A DNA stretch of 41,988 bases. Source: an uncultured Gammaproteobacteria bacterium (GTDB taxonomy: Bacteria; Pseudomonadota; Gammaproteobacteria; DRLM01). A program made the position numbers and the translations under genes. Numbering within the stretch: position 1 is the first letter of the stretch; each line of letters starts with the position of its first letter. The notes beneath the pieces were generated by a model. It worked only from the letters and a program-made list of their open reading frames with translations. It searched no databases and was not told the origin of the DNA. Positions 1 through 41,988 of this stretch are shown piece by piece. Location of the stretch: assembly GCA_947259075.1 (NCBI GenBank), contig CAMYKQ010000036.1, positions 1 through 41,988 of the forward strand, given 5' to 3'.

Positions 1-79
1 ACTCCGCATTAAATTCACGCGGGCCGGAGATGGCGCGACATTAAGCCATGGCTTGCGCGATCGATGCGGTTCATTTCAT

Positions 80-157
80 TCACCGCATCCTACCGAGCTG
101 GATCATGGCGATTATCAGGCCGACGCCAATAAGTACGGCTCGTTGATATTTGTTCAT
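80..157 (-). CDS. Short hypothetical ORF at start of a fifth integron cassette
   Basis: A 25-residue reading frame begins 20 bases after the cassette boundary core GTTAGGC (177-183, minus strand) and ends with TGA. The peptide starts MNKYQRAVLIGVGLIIAMIQL and is mostly one hydrophobic segment, so it would be a tiny membrane peptide if made. A second short frame (22 codons) starts four bases further on. No closing attC core GCCTAAC is visible before the left edge, so this cassette is incomplete in the window. It may be the remnant of a longer membrane protein broken by a frameshift. No function is recognised. Confidence 0.3.
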   Translation of the reverse strand: MNKYQRAVLIGVGLIIAMIQLGRMR

Positions 158-176
158 CGTGTGCGAGCCCCCTGAG

Positions 177-232
177 GCCTAACGCATAGCTCAGCGGCGA
201 GTTTACGAGTCCGCTGGAGCGTCTTGTTCGAC
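177..232 (-). other. attC recombination site of cassette 4 (short, 56 bp)
   Basis: Read on the minus strand it runs from the core GTCGAAC to GTTAGGC. The inner arms GCTCCAGCGG and CCGCTGAGC pair with one unpaired C, the extrahelical base typical of attC. The left core is the exact complement of GTTCGAC, the core at the start of the same cassette (1043-1049), as expected for a cassette that once circularised. The end of the upstream gene lies inside the site. Confidence 0.8.
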
Positions 233-1036
233 GACATCGTCAGCCTTTTTCACCGTTATACCAATTCCGCGAGCGTATTCGATGGTAGATTTCATGATCT
301 CACTAGTTGAGAATTGGAAAAGAAGACATATCTCACTTAAATCATTTGGTGAGAGTCGAACATATTGCCCCAACTGATATCCTATAGCACGATCCGTTAC
401 CTTGATCATTACTGACCCTCCATCTTTGAGGTAGATTCCTTCCTCTGGGAATGGAGGCATCATGGAGTGCTTTTCACCACTTGGTGTTTCAATATAGATA
501 TCCAGTGCCCACCACAGTAAATGGAAGCTGTTACCCTCACCAACGTCTTCAGTGCCAACACATCCATTGCGATGGGTAATACAATTTCGGGCCCGGTTAA
601 TACTAGCAAGGTATTTTTCTTTATCTGTTGTGACATTAAACCTATTTCTTAAAACAGAAAGCTTCTGTTCAATCCCTTTTCTTTCAAAGGCCACTCCAAA
701 CGTATTTGCATCCTCAGTACTAATTGTGCATTTACTTGTAGCCATCAATAAGCATGCTGTGTGAATACGGTCTAGAAAAATTGCGTATGACTCAACCAGT
801 ACTCTCAAGCCATTAACAATGATCCATATTTCAAATTCTTCCTTTATATGACTAATATCAGCATCACTAAGATCGTCTGGAATAATCCGGAACATCGTAA
901 AATCTGTGAGTTGATACTTTTTAAAATATGGGTCTCTAGCCGCATTTACGCCCATCCCAAGAAATGCAGCAGCCCTCCTTACCCCTTTTTGAGCAATTTC
1001 ACCGATCTGATCTAAATCAAGCGCACCCGCTGTCAT
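203..1036 (-). CDS. Integron cassette protein with HEPN-like RNxxxH motif
   Basis: This is a 277-residue protein, predicted soluble, with no signal peptide. I do not recognise the full-length family. Residues 150-155 read RNCITH inside a helical region. That fits the R-x4-6-H signature of HEPN domains, many of which are metal-independent RNases used as toxins or antiviral effectors. The rest is mixed, with a helical first half and a beta-richer stretch around 165-225. It is the only gene of its cassette and starts just after the core at 1043-1049. Its last codons and stop overlap the attC at 177-232. The DNA is clearly AT-richer than the flanking chromosome. No promoter or good ribosome site is evident, as is usual for cassettes. 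The HEPN assignment rests on one short motif. Confidence 0.7.
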   Translation of the reverse strand: MTAGALDLDQIGEIAQKGVRRAAAFLGMGVNAARDPYFKKYQLTDFTMFRIIPDDLSDADISHIKEEFEIWIIVNGLRVLVESYAIFLDRIHTACLLMATSKCTISTEDANTFGVAFERKGIEQKLSVLRNRFNVTTDKEKYLASINRARNCITHRNGCVGTEDVGEGNSFHLLWWALDIYIETPSGEKHSMMPPFPEEGIYLKDGGSVMIKVTDRAIGYQLGQYVRLSPNDLSEICLLFQFSTSEIMKSTIEYARGIGITVKKADDVVEQDAPADS

Positions 1037-1042
1037 ATTTTC

Positions 1043-1150
1043 GTCGAACGTCCGCGGTGAGGGGCTTGCTGGAGTGGGGATTGTTTTGTGCTATTCGAGC
1101 ACAAAACAAGCGCCGCGGAAGCAAGTCCCTCTCGACCGCGCTTGTTATGT
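1043..1150 (-). other. attC recombination site of cassette 3 (108 bp)
   Basis: On the minus strand it runs from core ACATAAC to core GTTCGAC. The arms AGGGaCTTGCT and AGCAAGcCCCT pair, with an inner hairpin formed by TTGTTTTGTGCT and AGCACAAAACAA as the variable terminal structure. ACATAAC is the complement of GTTATGT, the core that opens the same cassette at 1720-1726. Confidence 0.85.
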
Positions 1151-1153
1151 GTG

Positions 1154-1708
1154 TTATTCATTACCTACCGGATGATAAAACTCAACAACTTTATGAGGCT
1201 GGCCACTCACATAGAACCCGCACAGATCGACAAGATAATTTAGGTTTTTTTCCGACTCTTCCAAGCAGTCAATATAGTTTTTAATTACCGGGCCTGTTTT
1301 ATCTTCCGATGCACTATATTTAACAAGCGCCTTCACATTTGTAGCATTTTTGGTGGCTTCTGCAAGGACGCAATCTATCGACTCCATCCAGTAAATTAGC
1401 GCCTCAAGCGCTTGTTTTTGATTTGCATTAAGAATATCTAAAACTTGGAATTGATAGTCCTTAATTGATTGAACAGAAAACCTCATGAATGGTGAATCAG
1501 ATATTTTTTTATCTTCTTTAATTAGAGCTAAGTTCATTTGGACAGACTCTATTTTCTTCCTCGCAAGATCACGATTATCCGAAATGAGAAATGTGATCAA
1601 TTTTCTTATTCTATAACGTCTACGGATATCTGTGGCCGCAACAAGAAGGAAGGCAGAGAATGCCCCCACAAAAGCACCAACAGCAGAATTATTTAGGAAA
1701 TCCCACAT
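1154..1708 (-). CDS. Integron cassette membrane-anchored protein, unknown function
   Basis: This is a 184-residue protein from the ATG at 1708. The same frame extends to an ATG at 1738, but that codon lies inside the preceding attC and belongs to the neighbouring cassette; ATG 1723 is the other in-cassette option. The protein begins MWDFLNNSAVG and has one transmembrane segment at about residues 6-26, then Arg/Lys-rich positions (RRRYRIRK) that suggest a cytoplasmic C-terminal part. The remainder is helical and charged, with a possible coiled coil around residues 45-130. It is the sole gene in its cassette. I recognise no catalytic motif. A single-pass anchor with a helical cytoplasmic body would suit a membrane effector or partner protein, but that is guesswork. 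Confidence 0.65.
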   Translation of the reverse strand: MWDFLNNSAVGAFVGAFSAFLLVAATDIRRRYRIRKLITFLISDNRDLARKKIESVQMNLALIKEDKKISDSPFMRFSVQSIKDYQFQVLDILNANQKQALEALIYWMESIDCVLAEATKNATNVKALVKYSASEDKTGPVIKNYIDCLEESEKNLNYLVDLCGFYVSGQPHKVVEFYHPVGNE

Positions 1709-1719
1709 ATCTTTTTCAC

Positions 1720-1786
1720 ACATAACGGCCCGCTTCACTGGCGGCGGCGCGTTAGCGCCGACGTCCAGTGGAAGCGGTGGTTATGC
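1720..1786 (-). other. attC recombination site of cassette 2 (67 bp)
   Basis: On the minus strand it runs from GCATAAC to GTTATGT. The arms CCGCTTcCACTGG and CCAGTGAAGCGG are fully complementary apart from one extrahelical C. A second short hairpin, GGCGCtaacGCGCC, sits at the tip. GCATAAC is the complement of GTTATGC, the core that opens this cassette at 2303-2309. This is the clearest attC in the window. Confidence 0.92.
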
Positions 1787-1793
1787 ACCTTCA

Positions 1794-2285
1794 TTAAAGC
1801 GCCTCCCGCTCTGAAAGGGCTTGCATTAGAAAACCTTCCAATCTCTCTTTGTTGAGATGATTGGTTAGCTGTTCGATTTCCTTTCCGAGCGCCCTTAGTT
1901 CTTGGGCTGTTGGCAATGGACGGGTATTTCCAAAGGCGTCTCTTACATGCGCTTCGCCATCAAGTTCTTGGGCCCAAAGACCATGAACTAAGTCATTTCT
2001 CTTTTCCGTAAGTTTTTTGCAATTTGCAAGGATCGCTTGGAGCTTCAGTAATGGAGTACCTTCACCAAGCCTCTTTCGAGCGATCTTTCTGATTCGTTCT
2101 CTCAACTGGCTCGACCCTTCATATTCTGTAGCAGCTAAGGCTTCGGCAGGTGTGAGACCTGCGAGACTCTTAATTGTCATTTTCAGAATATGGTTCATGT
2201 GCTCATGACGCAGAGCGACTTCCCCAAACGCAGCCAACAACTCCTGGTCTTCGGGGACATGAAACATGACCATTTTCGAAGCCAT
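1794..2285 (-). CDS. Integron cassette HEPN-like protein
   Basis: This is a 163-residue, helix-rich, soluble protein. Residues 94-104 read EKRNDLVHGLW. RNDLVH (96-101) is a strong match to the Rx4-6H active-site motif of HEPN domains, and the following Gly-Leu-Trp is common in small HEPN-like proteins. In known members the Arg and His form an RNase active site that cuts tRNA, rRNA or mRNA, or the protein acts as the toxin of a HEPN/MNT pair. No nucleotidyltransferase (MNT) antitoxin is next to it; the neighbouring cassettes hold unrelated genes. It sits alone between attC sites at 1720-1786 and 2303-2383 and is AT-richer than the chromosome. It could instead be a non-catalytic relative. Confidence 0.75.
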   Translation of the reverse strand: MASKMVMFHVPEDQELLAAFGEVALRHEHMNHILKMTIKSLAGLTPAEALAATEYEGSSQLRERIRKIARKRLGEGTPLLKLQAILANCKKLTEKRNDLVHGLWAQELDGEAHVRDAFGNTRPLPTAQELRALGKEIEQLTNHLNKERLEGFLMQALSEREAL

Positions 2286-2302
2286 GATTATTCACTCAAG
2301 GT

Positions 2303-2383
2303 GCATAACGATTAGGGTAAAGGGCGCGCGCTTTTTGCGCGTCCCAGCGACCGAAGGGAGCGATTTTGACCCGTTTGTTATGT
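2303..2383 (-). other. attC recombination site of cassette 1 (81 bp)
   Basis: On the minus strand it runs from ACATAAC to GTTATGC. The outer arms ACGGGT and ACCCTaatCGT pair imperfectly, and an inner hairpin GCGCaaaaaGCGC lies near the tip. ACATAAC complements the core GTTATGT that opens the same cassette at 2695-2701. Confidence 0.8.
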
Positions 2384-2386
2384 GTT

Positions 2387-2683
2387 TTATACGTCTTCAT
2401 GTGGCTCAAGCTCTGGCTCTTGATAAACAACGAGTTTATATTTTTTTGTAAGACAGCTGATTACTTCGTTTACCAGTAGATTGTCTGATTGCTCACTTTT
2501 AACCTGATGCTTCATAGATGAGAATGTGTCTATTGCTACTTTTTTATTTTCTTTAGCAATCCAAATCCATGAGTCACCTTGTAGCCCACTTTCCACATTT
2601 GCAAAATTGGCTTTTATAAAGCTCAATAGCTCCGAGTGGAATTCGGAATAATCTTTATCGTATTGCAATTCCGCGAAGATCAT
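2387..2683 (-). CDS. Integron cassette hypothetical protein (98 aa)
   Basis: This is a small, acidic, soluble protein with no signal peptide. It has an aromatic patch (GDSWIWIAKENKKVAIDTFSS) and ends with an acidic tail, PELEPHEDV. Small cassette proteins of this general look are frequent in chromosomal integrons, but I cannot name a family or function. It starts eleven bases after the cassette boundary core GTTATGT (2695-2701), in an A/T-rich leader without a recognisable ribosome site. It is the first cassette in the array, nearest the pfp gene. Size and acidity would allow an immunity or antitoxin role, but nothing in the sequence proves it. Confidence 0.65.
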   Translation of the reverse strand: MIFAELQYDKDYSEFHSELLSFIKANFANVESGLQGDSWIWIAKENKKVAIDTFSSMKHQVKSEQSDNLLVNEVISCLTKKYKLVVYQEPELEPHEDV

Positions 2684-2694
2684 AATTTATTTTT

Positions 2695-2753
2695 ACACAT
2701 AACAGTGTATTAGACAGAATCTGTATTTTTAGGTAATAGGCAGATTCTGTCTA
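2695..2753 (-). other. Proximal cassette junction (attI or degenerate attC) with 13-bp inverted repeat
   Basis: The minus-strand core GTTATGT (2695-2701) is a real recombination junction, because the first cassette's own attC carries the exact complement ACATAAC. Just upstream is a perfect 13-bp inverted repeat (TAGACAGAATCTG at 2711-2723 and CAGATTCTGTCTA at 2741-2753). A wider weak pairing, ACAGTG/CACTGT, links 2700-2705 with about 2793-2798. This could be an attI, a degenerate attC, or the 3' hairpin of pfp. No run of T follows it on the minus strand, so a terminator is less likely. Confidence 0.5.
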
Positions 2754-2812
2754 TCCCGGAATTAGGCAGAACACACCGCCCTACTATTTCACTGTGCATA
2801 GTAATCCCCGCC

Positions 2813-4084
2813 TCACTTCTTCTTCACCTCAAACCCCTCCTTCAATTTCTTCCCCACCGCCACGTTTTTCAATCTCACATACTGCGGCAGGCCGTTCTTG
2901 AACGGCGGGTAATCTTCGCCGTGTGTCAGCGGCTGGATGTAACGCCGGCAGGCCTCGGTGATATGAAAGCCGTCGCGGGTGATGAAGTTGCGCGGCATTT
3001 TCTTTTCCACGTTGGCGACCTTGTCCAGCGGCGCGACGCCGATGCTCCAGCGATACGGCTTGTCGGATTTGCGGATGATGGCGGGCATGACGGCGTTATG
3101 GCCCTTCAGCGCCAGCTCGACGGCGGCCTTGCCGACGGCGTAGGCCTGTTCGACGTCGGTCTTGGAGGCGATGTGGCGCGCGGAGCGTTGTAAATAGTCC
3201 GCCACGGCCCAGTGGTGTTTGAGGCCGAGTTTGTCTTTCACGAGTTGGGCGAGGCGCGGGGCGACGCCGCCGAGCTGGGCGTGGCCGAAGGCGTCGCGGC
3301 TGCCGCTCTCGGAGAGGAAGGTGCCGTCTTTATTTTTGATGCCCTCGGAGACGGCGATGACGCAGTGGCCGTGTTGCTTGACGGTTTTGCTCACCTTGGC
3401 GAGGAAGGCCGCCTCGTCGAAGACGATCTCGGGAAACAGGATGAGGTGCGGCGCCTCGCTGTCGGCTTCGCTGGCCAGGCCGGCGGCGGCGGCGATCCAG
3501 CCCGCGTGGCGGCCCATGACTTCGAGGATGAAGACCTTGGTGGAGGTCGCGGCCATGGAGGCGACGTCGTAGCCCGCCTCGCGGATGGAGGTGGCGACGT
3601 ATTTGGCCACCGAGCCGAAGCCGGGGCAGGTGTCGGTGATGGGCAGGTCGTTGTCGACGGTCTTGGGGATGCCGATGCAGATCAACGGATAGCCCAGTTT
3701 CTCGCCGAGCTGGGAGACTTTGTGGGCGGTGTCCTGCGAGTCGTTGCCGCCGTTGTAGAAGAAGTAGCCGATGTCGTGGGCGCGGAAGACCTCGATGAGG
3801 CGCTGGTATTCGGCGCGGTTCTCCTCCAGGCCTTTCAATTTATAGCGCGCCGAGCCGAAGGCCCCGCCGGGGGTGTGGCGCAGGGCGCGGATGGCGGCGG
3901 CGGATTCCTTGCTGGTGTCGATGAGGTCCTCGGTGAGGGCGCCGAGGATGCCGTTGCGGCCGGCGTAGACCTTGCCGATCTTGTCGCGGTGCTGGCGCGC
4001 GGTCTCGATGAGGCCGCAGGCGCTGGCGTTGATGACGGCGGTGACGCCGCCGGATTGGGCGTAGAAGGCATTCCGTTTGGCCAT
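2813..4084 (-). CDS. pfp: Pyrophosphate-dependent 6-phosphofructokinase
   Basis: This is a 423-residue cytoplasmic enzyme that transfers phosphate between PPi and fructose 6-phosphate, a reversible glycolysis/gluconeogenesis step. The phosphofructokinase core is clear: the N-terminal SGG at 11-13, GGNDS at 112-116, PKTVDND at 140-146 and EVMGRHAGW at 188-196. Two positions decide the donor. Asp follows GGN where ATP enzymes have Gly, and Lys sits in PKTVDND where ATP enzymes usually have Gly. Both point to PPi rather than ATP. The length suits the PPi-PFK group of about 400 residues. The start has AAAGGA a short distance upstream. It is divergent from adk, and the cassette array begins about 110 bases past its stop. 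Confidence 0.93.
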   Translation of the reverse strand: MAKRNAFYAQSGGVTAVINASACGLIETARQHRDKIGKVYAGRNGILGALTEDLIDTSKESAAAIRALRHTPGGAFGSARYKLKGLEENRAEYQRLIEVFRAHDIGYFFYNGGNDSQDTAHKVSQLGEKLGYPLICIGIPKTVDNDLPITDTCPGFGSVAKYVATSIREAGYDVASMAATSTKVFILEVMGRHAGWIAAAAGLASEADSEAPHLILFPEIVFDEAAFLAKVSKTVKQHGHCVIAVSEGIKNKDGTFLSESGSRDAFGHAQLGGVAPRLAQLVKDKLGLKHHWAVADYLQRSARHIASKTDVEQAYAVGKAAVELALKGHNAVMPAIIRKSDKPYRWSIGVAPLDKVANVEKKMPRNFITRDGFHITEACRRYIQPLTHGEDYPPFKNGLPQYVRLKNVAVGKKLKEGFEVKKK

Positions 4085-4166
4085 GGCATTTTCCTTTCAC
4101 TGGGTGAATGAGCCGGGCGCAACACGTCCGCGCCGCTTCCGTGAATGGTACACCGTCCTCTTTCCG

Positions 4167-4196
4167 TTGACTCGGTTACGTGTCTCAGAGTAGGTT
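4167..4196 (+). promoter_or_regulatory. Possible sigma-70 promoter for adk
   Basis: TTGACT (4167-4172) is followed after 18 bases by TAGGTT (4191-4196), about 125 bases upstream of the adk start in the pfp-adk divergent gap (4085-4321). The -35 box is good and the -10 box weak. Nothing else clear was seen in this gap. Confidence 0.25.
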
Positions 4197-4321
4197 AGGC
4201 GGGCAACGGCCAGGATGGCCGGGGTGCGGCGTCGTGGGCAGTGCCGCCGCAGAAAAAAACTGAATTAACGGCTTAAAAAACGTACGTCACATCATTCACC
4301 GCATTGCGCGAGGACACCGCC

Positions 4322-5740
4322 ATGAGAATTGTTTTGTTGGGAGCGCCCGGTTCCGGAAAAGGTACCCAGGGAAAATTGCTGTCGTCTAAACACAGTATTC
4401 CGCAGATTTCCACGGGTGACCTCTTGCGCGCGGCGGTGAACGCGGGCACGGCCCTGGGCCGCCAGGCCAAGGCGGCGATGGACGCGGGTCAGCTGGTCTC
4501 CGACGACATCGTGCTGGGCATCATCGCCGAGCGCCTCGGCGAGCCCGACGCCGTCAGGGGCTACATCCTTGACGGCTTCCCCCGCAACCTGGTCCAGGCC
4601 GAGGCCTTGGATCGCATGCTGGTCGATCTCGGCACCCCCTTGCAGGCGGCCCTGCTCATCGACGTAGACGTGGAGGTCCTCATCGAGCGCCTCACCGGGC
4701 GCCGCACCTGCGAGTCCTGCGGCCAGATGTACAACGTCTACACCTCGCCGCCGCGCCTCGACGACCGCTGCGATAAATGCGGCGGCAATCTGCGCCATCG
4801 CGCCGACGACAATGAAGAGACCATCAGCAACCGCCTGCGGGTCTACGACCAGCAGACCTCGCCGCTGATCGCCTACTACCGCGCGCAAGACAAGCTCAAG
4901 ACCGTGCAGGGCGAGGGGGAAATCAGCGGCATCTTCAACGAGATTGAAAAGGTGCTGCGCAAGCTGCCCGTCACCCCGGCGGACACCGAAGAGGCGCCGT
5001 CGTTGGAAGACCTGCAGAAAAAAGTGATGGCCGCCGCGGCCAAGGGCACGAAGAAGGAAAAGGCGGCCGCGAAACCGGCCCCGGCCAAACCTGCGGCCAA
5101 ACCGGCCGAGGTCAAAGCCGCCGCCACGCCAGCGCTTAAGGCGGATGCCGCCGCTAAAGCGGCGCCGGCCAAAAAAGCCAGCGCGGCGAAAACGGCGGTG
5201 ACGCAGCCCGCCGCGCGGAAGGCGGCAAGCGCGAAGAAACCCGCGGCGCCGCGGGCAGCGGCTAAAAAAGCGCCAGCCAAACCAGCCAAACCAGCCAAAA
5301 AGGCGGCGGCCAAGAAAAAGGCCGTAGCGAAAAAGGCGGTGGTGAAAAAGGCCGCTGCGAAGAAATCAGCGGCGAAGAAGGTAGCAGCCAAGAAAAAACC
5401 CGCGGCGAAAAAGGCCGCCGCTAAAAAAGTCACGGCGAAAAAGGCCGGCAAAAAGGCGGTGAGCAAGAAAAAGGCGGTGGCGAAAAAGGCCGTGAAGCGT
5501 CCCGCGGTGAAGAAGGCGGCGGCGAAAAAGACCGCGGCTAAAAAGAAGCCAGCGGTTAAAAAAGCCGCTAAAAAAGCCCCGGCCAAAAAGACGGCGGGCA
5601 AGAAAAAGACCGTAGCGAAAAAGGCGGTAGTGAAAAAGGCCGCCGCGAAGAAGGCGGGCGGTAAAAAGAAGACCGCCGCCAAGAAAAAGACCATGAAGGC
5701 GAGATTCAAGCCCGGCAAGGAGCTTCGATCCCTGTCGTAA
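4322..5740 (+). CDS. adk: Adenylate kinase fused to a histone-H1-like Lys/Ala-rich tail
   Basis: This is a 472-residue protein. Residues 1-215 are a complete adenylate kinase (ATP + AMP to 2 ADP): P-loop GAPGSGKGT at 7-15, DGFPRN at 84-89, and a zinc-type LID with Cys130, Cys133, Cys150 and Cys153. Bacterial Adk normally ends near residue 215-220. Here about 235 further residues follow a short acidic linker, made of Lys/Ala/Pro repeats ([11 protein letters not shown]), like the tails of bacterial histone-H1-like proteins such as AlgP or Hc1. The tail would be disordered, very basic and able to bind nucleic acid or polyphosphate. Reading is continuous, with no stop between kinase and tail. The ATG at 4322 is preceded by GAGGA and places the P-loop at its usual position; an upstream in-frame start would add only six residues. 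hemB follows 22 bases later. Confidence 0.92.
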
Positions 5741-5750
5741 TTAGAGTTAG

Positions 5751-6782
<1,032 letters not shown>

Positions 6783-6894
6783 GCACGGTCTTCGGTGTTT
6801 TAGTTCGTTTCCGGTCATGATCTTCGCGCGCGGCGAAGGCGCGAAGTGAATCACGGCGCAACGGCGATGTCAGGCTAGCGAGAGTGGTTCGGCG

Positions 6895-8139
6895 ATGAAA
6901 CCCAGAGTGAAAAAAATTCTGCTGCCCCTGGTGTTCTTGGCGCTGGGCGTCGGCGGCGCGGCCTTATTGGTCGTCACCAAGCCCAAGTCGCCGCCGCTCA
7001 AAGTGGAGGAACAGGCTTGGGTGGTGGCGCTGCAAGCGGCACGGCCGCAAACCTTCAGCCCCTCTCTCACCTTGTATGGCCGAGTGGAATCGCCGCGCGC
7101 CACCCAAGTCAGCGCCGCGCTAGCCGCCGAAGTGCGCGCCGTGCCAGTGCGCGAAGGGCAGACGGTGCAGGCCGGGCAACAGCTGGTGCAGCTCGATGAT
7201 CGCGACGCCCGCTTGAACGTCGACCGCCGTGCCGCCGAAGTGCAAGACATCGAGGCGCAGATCGAGGCCGCGCACCAGCAGCATGCCAGCGACACCGCGG
7301 CCCTCGCCGACGAAGAGGCCTTATTGGCGCTGGCGGAAAAGGCCCTGGCGCGCGCCAATGAAGTGAAGGCGAAACAGCTCATCTCCCAAGCGGCGGTGGA
7401 CGAGGCGCAGTCGGCCGTGGCGCGGCAACGTGTCAGCACCGCGAACCGGCGTTTGGCGGTGGACAATCACCCCGCGCGGCTGGCGCAATTACAGGCGCGG
7501 CTGGCCAAGGCCCAAGTTGAATTGGCGGCGGCGCGTCTGGATTTGGCGCGCACCCGCATCACCGCGCCCTTCGCCGGGCGCATCGCCAAGGTGCAAGTGG
7601 CGCCGGGCGGCCGGGTGGCGGCGGGCAATCCCGTATTGGAAATCTACGACAGCGCCGCCTTGGAAATCCGCGCGCAGATTCCCGCACCGCAGGTCGCGGC
7701 CTTGCGCCGCATGCTGGCGAAGAGCGGCCGGGTGACGGGCGCCGCCGAGGTGGACGGTGACAGCGTCGCGGTGAGCCTCGATCGTCTCGCCGCGCAAGTC
7801 GACGCCAACAGCGGCGGCATCGACGGCCTGTTTCACGTCACGCGCGGCGCCGAGGTGCTGGCCCTGGGCCGCTTCGTCGATCTGGTGATCGATCTGCCGC
7901 CGCTGGACGATGTCGTCGCCCTGCCGTATTCGAGTCTCTACGGTTTGAGCCGGCTCTATCTCATGCGCGAGGGCCGCATGGCGGGCATCGAAGTGGAGGT
8001 GGCGGGCGAACGCCGCGTCGAAGGCGGCCGCGAGGTGCTGGTGCGCAGCCCCGAATTGCGCGAGGGCGCCGAGATCATCATCACCCATCTGCCCAACGCC
8101 ATCGAAGGTCTGCGGGTCAAGGCGGCGGACACGCCATGA
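6895..8139 (+). CDS. RND efflux periplasmic adaptor (membrane fusion protein)
   Basis: This 414-residue adaptor links an inner-membrane RND pump to an outer-membrane channel. An N-terminal membrane anchor (about residues 7-27) replaces the lipobox seen in many adaptors. The two lipoyl half-motifs are visible at about residues 75-102 (AEVRAVPVREGQTVQAGQQL) and 220-250 (ITAPFAGRIAKVQVAPGGRV). Between them is a long Ala/Gln/Glu-rich coiled-coil hairpin. Beta-barrel and membrane-proximal regions follow. Its TGA overlaps the start of the pump gene by four bases (ATGA), so the two are translationally coupled. No outer-membrane factor gene is present here; a TolC-type partner must be encoded elsewhere. 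Confidence 0.9.
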   Translation: MKPRVKKILLPLVFLALGVGGAALLVVTKPKSPPLKVEEQAWVVALQAARPQTFSPSLTLYGRVESPRATQVSAALAAEVRAVPVREGQTVQAGQQLVQLDDRDARLNVDRRAAEVQDIEAQIEAAHQQHASDTAALADEEALLALAEKALARANEVKAKQLISQAAVDEAQSAVARQRVSTANRRLAVDNHPARLAQLQARLAKAQVELAAARLDLARTRITAPFAGRIAKVQVAPGGRVAAGNPVLEIYDSAALEIRAQIPAPQVAALRRMLAKSGRVTGAAEVDGDSVAVSLDRLAAQVDANSGGIDGLFHVTRGAEVLALGRFVDLVIDLPPLDDVVALPYSSLYGLSRLYLMREGRMAGIEVEVAGERRVEGGREVLVRSPELREGAEIIITHLPNAIEGLRVKAADTP

Positions 8140-11100
8140 GCACGCCCGCGCGCCGCGACCTGCTCGGCGTCTTCGCGCAACACCGGGTGGCGGCGAATCT
8201 GCTGATGATCCTGATGATCATGGCGGGCGCGTGGGGCCTGTCCAAACTCAACACCCAATTCTTTCCCAACTTCGCGCTCGACTTCATCAATGTGCGCGTG
8301 GTGTGGCGCGGCGCGGCGGCGGAGGACGTGGAGACCGGCGTCACCATCCCCATGGAACAGGCGCTGCGCACCCTCGATGATTTGAACGAGATGACCTCCA
8401 CCTCGGCCGACGGCATCGCCGCCATCACCCTGGAATTCAACGAAGGCGCCGACATGGACCGCGCCTTGGAAAAGGTGAAGGAAGAGGTGGCGCTGCTGCG
8501 CAATCTGCCCGAGGACGCCGAGACGCCGGAGATCAGCCGCGTGGTGCGCTACGAGCCGGTGGCGCGGCTGCTGGTGAGCGGGCCGGGCGATCCGGCGGAG
8601 CTGCGGGCGCTGGTGCGGCGTTTCGAAAATGAATTGCTGGCGCGCGGCATCGCCAAGATCGACATCACCGGCTTGCCCGAGGAAGAGGTCGCCATCCAAG
8701 TGTCCAGCGCACGCTTGGAAGAGCTGGGGCTCAGTCTCGAACAAGTGGCGGCGCGCATCGAGGGCCGCAGCGTCGACCTGCCCGCCGGCACCGTGGGCCG
8801 CGATGAGGCGGCGCGGCAATTACGCAGTCTGGACCAGCGCCGCAGCGAGCAAGGTTTCGCGCAGCTGCCGCTGGTGGTGGACACGCAGGGGCGTCTGCTC
8901 ACCTTGGGCGATGTCGCCGAGATCGAGCGGCGGCCGCAGGACAATCAAGTGGCGCTGCGTTATGAAGACCGCGCGGCGGTGGAGATGCTGCTCTACCGCA
9001 CCGAGAGCGGCGACTCGCTGAAGTCGGCGAAGATCTTCGATGACTGGCTGGAGGACAGCCGCCCGCGCCTGCCGCCGGGGGTGCAATTGATTCCTTACGA
9101 CCAGGCCTGGCAACTCATCGAAGAGCGCATCGCCCTGTTACTGAAAAACGGCGGCGGCGGTCTGCTGCTGGTGATGGTCATACTCTTTTTGTTTCTCAAT
9201 GCGCGGGTGGCGTTTTGGGTGACGGTGGGGATTCCGGTGTCGTTTCTCGCCACGCTCGCGGTGATGTACGCGGCGGGCGGCAGCATCAATATGATCAGTC
9301 TGTTCGCGCTCATCATGGCGCTGGGCATTATCGTCGATGATGCCATCGTCGTCGGTGAGGACGCGCTGACGCATTATCAGCGCGGCGAACCCGCGCTCAC
9401 CGCCGCCGAGGGCGGCGCGCGGCGCATGTTCGCGCCGGTGCTGGCCTCCTCGCTCACCACGGTGGCGGCGTTTCTGCCCTTGATGCTGATCGGCGGGCCG
9501 ATAGGCAAGATCATGTTCGCCATCCCCTTCGTCATCGTCTGCGTCATCATCGCCTCGCTGCTGGAAAGCTTTCTGGTATTGCCCGGCCATCTGCGCCACG
9601 CCTTCCACAAAATCCATCATCGGCCGCCGGGCAAGCTGCGCCTGCGTTTGGACGCGGGTTTCGAACGCTTCCGCGAACAGCGCTTTCGCCCCGTGGTGAC
9701 CTGGGTGTTGAATAATCGCGCCGCCAGCCTGGCGGGCGTGATGGGCTTGATGATTTTGTGCATCGGTTTGTTAATGGGCGGCCGCGTGGGCTTTCATTTT
9801 TTTCCCGCGCCCGAGGGCACGGTGATTAACGCCAATGTCGCCTTCGCCGCGGGTACGCCCAAGGAGCAGGTGGACGATTTTCTCCGCGAACTGGAAGTGA
9901 GTTTGCTGGAGACCGACAAAGAACTGGGCGGCGGCCTGGTGCGCCATCACGTGATTTATCGCGGCCAAAGCACGGCGGCGGGCGGCGGCTTCATCCGCGG
10001 CGGCGACCGCTTCGGTTTGTTGATGGTGGAGTTGATTTCGCCCGATCACCGCGAGGTGCGCAATAAAGAATTCAACGCCGCCTGGCAGGCGCGGGTGCGC
10101 TGGCCGGCGGGCTTGGAGAATTTCACCATCACCGAGCGCCAGGCCGGGCCGCCCGGGCGCGATGTCGACGTGCGCATCACCGGCACACAGTCCGCGAAGG
10201 TGAAGGCCGCGGCGGTGGACTTGAGCGAGGTGCTCAAAGGCATCGCCGGCGTGCGCGCGATAGAAGACGACATGGCCTACGGCCAGGAGCAATTGATTTA
10301 CAAACTGATGCCGCGCGGCCAGGCCCTGGGTTTGAACATCGATGCCGTCGGCCGCCAATTGCGCGCCGCCTTCGACGGCCGTTTGGTGCAGGTGTTTCAA
10401 GAGGGCGCCGACGAGATCGAGGTGCGCGTGGTGCTGCCAGACGCCGAGCGCAATCATCTCGCCGCGCTCAATAGCATGAACCTGGTGCTGCCCAACGGCA
10501 GCCGCGTGCCGCTCAATTCCGTGGTGAGTATGAGTGCGCGCCAAGGCTTTGAAGTCTTGCGTCACGATCAAGGCAAACTCGCCGCCCACGTCACCGCGGA
10601 AGTAGACACCGCGCAGAACAGCAGCGATCAAATCCTCGCCTCGCTGGAAGAAAATGTCTTGCCGGGTCTGCGTACAAAATACGGTGTCGAGACATCCTTC
10701 GCCGGGCGCGCCGCCGATCAGGCCGAAACCTTCGGTGATATGAAGCGCGGTCTGCTCTTCGGCCTGGGATTGATTTATCTCATCCTCGCCGCCGTGTTCG
10801 CCTCCTACGGCTGGCCGCTGGTGGTGATGGCCGCCATCCCCTTCGGTCTGGTCGGTGCGCTGGTCGGTCATTGGTTGATGGGGCTGGACCTTACCGTGCT
10901 GTCGCTGTTCGGGCTCTTCGGCCTCTCGGGCATCGTCATCAACGACTCCATCATCCTCGTGACGTTTTATCGCGAGCTGCGCGAAAAAGGCATGGCCATC
11001 AAAGAGGCCATCATCGAAGCCGCCTGCCTGCGCCTGCGCGCGGTGCTGCTCACCTCGCTCACCACCATCGCCGGACTCGCGCCGCTGCTGTTCGAGACCT

Positions 11101-11279
11101 CGATGCAGGCGCAATTTTTAATTCCCATGGCCGCCACCATTTCCTTCGGCCTGATGTTCGCCACCGTGCTGGTGCTGCTGGTGATCCCGGCGCTGTTGTC
11201 GGTGCACGAGGGGGTGGCGGTGAGGATGGGGCGGCGGGGTGTGCCGGGTGGGGTGGTGCGGCAGGGAAGTGGAGTTTAA
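8136..11279 (+). CDS. RND multidrug/solute efflux pump, HAE1-like
   Basis: This is a 1047-residue inner-membrane proton antiporter of the AcrB/MexB superfamily. The first transmembrane helix is near residues 17-35 (VAANLLMILMIMAG). A cluster of helices begins near residue 335, and GIIVDDAIVVGE in the fourth helix carries the paired Asp of the proton relay. A large periplasmic loop follows, and the C-terminal helix cluster starts near residue 865. Full-length for the family. Sequence style (HRVAANLLMILMIMAG, FFPNF) suggests the less-studied HAE1 subgroup rather than a CusA metal pump; the substrate cannot be told. The gene is coupled to the adaptor upstream. The last 20 residues are Gly/Arg/Val-rich and low-complexity. 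Confidence 0.93.
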   Translation: MSTPARRDLLGVFAQHRVAANLLMILMIMAGAWGLSKLNTQFFPNFALDFINVRVVWRGAAAEDVETGVTIPMEQALRTLDDLNEMTSTSADGIAAITLEFNEGADMDRALEKVKEEVALLRNLPEDAETPEISRVVRYEPVARLLVSGPGDPAELRALVRRFENELLARGIAKIDITGLPEEEVAIQVSSARLEELGLSLEQVAARIEGRSVDLPAGTVGRDEAARQLRSLDQRRSEQGFAQLPLVVDTQGRLLTLGDVAEIERRPQDNQVALRYEDRAAVEMLLYRTESGDSLKSAKIFDDWLEDSRPRLPPGVQLIPYDQAWQLIEERIALLLKNGGGGLLLVMVILFLFLNARVAFWVTVGIPVSFLATLAVMYAAGGSINMISLFALIMALGIIVDDAIVVGEDALTHYQRGEPALTAAEGGARRMFAPVLASSLTTVAAFLPLMLIGGPIGKIMFAIPFVIVCVIIASLLESFLVLPGHLRHAFHKIHHRPPGKLRLRLDAGFERFREQRFRPVVTWVLNNRAASLAGVMGLMILCIGLLMGGRVGFHFFPAPEGTVINANVAFAAGTPKEQVDDFLRELEVSLLETDKELGGGLVRHHVIYRGQSTAAGGGFIRGGDRFGLLMVELISPDHREVRNKEFNAAWQARVRWPAGLENFTITERQAGPPGRDVDVRITGTQSAKVKAAAVDLSEVLKGIAGVRAIEDDMAYGQEQLIYKLMPRGQALGLNIDAVGRQLRAAFDGRLVQVFQEGADEIEVRVVLPDAERNHLAALNSMNLVLPNGSRVPLNSVVSMSARQGFEVLRHDQGKLAAHVTAEVDTAQNSSDQILASLEENVLPGLRTKYGVETSFAGRAADQAETFGDMKRGLLFGLGLIYLILAAVFASYGWPLVVMAAIPFGLVGALVGHWLMGLDLTVLSLFGLFGLSGIVINDSIILVTFYRELREKGMAIKEAIIEAACLRLRAVLLTSLTTIAGLAPLLFETSMQAQFLIPMAATISFGLMFATVLVLLVIPALLSVHEGVAVRMGRRGVPGGVVRQGSGV

Positions 11280-11305
11280 CTGACGTCAATAATAAGGGAG
11301 ATCGT

Positions 11306-12124
11306 ATGCACTTCCTCTACATAGATGAGGCCGGAAGCACAGGCGCTGATCTACAATCAGATCAACAACCTGTTTTCGTGATGGCCGCACTTATTGTAAG
11401 TGACGAAAAGTGGCGAAAGACAACCCAAATTGTGCGCGAAAAACTTGAAGAATATTTTGGTAAGCCGCCCGCGGCAGGTTTTGAACTACATGCTCATGAA
11501 CTACTTTCTCCCTCCGGAGCTGGTCCATTCCTGAATCAGGACCGCAAGCTTCGCAACAAACTAGCAATAGACTTACTAAAACTTATTGCTGAGCGTGGTC
11601 ATTATCTTTTTCACGTACCTATATATAAGTCAAAACTACAGAGTATTCCAGCGCCTGGAAAGAATTGGGGGTTTGACTGGTATTACCCCTGGCAATTTGC
11701 TTTCGCCTTACAGGTAACTATGTTTGAGGAGTTTTTGCGAAGTAAGGCAACCGGCAACAGCAGTACTGGATTAGCAATTATTGACCATGAAGATGGATGT
11801 GTAGAGTTTGTCCGTAGCCATACGGCCACGCGGCAATATGACGCGGGCTGGAAACAGTTAAAGAAGGTGGTGGAAATTGGGTACAGTGCGTCGAGTCACG
11901 CAAATCCACTTATACAACTAACCGATTTGGTCGCATTTACACTAAAGAAATACTACGAACTCGATACTCCACTCGCAGAGAATTGGTCTCAGCCAGCCAA
12001 GGACTTTTTCCAAATATGTAAAGAAACAGTTTGGCCAAGGGTTAAGTTTAAGAATCCATCATTCAATAAATTAAAAGTACATTCATCAATGCTTCATCAC
12101 GCTAAGAGCGTACGCAAGCCATGA
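11306..12124 (+). CDS. DUF3800 domain protein
   Basis: This is a 272-residue soluble protein. It begins MHFLYIDEAGSTG, the acidic D-E-x-G opening typical of DUF3800, and contains IIDHEDG at about residues 154-160 and QLTDLVAF near residues 203-210, the other conserved acidic stretches. DUF3800 proteins are predicted to have an RNase-H-like fold and often occur in mobile or defence-related regions; their biochemistry is poorly known. The ATG at 11306 follows AAGGGAG (11293-11299). The gene is much AT-richer than the RND pump ending 26 bases upstream and than plsY downstream, a sign of recent acquisition. No partner gene is adjacent. It could be a nuclease, but no activity is shown here. Confidence 0.85.
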   Translation: MHFLYIDEAGSTGADLQSDQQPVFVMAALIVSDEKWRKTTQIVREKLEEYFGKPPAAGFELHAHELLSPSGAGPFLNQDRKLRNKLAIDLLKLIAERGHYLFHVPIYKSKLQSIPAPGKNWGFDWYYPWQFAFALQVTMFEEFLRSKATGNSSTGLAIIDHEDGCVEFVRSHTATRQYDAGWKQLKKVVEIGYSASSHANPLIQLTDLVAFTLKKYYELDTPLAENWSQPAKDFFQICKETVWPRVKFKNPSFNKLKVHSSMLHHAKSVRKP

Positions 12125-12235
12125 ATGATTAAACAAGATCCAGTACATATTATGAAAGTGTGGTTCTTGTCTAGGATGAGCTTTTGCCGCCATTGCGTTC
12201 TACGCTACTTCTCTGAGGTACCGCATCGAAATAGT

Positions 12236-12823
12236 CTACCGCCCAATATGCCCCTCCGCCCCGCTGATGATGCGTTGAATATTGCTGCGATGCCGCCATA
12301 GCAGCAGCACGCTCATGGCGGCGGTCATCATCACTAAAAATTCCGAGCTGCCGCTGAACCAGGCGAAGAAGGGCGCGAGGCTGGCGGCGATGACGGCGGC
12401 GAGCGAGGAGATGCGCAGCACCTTGGCGACCAGCAGCCAGGTGGCGAGCACCGCCAGCGCCACCGGCCAGGCCGCGCCCAGCAGCACGCCGAAGGCGGTG
12501 GCCACGCCCTTGCCGCCGTGAAAACCGAAATACAGCGGATAGAGATGGCCGAGGAAGGCGGCCATGCCCACGGCGGCGAGGACGTTGTCGTCCACGTGAA
12601 ATAATGTAGCGATGAACACGGGGAGCAGCCCTTTGGCCGCGTCGCCGAGGAGCACGATGGCGGCGGTCTTTTTGCCGGCGATGCGCAGCACATTGGTGGC
12701 GCCGGGGTTGCGCGAGCCCTGGGTGCGCGGGTCGGGCAGGCCCATCAGTTTGCAGACGATGATGGCGGCGGAGAGCGAGCCCAGCAGGTAGGCGGCGAGG
12801 GTGAGCAGTACGGCAATAGTCAT
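12236..12823 (-). CDS. plsY: Glycerol-3-phosphate acyltransferase PlsY
   Basis: PlsY transfers an acyl group from acyl-phosphate to glycerol 3-phosphate to make lysophosphatidic acid, the first step of phospholipid synthesis, in the inner membrane. The 195-residue protein shows the family motifs: GSxxxA near the N-terminus (LGSLSAAIIVCKL), SRNPGATNVLR at about residues 36-46, and FHGGKGVATAFG near residues 100-111. Several hydrophobic segments fit the multi-pass topology. It is divergent from folB, with a 115-base gap holding a likely folB promoter. Length is normal. Confidence 0.95.
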   Translation of the reverse strand: MTIAVLLTLAAYLLGSLSAAIIVCKLMGLPDPRTQGSRNPGATNVLRIAGKKTAAIVLLGDAAKGLLPVFIATLFHVDDNVLAAVGMAAFLGHLYPLYFGFHGGKGVATAFGVLLGAAWPVALAVLATWLLVAKVLRISSLAAVIAASLAPFFAWFSGSSEFLVMMTAAMSVLLLWRHRSNIQRIISGAEGHIGR

Positions 12824-12904
12824 AGCGGGTGAGTAGGGCTTTCGATTGTGGGCTGGGGCTGCATGGCCGCGCGGTGTGCGCTTTTATCGGCGGGCCAATT
12901 TAAC

Positions 12905-12910
12905 TATAGT
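12905..12910 (+). promoter_or_regulatory. Likely -10 box of folB promoter
   Basis: TATAGT lies 28 bases upstream of the folB start, in the plsY-folB gap. The matching -35 region (TTTTAT near 12882-12887) is poor, so only the -10 box is convincing. Confidence 0.35.
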
Positions 12911-12938
12911 GGGGTCTTCCTCCTAGGCCAGTGCAACG

Positions 12939-13295
12939 ATGGACATTATATATCTACATGACTTGCGGATCGACACGGTGATCGGCGTCTTCGACTGGGA
13001 GCGCCGGGTCAAGCAGCGCTTGATCCTCGATCTCGATATGGCCAGCGACATCCGCCGCGCCGCCGCCTCCGATGACTTGGCCGACACGCTGAATTACAAG
13101 GCCGTGGCCAAGCGCGTGATCGATTATGTCGAGCACAGCGAATTTCAGCTGGTCGAGACCCTGGCCGAACGGGTGGCGGAGTTGATTCTCACCGAGTTCG
13201 GCGTGCCCTGGCTGCGGCTGCGGCTGAACAAGCAGGGCGCGGTGCGCGGCGCGCGTGATGTCGGCGTGGTGATCGAGCGCGGAGTGCGGAGTTGA
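12939..13295 (+). CDS. folB: Dihydroneopterin aldolase
   Basis: FolB cleaves 7,8-dihydroneopterin to 6-hydroxymethyl-dihydropterin and glycolaldehyde in folate synthesis. The 118-residue protein opens MDIIYLHDLRIDTVIGVFDWER, typical of the family, with the conserved YKAVAKRVIDYVE segment and the LVETLAERVAELIL helix carrying the pterin-anchoring Glu. It forms an octameric tunnel fold in known members. folK starts one base after its stop, so the two are co-transcribed and act in consecutive steps. Confidence 0.95.
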   Translation: MDIIYLHDLRIDTVIGVFDWERRVKQRLILDLDMASDIRRAAASDDLADTLNYKAVAKRVIDYVEHSEFQLVETLAERVAELILTEFGVPWLRLRLNKQGAVRGARDVGVVIERGVRS

Positions 13296-13296
13296 A

Positions 13297-13791
13297 ATGG
13301 CACGGGTGTACGTGAGCATCGGCAGCAATATCGACCGCGAGCATTACGTCCGCGCCGGACTCGCGGCGCTGCGCCAGCACTATGGCGATGTGCTGTCGTC
13401 GCGGGTCTACGAGAGCGAGGCCGTGGGTTTCACCGGAGACCCCTTTTACAATTTAGTGGCGGGCTTTGACACTGAACAACCGCTGCGCGTGGTCGCGGCC
13501 GCGCTGCGTGACATCGAGCAGCAACACGCCCGCGACCGCCGCGCGCCGCGTTTCAGTCCGCGCACCTTGGATATCGATCTGCTGCTCTACGGCGATGCGG
13601 TCGTCAATGATGGCGCCTTGCAAGTGCCGCGCGATGAGATCACCCGTTATGCCTTCGTGCTCGGTCCACTGGCCGAGCTCGCGGGGGCGGAGCGTCACCC
13701 CGTGAGTGGTCGCACTTACGCTGAGTTGTGGCGCGACTTCACCAACAAAGAGGCGCAGCCAATGTGGCCGGTGGCGCTGGAATCTATTTAG
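13297..13791 (+). CDS. folK: 2-amino-4-hydroxy-6-hydroxymethyldihydropteridine pyrophosphokinase
   Basis: HPPK transfers pyrophosphate from ATP to the FolB product. The 164-residue protein has the family features: VYVSIGSNIDRE near the N-terminus, FYNLVAGF, and the signature RDRRAPRFSPRTLDIDLLLYGD at about residues 77-98 with the magnesium-binding DIDLLLY aspartates. PRDEITRYAFVLGPLAEL follows, where the usual H in PHP/PRxxxRxFVLxPL is slightly changed. Start is directly after folB. Downstream is a repeat-rich gap rather than folP. Confidence 0.95.
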   Translation: MARVYVSIGSNIDREHYVRAGLAALRQHYGDVLSSRVYESEAVGFTGDPFYNLVAGFDTEQPLRVVAAALRDIEQQHARDRRAPRFSPRTLDIDLLLYGDAVVNDGALQVPRDEITRYAFVLGPLAELAGAERHPVSGRTYAELWRDFTNKEAQPMWPVALESI

Positions 13792-13808
13792 CAGATTACT
13801 GGGCCAGG

Positions 13809-14043
13809 GAAAACCACCCCGTCCGCTGCGCGTCCACCCCTCCTTGGGAAGGAGGGGAGATAAAATAGGCGGGTCATTGCTCAAGCCGCTTGTGTGGCCC
13901 AAGTTATCCGCGGGGCGTGCGTTGCGGCCCTGTGCTGAGCTAGGAGAAAACCACCCCGTCCGCTGCGCGTCCACCCTTCTTGGGAAGGATGATTATTTTC
14001 TCCCCTCCTCTTCGAGGAGGGGTGCCCCGCAGGGGCGGGGTGG
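13809..14043 (+). repeat. Intergenic palindromic repeat cluster (two direct copies and one inverted arm)
   Basis: This sits in the 400-base gap after folK (13792-14189). Copy 1 (13809-13857) and copy 2 (13946-13989) share a start of AAAACCACCCCGTCCGCTGC and continue nearly identically for about 45 bases. Copy 1 ends in a CCCCTCCTTgggAAGGAGGGG hairpin. A further hairpin CCCCTCCTCttcGAGGAGGGG at 14002-14022 and a CGGGGTGG end at 14036-14043 mirror the start of copy 2, so copies 2 and 3 form one large inverted element. Hairpins here may end folK transcription. No gene was found in this gap. Confidence 0.8.
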
Positions 14044-14189
14044 TGACGCGGGTGGTTGTGCCAGTGATGGTTTTGATCGCGGAGTTAGCGCGCGCAGCAA
14101 TCCGCCGCGTGATCTCGCGCCGTAATAAACAAGCGCGGTGAAAAACAGACGCCGCGCGGGGATGAGGGCGCGATAGGGTGGCGCCAGCG

Positions 14190-14939
14190 CTAAATCGTCA
14201 GCGAGCGCCCGCCATCGACGGTGAGCACATGGCCAGTGATGTACTTCGCCTCGTCGATGAGAAAGCGCACGGCGCTCGCGATGTCTTGCGGTTCACCCTG
14301 ACGTTTGAGGGCGATGCGTTTGAGGATGTGGTCGCGGGTGTCCATTTCAGCATGTTCCGGCCAGAGAATGGCGCCAGGGGCGACGGCGTTGACGCGCACG
14401 GCGGGCGCCAATTCACGCGCCAGGCTTTTGGTGAGCATCACCAATCCGGCCTTGGCGATGCTGTACACCGGATAACCTTTCAGCGGCCGTTCGGCGTGGA
14501 TATCAGCGATGTTGACGATGCAGCCTTGTTGCGCCGCTAAGTGCGGCGCGGCCGCTTGTGACAGAAAGAAAGGGGCTTTGAGATTGCTGCCGAGCAGATC
14601 ATCCCACTGCATTTCGCTGATGCCGCCGACGGCGGTGGGATAAAAGCTGGAGGCATTATTCACCAGCGCGTCCAAGCGGCCCCAGCAGGCGTGGGTTTGC
14701 GCGATGAGCGCGGGCAGGGCGGCATTATCGAGTAAATCGCCGTGGATGAGCGCGGCGGAGCCGGGCCGCTGTGCCAGTAATTCATCACACAGGGCGCGAG
14801 CATCTTGCGCCGAACCGCGATAATGGATCATGACCCGCATGCCGTGGCGATGCAGATGGCGCGCGATCTCCGCGCCCACGCGGTGCGCCGCGCCGGTGAT
14901 GAGCGCGACCTTGCCGGTGAGTGTATGATGCGTCTCCAT
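14190..14939 (-). CDS. Pteridine reductase (FolM/PTR1-like short-chain dehydrogenase)
   Basis: This 249-residue NADPH-dependent reductase is likely to reduce dihydrobiopterin/dihydrofolate-type pterins. The Rossmann motif is TGAAHRVG (15-22), the second conserved block is NNASSFYPT (94-102), and the active site is Asp146-x12-Tyr159-x3-Lys163. Asp where classical short-chain dehydrogenases have Ser, with exactly this spacing to Tyr, is the mark of PTR1-type pteridine reductases. The position next to folB and folK supports a folate/pterin role. The ATG at 14939 gives the normal N-terminus (METHHTLTGKVALITG); an upstream extension of 30 residues has no family match. It is convergent with folK. 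Confidence 0.88.
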   Translation of the reverse strand: METHHTLTGKVALITGAAHRVGAEIARHLHRHGMRVMIHYRGSAQDARALCDELLAQRPGSAALIHGDLLDNAALPALIAQTHACWGRLDALVNNASSFYPTAVGGISEMQWDDLLGSNLKAPFFLSQAAAPHLAAQQGCIVNIADIHAERPLKGYPVYSIAKAGLVMLTKSLARELAPAVRVNAVAPGAILWPEHAEMDTRDHILKRIALKRQGEPQDIASAVRFLIDEAKYITGHVLTVDGGRSLTI

Positions 14940-14989
14940 GGCGGCTCCCTGTGAGTGGCGGTTCACTGTAGCGCAAAGCCCATCCATCC

Positions 14990-15150
14990 GGCTAGGAGCC
15001 TGTCGGACTTGGGCGATCGTAGCGAGCAAGGTGGGAGAGCGAGGCTAAGGCGGGAAGCCCGCGGTAGACGCGAAGCGGCGTCAGTCATTGAGGTGGCCGA
15101 TGCGCTGCATGGTAGCGCATCGGGGCGGACGCAGGATGTCCGCGGCAAAA
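14990..15150 (+). repeat. Repeat-like intergenic sequence with hairpins
   Basis: The 324-base gap between the pteridine reductase and the methyltransferase (14940-15263) holds no convincing gene. It contains a 9-bp perfect hairpin, CGATGCGCT/AGCGCATCG (15098-15122), then GCGGACgcaggatGTCCGC just after it. The stretch from TAGGAGCCTGTCGGACTTGG onward has the style of dispersed intergenic repeats in gammaproteobacteria. No second copy lies in this window, so this is a judgement only. Confidence 0.35.
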
Positions 15151-15263
15151 GGAATCAACGTTGCGAGACCGACTTCGATTCACGCAGGATGTGCGAAGCG
15201 TTTCCCGAGGGCCGCGACACATCGCGTATGACTGAGCGCTTTAATAGTGAAACGAAATTAAAT

Positions 15264-16472
15264 ATGAGCGAACGATCGAAACATAACACCAGTCCCGCGC
15301 TGCCGCCGCCCTCGCCGGAGGCGCAAGCCCATAGCGCGCGGTTACAGGCGCTCATCACGGCGGAGATCGCCGCGTCAGGCGGCGTGATCAGCTTCGCGCG
15401 TTATATGGAACTGGCGTTGTACGCACCGGGTTTGGGTTATTACAGCGCGGGGGCGCGCAAGTTTGGCGCGGCGGGTGATTTCATCACCGCGCCGGAATTG
15501 TCGCCGCTGTTCGCGCGCTGCCTCGCGCGTCAATGTGAGCAGGTCTTGCGCGCGCTCGGGCGGGCTGATGTCTTGGAGGTGGGCGCGGGTTCGGGCGTGC
15601 TGGTGGCGGAGATGTTGAACGCCTTGGCGCAGCTGGGATGTTTGCCCGAACATTATTTCATTCTCGAGCGCAGCGCGGATTTGCGCGAACGGCAACAGGC
15701 CTTGTTGCGCGAACGCGTGCCGCAATGGCTGGAGCGCGTGGTATGGCTGGAGCGCTTGCCCGCCGCGCCGTTTCGCGGCGTGGTGCTGGCCAATGAATTG
15801 CTCGATGCCTTGCCCGTGCATTTATTCACGATCGCGGACGACGGGCCACGGGAGTTGTGTGTTGGGGTTGGCGATGGCGATGGCGATGGCGCTTTGACGT
15901 GGCGCACGGCGCCGCTGTCGGATCCAGGCTTGCAAACGCGCCTCGCGGCGATACGGCGGACCTTGGGCGAGGACGCCTTGCCGCTTGGCTATACCTCCGA
16001 GATCAATCTCGCCGCCGAGGCCTGGCTCGGCAGCGTGGCCGAGGTGTTGGCGGCCGGGGTGATCTTGCTCATCGATTATGGCTTTCCGCGCCATGAGTAT
16101 TATCACTCGCAACGCGCCAGCGGCACCTTGATGTGTCACTATCGCCATCGCGCTCATGGTGATCCCTTGTTCCTGCCGGGCTTGCAGGACATCACCGCGC
16201 ATGTGGATTTCACCGCGCTGGCCGAGGCGGCGCTTGATAATGAGTTGTCAGTGGCGGGCTACACCACACAAGGCGCGTTTTTGTTAGCCAGCGGCATTAC
16301 CGAACAGCTTGCGGCCGCCGGCGAGAAGGAGCAATTGCAACTCGCGCAGCACGTTAAAAAACTCACCTTGCCGCATGAAATGGGCGAGTTGTTTAAAGTG
16401 CTGGCGCTCACTCGCGGTTTCGATGAGCCCTTGCTGGGTTTCGCTTGGCGGGATCTGCGGGGAAAACTCTAA
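15264..16472 (+). CDS. SAM-dependent methyltransferase, MidA/NDUFAF7 (COG1565) family
   Basis: This 402-residue protein matches the family whose mitochondrial member NDUFAF7 methylates an arginine of a complex I subunit; bacterial substrates are mostly unknown. Signatures seen: YMELALYAPGLGYY at about 47-60, the diagnostic GDFITAPELSPLFA at 71-84, the SAM-binding EVGAGSGVL at 105-113, and VLANELLDALPVHLF in the middle. The C-terminal half has LIDYGFPRHEYYH, also conserved. The ATG at 15264 is chosen to keep a modest N-terminal extension; an in-frame ATG at 15228 would add 12 residues, and neither has a strong ribosome site. It is tail-to-tail with the patatin gene, 4 bases apart. Confidence 0.9.
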   Translation: MSERSKHNTSPALPPPSPEAQAHSARLQALITAEIAASGGVISFARYMELALYAPGLGYYSAGARKFGAAGDFITAPELSPLFARCLARQCEQVLRALGRADVLEVGAGSGVLVAEMLNALAQLGCLPEHYFILERSADLRERQQALLRERVPQWLERVVWLERLPAAPFRGVVLANELLDALPVHLFTIADDGPRELCVGVGDGDGDGALTWRTAPLSDPGLQTRLAAIRRTLGEDALPLGYTSEINLAAEAWLGSVAEVLAAGVILLIDYGFPRHEYYHSQRASGTLMCHYRHRAHGDPLFLPGLQDITAHVDFTALAEAALDNELSVAGYTTQGAFLLASGITEQLAAAGEKEQLQLAQHVKKLTLPHEMGELFKVLALTRGFDEPLLGFAWRDLRGKL

Positions 16473-16476
16473 AGTC

Positions 16477-17670
16477 TCAAGCGGCGTTGCCGCGCAGTTC
16501 CAAGGCGGGATCGACGTTGAGGAATTTCAGAATTTCATCACGCCGCTCCATGGCGTCGTGATAGCCCAATGCGATCAGTTCACGGCAATAGTCCTGCTCG
16601 AATAAAAGATAACTCAACAAGTTCGAGCCGTTGGTGCTGAGCGCGCCGATGCGCTCCAGCATAAAGCGAATGGTGCCTGGCAGCAGTTTGGCATGACGCG
16701 AGGCGATGGTGCCTAATTCTTCGCTGGGGGCGATGACCAGCACATCCACATGACGCAAAGCCGCGCCGCCTTCATTGCGGTCGCCGGCCGGAATCAGGCT
16801 GATGGTGCGGTTGACGCGATGCAGGCGTTCCAGATCCGCCTCCAAGGAATCGAGAAAAATACTATTGAGCACATGGCCGGTGACTTGGGCGACGGAGGGA
16901 TAATCTTCGGTTTTTATTCGCGGTGTATCTTGAAGAGGCTGGTTGCGCGAGCCGACGATGAACATCCGGTCCGCTCCCATATGCAGGGAGGGACTGATGG
17001 GGGCGATCTGGCGCATCGAGCCATCACCGAAATATTCACGGTGAATCATGATGGCCTTGAACATGAGCGGAATGGCGGACGAGGCCATGAGGTGTTCAAT
17101 GCCGATCTGCGCGGGACAGCCGATGCGCCGCGCGCGGCGCCAGGGCGTGACTTCATGCGCGCCTTGATAAAACGTTACGGATTGGCCTGAGGTATAGCCG
17201 GAGCAAGTGATACCCAAGGCGTGTAAATGACCTTCATCCACCGCGCTTTGAATGCGCTGGAACGCGAGTTTTGAGCTCAGGAGTTCATGCAGCGGCGTGC
17301 GGTCGAGCAAGGCGTGAGGATTGTGTTTGCCGAGGCCGCCAAACATCATCGCAGCCAGCCATTGCGCACCGGTGCCGAGCACGCCGAGGGCGTCGGTACG
17401 GAAGACGTGATGGGCGCGGAAATTTTCCCAGACATTGACTAAACGGTGCACCCCCACGTGAAAATTGGCGGCGTGGATCGCGAGGGTGGCGCCGTTGATC
17501 GCGCCGGCGGAGGTGCCGCTGATGACGGGGAATGGGTTGGCGGTGCGGCGCGGTAAAAGCGCCGAGATGGCTTTAAGTACGCCGACTTGATATGCGGCCC
17601 GTGCGCCGCCGCCCGCCAATAACAGGCCGGTTCTATTCGATGGCGCCGGAGTTTTTATTGCATTCGCCAT
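16477..17670 (-). CDS. Patatin-like phospholipase
   Basis: This 397-residue protein belongs to the serine lipid acyl-hydrolase family that cleaves membrane or storage lipids with a Ser-Asp dyad. The oxyanion loop GGGARAAYQ lies at 20-28, the nucleophile elbow GTSAG at 52-56 (Ser54), and the catalytic Asp in DGSMRQ at about residue 216. There is no signal peptide, so it likely acts in the cytoplasm or at the inner membrane face. The C-terminal 170 residues are an extension typical of the bacterial patatin group with a DUF3336-like tail, which I cannot assign firmly. A 150-bp repeat element lies in its upstream region. Confidence 0.9.
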   Translation of the reverse strand: MANAIKTPAPSNRTGLLLAGGGARAAYQVGVLKAISALLPRRTANPFPVISGTSAGAINGATLAIHAANFHVGVHRLVNVWENFRAHHVFRTDALGVLGTGAQWLAAMMFGGLGKHNPHALLDRTPLHELLSSKLAFQRIQSAVDEGHLHALGITCSGYTSGQSVTFYQGAHEVTPWRRARRIGCPAQIGIEHLMASSAIPLMFKAIMIHREYFGDGSMRQIAPISPSLHMGADRMFIVGSRNQPLQDTPRIKTEDYPSVAQVTGHVLNSIFLDSLEADLERLHRVNRTISLIPAGDRNEGGAALRHVDVLVIAPSEELGTIASRHAKLLPGTIRFMLERIGALSTNGSNLLSYLLFEQDYCRELIALGYHDAMERRDEILKFLNVDPALELRGNAA

Positions 17671-17720
17671 GACCTGTGCTCATCGTTTTGCCGCTTGCGG
17701 CGGCTGAACCCATCTTTGCT

Positions 17721-17880
17721 TTTAAGGAAGCTCTGAATAATGCCATCCTGGCATTTTCAGAGCACGAAAAGCGAAAAGTGGGATTTTCGCTTTTCTTCAT
17801 TCTCAATGGCGTTCCGCCATGGAGAATGGCGGCGCGTCCTTGCGCCGCACGGAACCTCTAATAAATCAGAGGTGCTTTAA
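17721..17880 (+). mobile_element. Structured 150-bp MITE-like element, copy 1
   Basis: The body 17726-17875 is exactly 150 bases, flanked by the direct repeat TTTAA (17721-17725 and 17876-17880). It folds as a series of hairpins: CTCTGAaTAATGCCA with its complement; GAAAAGCGAAAA with TTTTCGCTTTTC; ATTCTC-ATGGCG with CGCCAT-GAGAAT; GCGGCGC with GCGCCGC; and ACCTCT with AGAGGT at the right end. The ends carry imperfect inverted repeats ending in CTCTGA. It lies upstream of the patatin gene and downstream of pilE and encodes no protein. A second copy, same length, is at 40083-40232 in the opposite direction. Confidence 0.82.
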
Positions 17881-17894
17881 ATAGTATGACGGCA

Positions 17895-17919
17895 CGCGGG
17901 TTTTTTTCATAACCCCGCG
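17895..17919 (-). terminator. Possible terminator hairpin after pilE
   Basis: On the minus strand CGCGGGGTT pairs with AAACCCGCG around an A-rich loop, 55 bases past the pilE stop. No run of T follows, so termination is uncertain. Confidence 0.3.
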
Positions 17920-17974
17920 AGACATCTTTTATCTTTGTTTTACAGTTGGCGAGGCGGCTTGCTGGCGCGGTGAA

Positions 17975-18391
17975 TTATTTATTCCAGCATTTCTTTTTGG
18001 CGGTGGTGGAGATGTCGGGGCCATTGCTGGTGATGGTGAAGGTGCCGCAACTGTCGCCGGACTGCGGTCCGCCCGACTTTGGCGTGGCGGTGGCGGTGAA
18101 GGTGATGGCGCTCGACGCCGAAATGGCGACGGTGTAATAGCCTTCCAAGGAGTCGGTTCCGCTCCAGCCCAGGCCGCTGAGGGCGCTGTTGTATGTTGGA
18201 TTGTTGGCGCGCCATTTTTCCTGCTGCATCTGGATTTGCAGCAGACTGGTCATGGCGTCGGCGCGGCGGCCCTTCCTCAATGAGTCCTGATATGCGGGGA
18301 GGGCGATGGAGCCAAGGATGGCGACGATCGCCACCACGATCATCAATTCCAATAGGGTGAATCCTTTTGCTCTGCTTATCATTTCACTCAT
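17975..18391 (-). CDS. pilE: Type IV pilin PilE-like minor pilin
   Basis: This is a 138-residue prepilin. The leader MSEMISRAKG is followed by the class III cleavage and helix motif FTLLELMIVVAIVAILGSIALP, with Glu at position 5 of the mature protein. The globular part has two Cys (SGDSCGTF and KKCWNK), which would form the C-terminal disulfide loop. Cleavage and N-methylation would be by PilD. The form matches PilE-type minor pilins that usually close the fimT-pilVWXY1E cluster; here it stands alone on the opposite strand, 230 bases from fimT. An ATG three codons downstream is an alternative start. Confidence 0.9.
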   Translation of the reverse strand: MSEMISRAKGFTLLELMIVVAIVAILGSIALPAYQDSLRKGRRADAMTSLLQIQMQQEKWRANNPTYNSALSGLGWSGTDSLEGYYTVAISASSAITFTATATPKSGGPQSGDSCGTFTITSNGPDISTTAKKKCWNK

Positions 18392-18570
18392 GTGGAACCA
18401 CTCATTTTAATTGCCGGTAATTCGTAGAGACGCGGCTCATGCGCTCTGGCTGGACATATTGACCGTATCGGCGAGAGTCTTGGGAGCTTTAATCCGAAAA
18501 ATAGGAACCATGTCACGTTTATTAAGCCGTTTCTATGTGATAAAGGGTTTGTAATTTCACATTGTTTTCT

Positions 18571-18586
18571 TGGCTGGAGCCTTGCT
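18571..18586 (+). promoter_or_regulatory. Sigma-54 promoter of the fimT-pilWXV operon
   Basis: TGGCTGGAGCCTTGCT fits the sigma-54 consensus TGGCACG-N4-TTGCW, with GG and GC at the required spacing. The inferred start site, about 12 bases downstream, leaves a leader of roughly 25 bases before fimT at 18622. Sigma-54 control of pilin genes through PilS/PilR is established in pseudomonads. Confidence 0.65.
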
Positions 18587-18621
18587 AATGCTTTCGAGTT
18601 TGTAGGCCGATAACAAAGACG

Positions 18622-19206
18622 ATGAACACGACTTTATTACATAAATTGTCGCGTAAGAGCGCCGCGCCCAATATATCGACAGGGTTTACTCTGGTTGAAT
18701 TGATGGTGGCGCTGGCGGTGACCGCCATCGTTCTGACCATGGCGGTACCTTCTTTTACTTCCTTGTTGGAGCGCAGCCGGCTGAAGGCCGCCGCCAATGC
18801 GATGTACGACGATATTCGTTTCGCCCGCACCGTGGCGATTAAAAACAATAAAGATATCTATATCTCATTCACCACCGGCGACAACTGGTGTTATGGCTTG
18901 AGTGATAATGGCGTATGTAATTGCGGCACAGCGAGTTCATGCCAGGTTGAAGGCGTGGACCGCGTGCTGAGTGGAAGTGATTTTTCCGGAATTACCTTGC
19001 CGACCTCATCAGTAGCAATTGCAGGCGGCACCTCCTTCGTCTTTGAGCCGCGCCGCGGCATCGCGCAGGATAGCGCGGGTGTGTGGCGCAATGGCGCTTT
19101 GTCCCTTGCTTCCGCCAGCGGCGAGTCCATACAAACCGCCGTGAGTATCGTGGGCAGGGTGAGTCAGTGTTCCAGCAGTGTAGGCGGGTACCCAGCATCA
19201 TGTTGA
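18622..19206 (+). CDS. fimT: Minor pseudopilin of the FimT/GspH family
   Basis: This 194-residue prepilin has a long leader ending in STG, then FTLVELMVALAVTAIVLTMAVPSF with the conserved Glu5, cut by the prepilin peptidase. The first helix is followed by SLLERSRLKAAANAMYDDIRFARTVAI, characteristic of the GspH/FimT group, and then a beta-rich domain. Cys residues cluster in two regions (CNCGTASSCQ and SQCSSS...SC). Some FimT proteins bind DNA during natural transformation; whether this one does cannot be seen. The gene overlaps pilW by 7 bases and opens a four-gene minor-pilin operon behind a sigma-54 promoter. Confidence 0.88.
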   Translation: MNTTLLHKLSRKSAAPNISTGFTLVELMVALAVTAIVLTMAVPSFTSLLERSRLKAAANAMYDDIRFARTVAIKNNKDIYISFTTGDNWCYGLSDNGVCNCGTASSCQVEGVDRVLSGSDFSGITLPTSSVAIAGGTSFVFEPRRGIAQDSAGVWRNGALSLASASGESIQTAVSIVGRVSQCSSSVGGYPASC

Positions 19207-20129
19207 AACGTTCCATTTCATTAAATAGTGGCGGATTCAGTCTGGTCGAACTGATGATCGGCATCACGCTGGGCTTGATTATTATTTCCGGTGTATTGGG
19301 CGTTTTTAGCAGCACCGTAAAAAATCAAAGTGATAATTTGAAGATGAGCCGTCTCAATCAAGAGTTGCGTGCCGTGATGGATGTCATGGCGCGGGATATA
19401 CGCCGGGCGGGTTACTGGGGTCTTGCCGCCGATGCCACGCGTCCCGTGGGAACGCTGACGCCCAGCGCGACCAGCGGGGCGATAAGTTTGACTAGTTCGC
19501 AGCCCGTCGCAAGCGGGCCGTTTGTTATCTTTAATACCGCGCCGCGGACCATCACGGGTCTGAAAATTATCAGTGGCGCGGGTTCGGCCACGATTACCGG
19601 TTATACCAATGGATCAACCGTGACGGGTTCGGTCGCCAGCACCTTTACCAGTACCGCCGCGATTCCGCAGGGAGGCTGGATGATCGCCAATCCCTTTACG
19701 GACGCGGCCGCTCTTAATGACATCATTATTTCCGGCAGCTGTATTCAATATACCTATGATATGAACGGCGATACCGTGGTCGATAATAATGAGCGTTTCG
19801 GTTTTCGCTATAACGCTTCATTGTCGCGAGTTGAAATGCATAAAGGCGGGGCAATTACCTGCCCGGGAACCGGTGATTGGGAGCCGCTGAGTTCGGACGG
19901 CGTGGTCGAGGTTACCTCGTTGACGCTGTCGTCGGCCGATACCCAGTGCATCAATGCGAATACCTTCGGCAATTGCGCGACGGGAACGCCCGCCAAGGGT
20001 GATGTGCTGGTGAGCGTCAGGGAAATCGATGTCACGCTGACCGGCCGTTTGCAGGGCGACGCCGCGGTGACGCGGACATTGACCGAGACGGTGAGAGTGC
20101 GCAATGACCGCATCGCGGTCGCGCCATAA
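19200..20129 (+). CDS. pilW: Minor pilin PilW family protein
   Basis: This is a 309-residue prepilin. The leader MLKRSISLNSGG is followed by FSLVELMIGITLGLIIISGVLGVF, and then the segment KNQSDNLKMSRLNQELRAVMDVMARDIRRAGYWG, which is the mark of PilW. The large C-terminal domain is Thr/Ser/Gly-rich and beta-type with three Cys. PilW helps prime pilus assembly as part of the tip complex with PilV, PilX and PilY1. The ATG at 19200 overlaps the end of fimT, which indicates coupling; the frame extends further upstream but only inside fimT. Confidence 0.9.
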   Translation: MLKRSISLNSGGFSLVELMIGITLGLIIISGVLGVFSSTVKNQSDNLKMSRLNQELRAVMDVMARDIRRAGYWGLAADATRPVGTLTPSATSGAISLTSSQPVASGPFVIFNTAPRTITGLKIISGAGSATITGYTNGSTVTGSVASTFTSTAAIPQGGWMIANPFTDAAALNDIIISGSCIQYTYDMNGDTVVDNNERFGFRYNASLSRVEMHKGGAITCPGTGDWEPLSSDGVVEVTSLTLSSADTQCINANTFGNCATGTPAKGDVLVSVREIDVTLTGRLQGDAAVTRTLTETVRVRNDRIAVAP

Positions 20130-20142
20130 CTGAGGTGAGCTT

Positions 20143-21210
20143 ATGAGTATCCGTCCTAATCAGCCGCGTTATATCCCAGCCCGTTTCAAGCAAAGGGGTT
20201 CGGCCAGCTTGGTCGTGGCGCTGGTGCTCTTGGTCGTCACCTCGATAATTACCCTCTACGCCGGGCGCAATGTGGTGATGGAGCAGCGTATCTCCGCCAA
20301 TGATTACCGTGCCAAGCAACTGGCCCAGGCCGCCGATGCCGGCGTGGAATACGGCATCGGCTGGCTGATCAGCAATCCAAACGGCGTGACTTGGAATGGG
20401 GTGGCCGATGCCCAGGGCATGGAGAGTTCGACTAATAACATCACCACCACGCTGAGCTCGGGTTACACGATACAGGTGACCATGAAGCGGCCCTTGAATA
20501 ATGCCGATCGCCTGCAGGTGTATGCCAAGGCTACCGAGACTGGCGGCACCGTGTTCTCCGAAGGCCACACCGATGTGCTGATGAGCAAGCTGCTGGCGGG
20601 TTATCCCAACGCCGCCCTGGTCTTGAGCGGTTGTTTGAGTAATGTCAACGGCAATCCTTCCGCCAATAATGCTGATGGGGTGGGTGTGCCGGTGGTGATT
20701 TCATCCCAGGACGCCTCTTGCATCGATACCGGTCATCTCAATCTCAACGGCGATACCGTGGTGGGTAATGCCTTCACGGGCACGGCTTGGGACCGCACCT
20801 TCTCCATCAGTCAAGCGGAGGCGCAGGCCATGGCCGCTGCCCAGGTGGCGGCGGGGGTTGCCTTCGCCGACCGCACCGTGCATTGGATCACCGATACCAG
20901 TCCCTGGCATACGGACATCGGCAGCCCCACCGCCAGTCCGCCGGTGTCGCGCATCATCGTCTTTACCGGTTGCCCCAAGGTGAATGGCGGCACGGTCTTG
21001 GTGGGCATCGTCTTCTTCCAGGGTCCCTGCGATAGCAACGGCTGGGGCGGTGGCAAGGTGTATGGTTCCGTGGTGATGGAGGGCGATATGAGTAAGCTGA
21101 ACGCCAATACGGAGTTCACCTACAGCAAAGCCTATATAGATTCGCTCTATAACTCCAACGCCGGGGTGCAATCCAAGGTGCCGGGTTCATGGATCGACAA
21201 GGCAAGCTAA
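20143..21210 (+). CDS. pilX: Minor pilin PilX family protein with long C-terminal domain
   Basis: This is a 355-residue protein. Residues 17-70 (RGSASLVVALVLLVVTSIITLYAGRN, then EQRISANDYRAKQLAQAADAGVEYGI) match the PilX N-terminal region, which lacks the usual Glu5 pattern. Typical PilX proteins are about 170-200 residues; here the C-terminal part is much longer, rich in Gly, Asn and Val, with four Cys (LSGC, DASC, TGCP, GPCD). This longer form resembles PilX-like proteins with a beta-helix or beta-sandwich extension. It lies 13 bases after pilW, with GAGGTGAGC as ribosome site. Confidence 0.85.
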   Translation: MSIRPNQPRYIPARFKQRGSASLVVALVLLVVTSIITLYAGRNVVMEQRISANDYRAKQLAQAADAGVEYGIGWLISNPNGVTWNGVADAQGMESSTNNITTTLSSGYTIQVTMKRPLNNADRLQVYAKATETGGTVFSEGHTDVLMSKLLAGYPNAALVLSGCLSNVNGNPSANNADGVGVPVVISSQDASCIDTGHLNLNGDTVVGNAFTGTAWDRTFSISQAEAQAMAAAQVAAGVAFADRTVHWITDTSPWHTDIGSPTASPPVSRIIVFTGCPKVNGGTVLVGIVFFQGPCDSNGWGGGKVYGSVVMEGDMSKLNANTEFTYSKAYIDSLYNSNAGVQSKVPGSWIDKAS

Positions 21211-21303
21211 TGTTGTTCTGTAGTTGCGAAAAGATATGACGTATTTGAAAGTAGGCCATGTATGAAACACAGCAGTAAGCGCGCCACCAGGAGCCTTGAC
21301 TCG

Positions 21304-22146
21304 ATGAAGACGAGTCGCATCTTAGGTTTTTCCATCGTCGAGGCCCTGATTACCCTGCTCGTCCTCTCTATCGGCCTTATCGCCTTGGCCAAGTTCTCCG
21401 GCTCGCTCACCAGTGAAGGGGCCCACGCCAAGTCGCGTACCGAGGCCAGCAATATAGGGGAGCGCAAGCTGGAGGAATTCCGCAATTATAAAGATGTCGC
21501 TAGCTATGATGCGTATGTTTCTGGCGTCGACACCGTGGGGCCGACGGGTTCGGGTGCAATGATAGAGATGAGCAACCTCAACCAAAGCTACCAGCGTCAA
21601 TGGACCGTGACGGACAATGGCAGCTACAAGAGCATCAATATTCAAGTGAGCTGGCCAGACAAGAACGGTGTCTATTTCATGCCGGATAATGTCGCCACGC
21701 TGCAGACCATCATCGCGCGGGTTAATCCGGTGACACCGGCGCTGACACCCATGGCCACCAGCGCCACGACGACGACCACGGCGGCAACGACCACGACCAC
21801 GATTGGCGCAGTCACGACCACGGCGGCGACCACGACGACCACGGCGGCAACGACCACGACCACGGCGGCGACCACGACGACCACGGCGGCAACGACCACG
21901 ACCACGGCGGCGACCACGACGACAACGGCGGCAACGACCACGACCACGGCCGTCCCCGTGACGACCACGACCACAACGTATCCGCCGACGCCAGTGACGT
22001 GTAACTGTAAAAAAGGTGTACCCACCGGTTCGAGCGTGGGCCAGTTCGGCTGCACCAGTTGCTGTAGCGTGTCGCCTTATAGTAATGGTAATTCCACGCA
22101 TAATTGCACCATCATCAATGGCAGTGGAACTTGCACTAACCCTTAA
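21304..22146 (+). CDS. pilV: Minor pilin PilV-like with Thr-rich stalk and Cys-rich tip
   Basis: This is a 280-residue prepilin. From the ATG at 21304 the leader is only 8 residues (MKTSRILG), then FSIVEALITLLVLSIGLIALAKFS. AGGAG (21289-21293) lies 10 bases upstream. The in-frame ATG at 21262 would give an unusual 22-residue leader and has no good ribosome site. The body to about residue 150 is PilV-like (EASNIGERKLEEFRNY, then VSWPDKNG). After it comes a Thr/Ala stretch of about 65 residues made of seven-residue AATTTTT units, then a Pro-rich hinge and a terminal domain of about 45 residues with seven Cys (CNC, CTSCC, C, C). The usual PilV has no such stalk or tip. A dense Thr stalk is a natural target for O-glycans. 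Confidence 0.85.
   Translation: MKTSRILGFSIVEALITLLVLSIGLIALAKFSGSLTSEGAHAKSRTEASNIGERKLEEFRNYKDVASYDAYVSGVDTVGPTGSGAMIEMSNLNQSYQRQWTVTDNGSYKSINIQVSWPDKNGVYFMPDNVATLQTIIARVNPVTPALTPMATSATTTTTAATTTTTIGAVTTTAATTTTTAATTTTTAATTTTTAATTTTTAATTTTTAATTTTTAVPVTTTTTTYPPTPVTCNCKKGVPTGSSVGQFGCTSCCSVSPYSNGNSTHNCTIINGSGTCTNP
21781..21948 (+). repeat. Eight 21-bp tandem units encoding the PilV Thr stalk
   Basis: Eight in-frame units of seven codons. Unit 2 (21802-21822) has diverged to IGAVTTT; all others encode AATTTTT. Units 3-8 (21823-21948) alternate between two near-identical DNA versions, one with GCGGCGACC and one with GCGGCAACG, so a 42-bp doublet is also repeated three times. Unit loss or gain would change stalk length without a frameshift. 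Confidence 0.93.
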
Positions 22147-22209
22147 GGTTTGTGTCTGGTCGATGATGAACGAGGCGGGAGGCCTGGCCGAGATGATGGG
22201 TAGATAGTC

Positions 22210-23217
22210 ATGATGCTTCGCAAGGAGGCGTTGATCAGCGTGGTGGTGCCGGTTTTTAACGAAGAACTGGCCTTGCCCGCGTTCACGGCGCGTCTACTGC
22301 CCGTCTTGCGCGACGGCGCTTGCAACTACGAAATTATTTTCGTTGATGACGGCAGCCAGGACGGCACGCCCCGCGTGCTCGATCACCTCGCCAGCGCCCA
22401 CGCTGAAATAAAAATCGTGAGCTTCGCGCGTAATTTCGGGCATCAGGCCGCGCTGCTGGCGGGCTTGTCCGCCGCCCGCGGCCAGTGCGTGATTAGTCTG
22501 GACGGTGATTTGCAACATCCACCGGAGCTGATACCCCAGCTCATCTCACACTGGCGCGCGGGTGCGAAGATCGTGGCGACCCGCCGTATCGATGCTGTGC
22601 AAACCGGTTTCGCTAAACGGGTAACTTCGCGTCTCTATTACCGCCTGTTCAGTTGGCTGTCGGGCCTGCCCATCGAGCAGGGCGTGGCGGATTTCCGTTT
22701 GCTGGACCGGGTGGTGGTCGATACCTTGTTGCAGTTGAAGGAGCGGACCCTGTTCCTGCGAGGGCTCTTGACGTGGCTGGGCTATCCGCAAGCGGTCGTG
22801 GAATATCAGGCCGAGCCGCGAGTGGCGGGGCGCTCGAAATATTCCCCGCGCAAAATGCTTTCCCTCGCCATCAATGGCATCACCGCGTTTTCCATAACGC
22901 CTTTGCGCATCGCCATGGTCATGGGTTTTATCTTTTCATTGGTGAGCTTCATCTATTTGAGTTATGCGATAGCCGTCTATTTTTTCACGGACGGAGCCGT
23001 CGCCGGCTGGACCTCCATCGTGGGATCGGTGTTGTTTCTCGGCGGCATCCAGCTTCTGTGTCTGGGCATCATCGGTGAATACGTGGGCAAGGTTTATCAA
23101 GAGGTGAAGCGCCGGCCGTTTTATGTGTTGAAGGACAGCAAGGGGTTGGAAAATGAAGCATGGAATGCTGCTGATGCTGGGCGTGCTGCTGTCGGCCGCC
23201 GCGCAGCTGCTGATTAA
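22210..23217 (+). CDS. GT2 family polyprenyl-phosphate glycosyltransferase (GtrB/ArnC/DPM1-like)
   Basis: This 335-residue enzyme would move a sugar from a nucleotide donor to undecaprenyl phosphate at the cytoplasmic face. The GT-A domain shows VVVPVFNEE near the N-terminus, VDDGSQDGT at about 46-54, FARNFGHQAALLAGL, and the metal-binding DGDLQHPPE near 98-106. GRSKYSPRKML near 216-226 is the amphipathic segment seen in GtrB-type enzymes. Two C-terminal transmembrane helices follow (about 237-262 and 272-294). The last 22 codons overlap the next gene by 65 bases, so the two are tightly coupled. It starts 63 bases after pilV. The sugar cannot be predicted. Confidence 0.93.
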   Translation: MMLRKEALISVVVPVFNEELALPAFTARLLPVLRDGACNYEIIFVDDGSQDGTPRVLDHLASAHAEIKIVSFARNFGHQAALLAGLSAARGQCVISLDGDLQHPPELIPQLISHWRAGAKIVATRRIDAVQTGFAKRVTSRLYYRLFSWLSGLPIEQGVADFRLLDRVVVDTLLQLKERTLFLRGLLTWLGYPQAVVEYQAEPRVAGRSKYSPRKMLSLAINGITAFSITPLRIAMVMGFIFSLVSFIYLSYAIAVYFFTDGAVAGWTSIVGSVLFLGGIQLLCLGIIGEYVGKVYQEVKRRPFYVLKDSKGLENEAWNAADAGRAAVGRRAAAD

Positions 23218-23503
23218 ATACGGCGTCACCGGCGTAGAGGGACAGACCGGCCCCTTGCTGCGCGCCGCGCTGCGCTGGCCGCTGCTCGCCGGGGCCGGCT
23301 GTTACCTCGTGGCCTTCGCCCTCTATATTTATATTTTGTCGGTCCTCGATGTCAGCTTCGCCTCCCCGGTGATGGTTGGCGGGGTCACGCTGCTGATTCT
23401 ACTGGGCGGTTATTTTTTCGGCGAACCCGTAGGTCTGATCCGGGTCGCGGGCGCCGCCTTGATCGTGGCGGGGATTGTGTTGATCTCGTTCAGCGTCGAA
23501 TAA
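23153..23503 (+). CDS. Small EmrE/EamA-like membrane protein, probable lipid-linked sugar flippase
   Basis: This 116-residue protein has four transmembrane helices (about 3-20, 36-57, 63-86 and 93-112), the size and layout of small multidrug resistance or ArnE/ArnF-type proteins. SAAAQLLIKYGV in helix 1 lacks the membrane-embedded Glu14 that drives drug export in EmrE, which fits a flippase-like role rather than drug efflux. In the arn and gtr systems a small protein of this kind moves the polyprenyl-linked sugar to the periplasm. It is encoded inside the end of the glycosyltransferase gene and is followed by the GT-C-like gene. Confidence 0.82.
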   Translation: MKHGMLLMLGVLLSAAAQLLIKYGVTGVEGQTGPLLRAALRWPLLAGAGCYLVAFALYIYILSVLDVSFASPVMVGGVTLLILLGGYFFGEPVGLIRVAGAALIVAGIVLISFSVE

Positions 23504-23519
23504 TCCGGGGCGCAATCCG

Positions 23520-26177
23520 ATGCAGGCTGGCGCTAAACGACACCGGGGCGCGCTGCTGGATGCGGCGGCTCTGATCTTGCTGATGGTTTTCATCGCCGAC
23601 CGTTTTCCCCTTTCTCTGTTATTGAGCGATAGCATCATGACCGGCGGTGATGCCGCCTCGTGGCATCAAGTGGCGCTGCACTTGAAAAACTCCCTGTTGC
23701 CGCATGGCCGTTTGTTTGGCTGGGATCAGAGTAATTTTTTCGGTTACCCCAATCTTCAATATTATTTCGTGCCGCCCTTTTTGCTGGCGGTGCTGCTGAG
23801 TTACGTCATGCCGCTCACCGTCGCCCTCAAACTGGTGAGCTTCGCCGGCATCCTCGCCCTGCCGCTGGCGCTGTACTGGGCCTTGCGCAAGATGGATTAT
23901 CCCCGCCCTTTTCCCGTGGCCGGGGCTTGGGTCAGTCTGCTGTTTTTGTTTCATGAGCGCTTCGTCATGTTCGGCGGCAATGCGGTCAGCACCTTGGCGG
24001 GGGAGTTCAGTTACAGTCTGGCCTTGGTGCTGATGGTCTTGTTCATGGGGTCGCTGCATCATGGCCTGCCCGCGGGGAAACATCTGCTGCGCAATGCGCT
24101 GCTATTGGGCCTGATCGGACTCACTCACGCCTTCGTGTTTTTAACCGCGGTGTTGATGCCGCTCTATTTTGCGCTGCGTAAGGGTTCACTCAAAGAGCGG
24201 CTGGGCTATCTGGGGCTGATGTATGGGCTGGCCTTTCTGGTGATGGCGTTTTGGGTGCTGCCCATGCTCGCGCTCTTCGACTACACCACGCCCATCAAGA
24301 TGATCTGGCGTTTTTACAGCCTTGAACAATTTTTAACTACCGTGAACTACGAATTGCTCGGTCTGGCCTTGGTCTTGGGTTTATTATTTTTCCTCCCGGC
24401 CTTGCGCCGCCATCATCTGGGTTTTCATCTCTATATGCTCGCCGTCGCGGCGGCGCTCTACTTAGCCGCCACCTTGCTCAAGGTGGCTGACATTCGCTTC
24501 TTTCCCTTTCTGGTTTTGTTCAGCTTATTGCTCGTGCTCGATGCGGCGGCGAGTCTAGTCGTGCTGGCCCCGCGCCGCCGGGGTCTGCTGAGTGGCGTGG
24601 TGTTTGTCATCGCCATCCTGCTGGGTGGCGCTTGGCTCTATAAGCCGGACCTGCAAGCACCGGCGTGGTTCGTCTGGAATTACACCGGTTACGAGGCCAA
24701 GCCCGCCTTCAAGGACGGCACGATGCAGCAACTGGCGGCCGCCCTTGCCGCGCCCGCGGGCGCGCCGCGAGTGGCTTGGGAGAAATTCGCCTATGACGGC
24801 GAGTTTGGCAGTGACCGCGTTTTTGAAAGCATGAATTTATTCACCGGGCGCTGGTCGACGGAGGGCATCCATTACGCCTCGGCCTTGCTGAGCAAGCCCA
24901 TCAGCTATATGCATGGCGAATACTCGTTGCATTCCGCCGCGCCGGAGGATCTCATCTTCTCCCATTACAATATGGAGATCGTGCCGCGGCGTTTCCGCAT
25001 GTTCAATATCCGCGACTTCATTGCCGCGAGTCCCGAGATCACCCGTTTGTTTGCCGCATCGCCGGATTTTTCAAAGACCGCCGCGGCGGGGCGCTACACG
25101 ATTTTTTCTTTGCGCGAGGGCGCGGAACGTTATGTGGAGTCGACGCCTTATACGCCGCAATTGCTACGGCTTGACGGTGCTGATTGGCGGCAGCGTTTCT
25201 ATGCCTGGTTCCGCCGTGGCGCGGATCTGGATTTGGCCCTGGTCAGCGGGCATCGCGCCACGGCGGATGAGCGCGCGCGCTATTTCCGTGTGGCGCCCGC
25301 GGAGATCGACGTCCATGGCTTCGTTACTGGCGCGCGGCGTATTCCTCAAGCGCGGGCCACTGTCAGTGATGAGGCTTTGGATGATTTCACCATACGTTTT
25401 CGCACCGACCGGCCTGGCATCGCGCACCTCATCAAGGTGGCCTATTCCCCCAATTGGGAGGCGGAGGGCGGTGAGTCTTTATTTCCGGTGAGCCCGGGTT
25501 TCATGTTGATCTTTCCTCAGGGCGAACAGGTTGTGCTGCGCTACCGGCGGCATGGGAGCGAAATCCTTGGCTTGGTGCTCACTACGCTGGGCGGATTCTT
25601 GCTCGTGATTTTGGCGTGGCGGCCGCGGGCCGCCGCGTCTTGTTTGCGCGCGCAGTGGATCGCGCGGCTTGCCACGGGGATAGAGCGGATTCGCTGGCCG
25701 GTCTACGGCGTGGTGTTGCTCGTCCTCATTGCCGGCGGCGTGCATGGCTGGCGGGAAAAGCAGGCGGTGTTCGACGATTATCACCACGGGACGCGTTTAG
25801 CGGCGCAAGGAAAAATGGAAGATGCCTTGGTCTATTTTCATCGCGCCGGCAGTGATGAGCACATCGCTCACGACGACAATGCCGATGTGCCCGCGGCGCT
25901 TTATGCGGCGGTGCGCGCCTTGCGTGAACTGGGCCGTGACGCGGAGGCCATCGCCGCGGCGGAGCGCCTGCTGCATTACTATCCCATGTGGATCTATGCG
26001 CATGAGCTGCATTTTCATTTGGGCGAATTGTATGCCCGGCGCGGTGAGCGCGACCGTGCGGTGCGGCATTTTCAGCGCTGTGAGGAGATGGATCTTTTTT
26101 CCTCCTATCATGCCGATTGTCAGACGCGCTTGGCATCATTGACGCGGCAACAGGATGTGAGCGATGCGCCGCGTTAA
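23520..26177 (+). CDS. Large GT-C-like membrane protein (PTPS-related type) with C-terminal TPR-like region
   Basis: This is an 885-residue protein. Residues 13-345 hold about nine or ten transmembrane segments. The first periplasmic loop carries GGDAASWHQ (41-49), an Asp-containing loop like the one used by GT-C enzymes that take polyprenyl-phosphate sugars. FFGYPNLQYYFVPPF downstream is typical of the 6-pyruvoyl-tetrahydropterin-synthase-related membrane family. A soluble periplasmic domain follows (about 380-680), then two more membrane segments (about 690-710 and 735-752). The end is a helical region with repeated A-x-x-Y/L patterns (DALVYFHRAG, AAERLLHYYP, AVRHFQRCEE) like TPR units. The next gene overlaps its end by 14 bases. 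Likely role: transfer of the lipid-linked sugar to a protein or glycan (inference). Confidence 0.75.
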   Translation: MQAGAKRHRGALLDAAALILLMVFIADRFPLSLLLSDSIMTGGDAASWHQVALHLKNSLLPHGRLFGWDQSNFFGYPNLQYYFVPPFLLAVLLSYVMPLTVALKLVSFAGILALPLALYWALRKMDYPRPFPVAGAWVSLLFLFHERFVMFGGNAVSTLAGEFSYSLALVLMVLFMGSLHHGLPAGKHLLRNALLLGLIGLTHAFVFLTAVLMPLYFALRKGSLKERLGYLGLMYGLAFLVMAFWVLPMLALFDYTTPIKMIWRFYSLEQFLTTVNYELLGLALVLGLLFFLPALRRHHLGFHLYMLAVAAALYLAATLLKVADIRFFPFLVLFSLLLVLDAAASLVVLAPRRRGLLSGVVFVIAILLGGAWLYKPDLQAPAWFVWNYTGYEAKPAFKDGTMQQLAAALAAPAGAPRVAWEKFAYDGEFGSDRVFESMNLFTGRWSTEGIHYASALLSKPISYMHGEYSLHSAAPEDLIFSHYNMEIVPRRFRMFNIRDFIAASPEITRLFAASPDFSKTAAAGRYTIFSLREGAERYVESTPYTPQLLRLDGADWRQRFYAWFRRGADLDLALVSGHRATADERARYFRVAPAEIDVHGFVTGARRIPQARATVSDEALDDFTIRFRTDRPGIAHLIKVAYSPNWEAEGGESLFPVSPGFMLIFPQGEQVVLRYRRHGSEILGLVLTTLGGFLLVILAWRPRAAASCLRAQWIARLATGIERIRWPVYGVVLLVLIAGGVHGWREKQAVFDDYHHGTRLAAQGKMEDALVYFHRAGSDEHIAHDDNADVPAALYAAVRALRELGRDAEAIAAAERLLHYYPMWIYAHELHFHLGELYARRGERDRAVRHFQRCEEMDLFSSYHADCQTRLASLTRQQDVSDAPR

Positions 26178-26982
26178 GCTGGGTGTTTATGCGCTGATGT
26201 TATGCGGTCTCTGTGCCGCCGCCGCGTTCGCGGGCGTGGTGCAAGTGCAGCTCAGCAGCGAGACGACGGTAACGGGGCCGCAAGCCCTTGTGCGTTTAGA
26301 TGTGCGCAATGAGGGGAGCGAGCCGTTGCTGGATATCGCCGCCCGCTTGCATCTGGAGGGGAATGAATTCGTTTCGGAACGGATTGCGCGGTTGCTGCCC
26401 GGTGACACGCTTTCCCAGCGCCTGCTCGTCCCCTTGCCGCCGCATGCGCGAGGACGTTATCTCCTGCCGCTGTGGTTGCTGTATCACACCGCGGCGGGTC
26501 AGTCCCTTGCGGCGGTTCATGTCGCCGAATTGAATACGGCCGAGGCGCGGCCGGCGAATCTGCGGCTGGAGCTTGCCGCGTTACACCTTGAAGGCCGTGA
26601 CGGCGGCGGGCGTTTATCTATTCATAATGCCGCGGCCTCGTCACGGGTATTCAACTTGCGAGCCGTGACGCCGCCCTCGCTGCATCTCGGTGGTCTGCCC
26701 GATAGCCTGAGGCTGGCGGCCGGCGCGGAGATGACGCTGCCCTTCAAATTGGAGGTTGAAGAATCGCTAATTAGCGGCGCGTATCCCGTGTTCGTGTTGG
26801 CATCGTTTACTGAGGAAGATTTGCATTACGCGCAATCCGTCGCGGCGACGGTGCGAGTGGGCGATAGCCGCAGCCTGCCCGCCCGGTTTTTCGCGTATAC
26901 GCAGTGGATCTACACCTTGGCGGCCTTGCTGGCGGCCTGGGTGGTGATGATGGCGTTCTATGATATCCGGCGGCGGCCTTGA
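26164..26982 (+). CDS. Exported beta-rich protein with C-terminal membrane anchor
   Basis: This is a 272-residue protein. A signal peptide (MRRVKLGVYALMLCGLCAAAAFA) leads into two beta-rich halves of the Ig-like/NPCBM-associated sort (VRLDVRNEGSEPLLDIAARL and GRLSIHNAAASSRVFNL). One transmembrane helix lies near residues 243-265, then the cytoplasmic tail YDIRRRP. This layout, a periplasmic beta-sandwich tethered to the inner membrane, occurs in accessory subunits near membrane glycosyltransferases. It overlaps the GT-C-like gene by 14 bases and ends the operon. I do not recognise a specific family. Confidence 0.72.
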   Translation: MRRVKLGVYALMLCGLCAAAAFAGVVQVQLSSETTVTGPQALVRLDVRNEGSEPLLDIAARLHLEGNEFVSERIARLLPGDTLSQRLLVPLPPHARGRYLLPLWLLYHTAAGQSLAAVHVAELNTAEARPANLRLELAALHLEGRDGGGRLSIHNAAASSRVFNLRAVTPPSLHLGGLPDSLRLAAGAEMTLPFKLEVEESLISGAYPVFVLASFTEEDLHYAQSVAATVRVGDSRSLPARFFAYTQWIYTLAALLAAWVVMMAFYDIRRRP

Positions 26983-27163
26983 AGGCGCGTTGAAAAGGGC
27001 AAGCGTGGTCTGGATTCGATTCGGGAAATGCGAAGGCTGATGCCCAGCCCCTTACAGTTAAAAATGGGGAAGATCATCCGTACGCGCCGTGGCCGCTCTC
27101 TGATTTTTTTCCGGCATTTAAACGGCGAAGACGGCTCGCGCCGCCTTCGCCGCCGCGTTTATC

Positions 27164-27871
27164 TCAGCCGCATTTGGAATCGCCGCAATTGAGACAAGTC
27201 AGGCAGCCATCCATGATGATGGCGGCCTTGGTGTGGCATTTCGCGCACAATTGCGCGCCGTCGGGGAAGCCGTTGCTGGACGCCGCGCTTTCGCTTTGCG
27301 CGACCTTGTCGTATTGCGCGCGTTTCTCATCGATGAGTTTTTTCTGGTGTTCATCGGGGCCGTCGTTCTTGAGCAGGCCTATCATGCGCAGGTGATTTTC
27401 GATGGCGTCGCCGATTTCCGCCACCAGCGACGGCATATATTTGCCGCCTTTTTTGAAATAGCCGCCGCGCGGATCGAACACCGCCTTGAGCTCCTCCACC
27501 AAGAAAGTGACGTCGCCGCCCTTGCGGAACACCGCGGAGATAATCCGGGTGAGGGCGACGATCCATTGGAAGTGATCCATATTCTTCGAGTTGATGAAGA
27601 TCTCGAAGGGGCGGCGCAGTTCGTGTTCGGTGCCGGCATTGAGCACCACGTCATTGATGGTGACGTAGAGCGCGTGTTCCGACAGCGGTGTTTTTACTTT
27701 ATAGGTCGAACCGACCAGCATATCGGGCCGTTCTATTTTTTCATGCATGTGGATGACGTTGGATTCCGCTTCGTCACGCAATTTTTGTTGCGCGGCGGCC
27801 GCGGCGCTGGCCTTGTCCTCTTCCTTCACCACATTGTATTTGACGATCTTGCTATTAATGTTGATGGCCAT
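27164..27871 (-). CDS. nrdJb: Class II ribonucleotide reductase small subunit NrdJb
   Basis: This 235-residue protein corresponds to the C-terminal piece of B12-dependent ribonucleotide reductase in bacteria with a split enzyme, as in Pseudomonas NrdJb. It has the TSCPD-like region (YVTINDVVLNAGTEHELRRPFEIFINSKN, then RKGGDVTFLVEELKAVFDPRGGYF). Its C-terminus carries the Cys motif CAKC...GCLTCLNCGDSKC, used for zinc and for re-reducing the active site. GAGGAG lies just before the ATG at 27871 (MAININSKIV); upstream in-frame codons are inside the gap. It is 44 bases downstream of nrdJa and shares its transcript. Confidence 0.9.
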   Translation of the reverse strand: MAININSKIVKYNVVKEEDKASAAAAAQQKLRDEAESNVIHMHEKIERPDMLVGSTYKVKTPLSEHALYVTINDVVLNAGTEHELRRPFEIFINSKNMDHFQWIVALTRIISAVFRKGGDVTFLVEELKAVFDPRGGYFKKGGKYMPSLVAEIGDAIENHLRMIGLLKNDGPDEHQKKLIDEKRAQYDKVAQSESAASSNGFPDGAQLCAKCHTKAAIIMDGCLTCLNCGDSKCG

Positions 27872-27915
27872 GGTGTGCTCCTCGATGGCGGGCCGCGTTG
27901 GCTCGGCCCCCAATA

Positions 27916-30069
27916 TTAAAATTTTCCGTAATAACCTTCTTTTAAGGCGTCGTAGAGATTGGCGGCGGTATGGGTTTCGCCGTCGTAGACGATCTCTTCA
28001 TTGCCCTTCACTTCCACCACGGAGCCATCCTCCAAGGTGAATTGATAGGTGGTGTTGGCGAGGTCGCTCTCCTTCACCAGCACGCCTTGGAAGGCCTCGG
28101 GGTTGAAGCGGAAGGTGGTGCAGCCTTTCAAGCCCTGGCCGTAGGCGTAGAGGTAAATATCCTTGAATTGCTCGTATGGATAATTGGTGGGCACATTGGC
28201 GGTTTTGGAGATGGACGAGTCCACCCATTTTTGCGCCGCGGCCTGGATGTCTACATGTTCTTTCGGGTGGATGTCCTCGGCGGTGATGAAGTATTCCGGC
28301 AATTGCTCCTCTTCTTTTTCCGAGAGGGGCACGGCCTTGGGATTGATCAGCTCGCGGTAGGCGAGCAGTTCGAAGGAGTAGACATCCATCTTCTCCTTGC
28401 TCTTTTTACCTTCGCGGATCACGTTGCGGAAATAGTGATGGGCGAAGCTGGGCTCGATGCCGTTGCTGGCGTTGTTGGCCAATGACAGCGAGATGGTGCC
28501 GGTGGGCGCGATGGAGGTGTGGTGGGTGAAACGCGCGCCGCTCACGGCGAGTTTTTCCACCAGCGCCGGCGCCTCGGCGGCGATGCGCTGCATGTAACGG
28601 CTGTACTTGGCGTGCAGGACTTTGCCTTTGATGCTGGCACCCGGCTTCCAGCCGTCGGCGATCATCTCGGGGCGCTTGCGCAGCATCTCTTCGGTGACGG
28701 TGAAGTCTTCCTCCATGATGGGCGCCGGGCCTTTTTCCTCGGCGAGCTCTAGCGCGGCGCGCCAGCCTTCGACGGCCATTTCGCGGGTGACGCGTTCGGT
28801 GAATTCCACCGATTCATTCGAGCCGTATTTCATCCGCAGCATGGTGAGGGTGGAACCCAGGCCGAGATAACCCATGCCGTGGCGGCGCTTGCGCATGATT
28901 TCATTGCGCTGGCCTTCGAGGGGGAGGCCGTTGATCTCGACGACGTTGTCGAGCATGCGGGTGAAGATGTTAACGACCTTGCGGTATTCCTCCCAATCGA
29001 AGCGCGCGCGTTCGGTGAAGGGGTCGCGCACGAAGGTGGTGAGGTTGACCGAGCCCAGCAAGCAGGAGCCATAGGGCGGCAGCGGTTGTTCGCCGCAGGG
29101 GTTGGTGGCGCGGATGGCCTCGCAGAACCAGTTGTTGTTCATCTCATTGACCTTGTCGATGAGGATGAAGCCCGGTTCGGCGAAGTCGTAGGTGGAGGTC
29201 ATGATCATGTCCCACAGCCGTTGCGCGCGCAGGGTCTTGTAGACCTTGCACGCCACCAGCCCGGCGGGATTGGTGACGTAACCTTCATGCACCGGCCATT
29301 CGCGCCACACCACGAGCTCGGGATTATTCAAATCCAGTTGCTCGGCTTCGTATTCCTTGCGGTCGATGGGGAAGGCCAGCTTCCACATGGCGTCGCTCTT
29401 TACCGCCTCCATGAATTCCTGGGTGATGAGCAGGGACAGATTGAACTGGCGCAGGCGGCCGTTCTCGCGCTTGGCGCGGATGAAGTCGCCGACGTCGGGA
29501 TGGCCGACATCGAAGGTGCCCATTTGCGCGCCGCGGCGGCCGCCTGCCGAGGACACGGTGAAACACATCTTGTCGTAGATATCCATGAAGGACAGCGGGC
29601 CGGAGGTGTAGGCGCCGGCGCCGGAGACATAAGCGCCGCGCGGGCGCAGGGTGGAGAATTCATAGCCAATGCCGCAGCCGGCTTTTAAGGTCAGCCCGGC
29701 CTCGTGCACCTTTTGCAGGATGTCGTCCATCGAGTCGCGGATGGTGCCCGACACCGTGCAGTTGATGGTGGAGGTGGCGGGTTTGTAGGCCAGCGCGCCC
29801 GCGTTCGAGGTGATGCGGCCGGCGGGGATGGCGCCGTGGCGCAGCGCCCACAGAAATTCTTCGTAGCATTGCTCGCGTTTTTCGGGAGTGGCCTCCACCT
29901 CCGACAGGGCGCGGGCGACGCGTTTATAGGTATCATCAATGGCGTGATCGACCACCGTGCCGTCTTTGGCTTTGAGGCGGTATTTTTTATCCCAGATGTC
30001 TTGGGACGCGAATTGGTAAGGGATATCGGACACCTTGACCGAAACGGCTTTTAAATGCGCGGTCTTCAT
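27916..30069 (-). CDS. nrdJ: Adenosylcobalamin-dependent (class II) ribonucleotide reductase, large part NrdJa
   Basis: This 717-residue enzyme reduces ribonucleotides to deoxyribonucleotides with a radical made from adenosylcobalamin, so it works with or without oxygen. Visible motifs: TINCTV (101-106) with the first active-site Cys, AGCGIGYEFSTLR, SSAGGRRGAQMG, and the catalytic loop NPCGEQPL at 323-330 with Cys326 and Glu328. SIAPTGTISL lies further on. The C-terminal Cys tail is absent here and is supplied by nrdJb. The ATG at 30069 is chosen because GGAGGGG lies upstream and it gives the normal N-terminus; a start at 30186 would add 39 unrelated residues. It is divergent from the degQ-like gene. 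Confidence 0.95.
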   Translation of the reverse strand: MKTAHLKAVSVKVSDIPYQFASQDIWDKKYRLKAKDGTVVDHAIDDTYKRVARALSEVEATPEKREQCYEEFLWALRHGAIPAGRITSNAGALAYKPATSTINCTVSGTIRDSMDDILQKVHEAGLTLKAGCGIGYEFSTLRPRGAYVSGAGAYTSGPLSFMDIYDKMCFTVSSAGGRRGAQMGTFDVGHPDVGDFIRAKRENGRLRQFNLSLLITQEFMEAVKSDAMWKLAFPIDRKEYEAEQLDLNNPELVVWREWPVHEGYVTNPAGLVACKVYKTLRAQRLWDMIMTSTYDFAEPGFILIDKVNEMNNNWFCEAIRATNPCGEQPLPPYGSCLLGSVNLTTFVRDPFTERARFDWEEYRKVVNIFTRMLDNVVEINGLPLEGQRNEIMRKRRHGMGYLGLGSTLTMLRMKYGSNESVEFTERVTREMAVEGWRAALELAEEKGPAPIMEEDFTVTEEMLRKRPEMIADGWKPGASIKGKVLHAKYSRYMQRIAAEAPALVEKLAVSGARFTHHTSIAPTGTISLSLANNASNGIEPSFAHHYFRNVIREGKKSKEKMDVYSFELLAYRELINPKAVPLSEKEEEQLPEYFITAEDIHPKEHVDIQAAAQKWVDSSISKTANVPTNYPYEQFKDIYLYAYGQGLKGCTTFRFNPEAFQGVLVKESDLANTTYQFTLEDGSVVEVKGNEEIVYDGETHTAANLYDALKEGYYGKF

Positions 30070-30162
30070 AGAATGTGTTTCCCCTCCGTAGCTGTTGTAT
30101 ATAAGTATCCTTTTGACCCTATCATTATAGGTCTCATCCCTGTCATCACTATCGTGGGTGAG

Positions 30163-30178
30163 ACACAAGATATGGGGT
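30163..30178 (-). promoter_or_regulatory. NrdR-type operator near the nrdJ promoter
   Basis: ACACAAGATATGGGGT matches the NrdR box consensus acaCwAtATaTwGtgt at most positions, including all strongly conserved ones. It lies just downstream of the predicted -10 box, a good place for repression. NrdR controls ribonucleotide reductase genes in many bacteria. Confidence 0.5.
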
Positions 30179-30186
30179 GAGGGCAA

Positions 30187-30215
30187 AGGGTAGGCCGGCG
30201 GGCAAAAGCTGTCAA
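30187..30215 (-). promoter_or_regulatory. Candidate nrdJ promoter
   Basis: On the minus strand TTGACA (30210-30215) is followed after 17 bases by TACCCT (30187-30192). The -35 box is perfect and the -10 box poor. The inferred start would give a leader of about 110 bases. No cobalamin riboswitch B12 box was seen in this leader. Confidence 0.4.
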
Positions 30216-30340
30216 TGAGAAACTGCGAATAACTCTCAAAAAATTTTAACTTCTTTTAATTACAGTGAGTTGAATTATTTTCGGTTTGGTTTTGGCGGAG
30301 AGGGGATGGAGATGGCCAGAAAACTCATGCAAAAACATGA

Positions 30341-30356
30341 CCACAATATATGGTGT
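30341..30356. promoter_or_regulatory. Second NrdR-type box in the nrdJ/degQ gap
   Basis: CCACAATATATGGTGT is a near-perfect NrdR box, differing from the consensus at only two weakly conserved positions. Its centre is 178 bases from the first box, further than the roughly 31 bases usual for NrdR pairs. It is 143 bases before the protease start, so it could serve either gene. The rest of the 30070-30498 gap shows no gene. Confidence 0.55.
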
Positions 30357-30498
30357 TTCCTTAGAACCAAAGAATTGGGCGGTAAACGAGCGGGGAACCA
30401 CTTTTGGCCACCCTTCTCTAAACAGCCCGTGAATAGGGGGCGCCGCTTTCCCCGTTATCGCGCGCAACAATGCTGAAGAATGGAAGGACAGTTCATTA

Positions 30499-31875
30499 AT
30501 GAATAAACGACCCGGTTTTAAACGAGTGTGGATGTTGCTGCTGGTGCTGGCCGCGAGCCCGTCAGCGTGGGCCGCGCTGCCGCTCAGCGACAGTCAGGGC
30601 GAGTCCCTGCCGAGTTTGGCGCCCATGCTGGAGCAGGTCTTGCCCGCGGTAGTGAATATTTCCACCCGCGGCCGGGTGCGGGTGGCCGACAATCCGCTGA
30701 TGCAGGACCCCTTCTTCCGCCGTTTCTTCGGTGTGCCGGAGGCGCCGCGCGAGCGGCCCACCCAGAGCTTGGGTTCCGGGGTGATCGTGGACGCCAAGAA
30801 CGGTTACGTGCTGACCAATAATCACGTCATCGACAAGGCCGACGAAATCACCGTGATCTTGACCGACGGCCGCAGCCTCACCGCCACCTTGGTGGGCAAG
30901 GATCCGGAGGCCGATGTGGCGGTGATTCAGATCCCCGCGGAAAAACTCGCGGCGGTGACGCTGGCCGACTCGGAGCGGGTGCGGGTCGGTGATTTCGTGG
31001 TGGCCATCGGCAATCCCTTCGGTCTCGGCCAGACCGTCACCTCGGGCATCGTCAGCGCCAAGGGGCGCAGCGGCTTGGGCATCGAGGGCTACGAGGATTT
31101 CATCCAAACCGACGCCTCGATCAACCCCGGCAATTCCGGCGGCGCGCTGGTCAATCTGCGCGGTGAGCTGGTGGGGGTGAACACCGCCATCATCGCGCCG
31201 GGCGGCGGCAACGTCGGCATCGGTTTCGCCATCCCCATCAATATGGCGCGGCAGATCATGGAGCAATTGGTCACTCATGGCGAGGTGCGCCGCGGCCGGG
31301 TAGGCCTGTTCGTGCAAGACCTGACCCCCGAGCTGGCCAAGGCCTTCGGCATAAAAGAAACGCGCGGCGCGGTGATCGCCAAAACCATGCAGGATTCACC
31401 CGCGGAAAAGGCCGGGCTGAAGTCAGGCGATGTGGTGACGTCCATTAACGGCAAGGCGGTGAGCAGCTCCGCGGAGCTGCGTAATATCTTCGGGCTGCTG
31501 CAAGTGGGTGAGACCGCCGCGCTCGATGTGATCCGCGACGGCAAGCCGCGCGTGATTAAAGTGGTCATCGCCGAGCCGGTGCAGGCGAGCTTGGACGGTC
31601 AGCGGCTCAACCCGGTGTTGCAGGGCGCGAGCTTCGGCGTCATCGCCGAAGACAGCCCCGACTTCGGCCGCATCGAAGGCGTGCCGGTGCTGAGCGTCGA
31701 GCCGGGCACCCCGGCATGGCGGGCGGGCTTGCGCAAGGGGGATGTCATCGTGTCCATCAACCGCCAGCCCGTGACGAACTTGGAGGAGTTGCGGCAGGCG
31801 GTCAAGGGCGCGCAACGCGGTTTATTGATAAATCTGCGCCGCGGCAATGGCGCCTTGTTCATTTTGATTCAGTAA
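30499..31875 (+). CDS. degQ: Periplasmic serine protease of the Do/DegQ family
   Basis: This is a 458-residue envelope quality-control protease and chaperone. A signal peptide ends near SAWA (residue 25). The trypsin-like domain has the triad His109 (TNNHV), Asp139 (DPEADVAV) and Ser213 (NPGNSGGAL). Two PDZ domains follow (about 265-355 and 375-455), each with G-L-K-x-G-D-V type ligand loops (AGLKSGDVVTSING and AGLRKGDVIVSINR). The L-A loop is short, closer to DegQ than DegP. A strong terminator sits 50 bases downstream. A DegS-like single-PDZ layout is excluded by the second PDZ. Confidence 0.92.
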   Translation: MNKRPGFKRVWMLLLVLAASPSAWAALPLSDSQGESLPSLAPMLEQVLPAVVNISTRGRVRVADNPLMQDPFFRRFFGVPEAPRERPTQSLGSGVIVDAKNGYVLTNNHVIDKADEITVILTDGRSLTATLVGKDPEADVAVIQIPAEKLAAVTLADSERVRVGDFVVAIGNPFGLGQTVTSGIVSAKGRSGLGIEGYEDFIQTDASINPGNSGGALVNLRGELVGVNTAIIAPGGGNVGIGFAIPINMARQIMEQLVTHGEVRRGRVGLFVQDLTPELAKAFGIKETRGAVIAKTMQDSPAEKAGLKSGDVVTSINGKAVSSSAELRNIFGLLQVGETAALDVIRDGKPRVIKVVIAEPVQASLDGQRLNPVLQGASFGVIAEDSPDFGRIEGVPVLSVEPGTPAWRAGLRKGDVIVSINRQPVTNLEELRQAVKGAQRGLLINLRRGNGALFILIQ

Positions 31876-31927
31876 AAGGCGGCGGTAGCAGCGGGAGGCG
31901 CAGTGTCCGCCGCGCCTCTTGTGCAAT

Positions 31928-31957
31928 AAAAAAGCGAGCCTTCAGGCTCGCTTTTTT
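31928..31957. terminator. Strong bidirectional intrinsic terminator after degQ
   Basis: AAAAAAGCGAGCC, loop TTCA, then GGCTCGCTTTTTT: a 7-bp GC stem extended by A/T pairs, with a T run on both strands. It ends degQ and could also stop minus-strand transcription arriving from 32060. Confidence 0.95.
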
Positions 31958-32059
31958 ATTTGTGAGCGTCGAAGACGTAAATAGCATGGGGCGCTATTGT
32001 TATTGGCGGGCGCGGTGATGCCCCGTCCGTGACGCGGGAAAATTCTTGGCGAAGGCGCG

Positions 32060-32737
32060 TCACCGTGGCTCCGTGCCGTCCGTGGCCATGCTCATCGTTT
32101 CGCCGCCATCCGCCGCCGCCTCGGGAGGACGCGGCTCGGCCGCAGAGGCATCCGCCGCGAAGTCGCCGATGTCTTCAACTGATTCCCCCTCCGGCATGAA
32201 TGACGCCGGCGGTTCCAGCAAGGTGGTGCGCGCCGCCGCCCAAGCGGCGGCCGTTGGCAATACCTCGCCTTCATTAATCGCGCGCCAAGCCAGCAATTGC
32301 GCCAGCACCGAGGCCGCCTGCTCCGCTACCGCCGCGTCGGAGTCCGTGCTCATTTCATCCAAGCGGGCGCTGAATTGATCTTGTGTTGCGAAGTTTTCCG
32401 GGTGCTGCGCGATCAGATCGAGCGCGCCGCCGCGCTCGCGCGGATCGGCGTTGAACAGCGCGGTATACACGGTGTTTAAATTTAAATCGCCGGCTGGCGC
32501 CGTGGCGGAAATTCCTTGCGGGACTATCGTGGCCGCGGACTGCGGCGCGTGTTGTCGCGCCACAATACGTTGCTGATCCAGAGCAGCGCCGCCGTTGGGG
32601 GCTGTAACCCGCCGCGGTTCTTCGCTGGCCGGTCCGCCGGCGAGGCTGGGCGTTGCGCCCTGTTTCCCGGGCTCACTCATTCCGATGATGAGCGCAAGTC
32701 CGGCAGCCATGCCCAAAATAAAATAACGCGTTTCCAC
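32060..32737 (-). CDS. Membrane-anchored hypothetical protein with helical repeat-like core
   Basis: From the GTG at 32737 this is a 225-residue protein with one N-terminal membrane segment (about residues 3-20, YFILGMAAGLALIIGM). A Pro/Ala/Gly-rich linker follows, then a helical part around 105-160 (DPRERGGALDLIAQHPENF and AAVAEQAASVLAQLLAW) that looks like one or two HEAT-type helical repeats. The C-terminus is low-complexity, rich in Ala, Glu and Asp. ATG 32788 (17 residues longer) and ATG 32710 (shorter) are other possible starts; none has a good ribosome site. I recognise no family. The next gene upstream on the same strand also encodes an exported unknown. Confidence 0.6.
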   Translation of the reverse strand: METRYFILGMAAGLALIIGMSEPGKQGATPSLAGGPASEEPRRVTAPNGGAALDQQRIVARQHAPQSAATIVPQGISATAPAGDLNLNTVYTALFNADPRERGGALDLIAQHPENFATQDQFSARLDEMSTDSDAAVAEQAASVLAQLLAWRAINEGEVLPTAAAWAAARTTLLEPPASFMPEGESVEDIGDFAADASAAEPRPPEAAADGGETMSMATDGTEPR

Positions 32738-32815
32738 GGTGAGTCTCGCTTGTATTGTGTTTACACGGATGTCGCGGCGGTACCCCAATGCTGGCGGTAC
32801 CGCCTGGCTTCTGTC

Positions 32816-33262
32816 TTACTTACGGAAAAGCTCGGTGCGGGTGTAGTCATAACGCGTATCGCCCGCCGCGAATTTGGTGCGCGTCTCGACCTCTAAAAAA
32901 TTGCCGCCGTCATATTCATAGACGCGCTTCGCCGTCACCAGCATGGTCGAAAAGCCGAAGTTATATTGGCCGCTCAAGCCGTAGGCCACCGAAGAGGATA
33001 CGGACTTGCTGAATGGCGATGCCGCAACCGCGCCATGGTCGCAGGGCGTCGGGCTGCACGCGCCGTAGGTGTGAATCTTAAAGCCGCTGGCGTCACTGGT
33101 GACGGTGATCTTGACGATGCCGCCGGTGGTGGGGTTGACGTTGCTCCAGGTCCCGGTGAGGTTGGTGACGCCGCCGGGTGCTTGGGCCAGCACGGGTTGT
33201 GCGATCAGCCCTAGCAGAGCGACGCCAATGAGGCTGAATAAACGGGGTTTGATACTCTTCAT
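32816..33262 (-). CDS. Secreted small protein with lipocalin-like conserved motif, unknown function
   Basis: This is a 148-residue protein. A signal peptide ends at PVLAQA (about residue 26). The mature part is beta-rich: LTGTWSNVNPTTGGIVKITV, then the conserved-looking pair ACSPTPCDHG with two Cys, then YNFGFSTMLVTAKRVYEYDGGNFLEVETRTKF. This TGTW...CSPTPCDxG pattern recurs in small exported proteins of unknown function in proteobacteria, and the fold suggests a small beta-barrel. AAGGAG lies close before the ATG at 33262. It is followed on the same strand by the anchored protein at 32060-32737. Confidence 0.75.
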   Translation of the reverse strand: MKSIKPRLFSLIGVALLGLIAQPVLAQAPGGVTNLTGTWSNVNPTTGGIVKITVTSDASGFKIHTYGACSPTPCDHGAVAASPFSKSVSSSVAYGLSGQYNFGFSTMLVTAKRVYEYDGGNFLEVETRTKFAAGDTRYDYTRTELFRK

Positions 33263-33681
33263 GACACGGTCTCCTTGTTAAGTGAATAGGGTTAACGTTC
33301 GCCGCCCCCGTTCGGCTATGCGGCCTAACAGCGGGGCGGGGTGGAGATAAAATAAAGCCGGGTGAATGGCGAGACAGTGAGCTTAGAGCATGCGCGAATG
33401 TGGAATAGTGCCGTGACAAATCATCAGCACGCTGGAGCGCATGCGCCTGGCGCTGACGCGTTCAGGATTCTGCTTGCGGCATGGACCCGTCCGTGTAAAT
33501 CCGCTGCCCATGTTCAATTTATGCGCGAGGGCTTTTTCAAATTTAAGACCGGTTCATCGAGTGGGTGCTGGGCGGGGCGCTACATAGAGTGCTCAGAAAA
33601 TATGTCGATTATTTTTACAGTCCCCGTTGCGGCGGACGCACTCACGATAAAATAACAATATATATAAGTAAGTTAAATTCT
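33263..33681. other. Gene-free divergent region
   Basis: This lies between the divergent exported protein and the PEP-CTERM gene. Only a poorly coding frame crosses it (33362-33655) and I see no gene. The last 60 bases become very A/T-rich, leading to the sigma-54 promoter at 33682-33697, so room exists here for an upstream activator site. Confidence 0.5.
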
Positions 33682-33697
33682 TGGCATTAAAATGGCT
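33682..33697 (+). promoter_or_regulatory. Sigma-54 promoter of the PEP-CTERM gene
   Basis: TGGCATTAAAATGGCT has the required GG-N10-GC spacing and differs from TGGCACGNNNNTTGCW at three positions. The inferred start site lies about 35 bases before the ATG. In several PEP-CTERM bacteria such genes are driven by sigma-54 with the PrsK/PrsR system. Confidence 0.65.
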
Positions 33698-33743
33698 TGC
33701 TCAGACGGCTTGAATTGTCTTGTGTACTTTAAGGAAGAATAAA

Positions 33744-34598
33744 ATGAACGCATTTGCTAGAACCCTGATCGCCGCCAGTCTGCTCGGCGCCGGCGCGGGC
33801 AGCGCCCAGGCCTTGACGATTACGTATAACGATTTCACCGATGTCTCCGCGTTGACGCTTAACGGCGCCACGTCCGCCATCGGCAACCCGGTCTTCGACG
33901 GCAGCCAGAATGTGCTGCGCTTGACCAATAGCCTGAGCCAAGGCGGCAGCGCTTTCTCAACCAGCGCGATTTCCCTGGCCTCCAACGCCTCCTTCAGCAC
34001 CGCCTTCAGCTTCCGCATCAGCAACCCCATGGGCATTTCCGATTCCGACGGCCAGGGCGCGGACGGCATTGTCTTCACGGTGCAAACCGTCTCCAACAGC
34101 GTGGGCGGCATCGGTGGCGGCATCGGCTATTTAGGTATTTCCAACAGCGTCGGCATCGAATACGACACATGGGACAACGGCGGCATCGATGATTTCGACG
34201 GCAATCATGTCGGCATCGATCTTAACGGCAGCGTCGACGCCGTGCTGCAAACACCCATAGCCACACGCATGAACAACGGCGCTGTCTGGTATTCCTGGGT
34301 CGATTACGACGGCGCCTCCAGTCAGCTGGAAGTGCGTTTGTCGCAAACCAGCGTGCGTCCCACCAGCGCCTTGCTGGCATACACCACCGACCTGTCTAGC
34401 GTCTTGGGTTCCACTGACGCCTTCATCGGCTTCACCTCCGGCACCGGCGCGGCGGGCGGCTATCACGACATCTTGTCTTGGACCTTCATCAACGAGTTTA
34501 AACCCATCGATGGCACGGTACCCGAACCCGCCAGCCTTGCATTATTAGGCATGGGTTTGGCCGGGATGGGTTTGGCGCGCCGCCGCAAGCGCGCTTAA
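33744..34598 (+). CDS. PEP-CTERM sorted protein with legume-lectin-like domain
   Basis: This is a 284-residue secreted protein. A signal peptide (MNAFARTLIAASLLGAGAGSAQA) leads into a beta-sandwich resembling L-type lectins: FSTAFSFRI, then DGQGADGIVFTVQ, VGIEYDTWDNGG, and DGNHVGIDLNGS with metal-binding-type Asp/Asn. The C-terminus is a textbook PEP-CTERM signal: VPEPASLALLGMGLAGMGLA then RRRKR, which exosortase recognises and cuts. AAGGAAG lies 6 bases before the ATG at 33744. The protein probably ends up in the extracellular matrix and may bind sugar. No exosortase gene is in the window. An intrinsic terminator follows. Confidence 0.9.
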   Translation: MNAFARTLIAASLLGAGAGSAQALTITYNDFTDVSALTLNGATSAIGNPVFDGSQNVLRLTNSLSQGGSAFSTSAISLASNASFSTAFSFRISNPMGISDSDGQGADGIVFTVQTVSNSVGGIGGGIGYLGISNSVGIEYDTWDNGGIDDFDGNHVGIDLNGSVDAVLQTPIATRMNNGAVWYSWVDYDGASSQLEVRLSQTSVRPTSALLAYTTDLSSVLGSTDAFIGFTSGTGAAGGYHDILSWTFINEFKPIDGTVPEPASLALLGMGLAGMGLARRRKRA

Positions 34599-34618
34599 AT
34601 TCCACCACGGTTGAGAAC

Positions 34619-34648
34619 AAAAAAGCGCACCCTCGGGTGCGCTTTTTT
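34619..34648. terminator. Strong intrinsic terminator after the PEP-CTERM gene
   Basis: AAAAAAGCGCACC, loop CTCG, GGTGCGCTTTTTT: a 7-bp GC stem with T runs in both directions, 21 bases past the stop. Confidence 0.95.
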
Positions 34649-34772
34649 GTTATGGCTATAGGCTGCGGTTCCAGCCGCGGGTATTCGCCGTGGAAGTCCG
34701 CGGGCCGCGGTCAGACGGCATTGCCGCTTCGAGGCATGCGCGCGCTGGTGGCGTGAGTCCGCGCTCCGCCGA

Positions 34773-35432
34773 CTAGCCCGCGGCTTCCATTTCCCGGGCC
34801 TTCACCGGCTCACGCCGCGCCAGCCAATCCAGCAGCGGCCGCCACTGCTCCACGTCTTGCGCGGCCTGCGCCGCGGGCAATTCAAAAATCCCCAAGCCCT
34901 GCTGCACGGCGCGGATATAGTTTTGCGTTTCGCGCAGGGTGGCGATGGCGGGGATATCCAAGCTCTTCAAAAAACGTTCGAGGTCTTGGTAGATGAGGGT
35001 GTGTTCGCGCACGCGGTTAGCGACCACGGCGAGGGTGGCGCGGCTGTTCATGGCCTTGCAAGTGAGTAGCAGTTCGCCGATGAAATGCGAGGCGGCGCGG
35101 ATGTCGATGGGCGAGGGCAGTACGGGAATGAGCACCTGTTGCGCATGGCGCAGCAGGTGCATCAACTCGCGGCCGCTGACGCCGGCGGGCGCGTCGATGA
35201 TGAGGGTGTCGGGACGTTGTTCGGCGCGCACCGGATCTTTCCAGGCCTTGACGCCGTGGATGCCGGGCAGTTCGGCGGGACGCGCCGCCAGCCAGTCGAT
35301 GCTGCTGCCTTGAGGATCGAAATCGGCGAGCATCACGGAATGGCCTAAGGCGGCGTGATAACTGGCGAGGTTGGTGGCCAGGGTGGTCTTGCCGCACCCG
35401 CCCTTGGCATTGAGCAGCAGTATGGAACGCAT
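34773..35432 (-). CDS. Orphan ParA/MinD-type ATPase
   Basis: This is a 219-residue P-loop ATPase. The deviant Walker A is KGGCGKTT at 10-17 with the signature Lys10, then ADFDPQGSS near 40-48 (Walker A') and DTLIIDAPAGVSG near 75-87 (Walker B). These enzymes position plasmids, chromosomes or protein clusters by ATP-dependent binding to DNA or membrane. No ParB or MinE partner is beside it. The ATG at 35432 (MRSILLLNAKGG) is chosen because the P-loop then sits at its normal place. ubiD, 49 bases upstream on the same strand, is unrelated in function. Possible cargo includes chemoreceptors or pili, but nothing shows this. Confidence 0.88.
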   Translation of the reverse strand: MRSILLLNAKGGCGKTTLATNLASYHAALGHSVMLADFDPQGSSIDWLAARPAELPGIHGVKAWKDPVRAEQRPDTLIIDAPAGVSGRELMHLLRHAQQVLIPVLPSPIDIRAASHFIGELLLTCKAMNSRATLAVVANRVREHTLIYQDLERFLKSLDIPAIATLRETQNYIRAVQQGLGIFELPAAQAAQDVEQWRPLLDWLARREPVKAREMEAAG

Positions 35433-35481
35433 AATGGTCTCGTGTCGTGATAAGCGGGCGATTATAACGCCCGCCGCGCCT

Positions 35482-36951
35482 TCAGTCGCCCAGACCCAGT
35501 TCGGACCACAGGGCATCGACGCGCTGCTTCACTTCAGGGCTCATGCTGATGGGCCGCCCCCATTCGCGCTGGGTCTCGCCCGGCCATTTATTGGTGGCGT
35601 CGAAACCGATCTTGCCGCCGAGGCCCGACACCGGCGAGGCGAAGTCGAGATAGTCGATGGGCGTGTTCTCCACGATCAGCGTGTCGCGCGCCGGGTCCAT
35701 GCGCGTGGTCATGGCCCAGATCACGTCCTTCCAGTCGCGCACGTTGACGTCATCGTCGGTGACGATGACGAACTTGGTGTACATGAATTGGCGCAGGAAA
35801 CTCCACACGCCGAACATCACCCGCTTGGCGTGGCCGGGATACTGTTTCTTCATGCTGACGCAGGCCATGCGATAGGAGCAGCCCTCGGGCGGCAGATAGA
35901 AATCCACGATCTCGGGGAATTGTTTTTGCAGGATGGGCACGAACACTTCGTTGAGCGCCACGCCCAGCACCGCGGGTTCATCCGGCGGCCGCCCGGTGTA
36001 GGTGCTGTGATAGATCGGGTTGTCGCGCATGGAGATGCGTTCGACGGTGAAGACGGGAAAGGTGTCCACTTCGTTGTAATAACCGGTGTGATCGCCGAAC
36101 GGTCCCTCGGGCGCGGTCTCGCCGGGATGGATGAAACCTTCGAGCACGATCTCGGCGCTGGCCGGCACCTGCAGGTCGTGGCTCTTGCATTTCACCAGCT
36201 CGGTCTTCGAGCCGCGTAGCAGACCGGCGAAGGCGTATTCCGACAGCGCGTCCGGCACCGGCGTCACCGCCGCGAGTATCGTGGCTGGATCGGCGCCCAG
36301 TGCCACCGCGACGGGAAACGGCTGGCCGGGATGGGCCTCGCACCAGTCGCGGTAATCCAGCGCGCCGCCGCGATGCGCCAGCCAGCGCATGATGAGCTTG
36401 TTGCGGCCGATCACCTGCTGGCGATAGATGCCCATATTCTGCCGCTCCTTGCGCGGCCCTTTGGTGACCACCAGCGCCCAAGTGATGAGTGGACCCGCGT
36501 CCCCGGGCCAGCAGGTTTGTATCGGAATCTTCGCGAGATCGACATCGTCCTTCTCGATCACGTTCTGTTGGCAGGCCGCGCGCGAGACGACCTTCGGCGC
36601 CATATTCAACACCTGCTTCAACACCGGCCACTTTTCTATGGCATCGCGAAAACCCTTGGGCGGCTCCGGCTCTTTCAAATACGCGAGCAGCTTGCCCACT
36701 TCACGCAGCGCGCTCACCGAGTCTTGGCCCATGCCCAATGCGACGCGCTTGGGCGTGCCGAAAAGATTGCCGAGCACGGGCATGTCGTGGCCCGTGGGTT
36801 TTTCGAACAACAGCGCCGGACCCTCGCGGCGCAAGGTGCGGTCGCAGATCTCCGTCATTTCGAGAATGGGATTCACCTCGACGGCGACACGCTTGAGTTC
36901 GCCGAGGCGTTCGAGCTGTTGGATGAAATCCCTCAAATCCTGATATTGCAT
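35482..36951 (-). CDS. ubiD: 4-hydroxy-3-polyprenylbenzoate decarboxylase UbiD
   Basis: This 489-residue prenylated-FMN enzyme removes the carboxyl group from polyprenyl-hydroxybenzoate in ubiquinone synthesis. It has the UbiD motifs: [18 protein letters not shown] near the N-terminus, [18 protein letters not shown] near 160-178, [40 protein letters not shown], and [19 protein letters not shown] near the C-terminus. Length is close to the E. coli enzyme. The ATG at 36951 ([13 protein letters not shown]) gives the usual start; the frame runs another 27 codons upstream without similarity. The partner ubiX is not in the window. Confidence 0.95.
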
Positions 36952-37111
36952 ACCATAACCTTTTATTCCAGACCGCCTCCCGGGTGCGCCAGCGTCTCCT
37001 GCCGGTGGCCGACTCGTTAGTTTATTAGCCATCCCTAAAGTTTAGCGCAGCACTAGCCGATAGCGGACACAGCGCACTTCCCCCATCGCGCATCCACTTA
37101 TGGAGACTACG

Positions 37112-38035
37112 ATGCTAGCAAGAAAAAACTATCTTACCCTGTTGCTCGCCGCCGCCCTGCCGCTGATGGTACCGAGCGTCCAGGCCGAAACCAAGTCCGT
37201 GAAGATGGTGGTCACCGCCGCCTTCGTGTCCGACAAAGGCGTCCCCGTCTACGAGGACTTGGCCAAGTACTTTTCTAAGAAGCTGGGTTGGGACGTCAAG
37301 ATCGTCTCGGGCCTGTCTTATTCCGAAGCCGACGACATGCTCGACAAGGGCGTGATCCAGATCGGCTATGTCTGCGGCCTGCCTTATGTCCATAAATTTG
37401 CCGAGGGCAAATACGAGCTGCTCGCCGTGCCCGTGATGGGCATGAAGAACGGCGCCTTCGCCGATGCCAAAGGTTACGAGGACGCCCCCGGTAAATATTA
37501 TTCCTACACCATCGTGCGCAAGGACTCCCCCATCAAGTCCTGGGCCGACATGAAGGGTAAGACCTATGCCTTCAACGACATGGGCAGCAACTCCGGTTAC
37601 AACCTGCCGCGCGCCAAGCTGGTGTCGGTGGGCGCCAAGGGTTGGAATTATTTCTCCAAGGTCGTGGTGTCGGGTTCGCACGAGGAATCCATCCGCCTGG
37701 TCGCGCGCGGCATGGTGGACGCCAGCTCGGTGGACTCCCTGGTGCTGGACTATGACCGCATGATCAAGGACGCCGATGCCCTCAACGTCAAGATCATCGA
37801 ACACTTGGGACCGGCCGGCGCCCCGCCCGTGGTCATCAGCAAGAAGGCCGACCCGTCCATCAAACAAGCGTTGCAGGAAGTCATGGTGAATATGCACAAG
37901 GATCCCGAGGGCAAGAAGATCCTCGACAAGGCCATGGTCGCCCGTTTTGATTCCCCCAGCGACGAAAACTACGACGACATCCGCAACTATGAGCAGGAAG
38001 CCAAGAGTGCCGGCTTCGTCGATTACAAGAAATAA
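37112..38035 (+). CDS. PhnD-like phosphate/phosphonate-type periplasmic binding protein
   Basis: This is a 307-residue periplasmic binding protein. A signal peptide (MLARKNYLTLLLAAALPLMVPSVQA) precedes a PhnD-family fold: FVSDKGVPVYEDLAKYFSKK, SYSEADDMLDKGVIQIGYVCGLPYV, FNDMGSNSGYNLPRA, and GSHEESIRLVARGMVDASSVDS. The ATG at 37112 has GGAG 6 bases upstream; an ATG at 37100 would add four residues and overlaps that site. No ABC permease or ATPase follows; the next gene is a chemoreceptor. It could therefore be a sensor partner instead of an uptake component (inference). The ligand may be phosphite, phosphate, a phosphonate or another anion. Confidence 0.88.
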   Translation: MLARKNYLTLLLAAALPLMVPSVQAETKSVKMVVTAAFVSDKGVPVYEDLAKYFSKKLGWDVKIVSGLSYSEADDMLDKGVIQIGYVCGLPYVHKFAEGKYELLAVPVMGMKNGAFADAKGYEDAPGKYYSYTIVRKDSPIKSWADMKGKTYAFNDMGSNSGYNLPRAKLVSVGAKGWNYFSKVVVSGSHEESIRLVARGMVDASSVDSLVLDYDRMIKDADALNVKIIEHLGPAGAPPVVISKKADPSIKQALQEVMVNMHKDPEGKKILDKAMVARFDSPSDENYDDIRNYEQEAKSAGFVDYKK

Positions 38036-38044
38036 CGGCCGCCG

Positions 38045-38072
38045 GACCGGGAGGCCCGCCCGCCTCCCGGTC
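38045..38072 (+). promoter_or_regulatory. Stable hairpin between the binding protein and chemoreceptor genes
   Basis: GACCGGGAGG and CCTCCCGGTC form a perfect 10-bp stem with an 8-base loop, ten bases after the binding-protein stop. No T run follows. It may stabilise the 3' end of the first message and so set different expression levels of the two genes. Confidence 0.5.
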
Positions 38073-38146
38073 GCGCGCCCGAGGATGATGATACGCCCCC
38101 CTGTCACGCATCCGCCATGCAATGGAAACAACGGAAAACAGTGGCC

Positions 38147-40081
38147 ATGAATATGAACATCAGAACCAAGCTGACCAGCGGCTTCATCGCGATCGCGGTT
38201 GTCCCGATGATGGTCATCATATTCTCCAGCGGCTGGATGATGCGCAACGCCATTTACGACTCCTATAGCGAAAACGCCAAGGGGCATATCGCCCGCGTCG
38301 TGGAAGGCGACCTTCATAAGGCCAAGGACACCGTCACCAATTACATCAACTTCCTTGCCCTCGATTCCAACATGAGCAAGGCCACGTATTATGCCACTGC
38401 CATCGGCAGCACCGAGGATCTCAAGACCGTTCTTGGCGCATTCAGCAGCAAATTAGAGCTCCCCTTTCTCGAGGTGGCCGACCCCCAGGGAAAGATAGTG
38501 CACAGCACCATTGCCGATCGGACCAACCAGCAACTGCCGGACTCCCTGCTCACCCAAGCCCGTTCCGGCACGGCCGGCGCCGTTACGGAGTTCAGCCCCG
38601 AATTAGACAAGTTCATCATCCATGCCGCCGCCGCGGTCAAGAAGGACAATGGCGACAGCATAGGGATCGTCCACGGCGGATTCATCGTGGATGAGGCCTT
38701 CTTGCAGTCCCTCGCCAGCGACGTGACAACCTTGCTCTATACGCCGAGTGGCAATAGCGCCGGCGCCTCCATGGAGCTGGCCGTAGACAAAACATTTATA
38801 CTCGACACCTTCAAGCACGCGGAGGAAGTCTGCGGTAAAAACAGCGCGGCGGACGCCTGCCGCACGGGACAGTTTTCCATCAGCGACGTCACCCTAGAAG
38901 AGGCGCCTTATTTGTTGGTTGCCGCCCCGCTGCGGGAAGGCAAGGGCGCCATCATTGGCGCCTTGGTGATCGCCAAGCCCGCCACGCAAATGCGCAGTGA
39001 CCTTATGAACGCCAGCATGACGTCGCTCTTATTGGGCGGGGTGTTCGCGGCCATCGCGGCGGCGGCGGGCCTGCTCCTCACCCGGAACATCGTGCGCCCC
39101 ATCGACAACCTGGTCGAAATGGTCAAGGACCTCGCGCAAGGTGACGGGGATCTCACCCGCCGCCTCAAGGACGACACCCACGACGAAATGGGTGTCGCCT
39201 CGAAGTGGCTGAACCAATTCCTAGGAAAACTCCAGCAGCTGATCCGGGAAATCGCCGATAACTCCGCTCAGCTCGCCGCCGCCGCTGGTGAAATGTCGGT
39301 CATCACCGAGCAAACCGAAAAGGGCATGCGACGCCAGCAAGGGGAAACCGATCAGGTCGCCAACTCGATCCACGAAATGTCCAGCAGCGTGCGTCATGTC
39401 GCGCACAACGCCACCCAAGCGGCGCAAGCCGCGGAAGAAGCCAGCGCCGCGGCCGACTCCGGCCGCCAAGCCGTGGACGCCACCGTGAATTCGATACATA
39501 GCCTGGCCGCCGAGATCGACGGCGCGGCGAATGTCATCCACAATCTCGAAAGCAACGTGCAGGGCATCGGCAAGGTGGTGGATGTCATCCGCGGCGTGGC
39601 CGAACAAACCAATCTGCTCGCCCTCAATGCCGCCATCGAGGCCGCCCGCGCCGGGGAGCAAGGACGCGGCTTCGCCGTGGTCGCCGACGAGGTGCGCACC
39701 TTGGCCAACCGCACCCAGCAGTCCACCAAGGAAATCCAGAACATGATCCAGCTGCTGCATGCCGAGGCGGAGCAGGCCGTGATCGCCATGGATCGCAGCC
39801 GTGCACAAACTTTAGGCACGGTCGAAGAATCATCTCGCGCCGGCAACACTTTATTGGCCATCACCAAGGCCGTATCATCCATCGTCGACATGAACACCCA
39901 AATCGCCAGCACGGCGGAACAGCAGGCCAATGCCACCGACGAGATCAACAGAAACGTCGATACCATCAACGAAGTGGCGGGAGAGACGGCACAAGGGGCG
40001 CGTCAAACCGCCGCGGCCAGCGAGGAATTGGCGCGCCTCTCGAGCCGCCTCCAGGCGCTGGTGCAACAGTTCAAGGTTTAA
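38147..40081 (+). CDS. Methyl-accepting chemotaxis protein with periplasmic Cache-like sensor
   Basis: This is a 644-residue chemoreceptor. TM1 lies at about 9-31, then a periplasmic domain of some 250 residues that looks Cache-like ([20 protein letters not shown], then [19 protein letters not shown]). TM2 is near 288-310, followed by HAMP ([27 protein letters not shown]). The signalling hairpin tip is [37 protein letters not shown]. The Ala/Glu/Gln-rich coiled coil holds likely methylation sites. I chose ATG 38147 ([12 protein letters not shown]); ATG 38117 would add ten polar residues. The gene is 111 bases after the phnD-like gene. A 150-bp mobile element is inserted exactly at its stop codon. 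Confidence 0.93.
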
Positions 40082-40237
40082 TGAACCTCTGATTTATTAG
40101 AGGTTCCGTGCGGTGCATGGATGCACCGCCATTCCTCGAACACGCAAGTGATTCGAGAAATGGAGAAAAACAAAAATCACATTTTTGGTTTTCGTCTCTA
40201 AAAAATCCAGGGATGGATTTTTCAGAGTTTTCTTAAT
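40078..40237 (-). mobile_element. Structured 150-bp MITE-like element, copy 2
   Basis: The body 40083-40232 is 150 bases, flanked by the direct repeat TTAAT (40078-40082 and 40233-40237), whose left copy contains the chemoreceptor stop TAA. On the minus strand it aligns end to end with copy 1. The last 36 bases of the two copies are nearly identical, while the other hairpins keep their pairing with changed bases, for example GCGGTGC/GCACCGC here against GCGGCGC/GCGCCGC there. It encodes no protein. The remaining gap up to the VOC gene (to 40385) holds nothing else apparent beyond the ribosome site AGGAGGG. Confidence 0.82.
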
Positions 40238-40385
40238 CAAGACGCCTGCTCCGGCGAGCGAGCGAATTACCCCCTCCGCATGTAACACCGATAGCGGTTA
40301 TTTGCAGACCCGGTCACCCTGACTGCCGCGACCGCGGCGCGAGACTATATTTGCACCATCGCTCATCACACAGGAGGGCGCTGCC

Positions 40386-40703
40386 ATGCCCAATCCCGTG
40401 GTGCATTGGGAGATCGGCGCCCAGGATGCGGCCAAGATAGGCGCCTTTTACGGCGAGCTGTTCGGCTGGCGCACCGATCACAACCCGGCGCTGAACTATC
40501 GCAGGGTGGACACCGGCGTCGAGGGCATCATGCCAACCGATCAAAAAACCATGCCGCCTTATGTGACCTTCTATATCCAGGTAGACGACTTGCAGGCCTA
40601 TCTCGATCGAGAGCTACGCCTGGGCGGCAAAAGCGTCGTGCCGCCCAGGCGCATCCCCGGCATCGGCGCCTTCGCGCTGTTCGCCGATCCCGAGGGTCCG
40701 TAG
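40386..40703 (+). CDS. VOC (glyoxalase-like) family protein, C-terminally truncated
   Basis: This is a 105-residue single VOC module. It begins VVHWEIGAQDAAKIGAFYGELFGW, the classic first beta-alpha unit, and continues to GIGAFALFADPEGP. In full-length members DPEGN is followed by the last beta strand, which usually supplies a metal ligand (for example IGLWE). Here the frame stops immediately after DPEGP, because TAG belongs to the inserted REP element at 40700. About ten to fifteen residues are therefore lost. Start has AGGAGGG at 40372. Function of such small VOC proteins is unknown; this copy may be inactive. Confidence 0.82.
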   Translation: MPNPVVHWEIGAQDAAKIGAFYGELFGWRTDHNPALNYRRVDTGVEGIMPTDQKTMPPYVTFYIQVDDLQAYLDRELRLGGKSVVPPRRIPGIGAFALFADPEGP

Positions 40704-40795
40704 GGCGGATGCGTGCAACGCGATCCGCCGAATGTGCCGCACACTTACGCGGCTTAAAGCCATGCGGCGAAACGCCCGTTGGGTTTCCGTCCTAC
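40700..40795. repeat. REP pair (BIME-like), two REP units head to head
   Basis: The element starts GTAGGGCGGA and ends TCCGTCCTAC, so the ends are inverted repeats. Each end is one REP unit with its own hairpin: GGCGGATgcg...cgATCCGCC on the left, and on the opposite strand GTAGGACGGAAACCCAACGG followed by GCGTTTCGCCGCATG on the right. The right unit read on the minus strand is very like the single REP at 41572-41610. Its first bases supply the stop codon of the VOC gene. Confidence 0.85.
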
Positions 40796-40914
40796 AACAC
40801 TTCCGTCTTGCGCGCGTTTCTGCTAAATAGTTGGATCGGCGCCCGCCCCCTCGTGAATAGGCGCTACAGATCACGCTGGTTCTATCCGTTTTTCGATGCG
40901 AGGACGCTAGCCGT

Positions 40915-41526
40915 ATGAGCACAACGATAACCGGCCCCGACGGCAAATCACGTTGCGGCTGGTGCAATGCCGCACCGGAGTTTTTAGCCTATCACGACAC
41001 CGAATGGGGTTTTCCGGTCAGCGATGATCGCCGCTTATTCGAGAAATTGAGTCTGGAGGGTTTTCAATCTGGATTGAGCTGGCGCACCATCCTCGCCAAG
41101 CGCGAAAATTTCCGCGCCGCCTTCCATGATTTCGACTTTGACAGCGTCGCGCGTTTCACTCAGCGCGATGTCGCTCGTCTGCTCAAGGACGAAGGGATCG
41201 TGCGTCACCGTGGCAAAATCGAAGCCGTCGTCAATAATGCGCGGCAGGCTCAGGCGCTCGTCAAGCGCGAGGGTTCTTTGGCGGCCTTTGTCTGGCGTTA
41301 CGAACCCGATGCGAAGCAGCTTGCGGAGCCGCAGAGCGCCTCGACCTCGGCGGAATCGCTTGCCTTGTCGAAGGATTTGAAAAAGATGGGCTGGAAATTC
41401 GTCGGGCCCACCACGGTGTATGCCTTCATGCAAGCGATGGGGCTGATAAACGACCATGTCGCGGACTGCGTAATCAGAGGCAAAGTTGAGCGCGCGCGCA
41501 AGGGTTTCACCCGGCCGGGGCGCTGA
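40915..41526 (+). CDS. tag: DNA-3-methyladenine glycosylase I
   Basis: This is a 203-residue DNA repair enzyme that removes 3-methyladenine. Family landmarks: RCGWC near residue 13 and YHDTEWGFPVSDDRRLFEKLSLEGFQSGLSW at 26-56. The zinc ligands are conserved: Cys14, His27 and, near the C-terminus, NDHVADC. The middle block GIVRHRGKIEAVVNNAR and KFVGPTTVYAFMQAMGLINDH are also typical. Length fits E. coli Tag plus a short tail. The start at 40915 lacks a strong ribosome site. Confidence 0.95.
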   Translation: MSTTITGPDGKSRCGWCNAAPEFLAYHDTEWGFPVSDDRRLFEKLSLEGFQSGLSWRTILAKRENFRAAFHDFDFDSVARFTQRDVARLLKDEGIVRHRGKIEAVVNNARQAQALVKREGSLAAFVWRYEPDAKQLAEPQSASTSAESLALSKDLKKMGWKFVGPTTVYAFMQAMGLINDHVADCVIRGKVERARKGFTRPGR

Positions 41527-41571
41527 TGTATGGCGCGTTTATTTTGGGATGTGTGGTGATTCGCAGCAAGC

Positions 41572-41610
41572 GTAGGGCGGAAGCCCAACGGGCGTTCCGC
41601 CGGATGTTTG
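41572..41610 (+). repeat. Single REP unit next to the RAYT gene
   Basis: GTAGGGCGGAAGCCCAACGG leads into GCGTTCCGCCGGATG; the arms GGCGGAA and TTCCGCC pair. It sits 8 bases beyond the ancestral end of the RAYT frame, the usual position for a REP recognised by its own RAYT. Confidence 0.88.
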
Positions 41611-41617
41611 CCGCGGC

Positions 41618-41988
41618 TCAACACCCCCGCTCACCGCCGATCATGTCCGCCGAAACACCTCCGCCCCAATTGACCGGATAGGCGCCGCGTTTCACCCAAT
41701 GATGAAACGTCGAGTGCGGCCATTACGCCACCGTGGCGGCGTGTCCGTGTTTCACCGGATTGTAATGAATGCAATCGATATGGCGGGCGTAATCGGTCTC
41801 ATCGCGTAGCGTATGTTCCCAGAAACGGCGTTGCCATATGTCGCGTTCTCCCTTGGCGCTGCGCACCGCGGAACGGCGCTCATCGGGAGGCACGGCGCGC
41901 ACGAAACGAATCTTGATGGCTTTGATGCGATTGGCGTAATCAGCGTCCCCCGGCGGCAGGGTGATGACGCAATGCATATGATCCGGCA
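41618..41988 (-). pseudogene. RAYT (REP-associated tyrosine transposase), decayed and cut by the window edge
   Basis: The visible part begins PDHMHCVITLPPGD, with the HUH metal motif His-Met-His, and continues through KGERDIWQRRFWEHTLRDETDY to HIDCIHYNPVKHG, all typical of RAYT/IS200-like Y1 transposases. Two faults are visible. The position of the catalytic Tyr in DYIxxNPVKHG is Cys here (codon TGC, 41771-41773). An in-frame TAA at 41723-41725 stops the frame early; directly after it, in the same frame, reading continues as WPHSTFHHWVKRGAYPVNW and further, which matches the RAYT C-terminus, to TGA at 41618-41620. The N-terminus lies beyond the right edge. It is almost certainly inactive, though its REPs remain. 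Confidence 0.88.

What the first reader, a model, noticed from the sequence alone, without database searches (positions are those of the whole stretch)
21304..22146. PilV with a length-variable Thr stalk and Cys-rich tip domain
Eight 21-bp units encode a mucin-like Thr/Ala rod between the pilin body and a seven-Cys terminal domain. Two alternating unit versions show recent doubling. The design, a pilin base carrying an extendable stalk with a compact tip, suggests a tip adhesin whose reach can change by repeat slippage.
Basis: partly seen in the sequence, partly recalled or inferred. Interest (0 to 1): 0.8.

Follow-up and report, generated by a model that had tools for sequence, protein, structure and literature searches.

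The report
Stalked pilus-tip pilin with sugar-adding genes
A minor pilin of a hair-like bacterial filament carries a repeat-built threonine stalk with a small cysteine-rich cap, and genes that look like a sugar-attaching machine for that stalk sit directly behind it, so the bacterium probably displays a sugar-coated, length-adjustable tip.

Summary
A prepilin gene (21304-22146) encodes a PilV/GspI-type body, an ~80-residue Thr/Ala stalk and a ~50-residue cap with seven cysteines. The array (21766-21950, 8.8 x 21 bp) is better read as a 42-bp A+B unit: three copies at 21814-21939, two identical, one with one change. Relatives in other families keep the design but build the stalk from different repeats (Thr/Ser, GTDP, Pro-rich, GT, GE) and with different caps, so stalk and cap are exchangeable parts. 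This is a modular pilin, a known kind. In the class sample all four genomes with a poly-Thr PilV stalk carry this GT-C gene (2 of 365 others do). It adjoins PilV in three families. In a fourth family it lies between two surface cytochromes with TTTTTTAPP stalks. Best reading: a tip pilin whose Thr stalk is O-glycosylated by the neighbouring module, in a minor-pilin set that alternates with the canonical PilY1 operon at one locus. Glycosylation, adhesion and strain-level length variation are inferred. One counterexample exists (G374).

The parts
17975..18391 (-). PilE/ComP-like pilin, divergent from the operon
   Evidence: PF16732 1.8e-24, N_methyl 4.1e-8; 67-72% identical copies in G001, G002, G003
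18622..19206 (+). FimU/GspH-type minor pilin
   Evidence: PF12019 4.2e-9 and N_methyl
19200..20129 (+). PilW-type minor pilin
   Evidence: N_methyl, PRK10557; syntenic in relatives
20143..21210 (+). PilX-type minor pilin, no Glu at +5 (cap-like K subunit)
   Evidence: PF14341 2.1e-12; sequence
21304..22146 (+). stalked PilV/GspI-type minor pilin, whole gene
   Evidence: TIGR02523 35.5 bits, residues 21-87 of the ORF read from 21262, below the curated cut-off of 52.2; sequence
21328..21750 (+). mature pilin body
   Evidence: 57% identical to G003, 46% to G041
21766..21950 (+). 21-bp / 42-bp tandem repeat encoding the Thr/Ala stalk
   Evidence: TRF 8.8 x 21 bp, 4.4 x 42 bp
21814..21939 (+). three near-identical 42-bp units
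   Evidence: first two identical, third with one difference
21997..22146 (+). Cys-rich cap (CxC ... CxxCC ... C ... C)
   Evidence: CxCKxGxPxGS kept in G003 although the stalk is not
22210..23217 (+). GT2, polyprenyl-phosphate sugar synthase type (GtrB/PgfS-like)
   Evidence: PF00535 9.2e-30; PgfS model 270 bits; GtrB 5ekp 1.6e-78
23153..23503 (+). small EamA/ArnE-like membrane protein, candidate flippase
   Evidence: PF00892 2.5e-6; 4 hydrophobic segments
23520..26177 (+). GT-C-like multi-span enzyme with C-terminal TPRs
   Evidence: PTPS_related 6.9e-15 and TPR; ~13 hydrophobic segments; invariant TGGD loop; weak OST/AftA/ArnT fold matches
26164..26982 (+). membrane-anchored accessory protein of the module
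   Evidence: no family at gathering score; homologues with the module in G003, G373, G157

Best explanation
The gene encodes a modular tip pilin. The N-terminal PilV/GspI part is processed and polymerised with FimU, PilW and PilX (shown by motif and synteny; polymerisation inferred). From it projects a flexible Thr-rich stalk made by tandem-repeat growth (repeat shown; flexibility inferred) that carries a small disulfide-type cap (cysteines shown; disulfides inferred) which probably binds a surface or partner. The GT2-flippase-GT-C module encoded directly downstream most likely makes a polyprenyl-phosphate sugar, flips it, and attaches sugars to the Thr tracts in the periplasm, stiffening and protecting the stalk (inferred from linkage, gene content and the S. 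mutans Cnm/Pgf precedent). In relatives without PilY1 this PilV probably takes over the exposed-tip role of PilY1 (inferred).
For: Prepilin motif and PilV model match; FimU-PilW-PilX-PilV order kept in many class members. Stalk and cap as separable parts: same body with TTTTTAA repeats plus CxC cap (window), Thr/Ser stalk plus CxC cap (G003), Thr/Ser plus a different cap (G041), Pro-rich plus a cap like that of G041 (G304), GTDP repeats with a CxC/CC cap (G243), GT and TTTT with a CxC..CxxCC cap (G373). Tandem repeats of differing sequence at the same place in relatives. GT-C gene in only 6 of 369 class genomes; all four class-sample genomes with a poly-Thr PilV stalk have it, 2 of 365 others do (Fisher 2e-8; among extended PilVs 4/4 against 0/13, 4e-4; not corrected for relatedness). 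Directly adjacent in G000, G003, G041, G371, G373, i.e. families f1, f37, f53. In G362 (f153), with no PilV link, the module lies between two cytochrome-like surface proteins with TTTTTTAPP repeats. No terminator-like site in the 63-bp gap PilV-GT2. Precedent: cnm-pgfS co-transcription and Pgf-dependent modification of a Thr-rich adhesin (PMC5856776). PilY1 not found in G003, G195, G371, G373; stalked set and canonical PilY1 operon occupy the same site in different genera.
Against: G374 has a PilV with a short TTTTTTSTTTTSTTT tract and no such GT-C. PilY1 in G001 and G002, which lack the module at this locus (and G001 has no GT-C hit), also has Thr runs. The same module type modifies LPS, teichoic acids or polysaccharides in other bacteria, so the acceptor could be something else. 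GT2 scores well under the PgfS cut-off (270 of 500). The window genome also has PilY1 elsewhere (C32). No usable structure model of PilV (pLDDT 41.7).
Confidence: 0.5

Rival explanations
1. Modular tip pilin as above, but the Thr tract is just a flexible unmodified spacer and the downstream GT module decorates another glycan (LPS core, O-antigen) or another surface protein; the adjacency is historical.
For: Multi-component transmembrane systems usually decorate polymers (PMC8035078). Other relatives use GTDP, Pro-rich or GlyGlu stalks with no such module. Thr tracts occur without the GT-C gene in G374 PilV and in PilY1 of G001.
Against: Linkage in three families plus flanking Thr-tract cytochromes in a fourth is hard to explain by chance.
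Confidence: 0.3
2. One reading: a contingency locus whose repeat number switches quickly to tune adhesin reach. This can hold together with the best explanation.
For: Two identical adjacent 42-bp units; lineage-specific repeats in relatives.
Against: Units are multiples of three, so only length, not expression, could vary; no strain series available; G003 has only weak, short repeats though the function is presumably kept.
Confidence: 0.25
3. The C-terminal part has no binding role: a neutral low-complexity tail with incidental cysteines.
For: Cap homology outside G003 is not statistically established.
Against: CxCKxGxPxGS is kept in G003 while the stalk is not; Cys-patterned caps recur on several PilVs and match the motif far more often than shuffles of themselves.
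Confidence: 0.1

Closest known systems
Modular type IV pilins (S. sanguinis PilB/PilC; Raynaud et al. 2021, PMC8179133)
   Same: Pilin module with a grafted C-terminal module best suited to the tip; S. sanguinis also replaces the HIJK set by modular pilins (PMC10191384).
   Different: Here a long repetitive stalk separates body and cap, the cap matches no known family, and a glycosylation-type module is linked.
PilV / GspI-type minor pilin (TIGR02523)
   Same: N-terminal ~67 residues match; operon neighbours FimU, PilW, PilX.
   Different: Below curated cut-off; order FimU-PilW-PilX-PilV, no PilY1 in this operon; ~120-residue extension.
S. mutans Cnm adhesin with Pgf glycosylation operon (PMC5856776)
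   Same: Thr-rich repeat adhesin co-encoded with a GtrB/PgfS-type GT2 and a multi-span enzyme.
   Different: Not a pilin; enzyme is PMT-2 type; pgfE epimerase is part of that operon but not of this one; PgfS score here below cut-off.
Multi-component transmembrane glycosylation systems (CsbB/GtcA/YfhO, GtrABS; PMC8035078)
   Same: GT-A sugar activator, small flippase, GT-C transferase.
   Different: Known acceptors are teichoic acids, wall polysaccharides or LPS; here the linkage points to Thr-tract proteins; flippase is EamA/SMR type; GT-C has C-terminal TPRs.
PilV shufflon adhesins of IncI-type plasmids (PMC9045228)
   Same: A minor pilin named PilV acting as adhesin with an exchangeable C-terminal part.
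   Different: Conjugative-plasmid pili and DNA inversion; here chromosomal FimU-PilW-PilX-PilV pilins and repeat growth; inversion was not looked for.

Membership tests
Modular type IV pilin | N-terminal prepilin leader and hydrophobic helix with Glu5 | tested here: met
   MKTSRILG/FSIVEALITLL; PilV model match
Modular type IV pilin | Additional C-terminal functional module not specific to pili | tested here: inconclusive
   Extra stalk and cap present, but cap matches no Pfam/NCBIfam family
Modular type IV pilin | Module displayed at the pilus tip and mediates binding | not testable with these tools
   needs pilus preparations and binding assays
PilV (TIGR02523) | Score over curated cut-off 52.2 bits | tested here: not met
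   35.5 bits over residues 21-87; filed as PilV-like only
PilV (TIGR02523) | Encoded with FimU, PilW, PilX | tested here: met
Multi-component transmembrane glycosylation system | Membrane-linked GT-A polyprenyl-phosphate sugar synthase | tested here: met
   PF00535; GtrB 5ekp 1.6e-78 over residues 9-314
Multi-component transmembrane glycosylation system | Small membrane flippase | tested here: inconclusive
   EamA/ArnE-like, 28.3 bits against cut-off 28.2; not GtrA type
Multi-component transmembrane glycosylation system | GT-C fold transferase, 8-13 TM, acidic extracellular loop | tested here: inconclusive
   ~13 hydrophobic segments, invariant TGGD; OST/AftA/ArnT among weak fold hits of a low-confidence model
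Pgf protein glycosylation system | PgfS over curated cut-off 500 bits | tested here: not met
   270 bits
Pgf protein glycosylation system | Glycans on a Thr-rich surface protein | not testable with these tools
   needs lectin blots or mass spectrometry
Shufflon PilV | Invertible segments and recombinase | not tested
   no dedicated search made

The most novel reading that the evidence does not exclude
A mobile O-glycosylation module (GT2, flippase, TPR-bearing GT-C, accessory protein) specific for poly-Thr tracts in Gammaproteobacteria, serving unrelated surface carriers (pilus-tip PilV; surface cytochromes), so that stalk growth by repeat expansion is matched by a dedicated stalk-coating enzyme and the stalked PilV replaces PilY1 at the pilus tip.
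Probability: 0.4. Interest if true: 0.75.

Novelty: new variant of a known kind. Interest (0 to 1): 0.55.

Why it matters
How PilY1-free type IVa pili present an adhesive tip is open. This locus offers a compact alternative: a tip pilin with exchangeable stalk and cap. If the linked enzymes coat the stalk with sugars, it would be a bacterial mucin-like tip with its own glycosylation machine, and poly-Thr tracts would become a usable predictor of substrates for this GT-C family.

Tried and rejected
(1) AlphaFold2 of PilV with three sequences: pLDDT 41.7, discarded. (2) AlphaFold2 of the GT-C: pLDDT 49.6; Foldseek hits are TPR proteins plus weak OST, AftA, ArnT, used only as a hint. (3) Homology of the cap to other CxC..CxxCC caps: HHalign not significant, and a profile of them does not find the window; kept as a resemblance only. 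(4) First genome-contig scan with the full protein: no relatives; an alignment of five sequences was too divergent; three bodies gave three named MAGs. (5) PDB search with the PilV body: no hit. (6) Poly-Thr DNA pattern counts per genome: too confounded by reading frame to use as a statistic. (7) Foreign origin by base composition: the operon's G+C (0.55-0.63) is close to its surroundings, so no support. (8) Literature for a Thr-rich stalk on PilV: none found in the held library (broader searches).

Full report
CHECK. The window is contig 36 of a 3.1-Mb, 65-contig draft genome. The gene at 21304-22146 encodes a 280-residue prepilin: leader MKTSRILG, then FSIVEALITLL with Glu at +5. Tandem Repeats Finder finds 8.8 copies of 21 bp at 21766-21950, and the 42-bp period scores higher. 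The 42-bp copies at 21814 and 21856 are identical, and the copy at 21898 differs by one base. The last 50 residues hold seven Cys.

WHAT IT IS. The gene is last of a FimU-PilW-PilX-PilV set (18622-22146), with a PilE/ComP-like pilin gene in the opposite direction at 17975-18391. The body matches PilV (TIGR02523) over its first 67 residues but below the curated cut-off. In the tip-complex nomenclature of PMC10191384 these are H, J, K and I subunits (assignment by established knowledge); placing PilV at the tip rests on that literature, not on a test here.

MODULARITY. A search of 369 genomes of the class found 28 with a related body. Extensions differ widely. G003 (named record CALZJG010000073, 'uncultured Chromatiaceae') keeps the body (57%), a Thr/Ser stalk without the window's repeats, and a cap with CxCKxGxPxGS. 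G041 has a Thr/Ser stalk with an unrelated ~85-residue cap; G304 has a similar-looking cap on a Pro-rich stalk (by eye, no statistic); G243 has GTDP repeats, G252 a GlyGlu linker and G373 (two tandem PilVs) GT and TTTT tracts, all three with CxC/CC-type caps. TRF finds a different tandem repeat in each. So stalks have been rebuilt again and again at the same place, and stalk and cap assort independently. Each cap's Cys motif is rare in shuffles of itself, but profile comparison gives no significant homology between the window's cap and those outside G003.

THE LINKED MODULE. Behind PilV (63-bp gap, no terminator-like site) lie a GT2 whose best solved relative is GtrB (5ekp, 1.6e-78) and whose best NCBIfam model is PgfS (270 bits, cut-off 500), an EamA/ArnE-like four-span protein, an 885-residue protein with about 13 hydrophobic segments, an invariant TGGD in the first loop and C-terminal TPRs, and an anchored accessory protein. 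The low-confidence model of the 885-residue protein still draws OST, AftA and ArnT among weak Foldseek hits, all GT-C enzymes by established knowledge.

ASSOCIATION. The GT-C gene occurs in 6 of 369 class genomes; a search around G195 added G371 and G373. It lies in the same gene block, directly after PilV (and GT2 or one extra gene), in G000, G003, G041, G371 and G373; in G041 a 493-residue protein takes the place of GT2 and flippase, and the GT2 homologue is on another contig. In G195 the PilV contig ends inside a run of 18 Thr and the module contig starts inside GT2, so linkage is unresolved. Every one of these PilVs (or one of the tandem pair) carries runs of four or more Thr. Thirteen extended PilVs without multiple Thr runs have no linked GT-C. 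Fisher: 4/4 against 2/365 genomes, p = 2e-8; 4/4 against 0/13 extended PilVs, p = 4e-4. These tests ignore relatedness; independent families are three. The strongest independent point is G362 (family f153): there the module has no PilV neighbour but lies between two secreted CxxCH proteins (one with choice-of-anchor U and a weak JDVT-CTERM match) whose middle is (TTTTTTAPP)n. Thus the module follows Thr tracts across unrelated carriers. Against this: G374 has a PilV with a short Thr tract and no GT-C, the Methylococcales PilV L078 has a single TTTT, and PilY1 of the same genus carries Thr runs in genomes lacking the module. In G157 (f153) no Thr-tract partner was seen, but its contig starts at the flippase gene.

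LOCUS HISTORY. Gene order plsY-HPPK-MT28-patatin-PilE/ComP ... NrdJ-DegP is shared. In the congeners G001 and G002, PilE/ComP and NrdJ are about 1 kb apart: the whole fimU-to-accessory block is absent. In G004 (another genus of the family) the same interval holds a canonical operon with PilY1. G003, G195, G371, G373 and G243 show no PilY1 (PF05567) at all; the window's genome has one on another contig. So the stalked set and the PilY1 set are alternative contents of one site, and the stalked PilV may stand in for PilY1. Some genomes are incomplete, so absences are provisional.

HOW IT MOST LIKELY WORKS. Shown: prepilin, repeat stalk, Cys cap, operon, module linkage, alternative locus content. 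Inferred: tip placement, O-glycosylation of Thr by the module, role in attachment, length change by slippage. The nearest tested precedent is S. mutans, where cnm-pgfS are co-transcribed and Pgf proteins modify Cnm, whose Thr-rich region is predicted to be O-glycosylated, changing protease resistance and function (PMC5856776).

NOVELTY. Modular pilins are known (PMC8179133) and so are GT-A/flippase/GT-C systems (PMC8035078). The combination, a repeat-built stalk on a tip pilin linked to a poly-Thr-tracking GT-C module with the locus alternating with a PilY1 operon, was not found in the held literature; most subscription papers are not in that library.

Noticed in passing
L099 (G362:C2) 4672-6390 and 14138-15454: Two secreted cytochrome-like proteins with long (TTTTTTAPP)n stalks flank a GT-C module, one with a choice-of-anchor U domain and a weak JDVT-CTERM anchor match.
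   Followed up: partly
L161, L162, L163; window 18622-26982: The minor-pilin plus glycosylation block is absent in two congeners and replaced by a canonical PilY1 operon in another genus at the same site.
   Followed up: yes
L035 4356-8198 (G000:C32); L130, L150: PilY1 of this genus has a Thr-, Gly- and Cys-rich low-complexity stretch near its C-terminus, also in genomes without the GT-C gene.
   Followed up: partly
L165 6900-8735, L166 5308-6096 (G041): Further secreted-looking proteins with extreme Thr tracts, and GGGSMGG repeats in the C27 one, in a genome with the GT-C module.
   Followed up: no
L097 (G195:C90), L108 (G371:C251): PilV proteins with GGGMM repeats and CGC motifs; in G195 the 15-bp GGCGGTGGCATGATG array lies inside the pilin body.
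   Followed up: no
L010 and L059 (G007, G265): Very long PilV-like proteins share a CxC ... CxxCC(K/R)DHHD ... YxExC module with no Pfam match seen in G007.
   Followed up: partly
L068 (G252:C1 3167435 and 3174772): Two loci about 7 kb apart in G252 encode the same CxC..CC cap with equal scores, suggesting duplicated modular PilVs.
   Followed up: no
window 5066-5685: Dense Lys/Ala-type 15-bp repeats (22.6 copies at 5314-5655) in the 4304-5740 ORF.
   Followed up: no

Follow-up and report, generated by a model that had tools for sequence, protein, structure and literature searches.

Three-component glycosylation systems of the GtrABC type, in which the genes for a GtrB-class undecaprenyl-phosphate (Und-P)-sugar synthase, a small flippase, and a GT-C transferase are clustered, are known mostly for the modification of polymers (PMC8035078, PMC11127046). 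Among systems directed at proteins, the closest is Pgf of S. mutans (PgfS-M1-E-M2), which acts on Cnm and WapA and provides a model for a mechanical role of the sugars in stiffening and protease protection (PMC5856776). Periplasmic glycosylation of pilins is carried out by TfpO/PglL enzymes, which use Und-PP-oligosaccharides and carry a Wzy_C domain. TfpW of P. aeruginosa group IV, as summarized in a later account (PMC11841053, citing Kus 2008), is a GT-C encoded beside the type IV pilin that acts directly on it, modifying the major pilin PilA with D-Araf. The Pfam family PF10131 is counted as a member of the GT-C/PMT clan, and the TMTC O-mannosyltransferases combine a GT-C region with lumenal TPRs (PMC7801869). 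Our search of the full-text literature, covering papers available without subscription, returned no paper in which a PF10131 enzyme acts on Thr stalks.

Here we describe a locus in a 41,988-nucleotide stretch of DNA from an uncultured gammaproteobacterium (the window), where genes for such a system directly follow a minor pilin gene. From gene content, folds, synteny, and co-occurrence, we infer that a three-component system (Und-P-sugar synthesis, flipping, and GT-C transfer) probably O-glycosylates Thr-rich stalks, in this case that of PilV.

Organization of the pilV locus

The + strand carries, in order, fimT, pilW, pilX, pilV, GT2, flippase, GT-C, and Ig-like genes. The pilin genes encode a FimT/GspH-like minor pilin (18622..19206; GspH, 37 bits), a PilW-like minor pilin (19200..20129; N_methyl, 21.8 bits), the minor pilin PilX (20143..21210; PilX_N, 47 bits), and a PilV-type minor prepilin with a GFSIVE class III leader, the proposed acceptor (21304..22146). 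A ComP-type pilin is encoded on the - strand (17975..18391; ComP_DUS, 86.8 bits). The genes after pilV encode a GtrB/DPM-type polyprenyl-phosphate glycosyltransferase (GT2; 22210..23217), a small EamA/SMR-type membrane protein of 116 residues that is the proposed donor flippase (23153..23503), a PF10131 GT-C of 885 residues with a beta domain and C-terminal TPR that is the proposed O-glycosyltransferase (23520..26177), and a signal/TM-anchored tandem Ig-like protein of 272 residues that is its proposed periplasmic partner (26164..26982). The gene coordinates in the initial annotation, all on the + strand, were correct throughout, and the flippase-like gene overlaps the GT2 gene by exactly 65 bp as it had indicated; the GT-C and Ig-like genes overlap by 14 bp. 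The next genes are on the opposite strand, which places the operon end after the Ig-like gene. A promoter/terminator scan found no terminator-like match in the pilV-GT2 interval, and matches outside it occurred near the shuffled level.

PilV matches the TIGR02523 PilV model over its first ~70 residues only (35.5 bits, cut-off 52.2), and its gene adjoins those of PilX, PilW, and FimT, a context conserved in another genus of the same family (genome G003). The Thr stalk spans residues 150-225 (21751..21978, + strand) and is encoded by a degenerate 21-bp tandem repeat; its 76 residues, mainly (TTTTTAA)n, include 50 Thr, where more than 40 had been claimed. It is followed by a Cys-rich C-terminal tip (21979..22143, + strand; 7 Cys in 55 residues), possibly an adhesive knob. 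A CxC-type Cys-rich end is common to the PilV proteins of G003 and of a genome from the Burkholderiaceae sample (G470), and is lacking from the PilV of a genome from another family (G041). When a Thr run is defined as 12 Thr codons (ACNx12) with at most two mismatches, the 3.1-Mb genome of the window (G000) has a single such run, the PilV stalk, and the sole Thr run of G003 is also its PilV. The pattern overlooks interrupted stalks (L094 and most PHB depolymerases) and picks up some microsatellites that are non-coding.

Predicted components of the system

The GT2 carries a Pfam Glycos_transf_2 domain (104 bits) and matches the solved GtrB structure sll0501 over residues 9-314 (E 1.6e-78) as well as ArnC (E 1.7e-42). 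These full-length matches place the enzyme, first annotated as a polyprenyl-phosphate glycosyltransferase, in the GtrB class: it is a GT-A polyprenyl-phosphate sugar synthase with C-terminal TM helices, as in other three-component systems. Its best NCBIfam model is PgfS (NF047588), at 270.3 bits and below the equivalog cut-off of 500. The small membrane protein falls marginally within the GtrA/SMR/EamA-type flippases of three-component systems, exceeding the EamA cut-off by 0.1 bit (28.3 against 28.2) and giving weak NCBIfam matches to ArnE/ArnF. Its position is taken by GtrA in many relatives, especially in beta-proteobacterial loci.

The third protein had been described as GT-C-like with a TPR-like end, and both parts are borne out by domain matches above the gathering cut-offs (PF10131 PTPS_related, 55.0 bits against 26.4; TPR_6 at the C-terminus, 27.5 against 26.3) and by a GT-C fold in its AlphaFold2 model (pLDDT 90.7, pTM 0.91). 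Foldseek matched the model to AftD, STT3, and AglB, and VIA-align gave Z scores of 15-20 across STT3 (19.9; 457 residues, 4.2 A), Pmt4 (18.7; 336 residues, 3.6 A), AftA (17.4), and AglB. Invariant residues among 34 homologues include G42, G43, D44, Y82, F83, K104, G161, and E162, among others. D44 sits in the loop following TM1, where GT-C enzymes have a catalytic, metal-binding, or acceptor-binding Asp (PMC7801869), so that the protein combines a GT-C transferase fold with an acidic residue in the first external loop, as expected of a three-component system. The likeness to PMTs is one of fold only, with no PMT or PMT_2 sequence match at E<=1; Pfam searches likewise returned no Wzy_C or PglL_A domain and no TMTC-specific match, and the order of GT-C followed by TPR was seen. 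An Arg-rich loop before the last TM helix suggests, by the positive-inside rule, that the TPR end is periplasmic.

The last gene was initially taken to encode an anchored beta-rich partner, and the AlphaFold2 model (pLDDT 90) indeed shows two beta sandwiches, preceded by an N-terminal hydrophobic helix and followed by a C-terminal TM helix. All of its Pfam matches (NPCBM_assoc/CARDB) are sub-threshold, and Foldseek and VIA return generic Ig/FnIII folds (RbmA, transglutaminase, and sialidase domains) that point to no function. Its similarity to the protein encoded upstream in beta-proteobacterial loci is significant for the first domain only (hhalign 96.8%). Homologues of this protein adjoin GT-C relatives in many phyla, and in two genomes (G157 and G362) an extra beta region is fused to the GT-C N-terminus, an arrangement that speaks for joint action of the Ig-like partner and the GT-C. 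Just upstream of the Ig-like gene, these same two genomes encode a UPF0104/LPG_synthase_TM-like membrane protein (L016 1-951 and L017 5805-6881), possibly an alternative flippase.

Comparison with described systems

As in the GtrABC-type systems (PMC8035078, PMC11127046), a GtrB-class synthase, a small flippase, and a GT-C are clustered at this locus. Here, however, the linked acceptor genes encode Thr-stalk proteins rather than belonging to polysaccharide synthesis, the GT-C is a PF10131 protein with TPRs, and there is an additional anchored Ig-like partner. The likeness to Pgf (PMC5856776) lies in the position beside the gene of a protein acceptor, in the membrane GT-C-like partner, in PgfS being the nearest model to the GT2, and in the galE of one related locus (G195), which recalls pgfE of S. 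mutans. The two differ in that the GT2 scores below the PgfS cut-off, the GT-C is PF10131 whereas PgfM1 belongs to the PMT_2 family, the host is Gram-negative, a dedicated small flippase and an Ig-like partner are present, and the window operon has no epimerase.

TfpW, compared here by its published description (PMC11841053), is also a GT-C encoded beside a pilin, but its substrate is the major pilin, while our locus pairs the transferase with a Thr-stalk minor pilin and has the genes for donor synthase and flippase in the same operon. The PMT/GT39 and TMTC1-4 enzymes act on Ser/Thr and share the GT-C fold (as seen with Pmt4) and an expected polyprenyl-P-sugar donor. The TMTCs also carry a C-terminal TPR array, in the lumen, comparable to the C-terminal array of about 120 residues in our GT-C, which differs from both groups in lacking PMT, PMT_2, or TMTC domain matches and in having a separate Ig-like partner. 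TfpO/PglL resembles the proposed system in glycosylating pilins in the periplasm, and is set apart from it by its Und-PP-oligosaccharide donors and its Wzy_C domain, for which our GT-C gave no match.

Three proteins with a Wzy_C domain are encoded elsewhere in the window genome; one also has DUF5935, and the genes of the other two adjoin glycosyltransferase genes. We rejected a PglL-type OTase as the modifier, since none of the three has a PglL_A match and none lies near pilins in the stretches examined; an additional PglL-like route is possible.

Conservation beside PilV

The order comP, fimT, pilW, pilX, Thr-stalk pilV, GT2, flippase, GT-C, and Ig-like is identical in G003, where the GT-C and the pilin domain of the PilV ortholog have diverged to 54% and 56% identity, respectively. 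That gene order is kept at this divergence shows that the arrangement is not due to chance. The repeat pattern of the stalk differs between the two genomes, and thus Thr-rich composition has been kept, not sequence. Within the genus of the window, two genomes (G001 and G002) have a short PilV without a stalk, and no GT-C was found in either; in G002, a genome 75% complete, a single weak Thr run occurs in a different protein. This genome also encodes, after the PilW/PilX genes, a PilY1-like protein of 1263 residues that has a Thr-rich segment (L172 2019-5810).

The linkage recurs at greater distance. In G041, a Thr-stalk PilV and a beta protein precede the GT-C, and in G470 the order is PilX, Thr-stalk PilV, and GT-C. 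In G195 one contig carries the GT-C, flippase, Ig-like protein, and galE. A second contig with a Thr-stalk PilV breaks inside the stalk (L166, G195:C90, 3780-4524), and the GT-C and flippase begin the other; this is likely an assembly break at the repeat, which makes adjacency of PilV and GT-C plausible there, though unseen. The galE-like gene, a UDP-glucose 4-epimerase relative directly after the Ig-like gene as pgfE is placed in S. mutans (L030 3814-4932, identical to L014), hints at a galactose- or GalNAc-type sugar. In the gene tree, where changes can be counted but gains and losses not told apart, the PilV-linked GT-Cs occupy three separate places, a result forced by well-supported branches.

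Threonine-stalk neighbours of GT-C relatives

A single-sequence contig scan for relatives of the GT-C yielded 0, and a six-row alignment yielded 215 matches, of which 80 loci were kept. These span Proteobacteria, Desulfobacterota, Omnitrophota, SAR324, WOR-1, and archaea, among others; GT2 recurs beside the GT-C relatives, and the upstream Ig-like protein recurs in both archaea and bacteria. Thr stalks are found next to the GT-C on lipoproteins in Comamonadaceae-type genomes, on pilins in WOR-1/Saganbacteria, and on PHB depolymerases (PF10503) in Paucimonas lemoignei and relatives (L102, L107, G442, G474, G515, and G530). The expectation that a module unrelated to pilin modification would usually lie far from pilins is therefore answered in two parts: the module is usually away from pilins, but there it is often beside other Thr-stalk proteins. 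Similarly, the initial proposal of a system for minor pilins holds insofar as the module is joined to PilV on three branches, and is too narrow for what looks like a Thr-stalk system that is not pilin-specific.

Two other observations concern such proteins. In G362, the GT-C module lies between two CxxCH (cytochrome c7-like) proteins whose stalks are (TTTTTTAPP)n (L017 3672-5351 and 13192-14454); one of these proteins ends in a hydrophobic helix and Arg cluster like a CTERM sorting signal. Away from its GT-C locus, G041 encodes more secreted-looking Thr-run proteins of 261 and 602 residues (L167 and L168; G041:C27 and C99), and several acceptors may therefore be served by the system in this genome.

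Among the 88 GT-C relatives in the tree, 60 have no labelled Thr-stalk neighbour, notably archaeal and Patescibacteria ones, and the family may therefore have wider acceptors. This would also be expected if the system O-glycosylated periplasmic proteins in general, with many acceptors such as the major pilin and lipoproteins, and the PilV stalk were an incidental target or one among many. Relatives that adjoin many unlike proteins, and the many Thr runs of some GT-C genomes, are in keeping with that explanation. We nevertheless consider it unlikely, given that PilV is the sole Thr run in both G000 and G003 and that the order from pilV into the operon is conserved.

The co-occurrence of stalk and transferase that the initial annotation proposed to look for was found in tests that overlap one another and whose counts are uncorrected for kinship. 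In the class sample, all six genomes with the GT-C (6 of 369) are among the 67 with a Thr run (hypergeometric 3e-5); the six represent four families, so that the true weight of this value is less. In the Burkholderiaceae sample, the overlap is nine of nine (GT-C in 9 of 195, Thr run in 88 of 195, a background that includes microsatellites; p 6e-4). Thr runs are carried by 37 of the 42 genomes reached via GT-C loci; they lie in the GT-C locus in 15 of the 42, against 2.1 expected (ten clusters per genome allowed; P about 9e-9), and in eight of the 42 every Thr run is inside that locus. Across 82 loci, the Thr pattern occurs in 19 and a reversed control pattern in two, neither of which has a real Thr run.

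The same loci bear on whether the module might instead decorate LPS, O-antigen, or exopolysaccharide, with pilV nearby by chance or co-regulation. Precedent favours such a role, in that most characterized systems of GtrB, flippase, and GT-C have O-antigen or cell-wall polymers as their targets (PMC11127046, PMC8035078). LPS genes, however, a usual tie to which was to count against the initial reading, are not prominent among 149 neighbours at 27 beta/gamma loci. The leading families there are Glycos_transf_2 (13), GtrA (12), Esterase_PHB (7), and pilin leader (6), and the 21 families with at least two neighbours include no Wzx/Wzy/Waa, O-antigen, or core LPS family. Together with the strong enrichment of Thr runs at GT-C loci, this makes a polysaccharide target quite improbable. 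That the stalk is an unmodified flexible linker, associated with the operon through shared horizontal transfer or composition bias, is very improbable: 61 class genomes do have Thr runs without the GT-C, but linkage of unrelated carriers on different branches and the paired presence or absence of stalk and GT-C within a genus are hard to obtain by drift, and the reversed control pattern is rare where the Thr pattern is not.

Proposed mechanism and implications

The O-glycosylation of Thr stalks thus remains the reading we favour, and the make-flip-transfer chain first suggested for this locus, with the stalk as acceptor, is supported by synteny, presence and absence, recurrent linkage, co-occurrence, and the GT-C fold. 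We infer a mechanism, including its catalysis, acceptor, sugar identity, TPR and partner topology, and mechanical role, in which the GtrB-type GT2 would, in the cytoplasm, load a single sugar onto undecaprenyl phosphate and the EamA/SMR-type protein would flip the Und-P-sugar. On the periplasmic side, the GT-C could then move the sugar onto Thr hydroxyls of the PilV stalk, while the TPR end and the anchored tandem Ig-like partner may hold the acceptor or the pilin. Dense modification would make the stalk stiff and resistant to proteases in a mucin-like manner, and the stalk might keep the Cys-rich tip off the pilus. With GtrA replacing the small flippase, the module may serve other Thr-stalk proteins, for example the linkers of PHB depolymerases.

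These enzymes provide a possible link to earlier biochemistry. As reported in PMC4624153 (citing Nakayama 1985), a PHB depolymerase of P. lemoignei is glycosylated, its sugar composition and function being given as unknown, and the linker is described as Thr-rich in PMC11893044 (citing Briese 1994); the accessible literature names no enzyme for this glycosylation. In P. lemoignei DSM 7445 (L102), two genes for Thr-linker PHB depolymerases lie ~1-5 kb from a set of GtrA, upstream protein, GT-C, and GT2, and these may be the enzymes reported as glycosylated. We hypothesize, with the balance of evidence about even, that the PF10131 GT-C with TPR, its Ig-like partner, GtrB, and a GtrA/SMR flippase form an undescribed O-glycosyltransferase family whose acceptors are set by Thr-rich composition and not by protein family, and which would account both for the glycosylation of P. 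lemoignei PHB depolymerase and for mucin-like stalks at pilin tips in several lineages.

If correct, this would identify the transferase behind a class of Thr-rich (mucin-like) stalks in bacteria, extend three-component glycosylation from polysaccharides to dense protein modification in Gram-negative bacteria, and make a decades-old report of P. lemoignei PHB depolymerase glycosylation testable by single gene deletions. The findings also point to a modular way of placing glycosylated linkers on secreted enzymes and pilus tips. The Thr-stalked neighbours include plastic-degrading enzymes (PHB depolymerases) whose relatives have long been reported as glycosylated.

Two features of the window lie apart from this locus. 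The first 2000 nucleotides (1-2000) have a G+C content of 0.44, compared with 0.54-0.67 over the remaining window, and could be an acquired segment. At 33720-34598, a secreted protein is encoded that carries a C-terminal PEP-CTERM-like signal (VPEPASLALLGMGLAGMGLARRRKRA).
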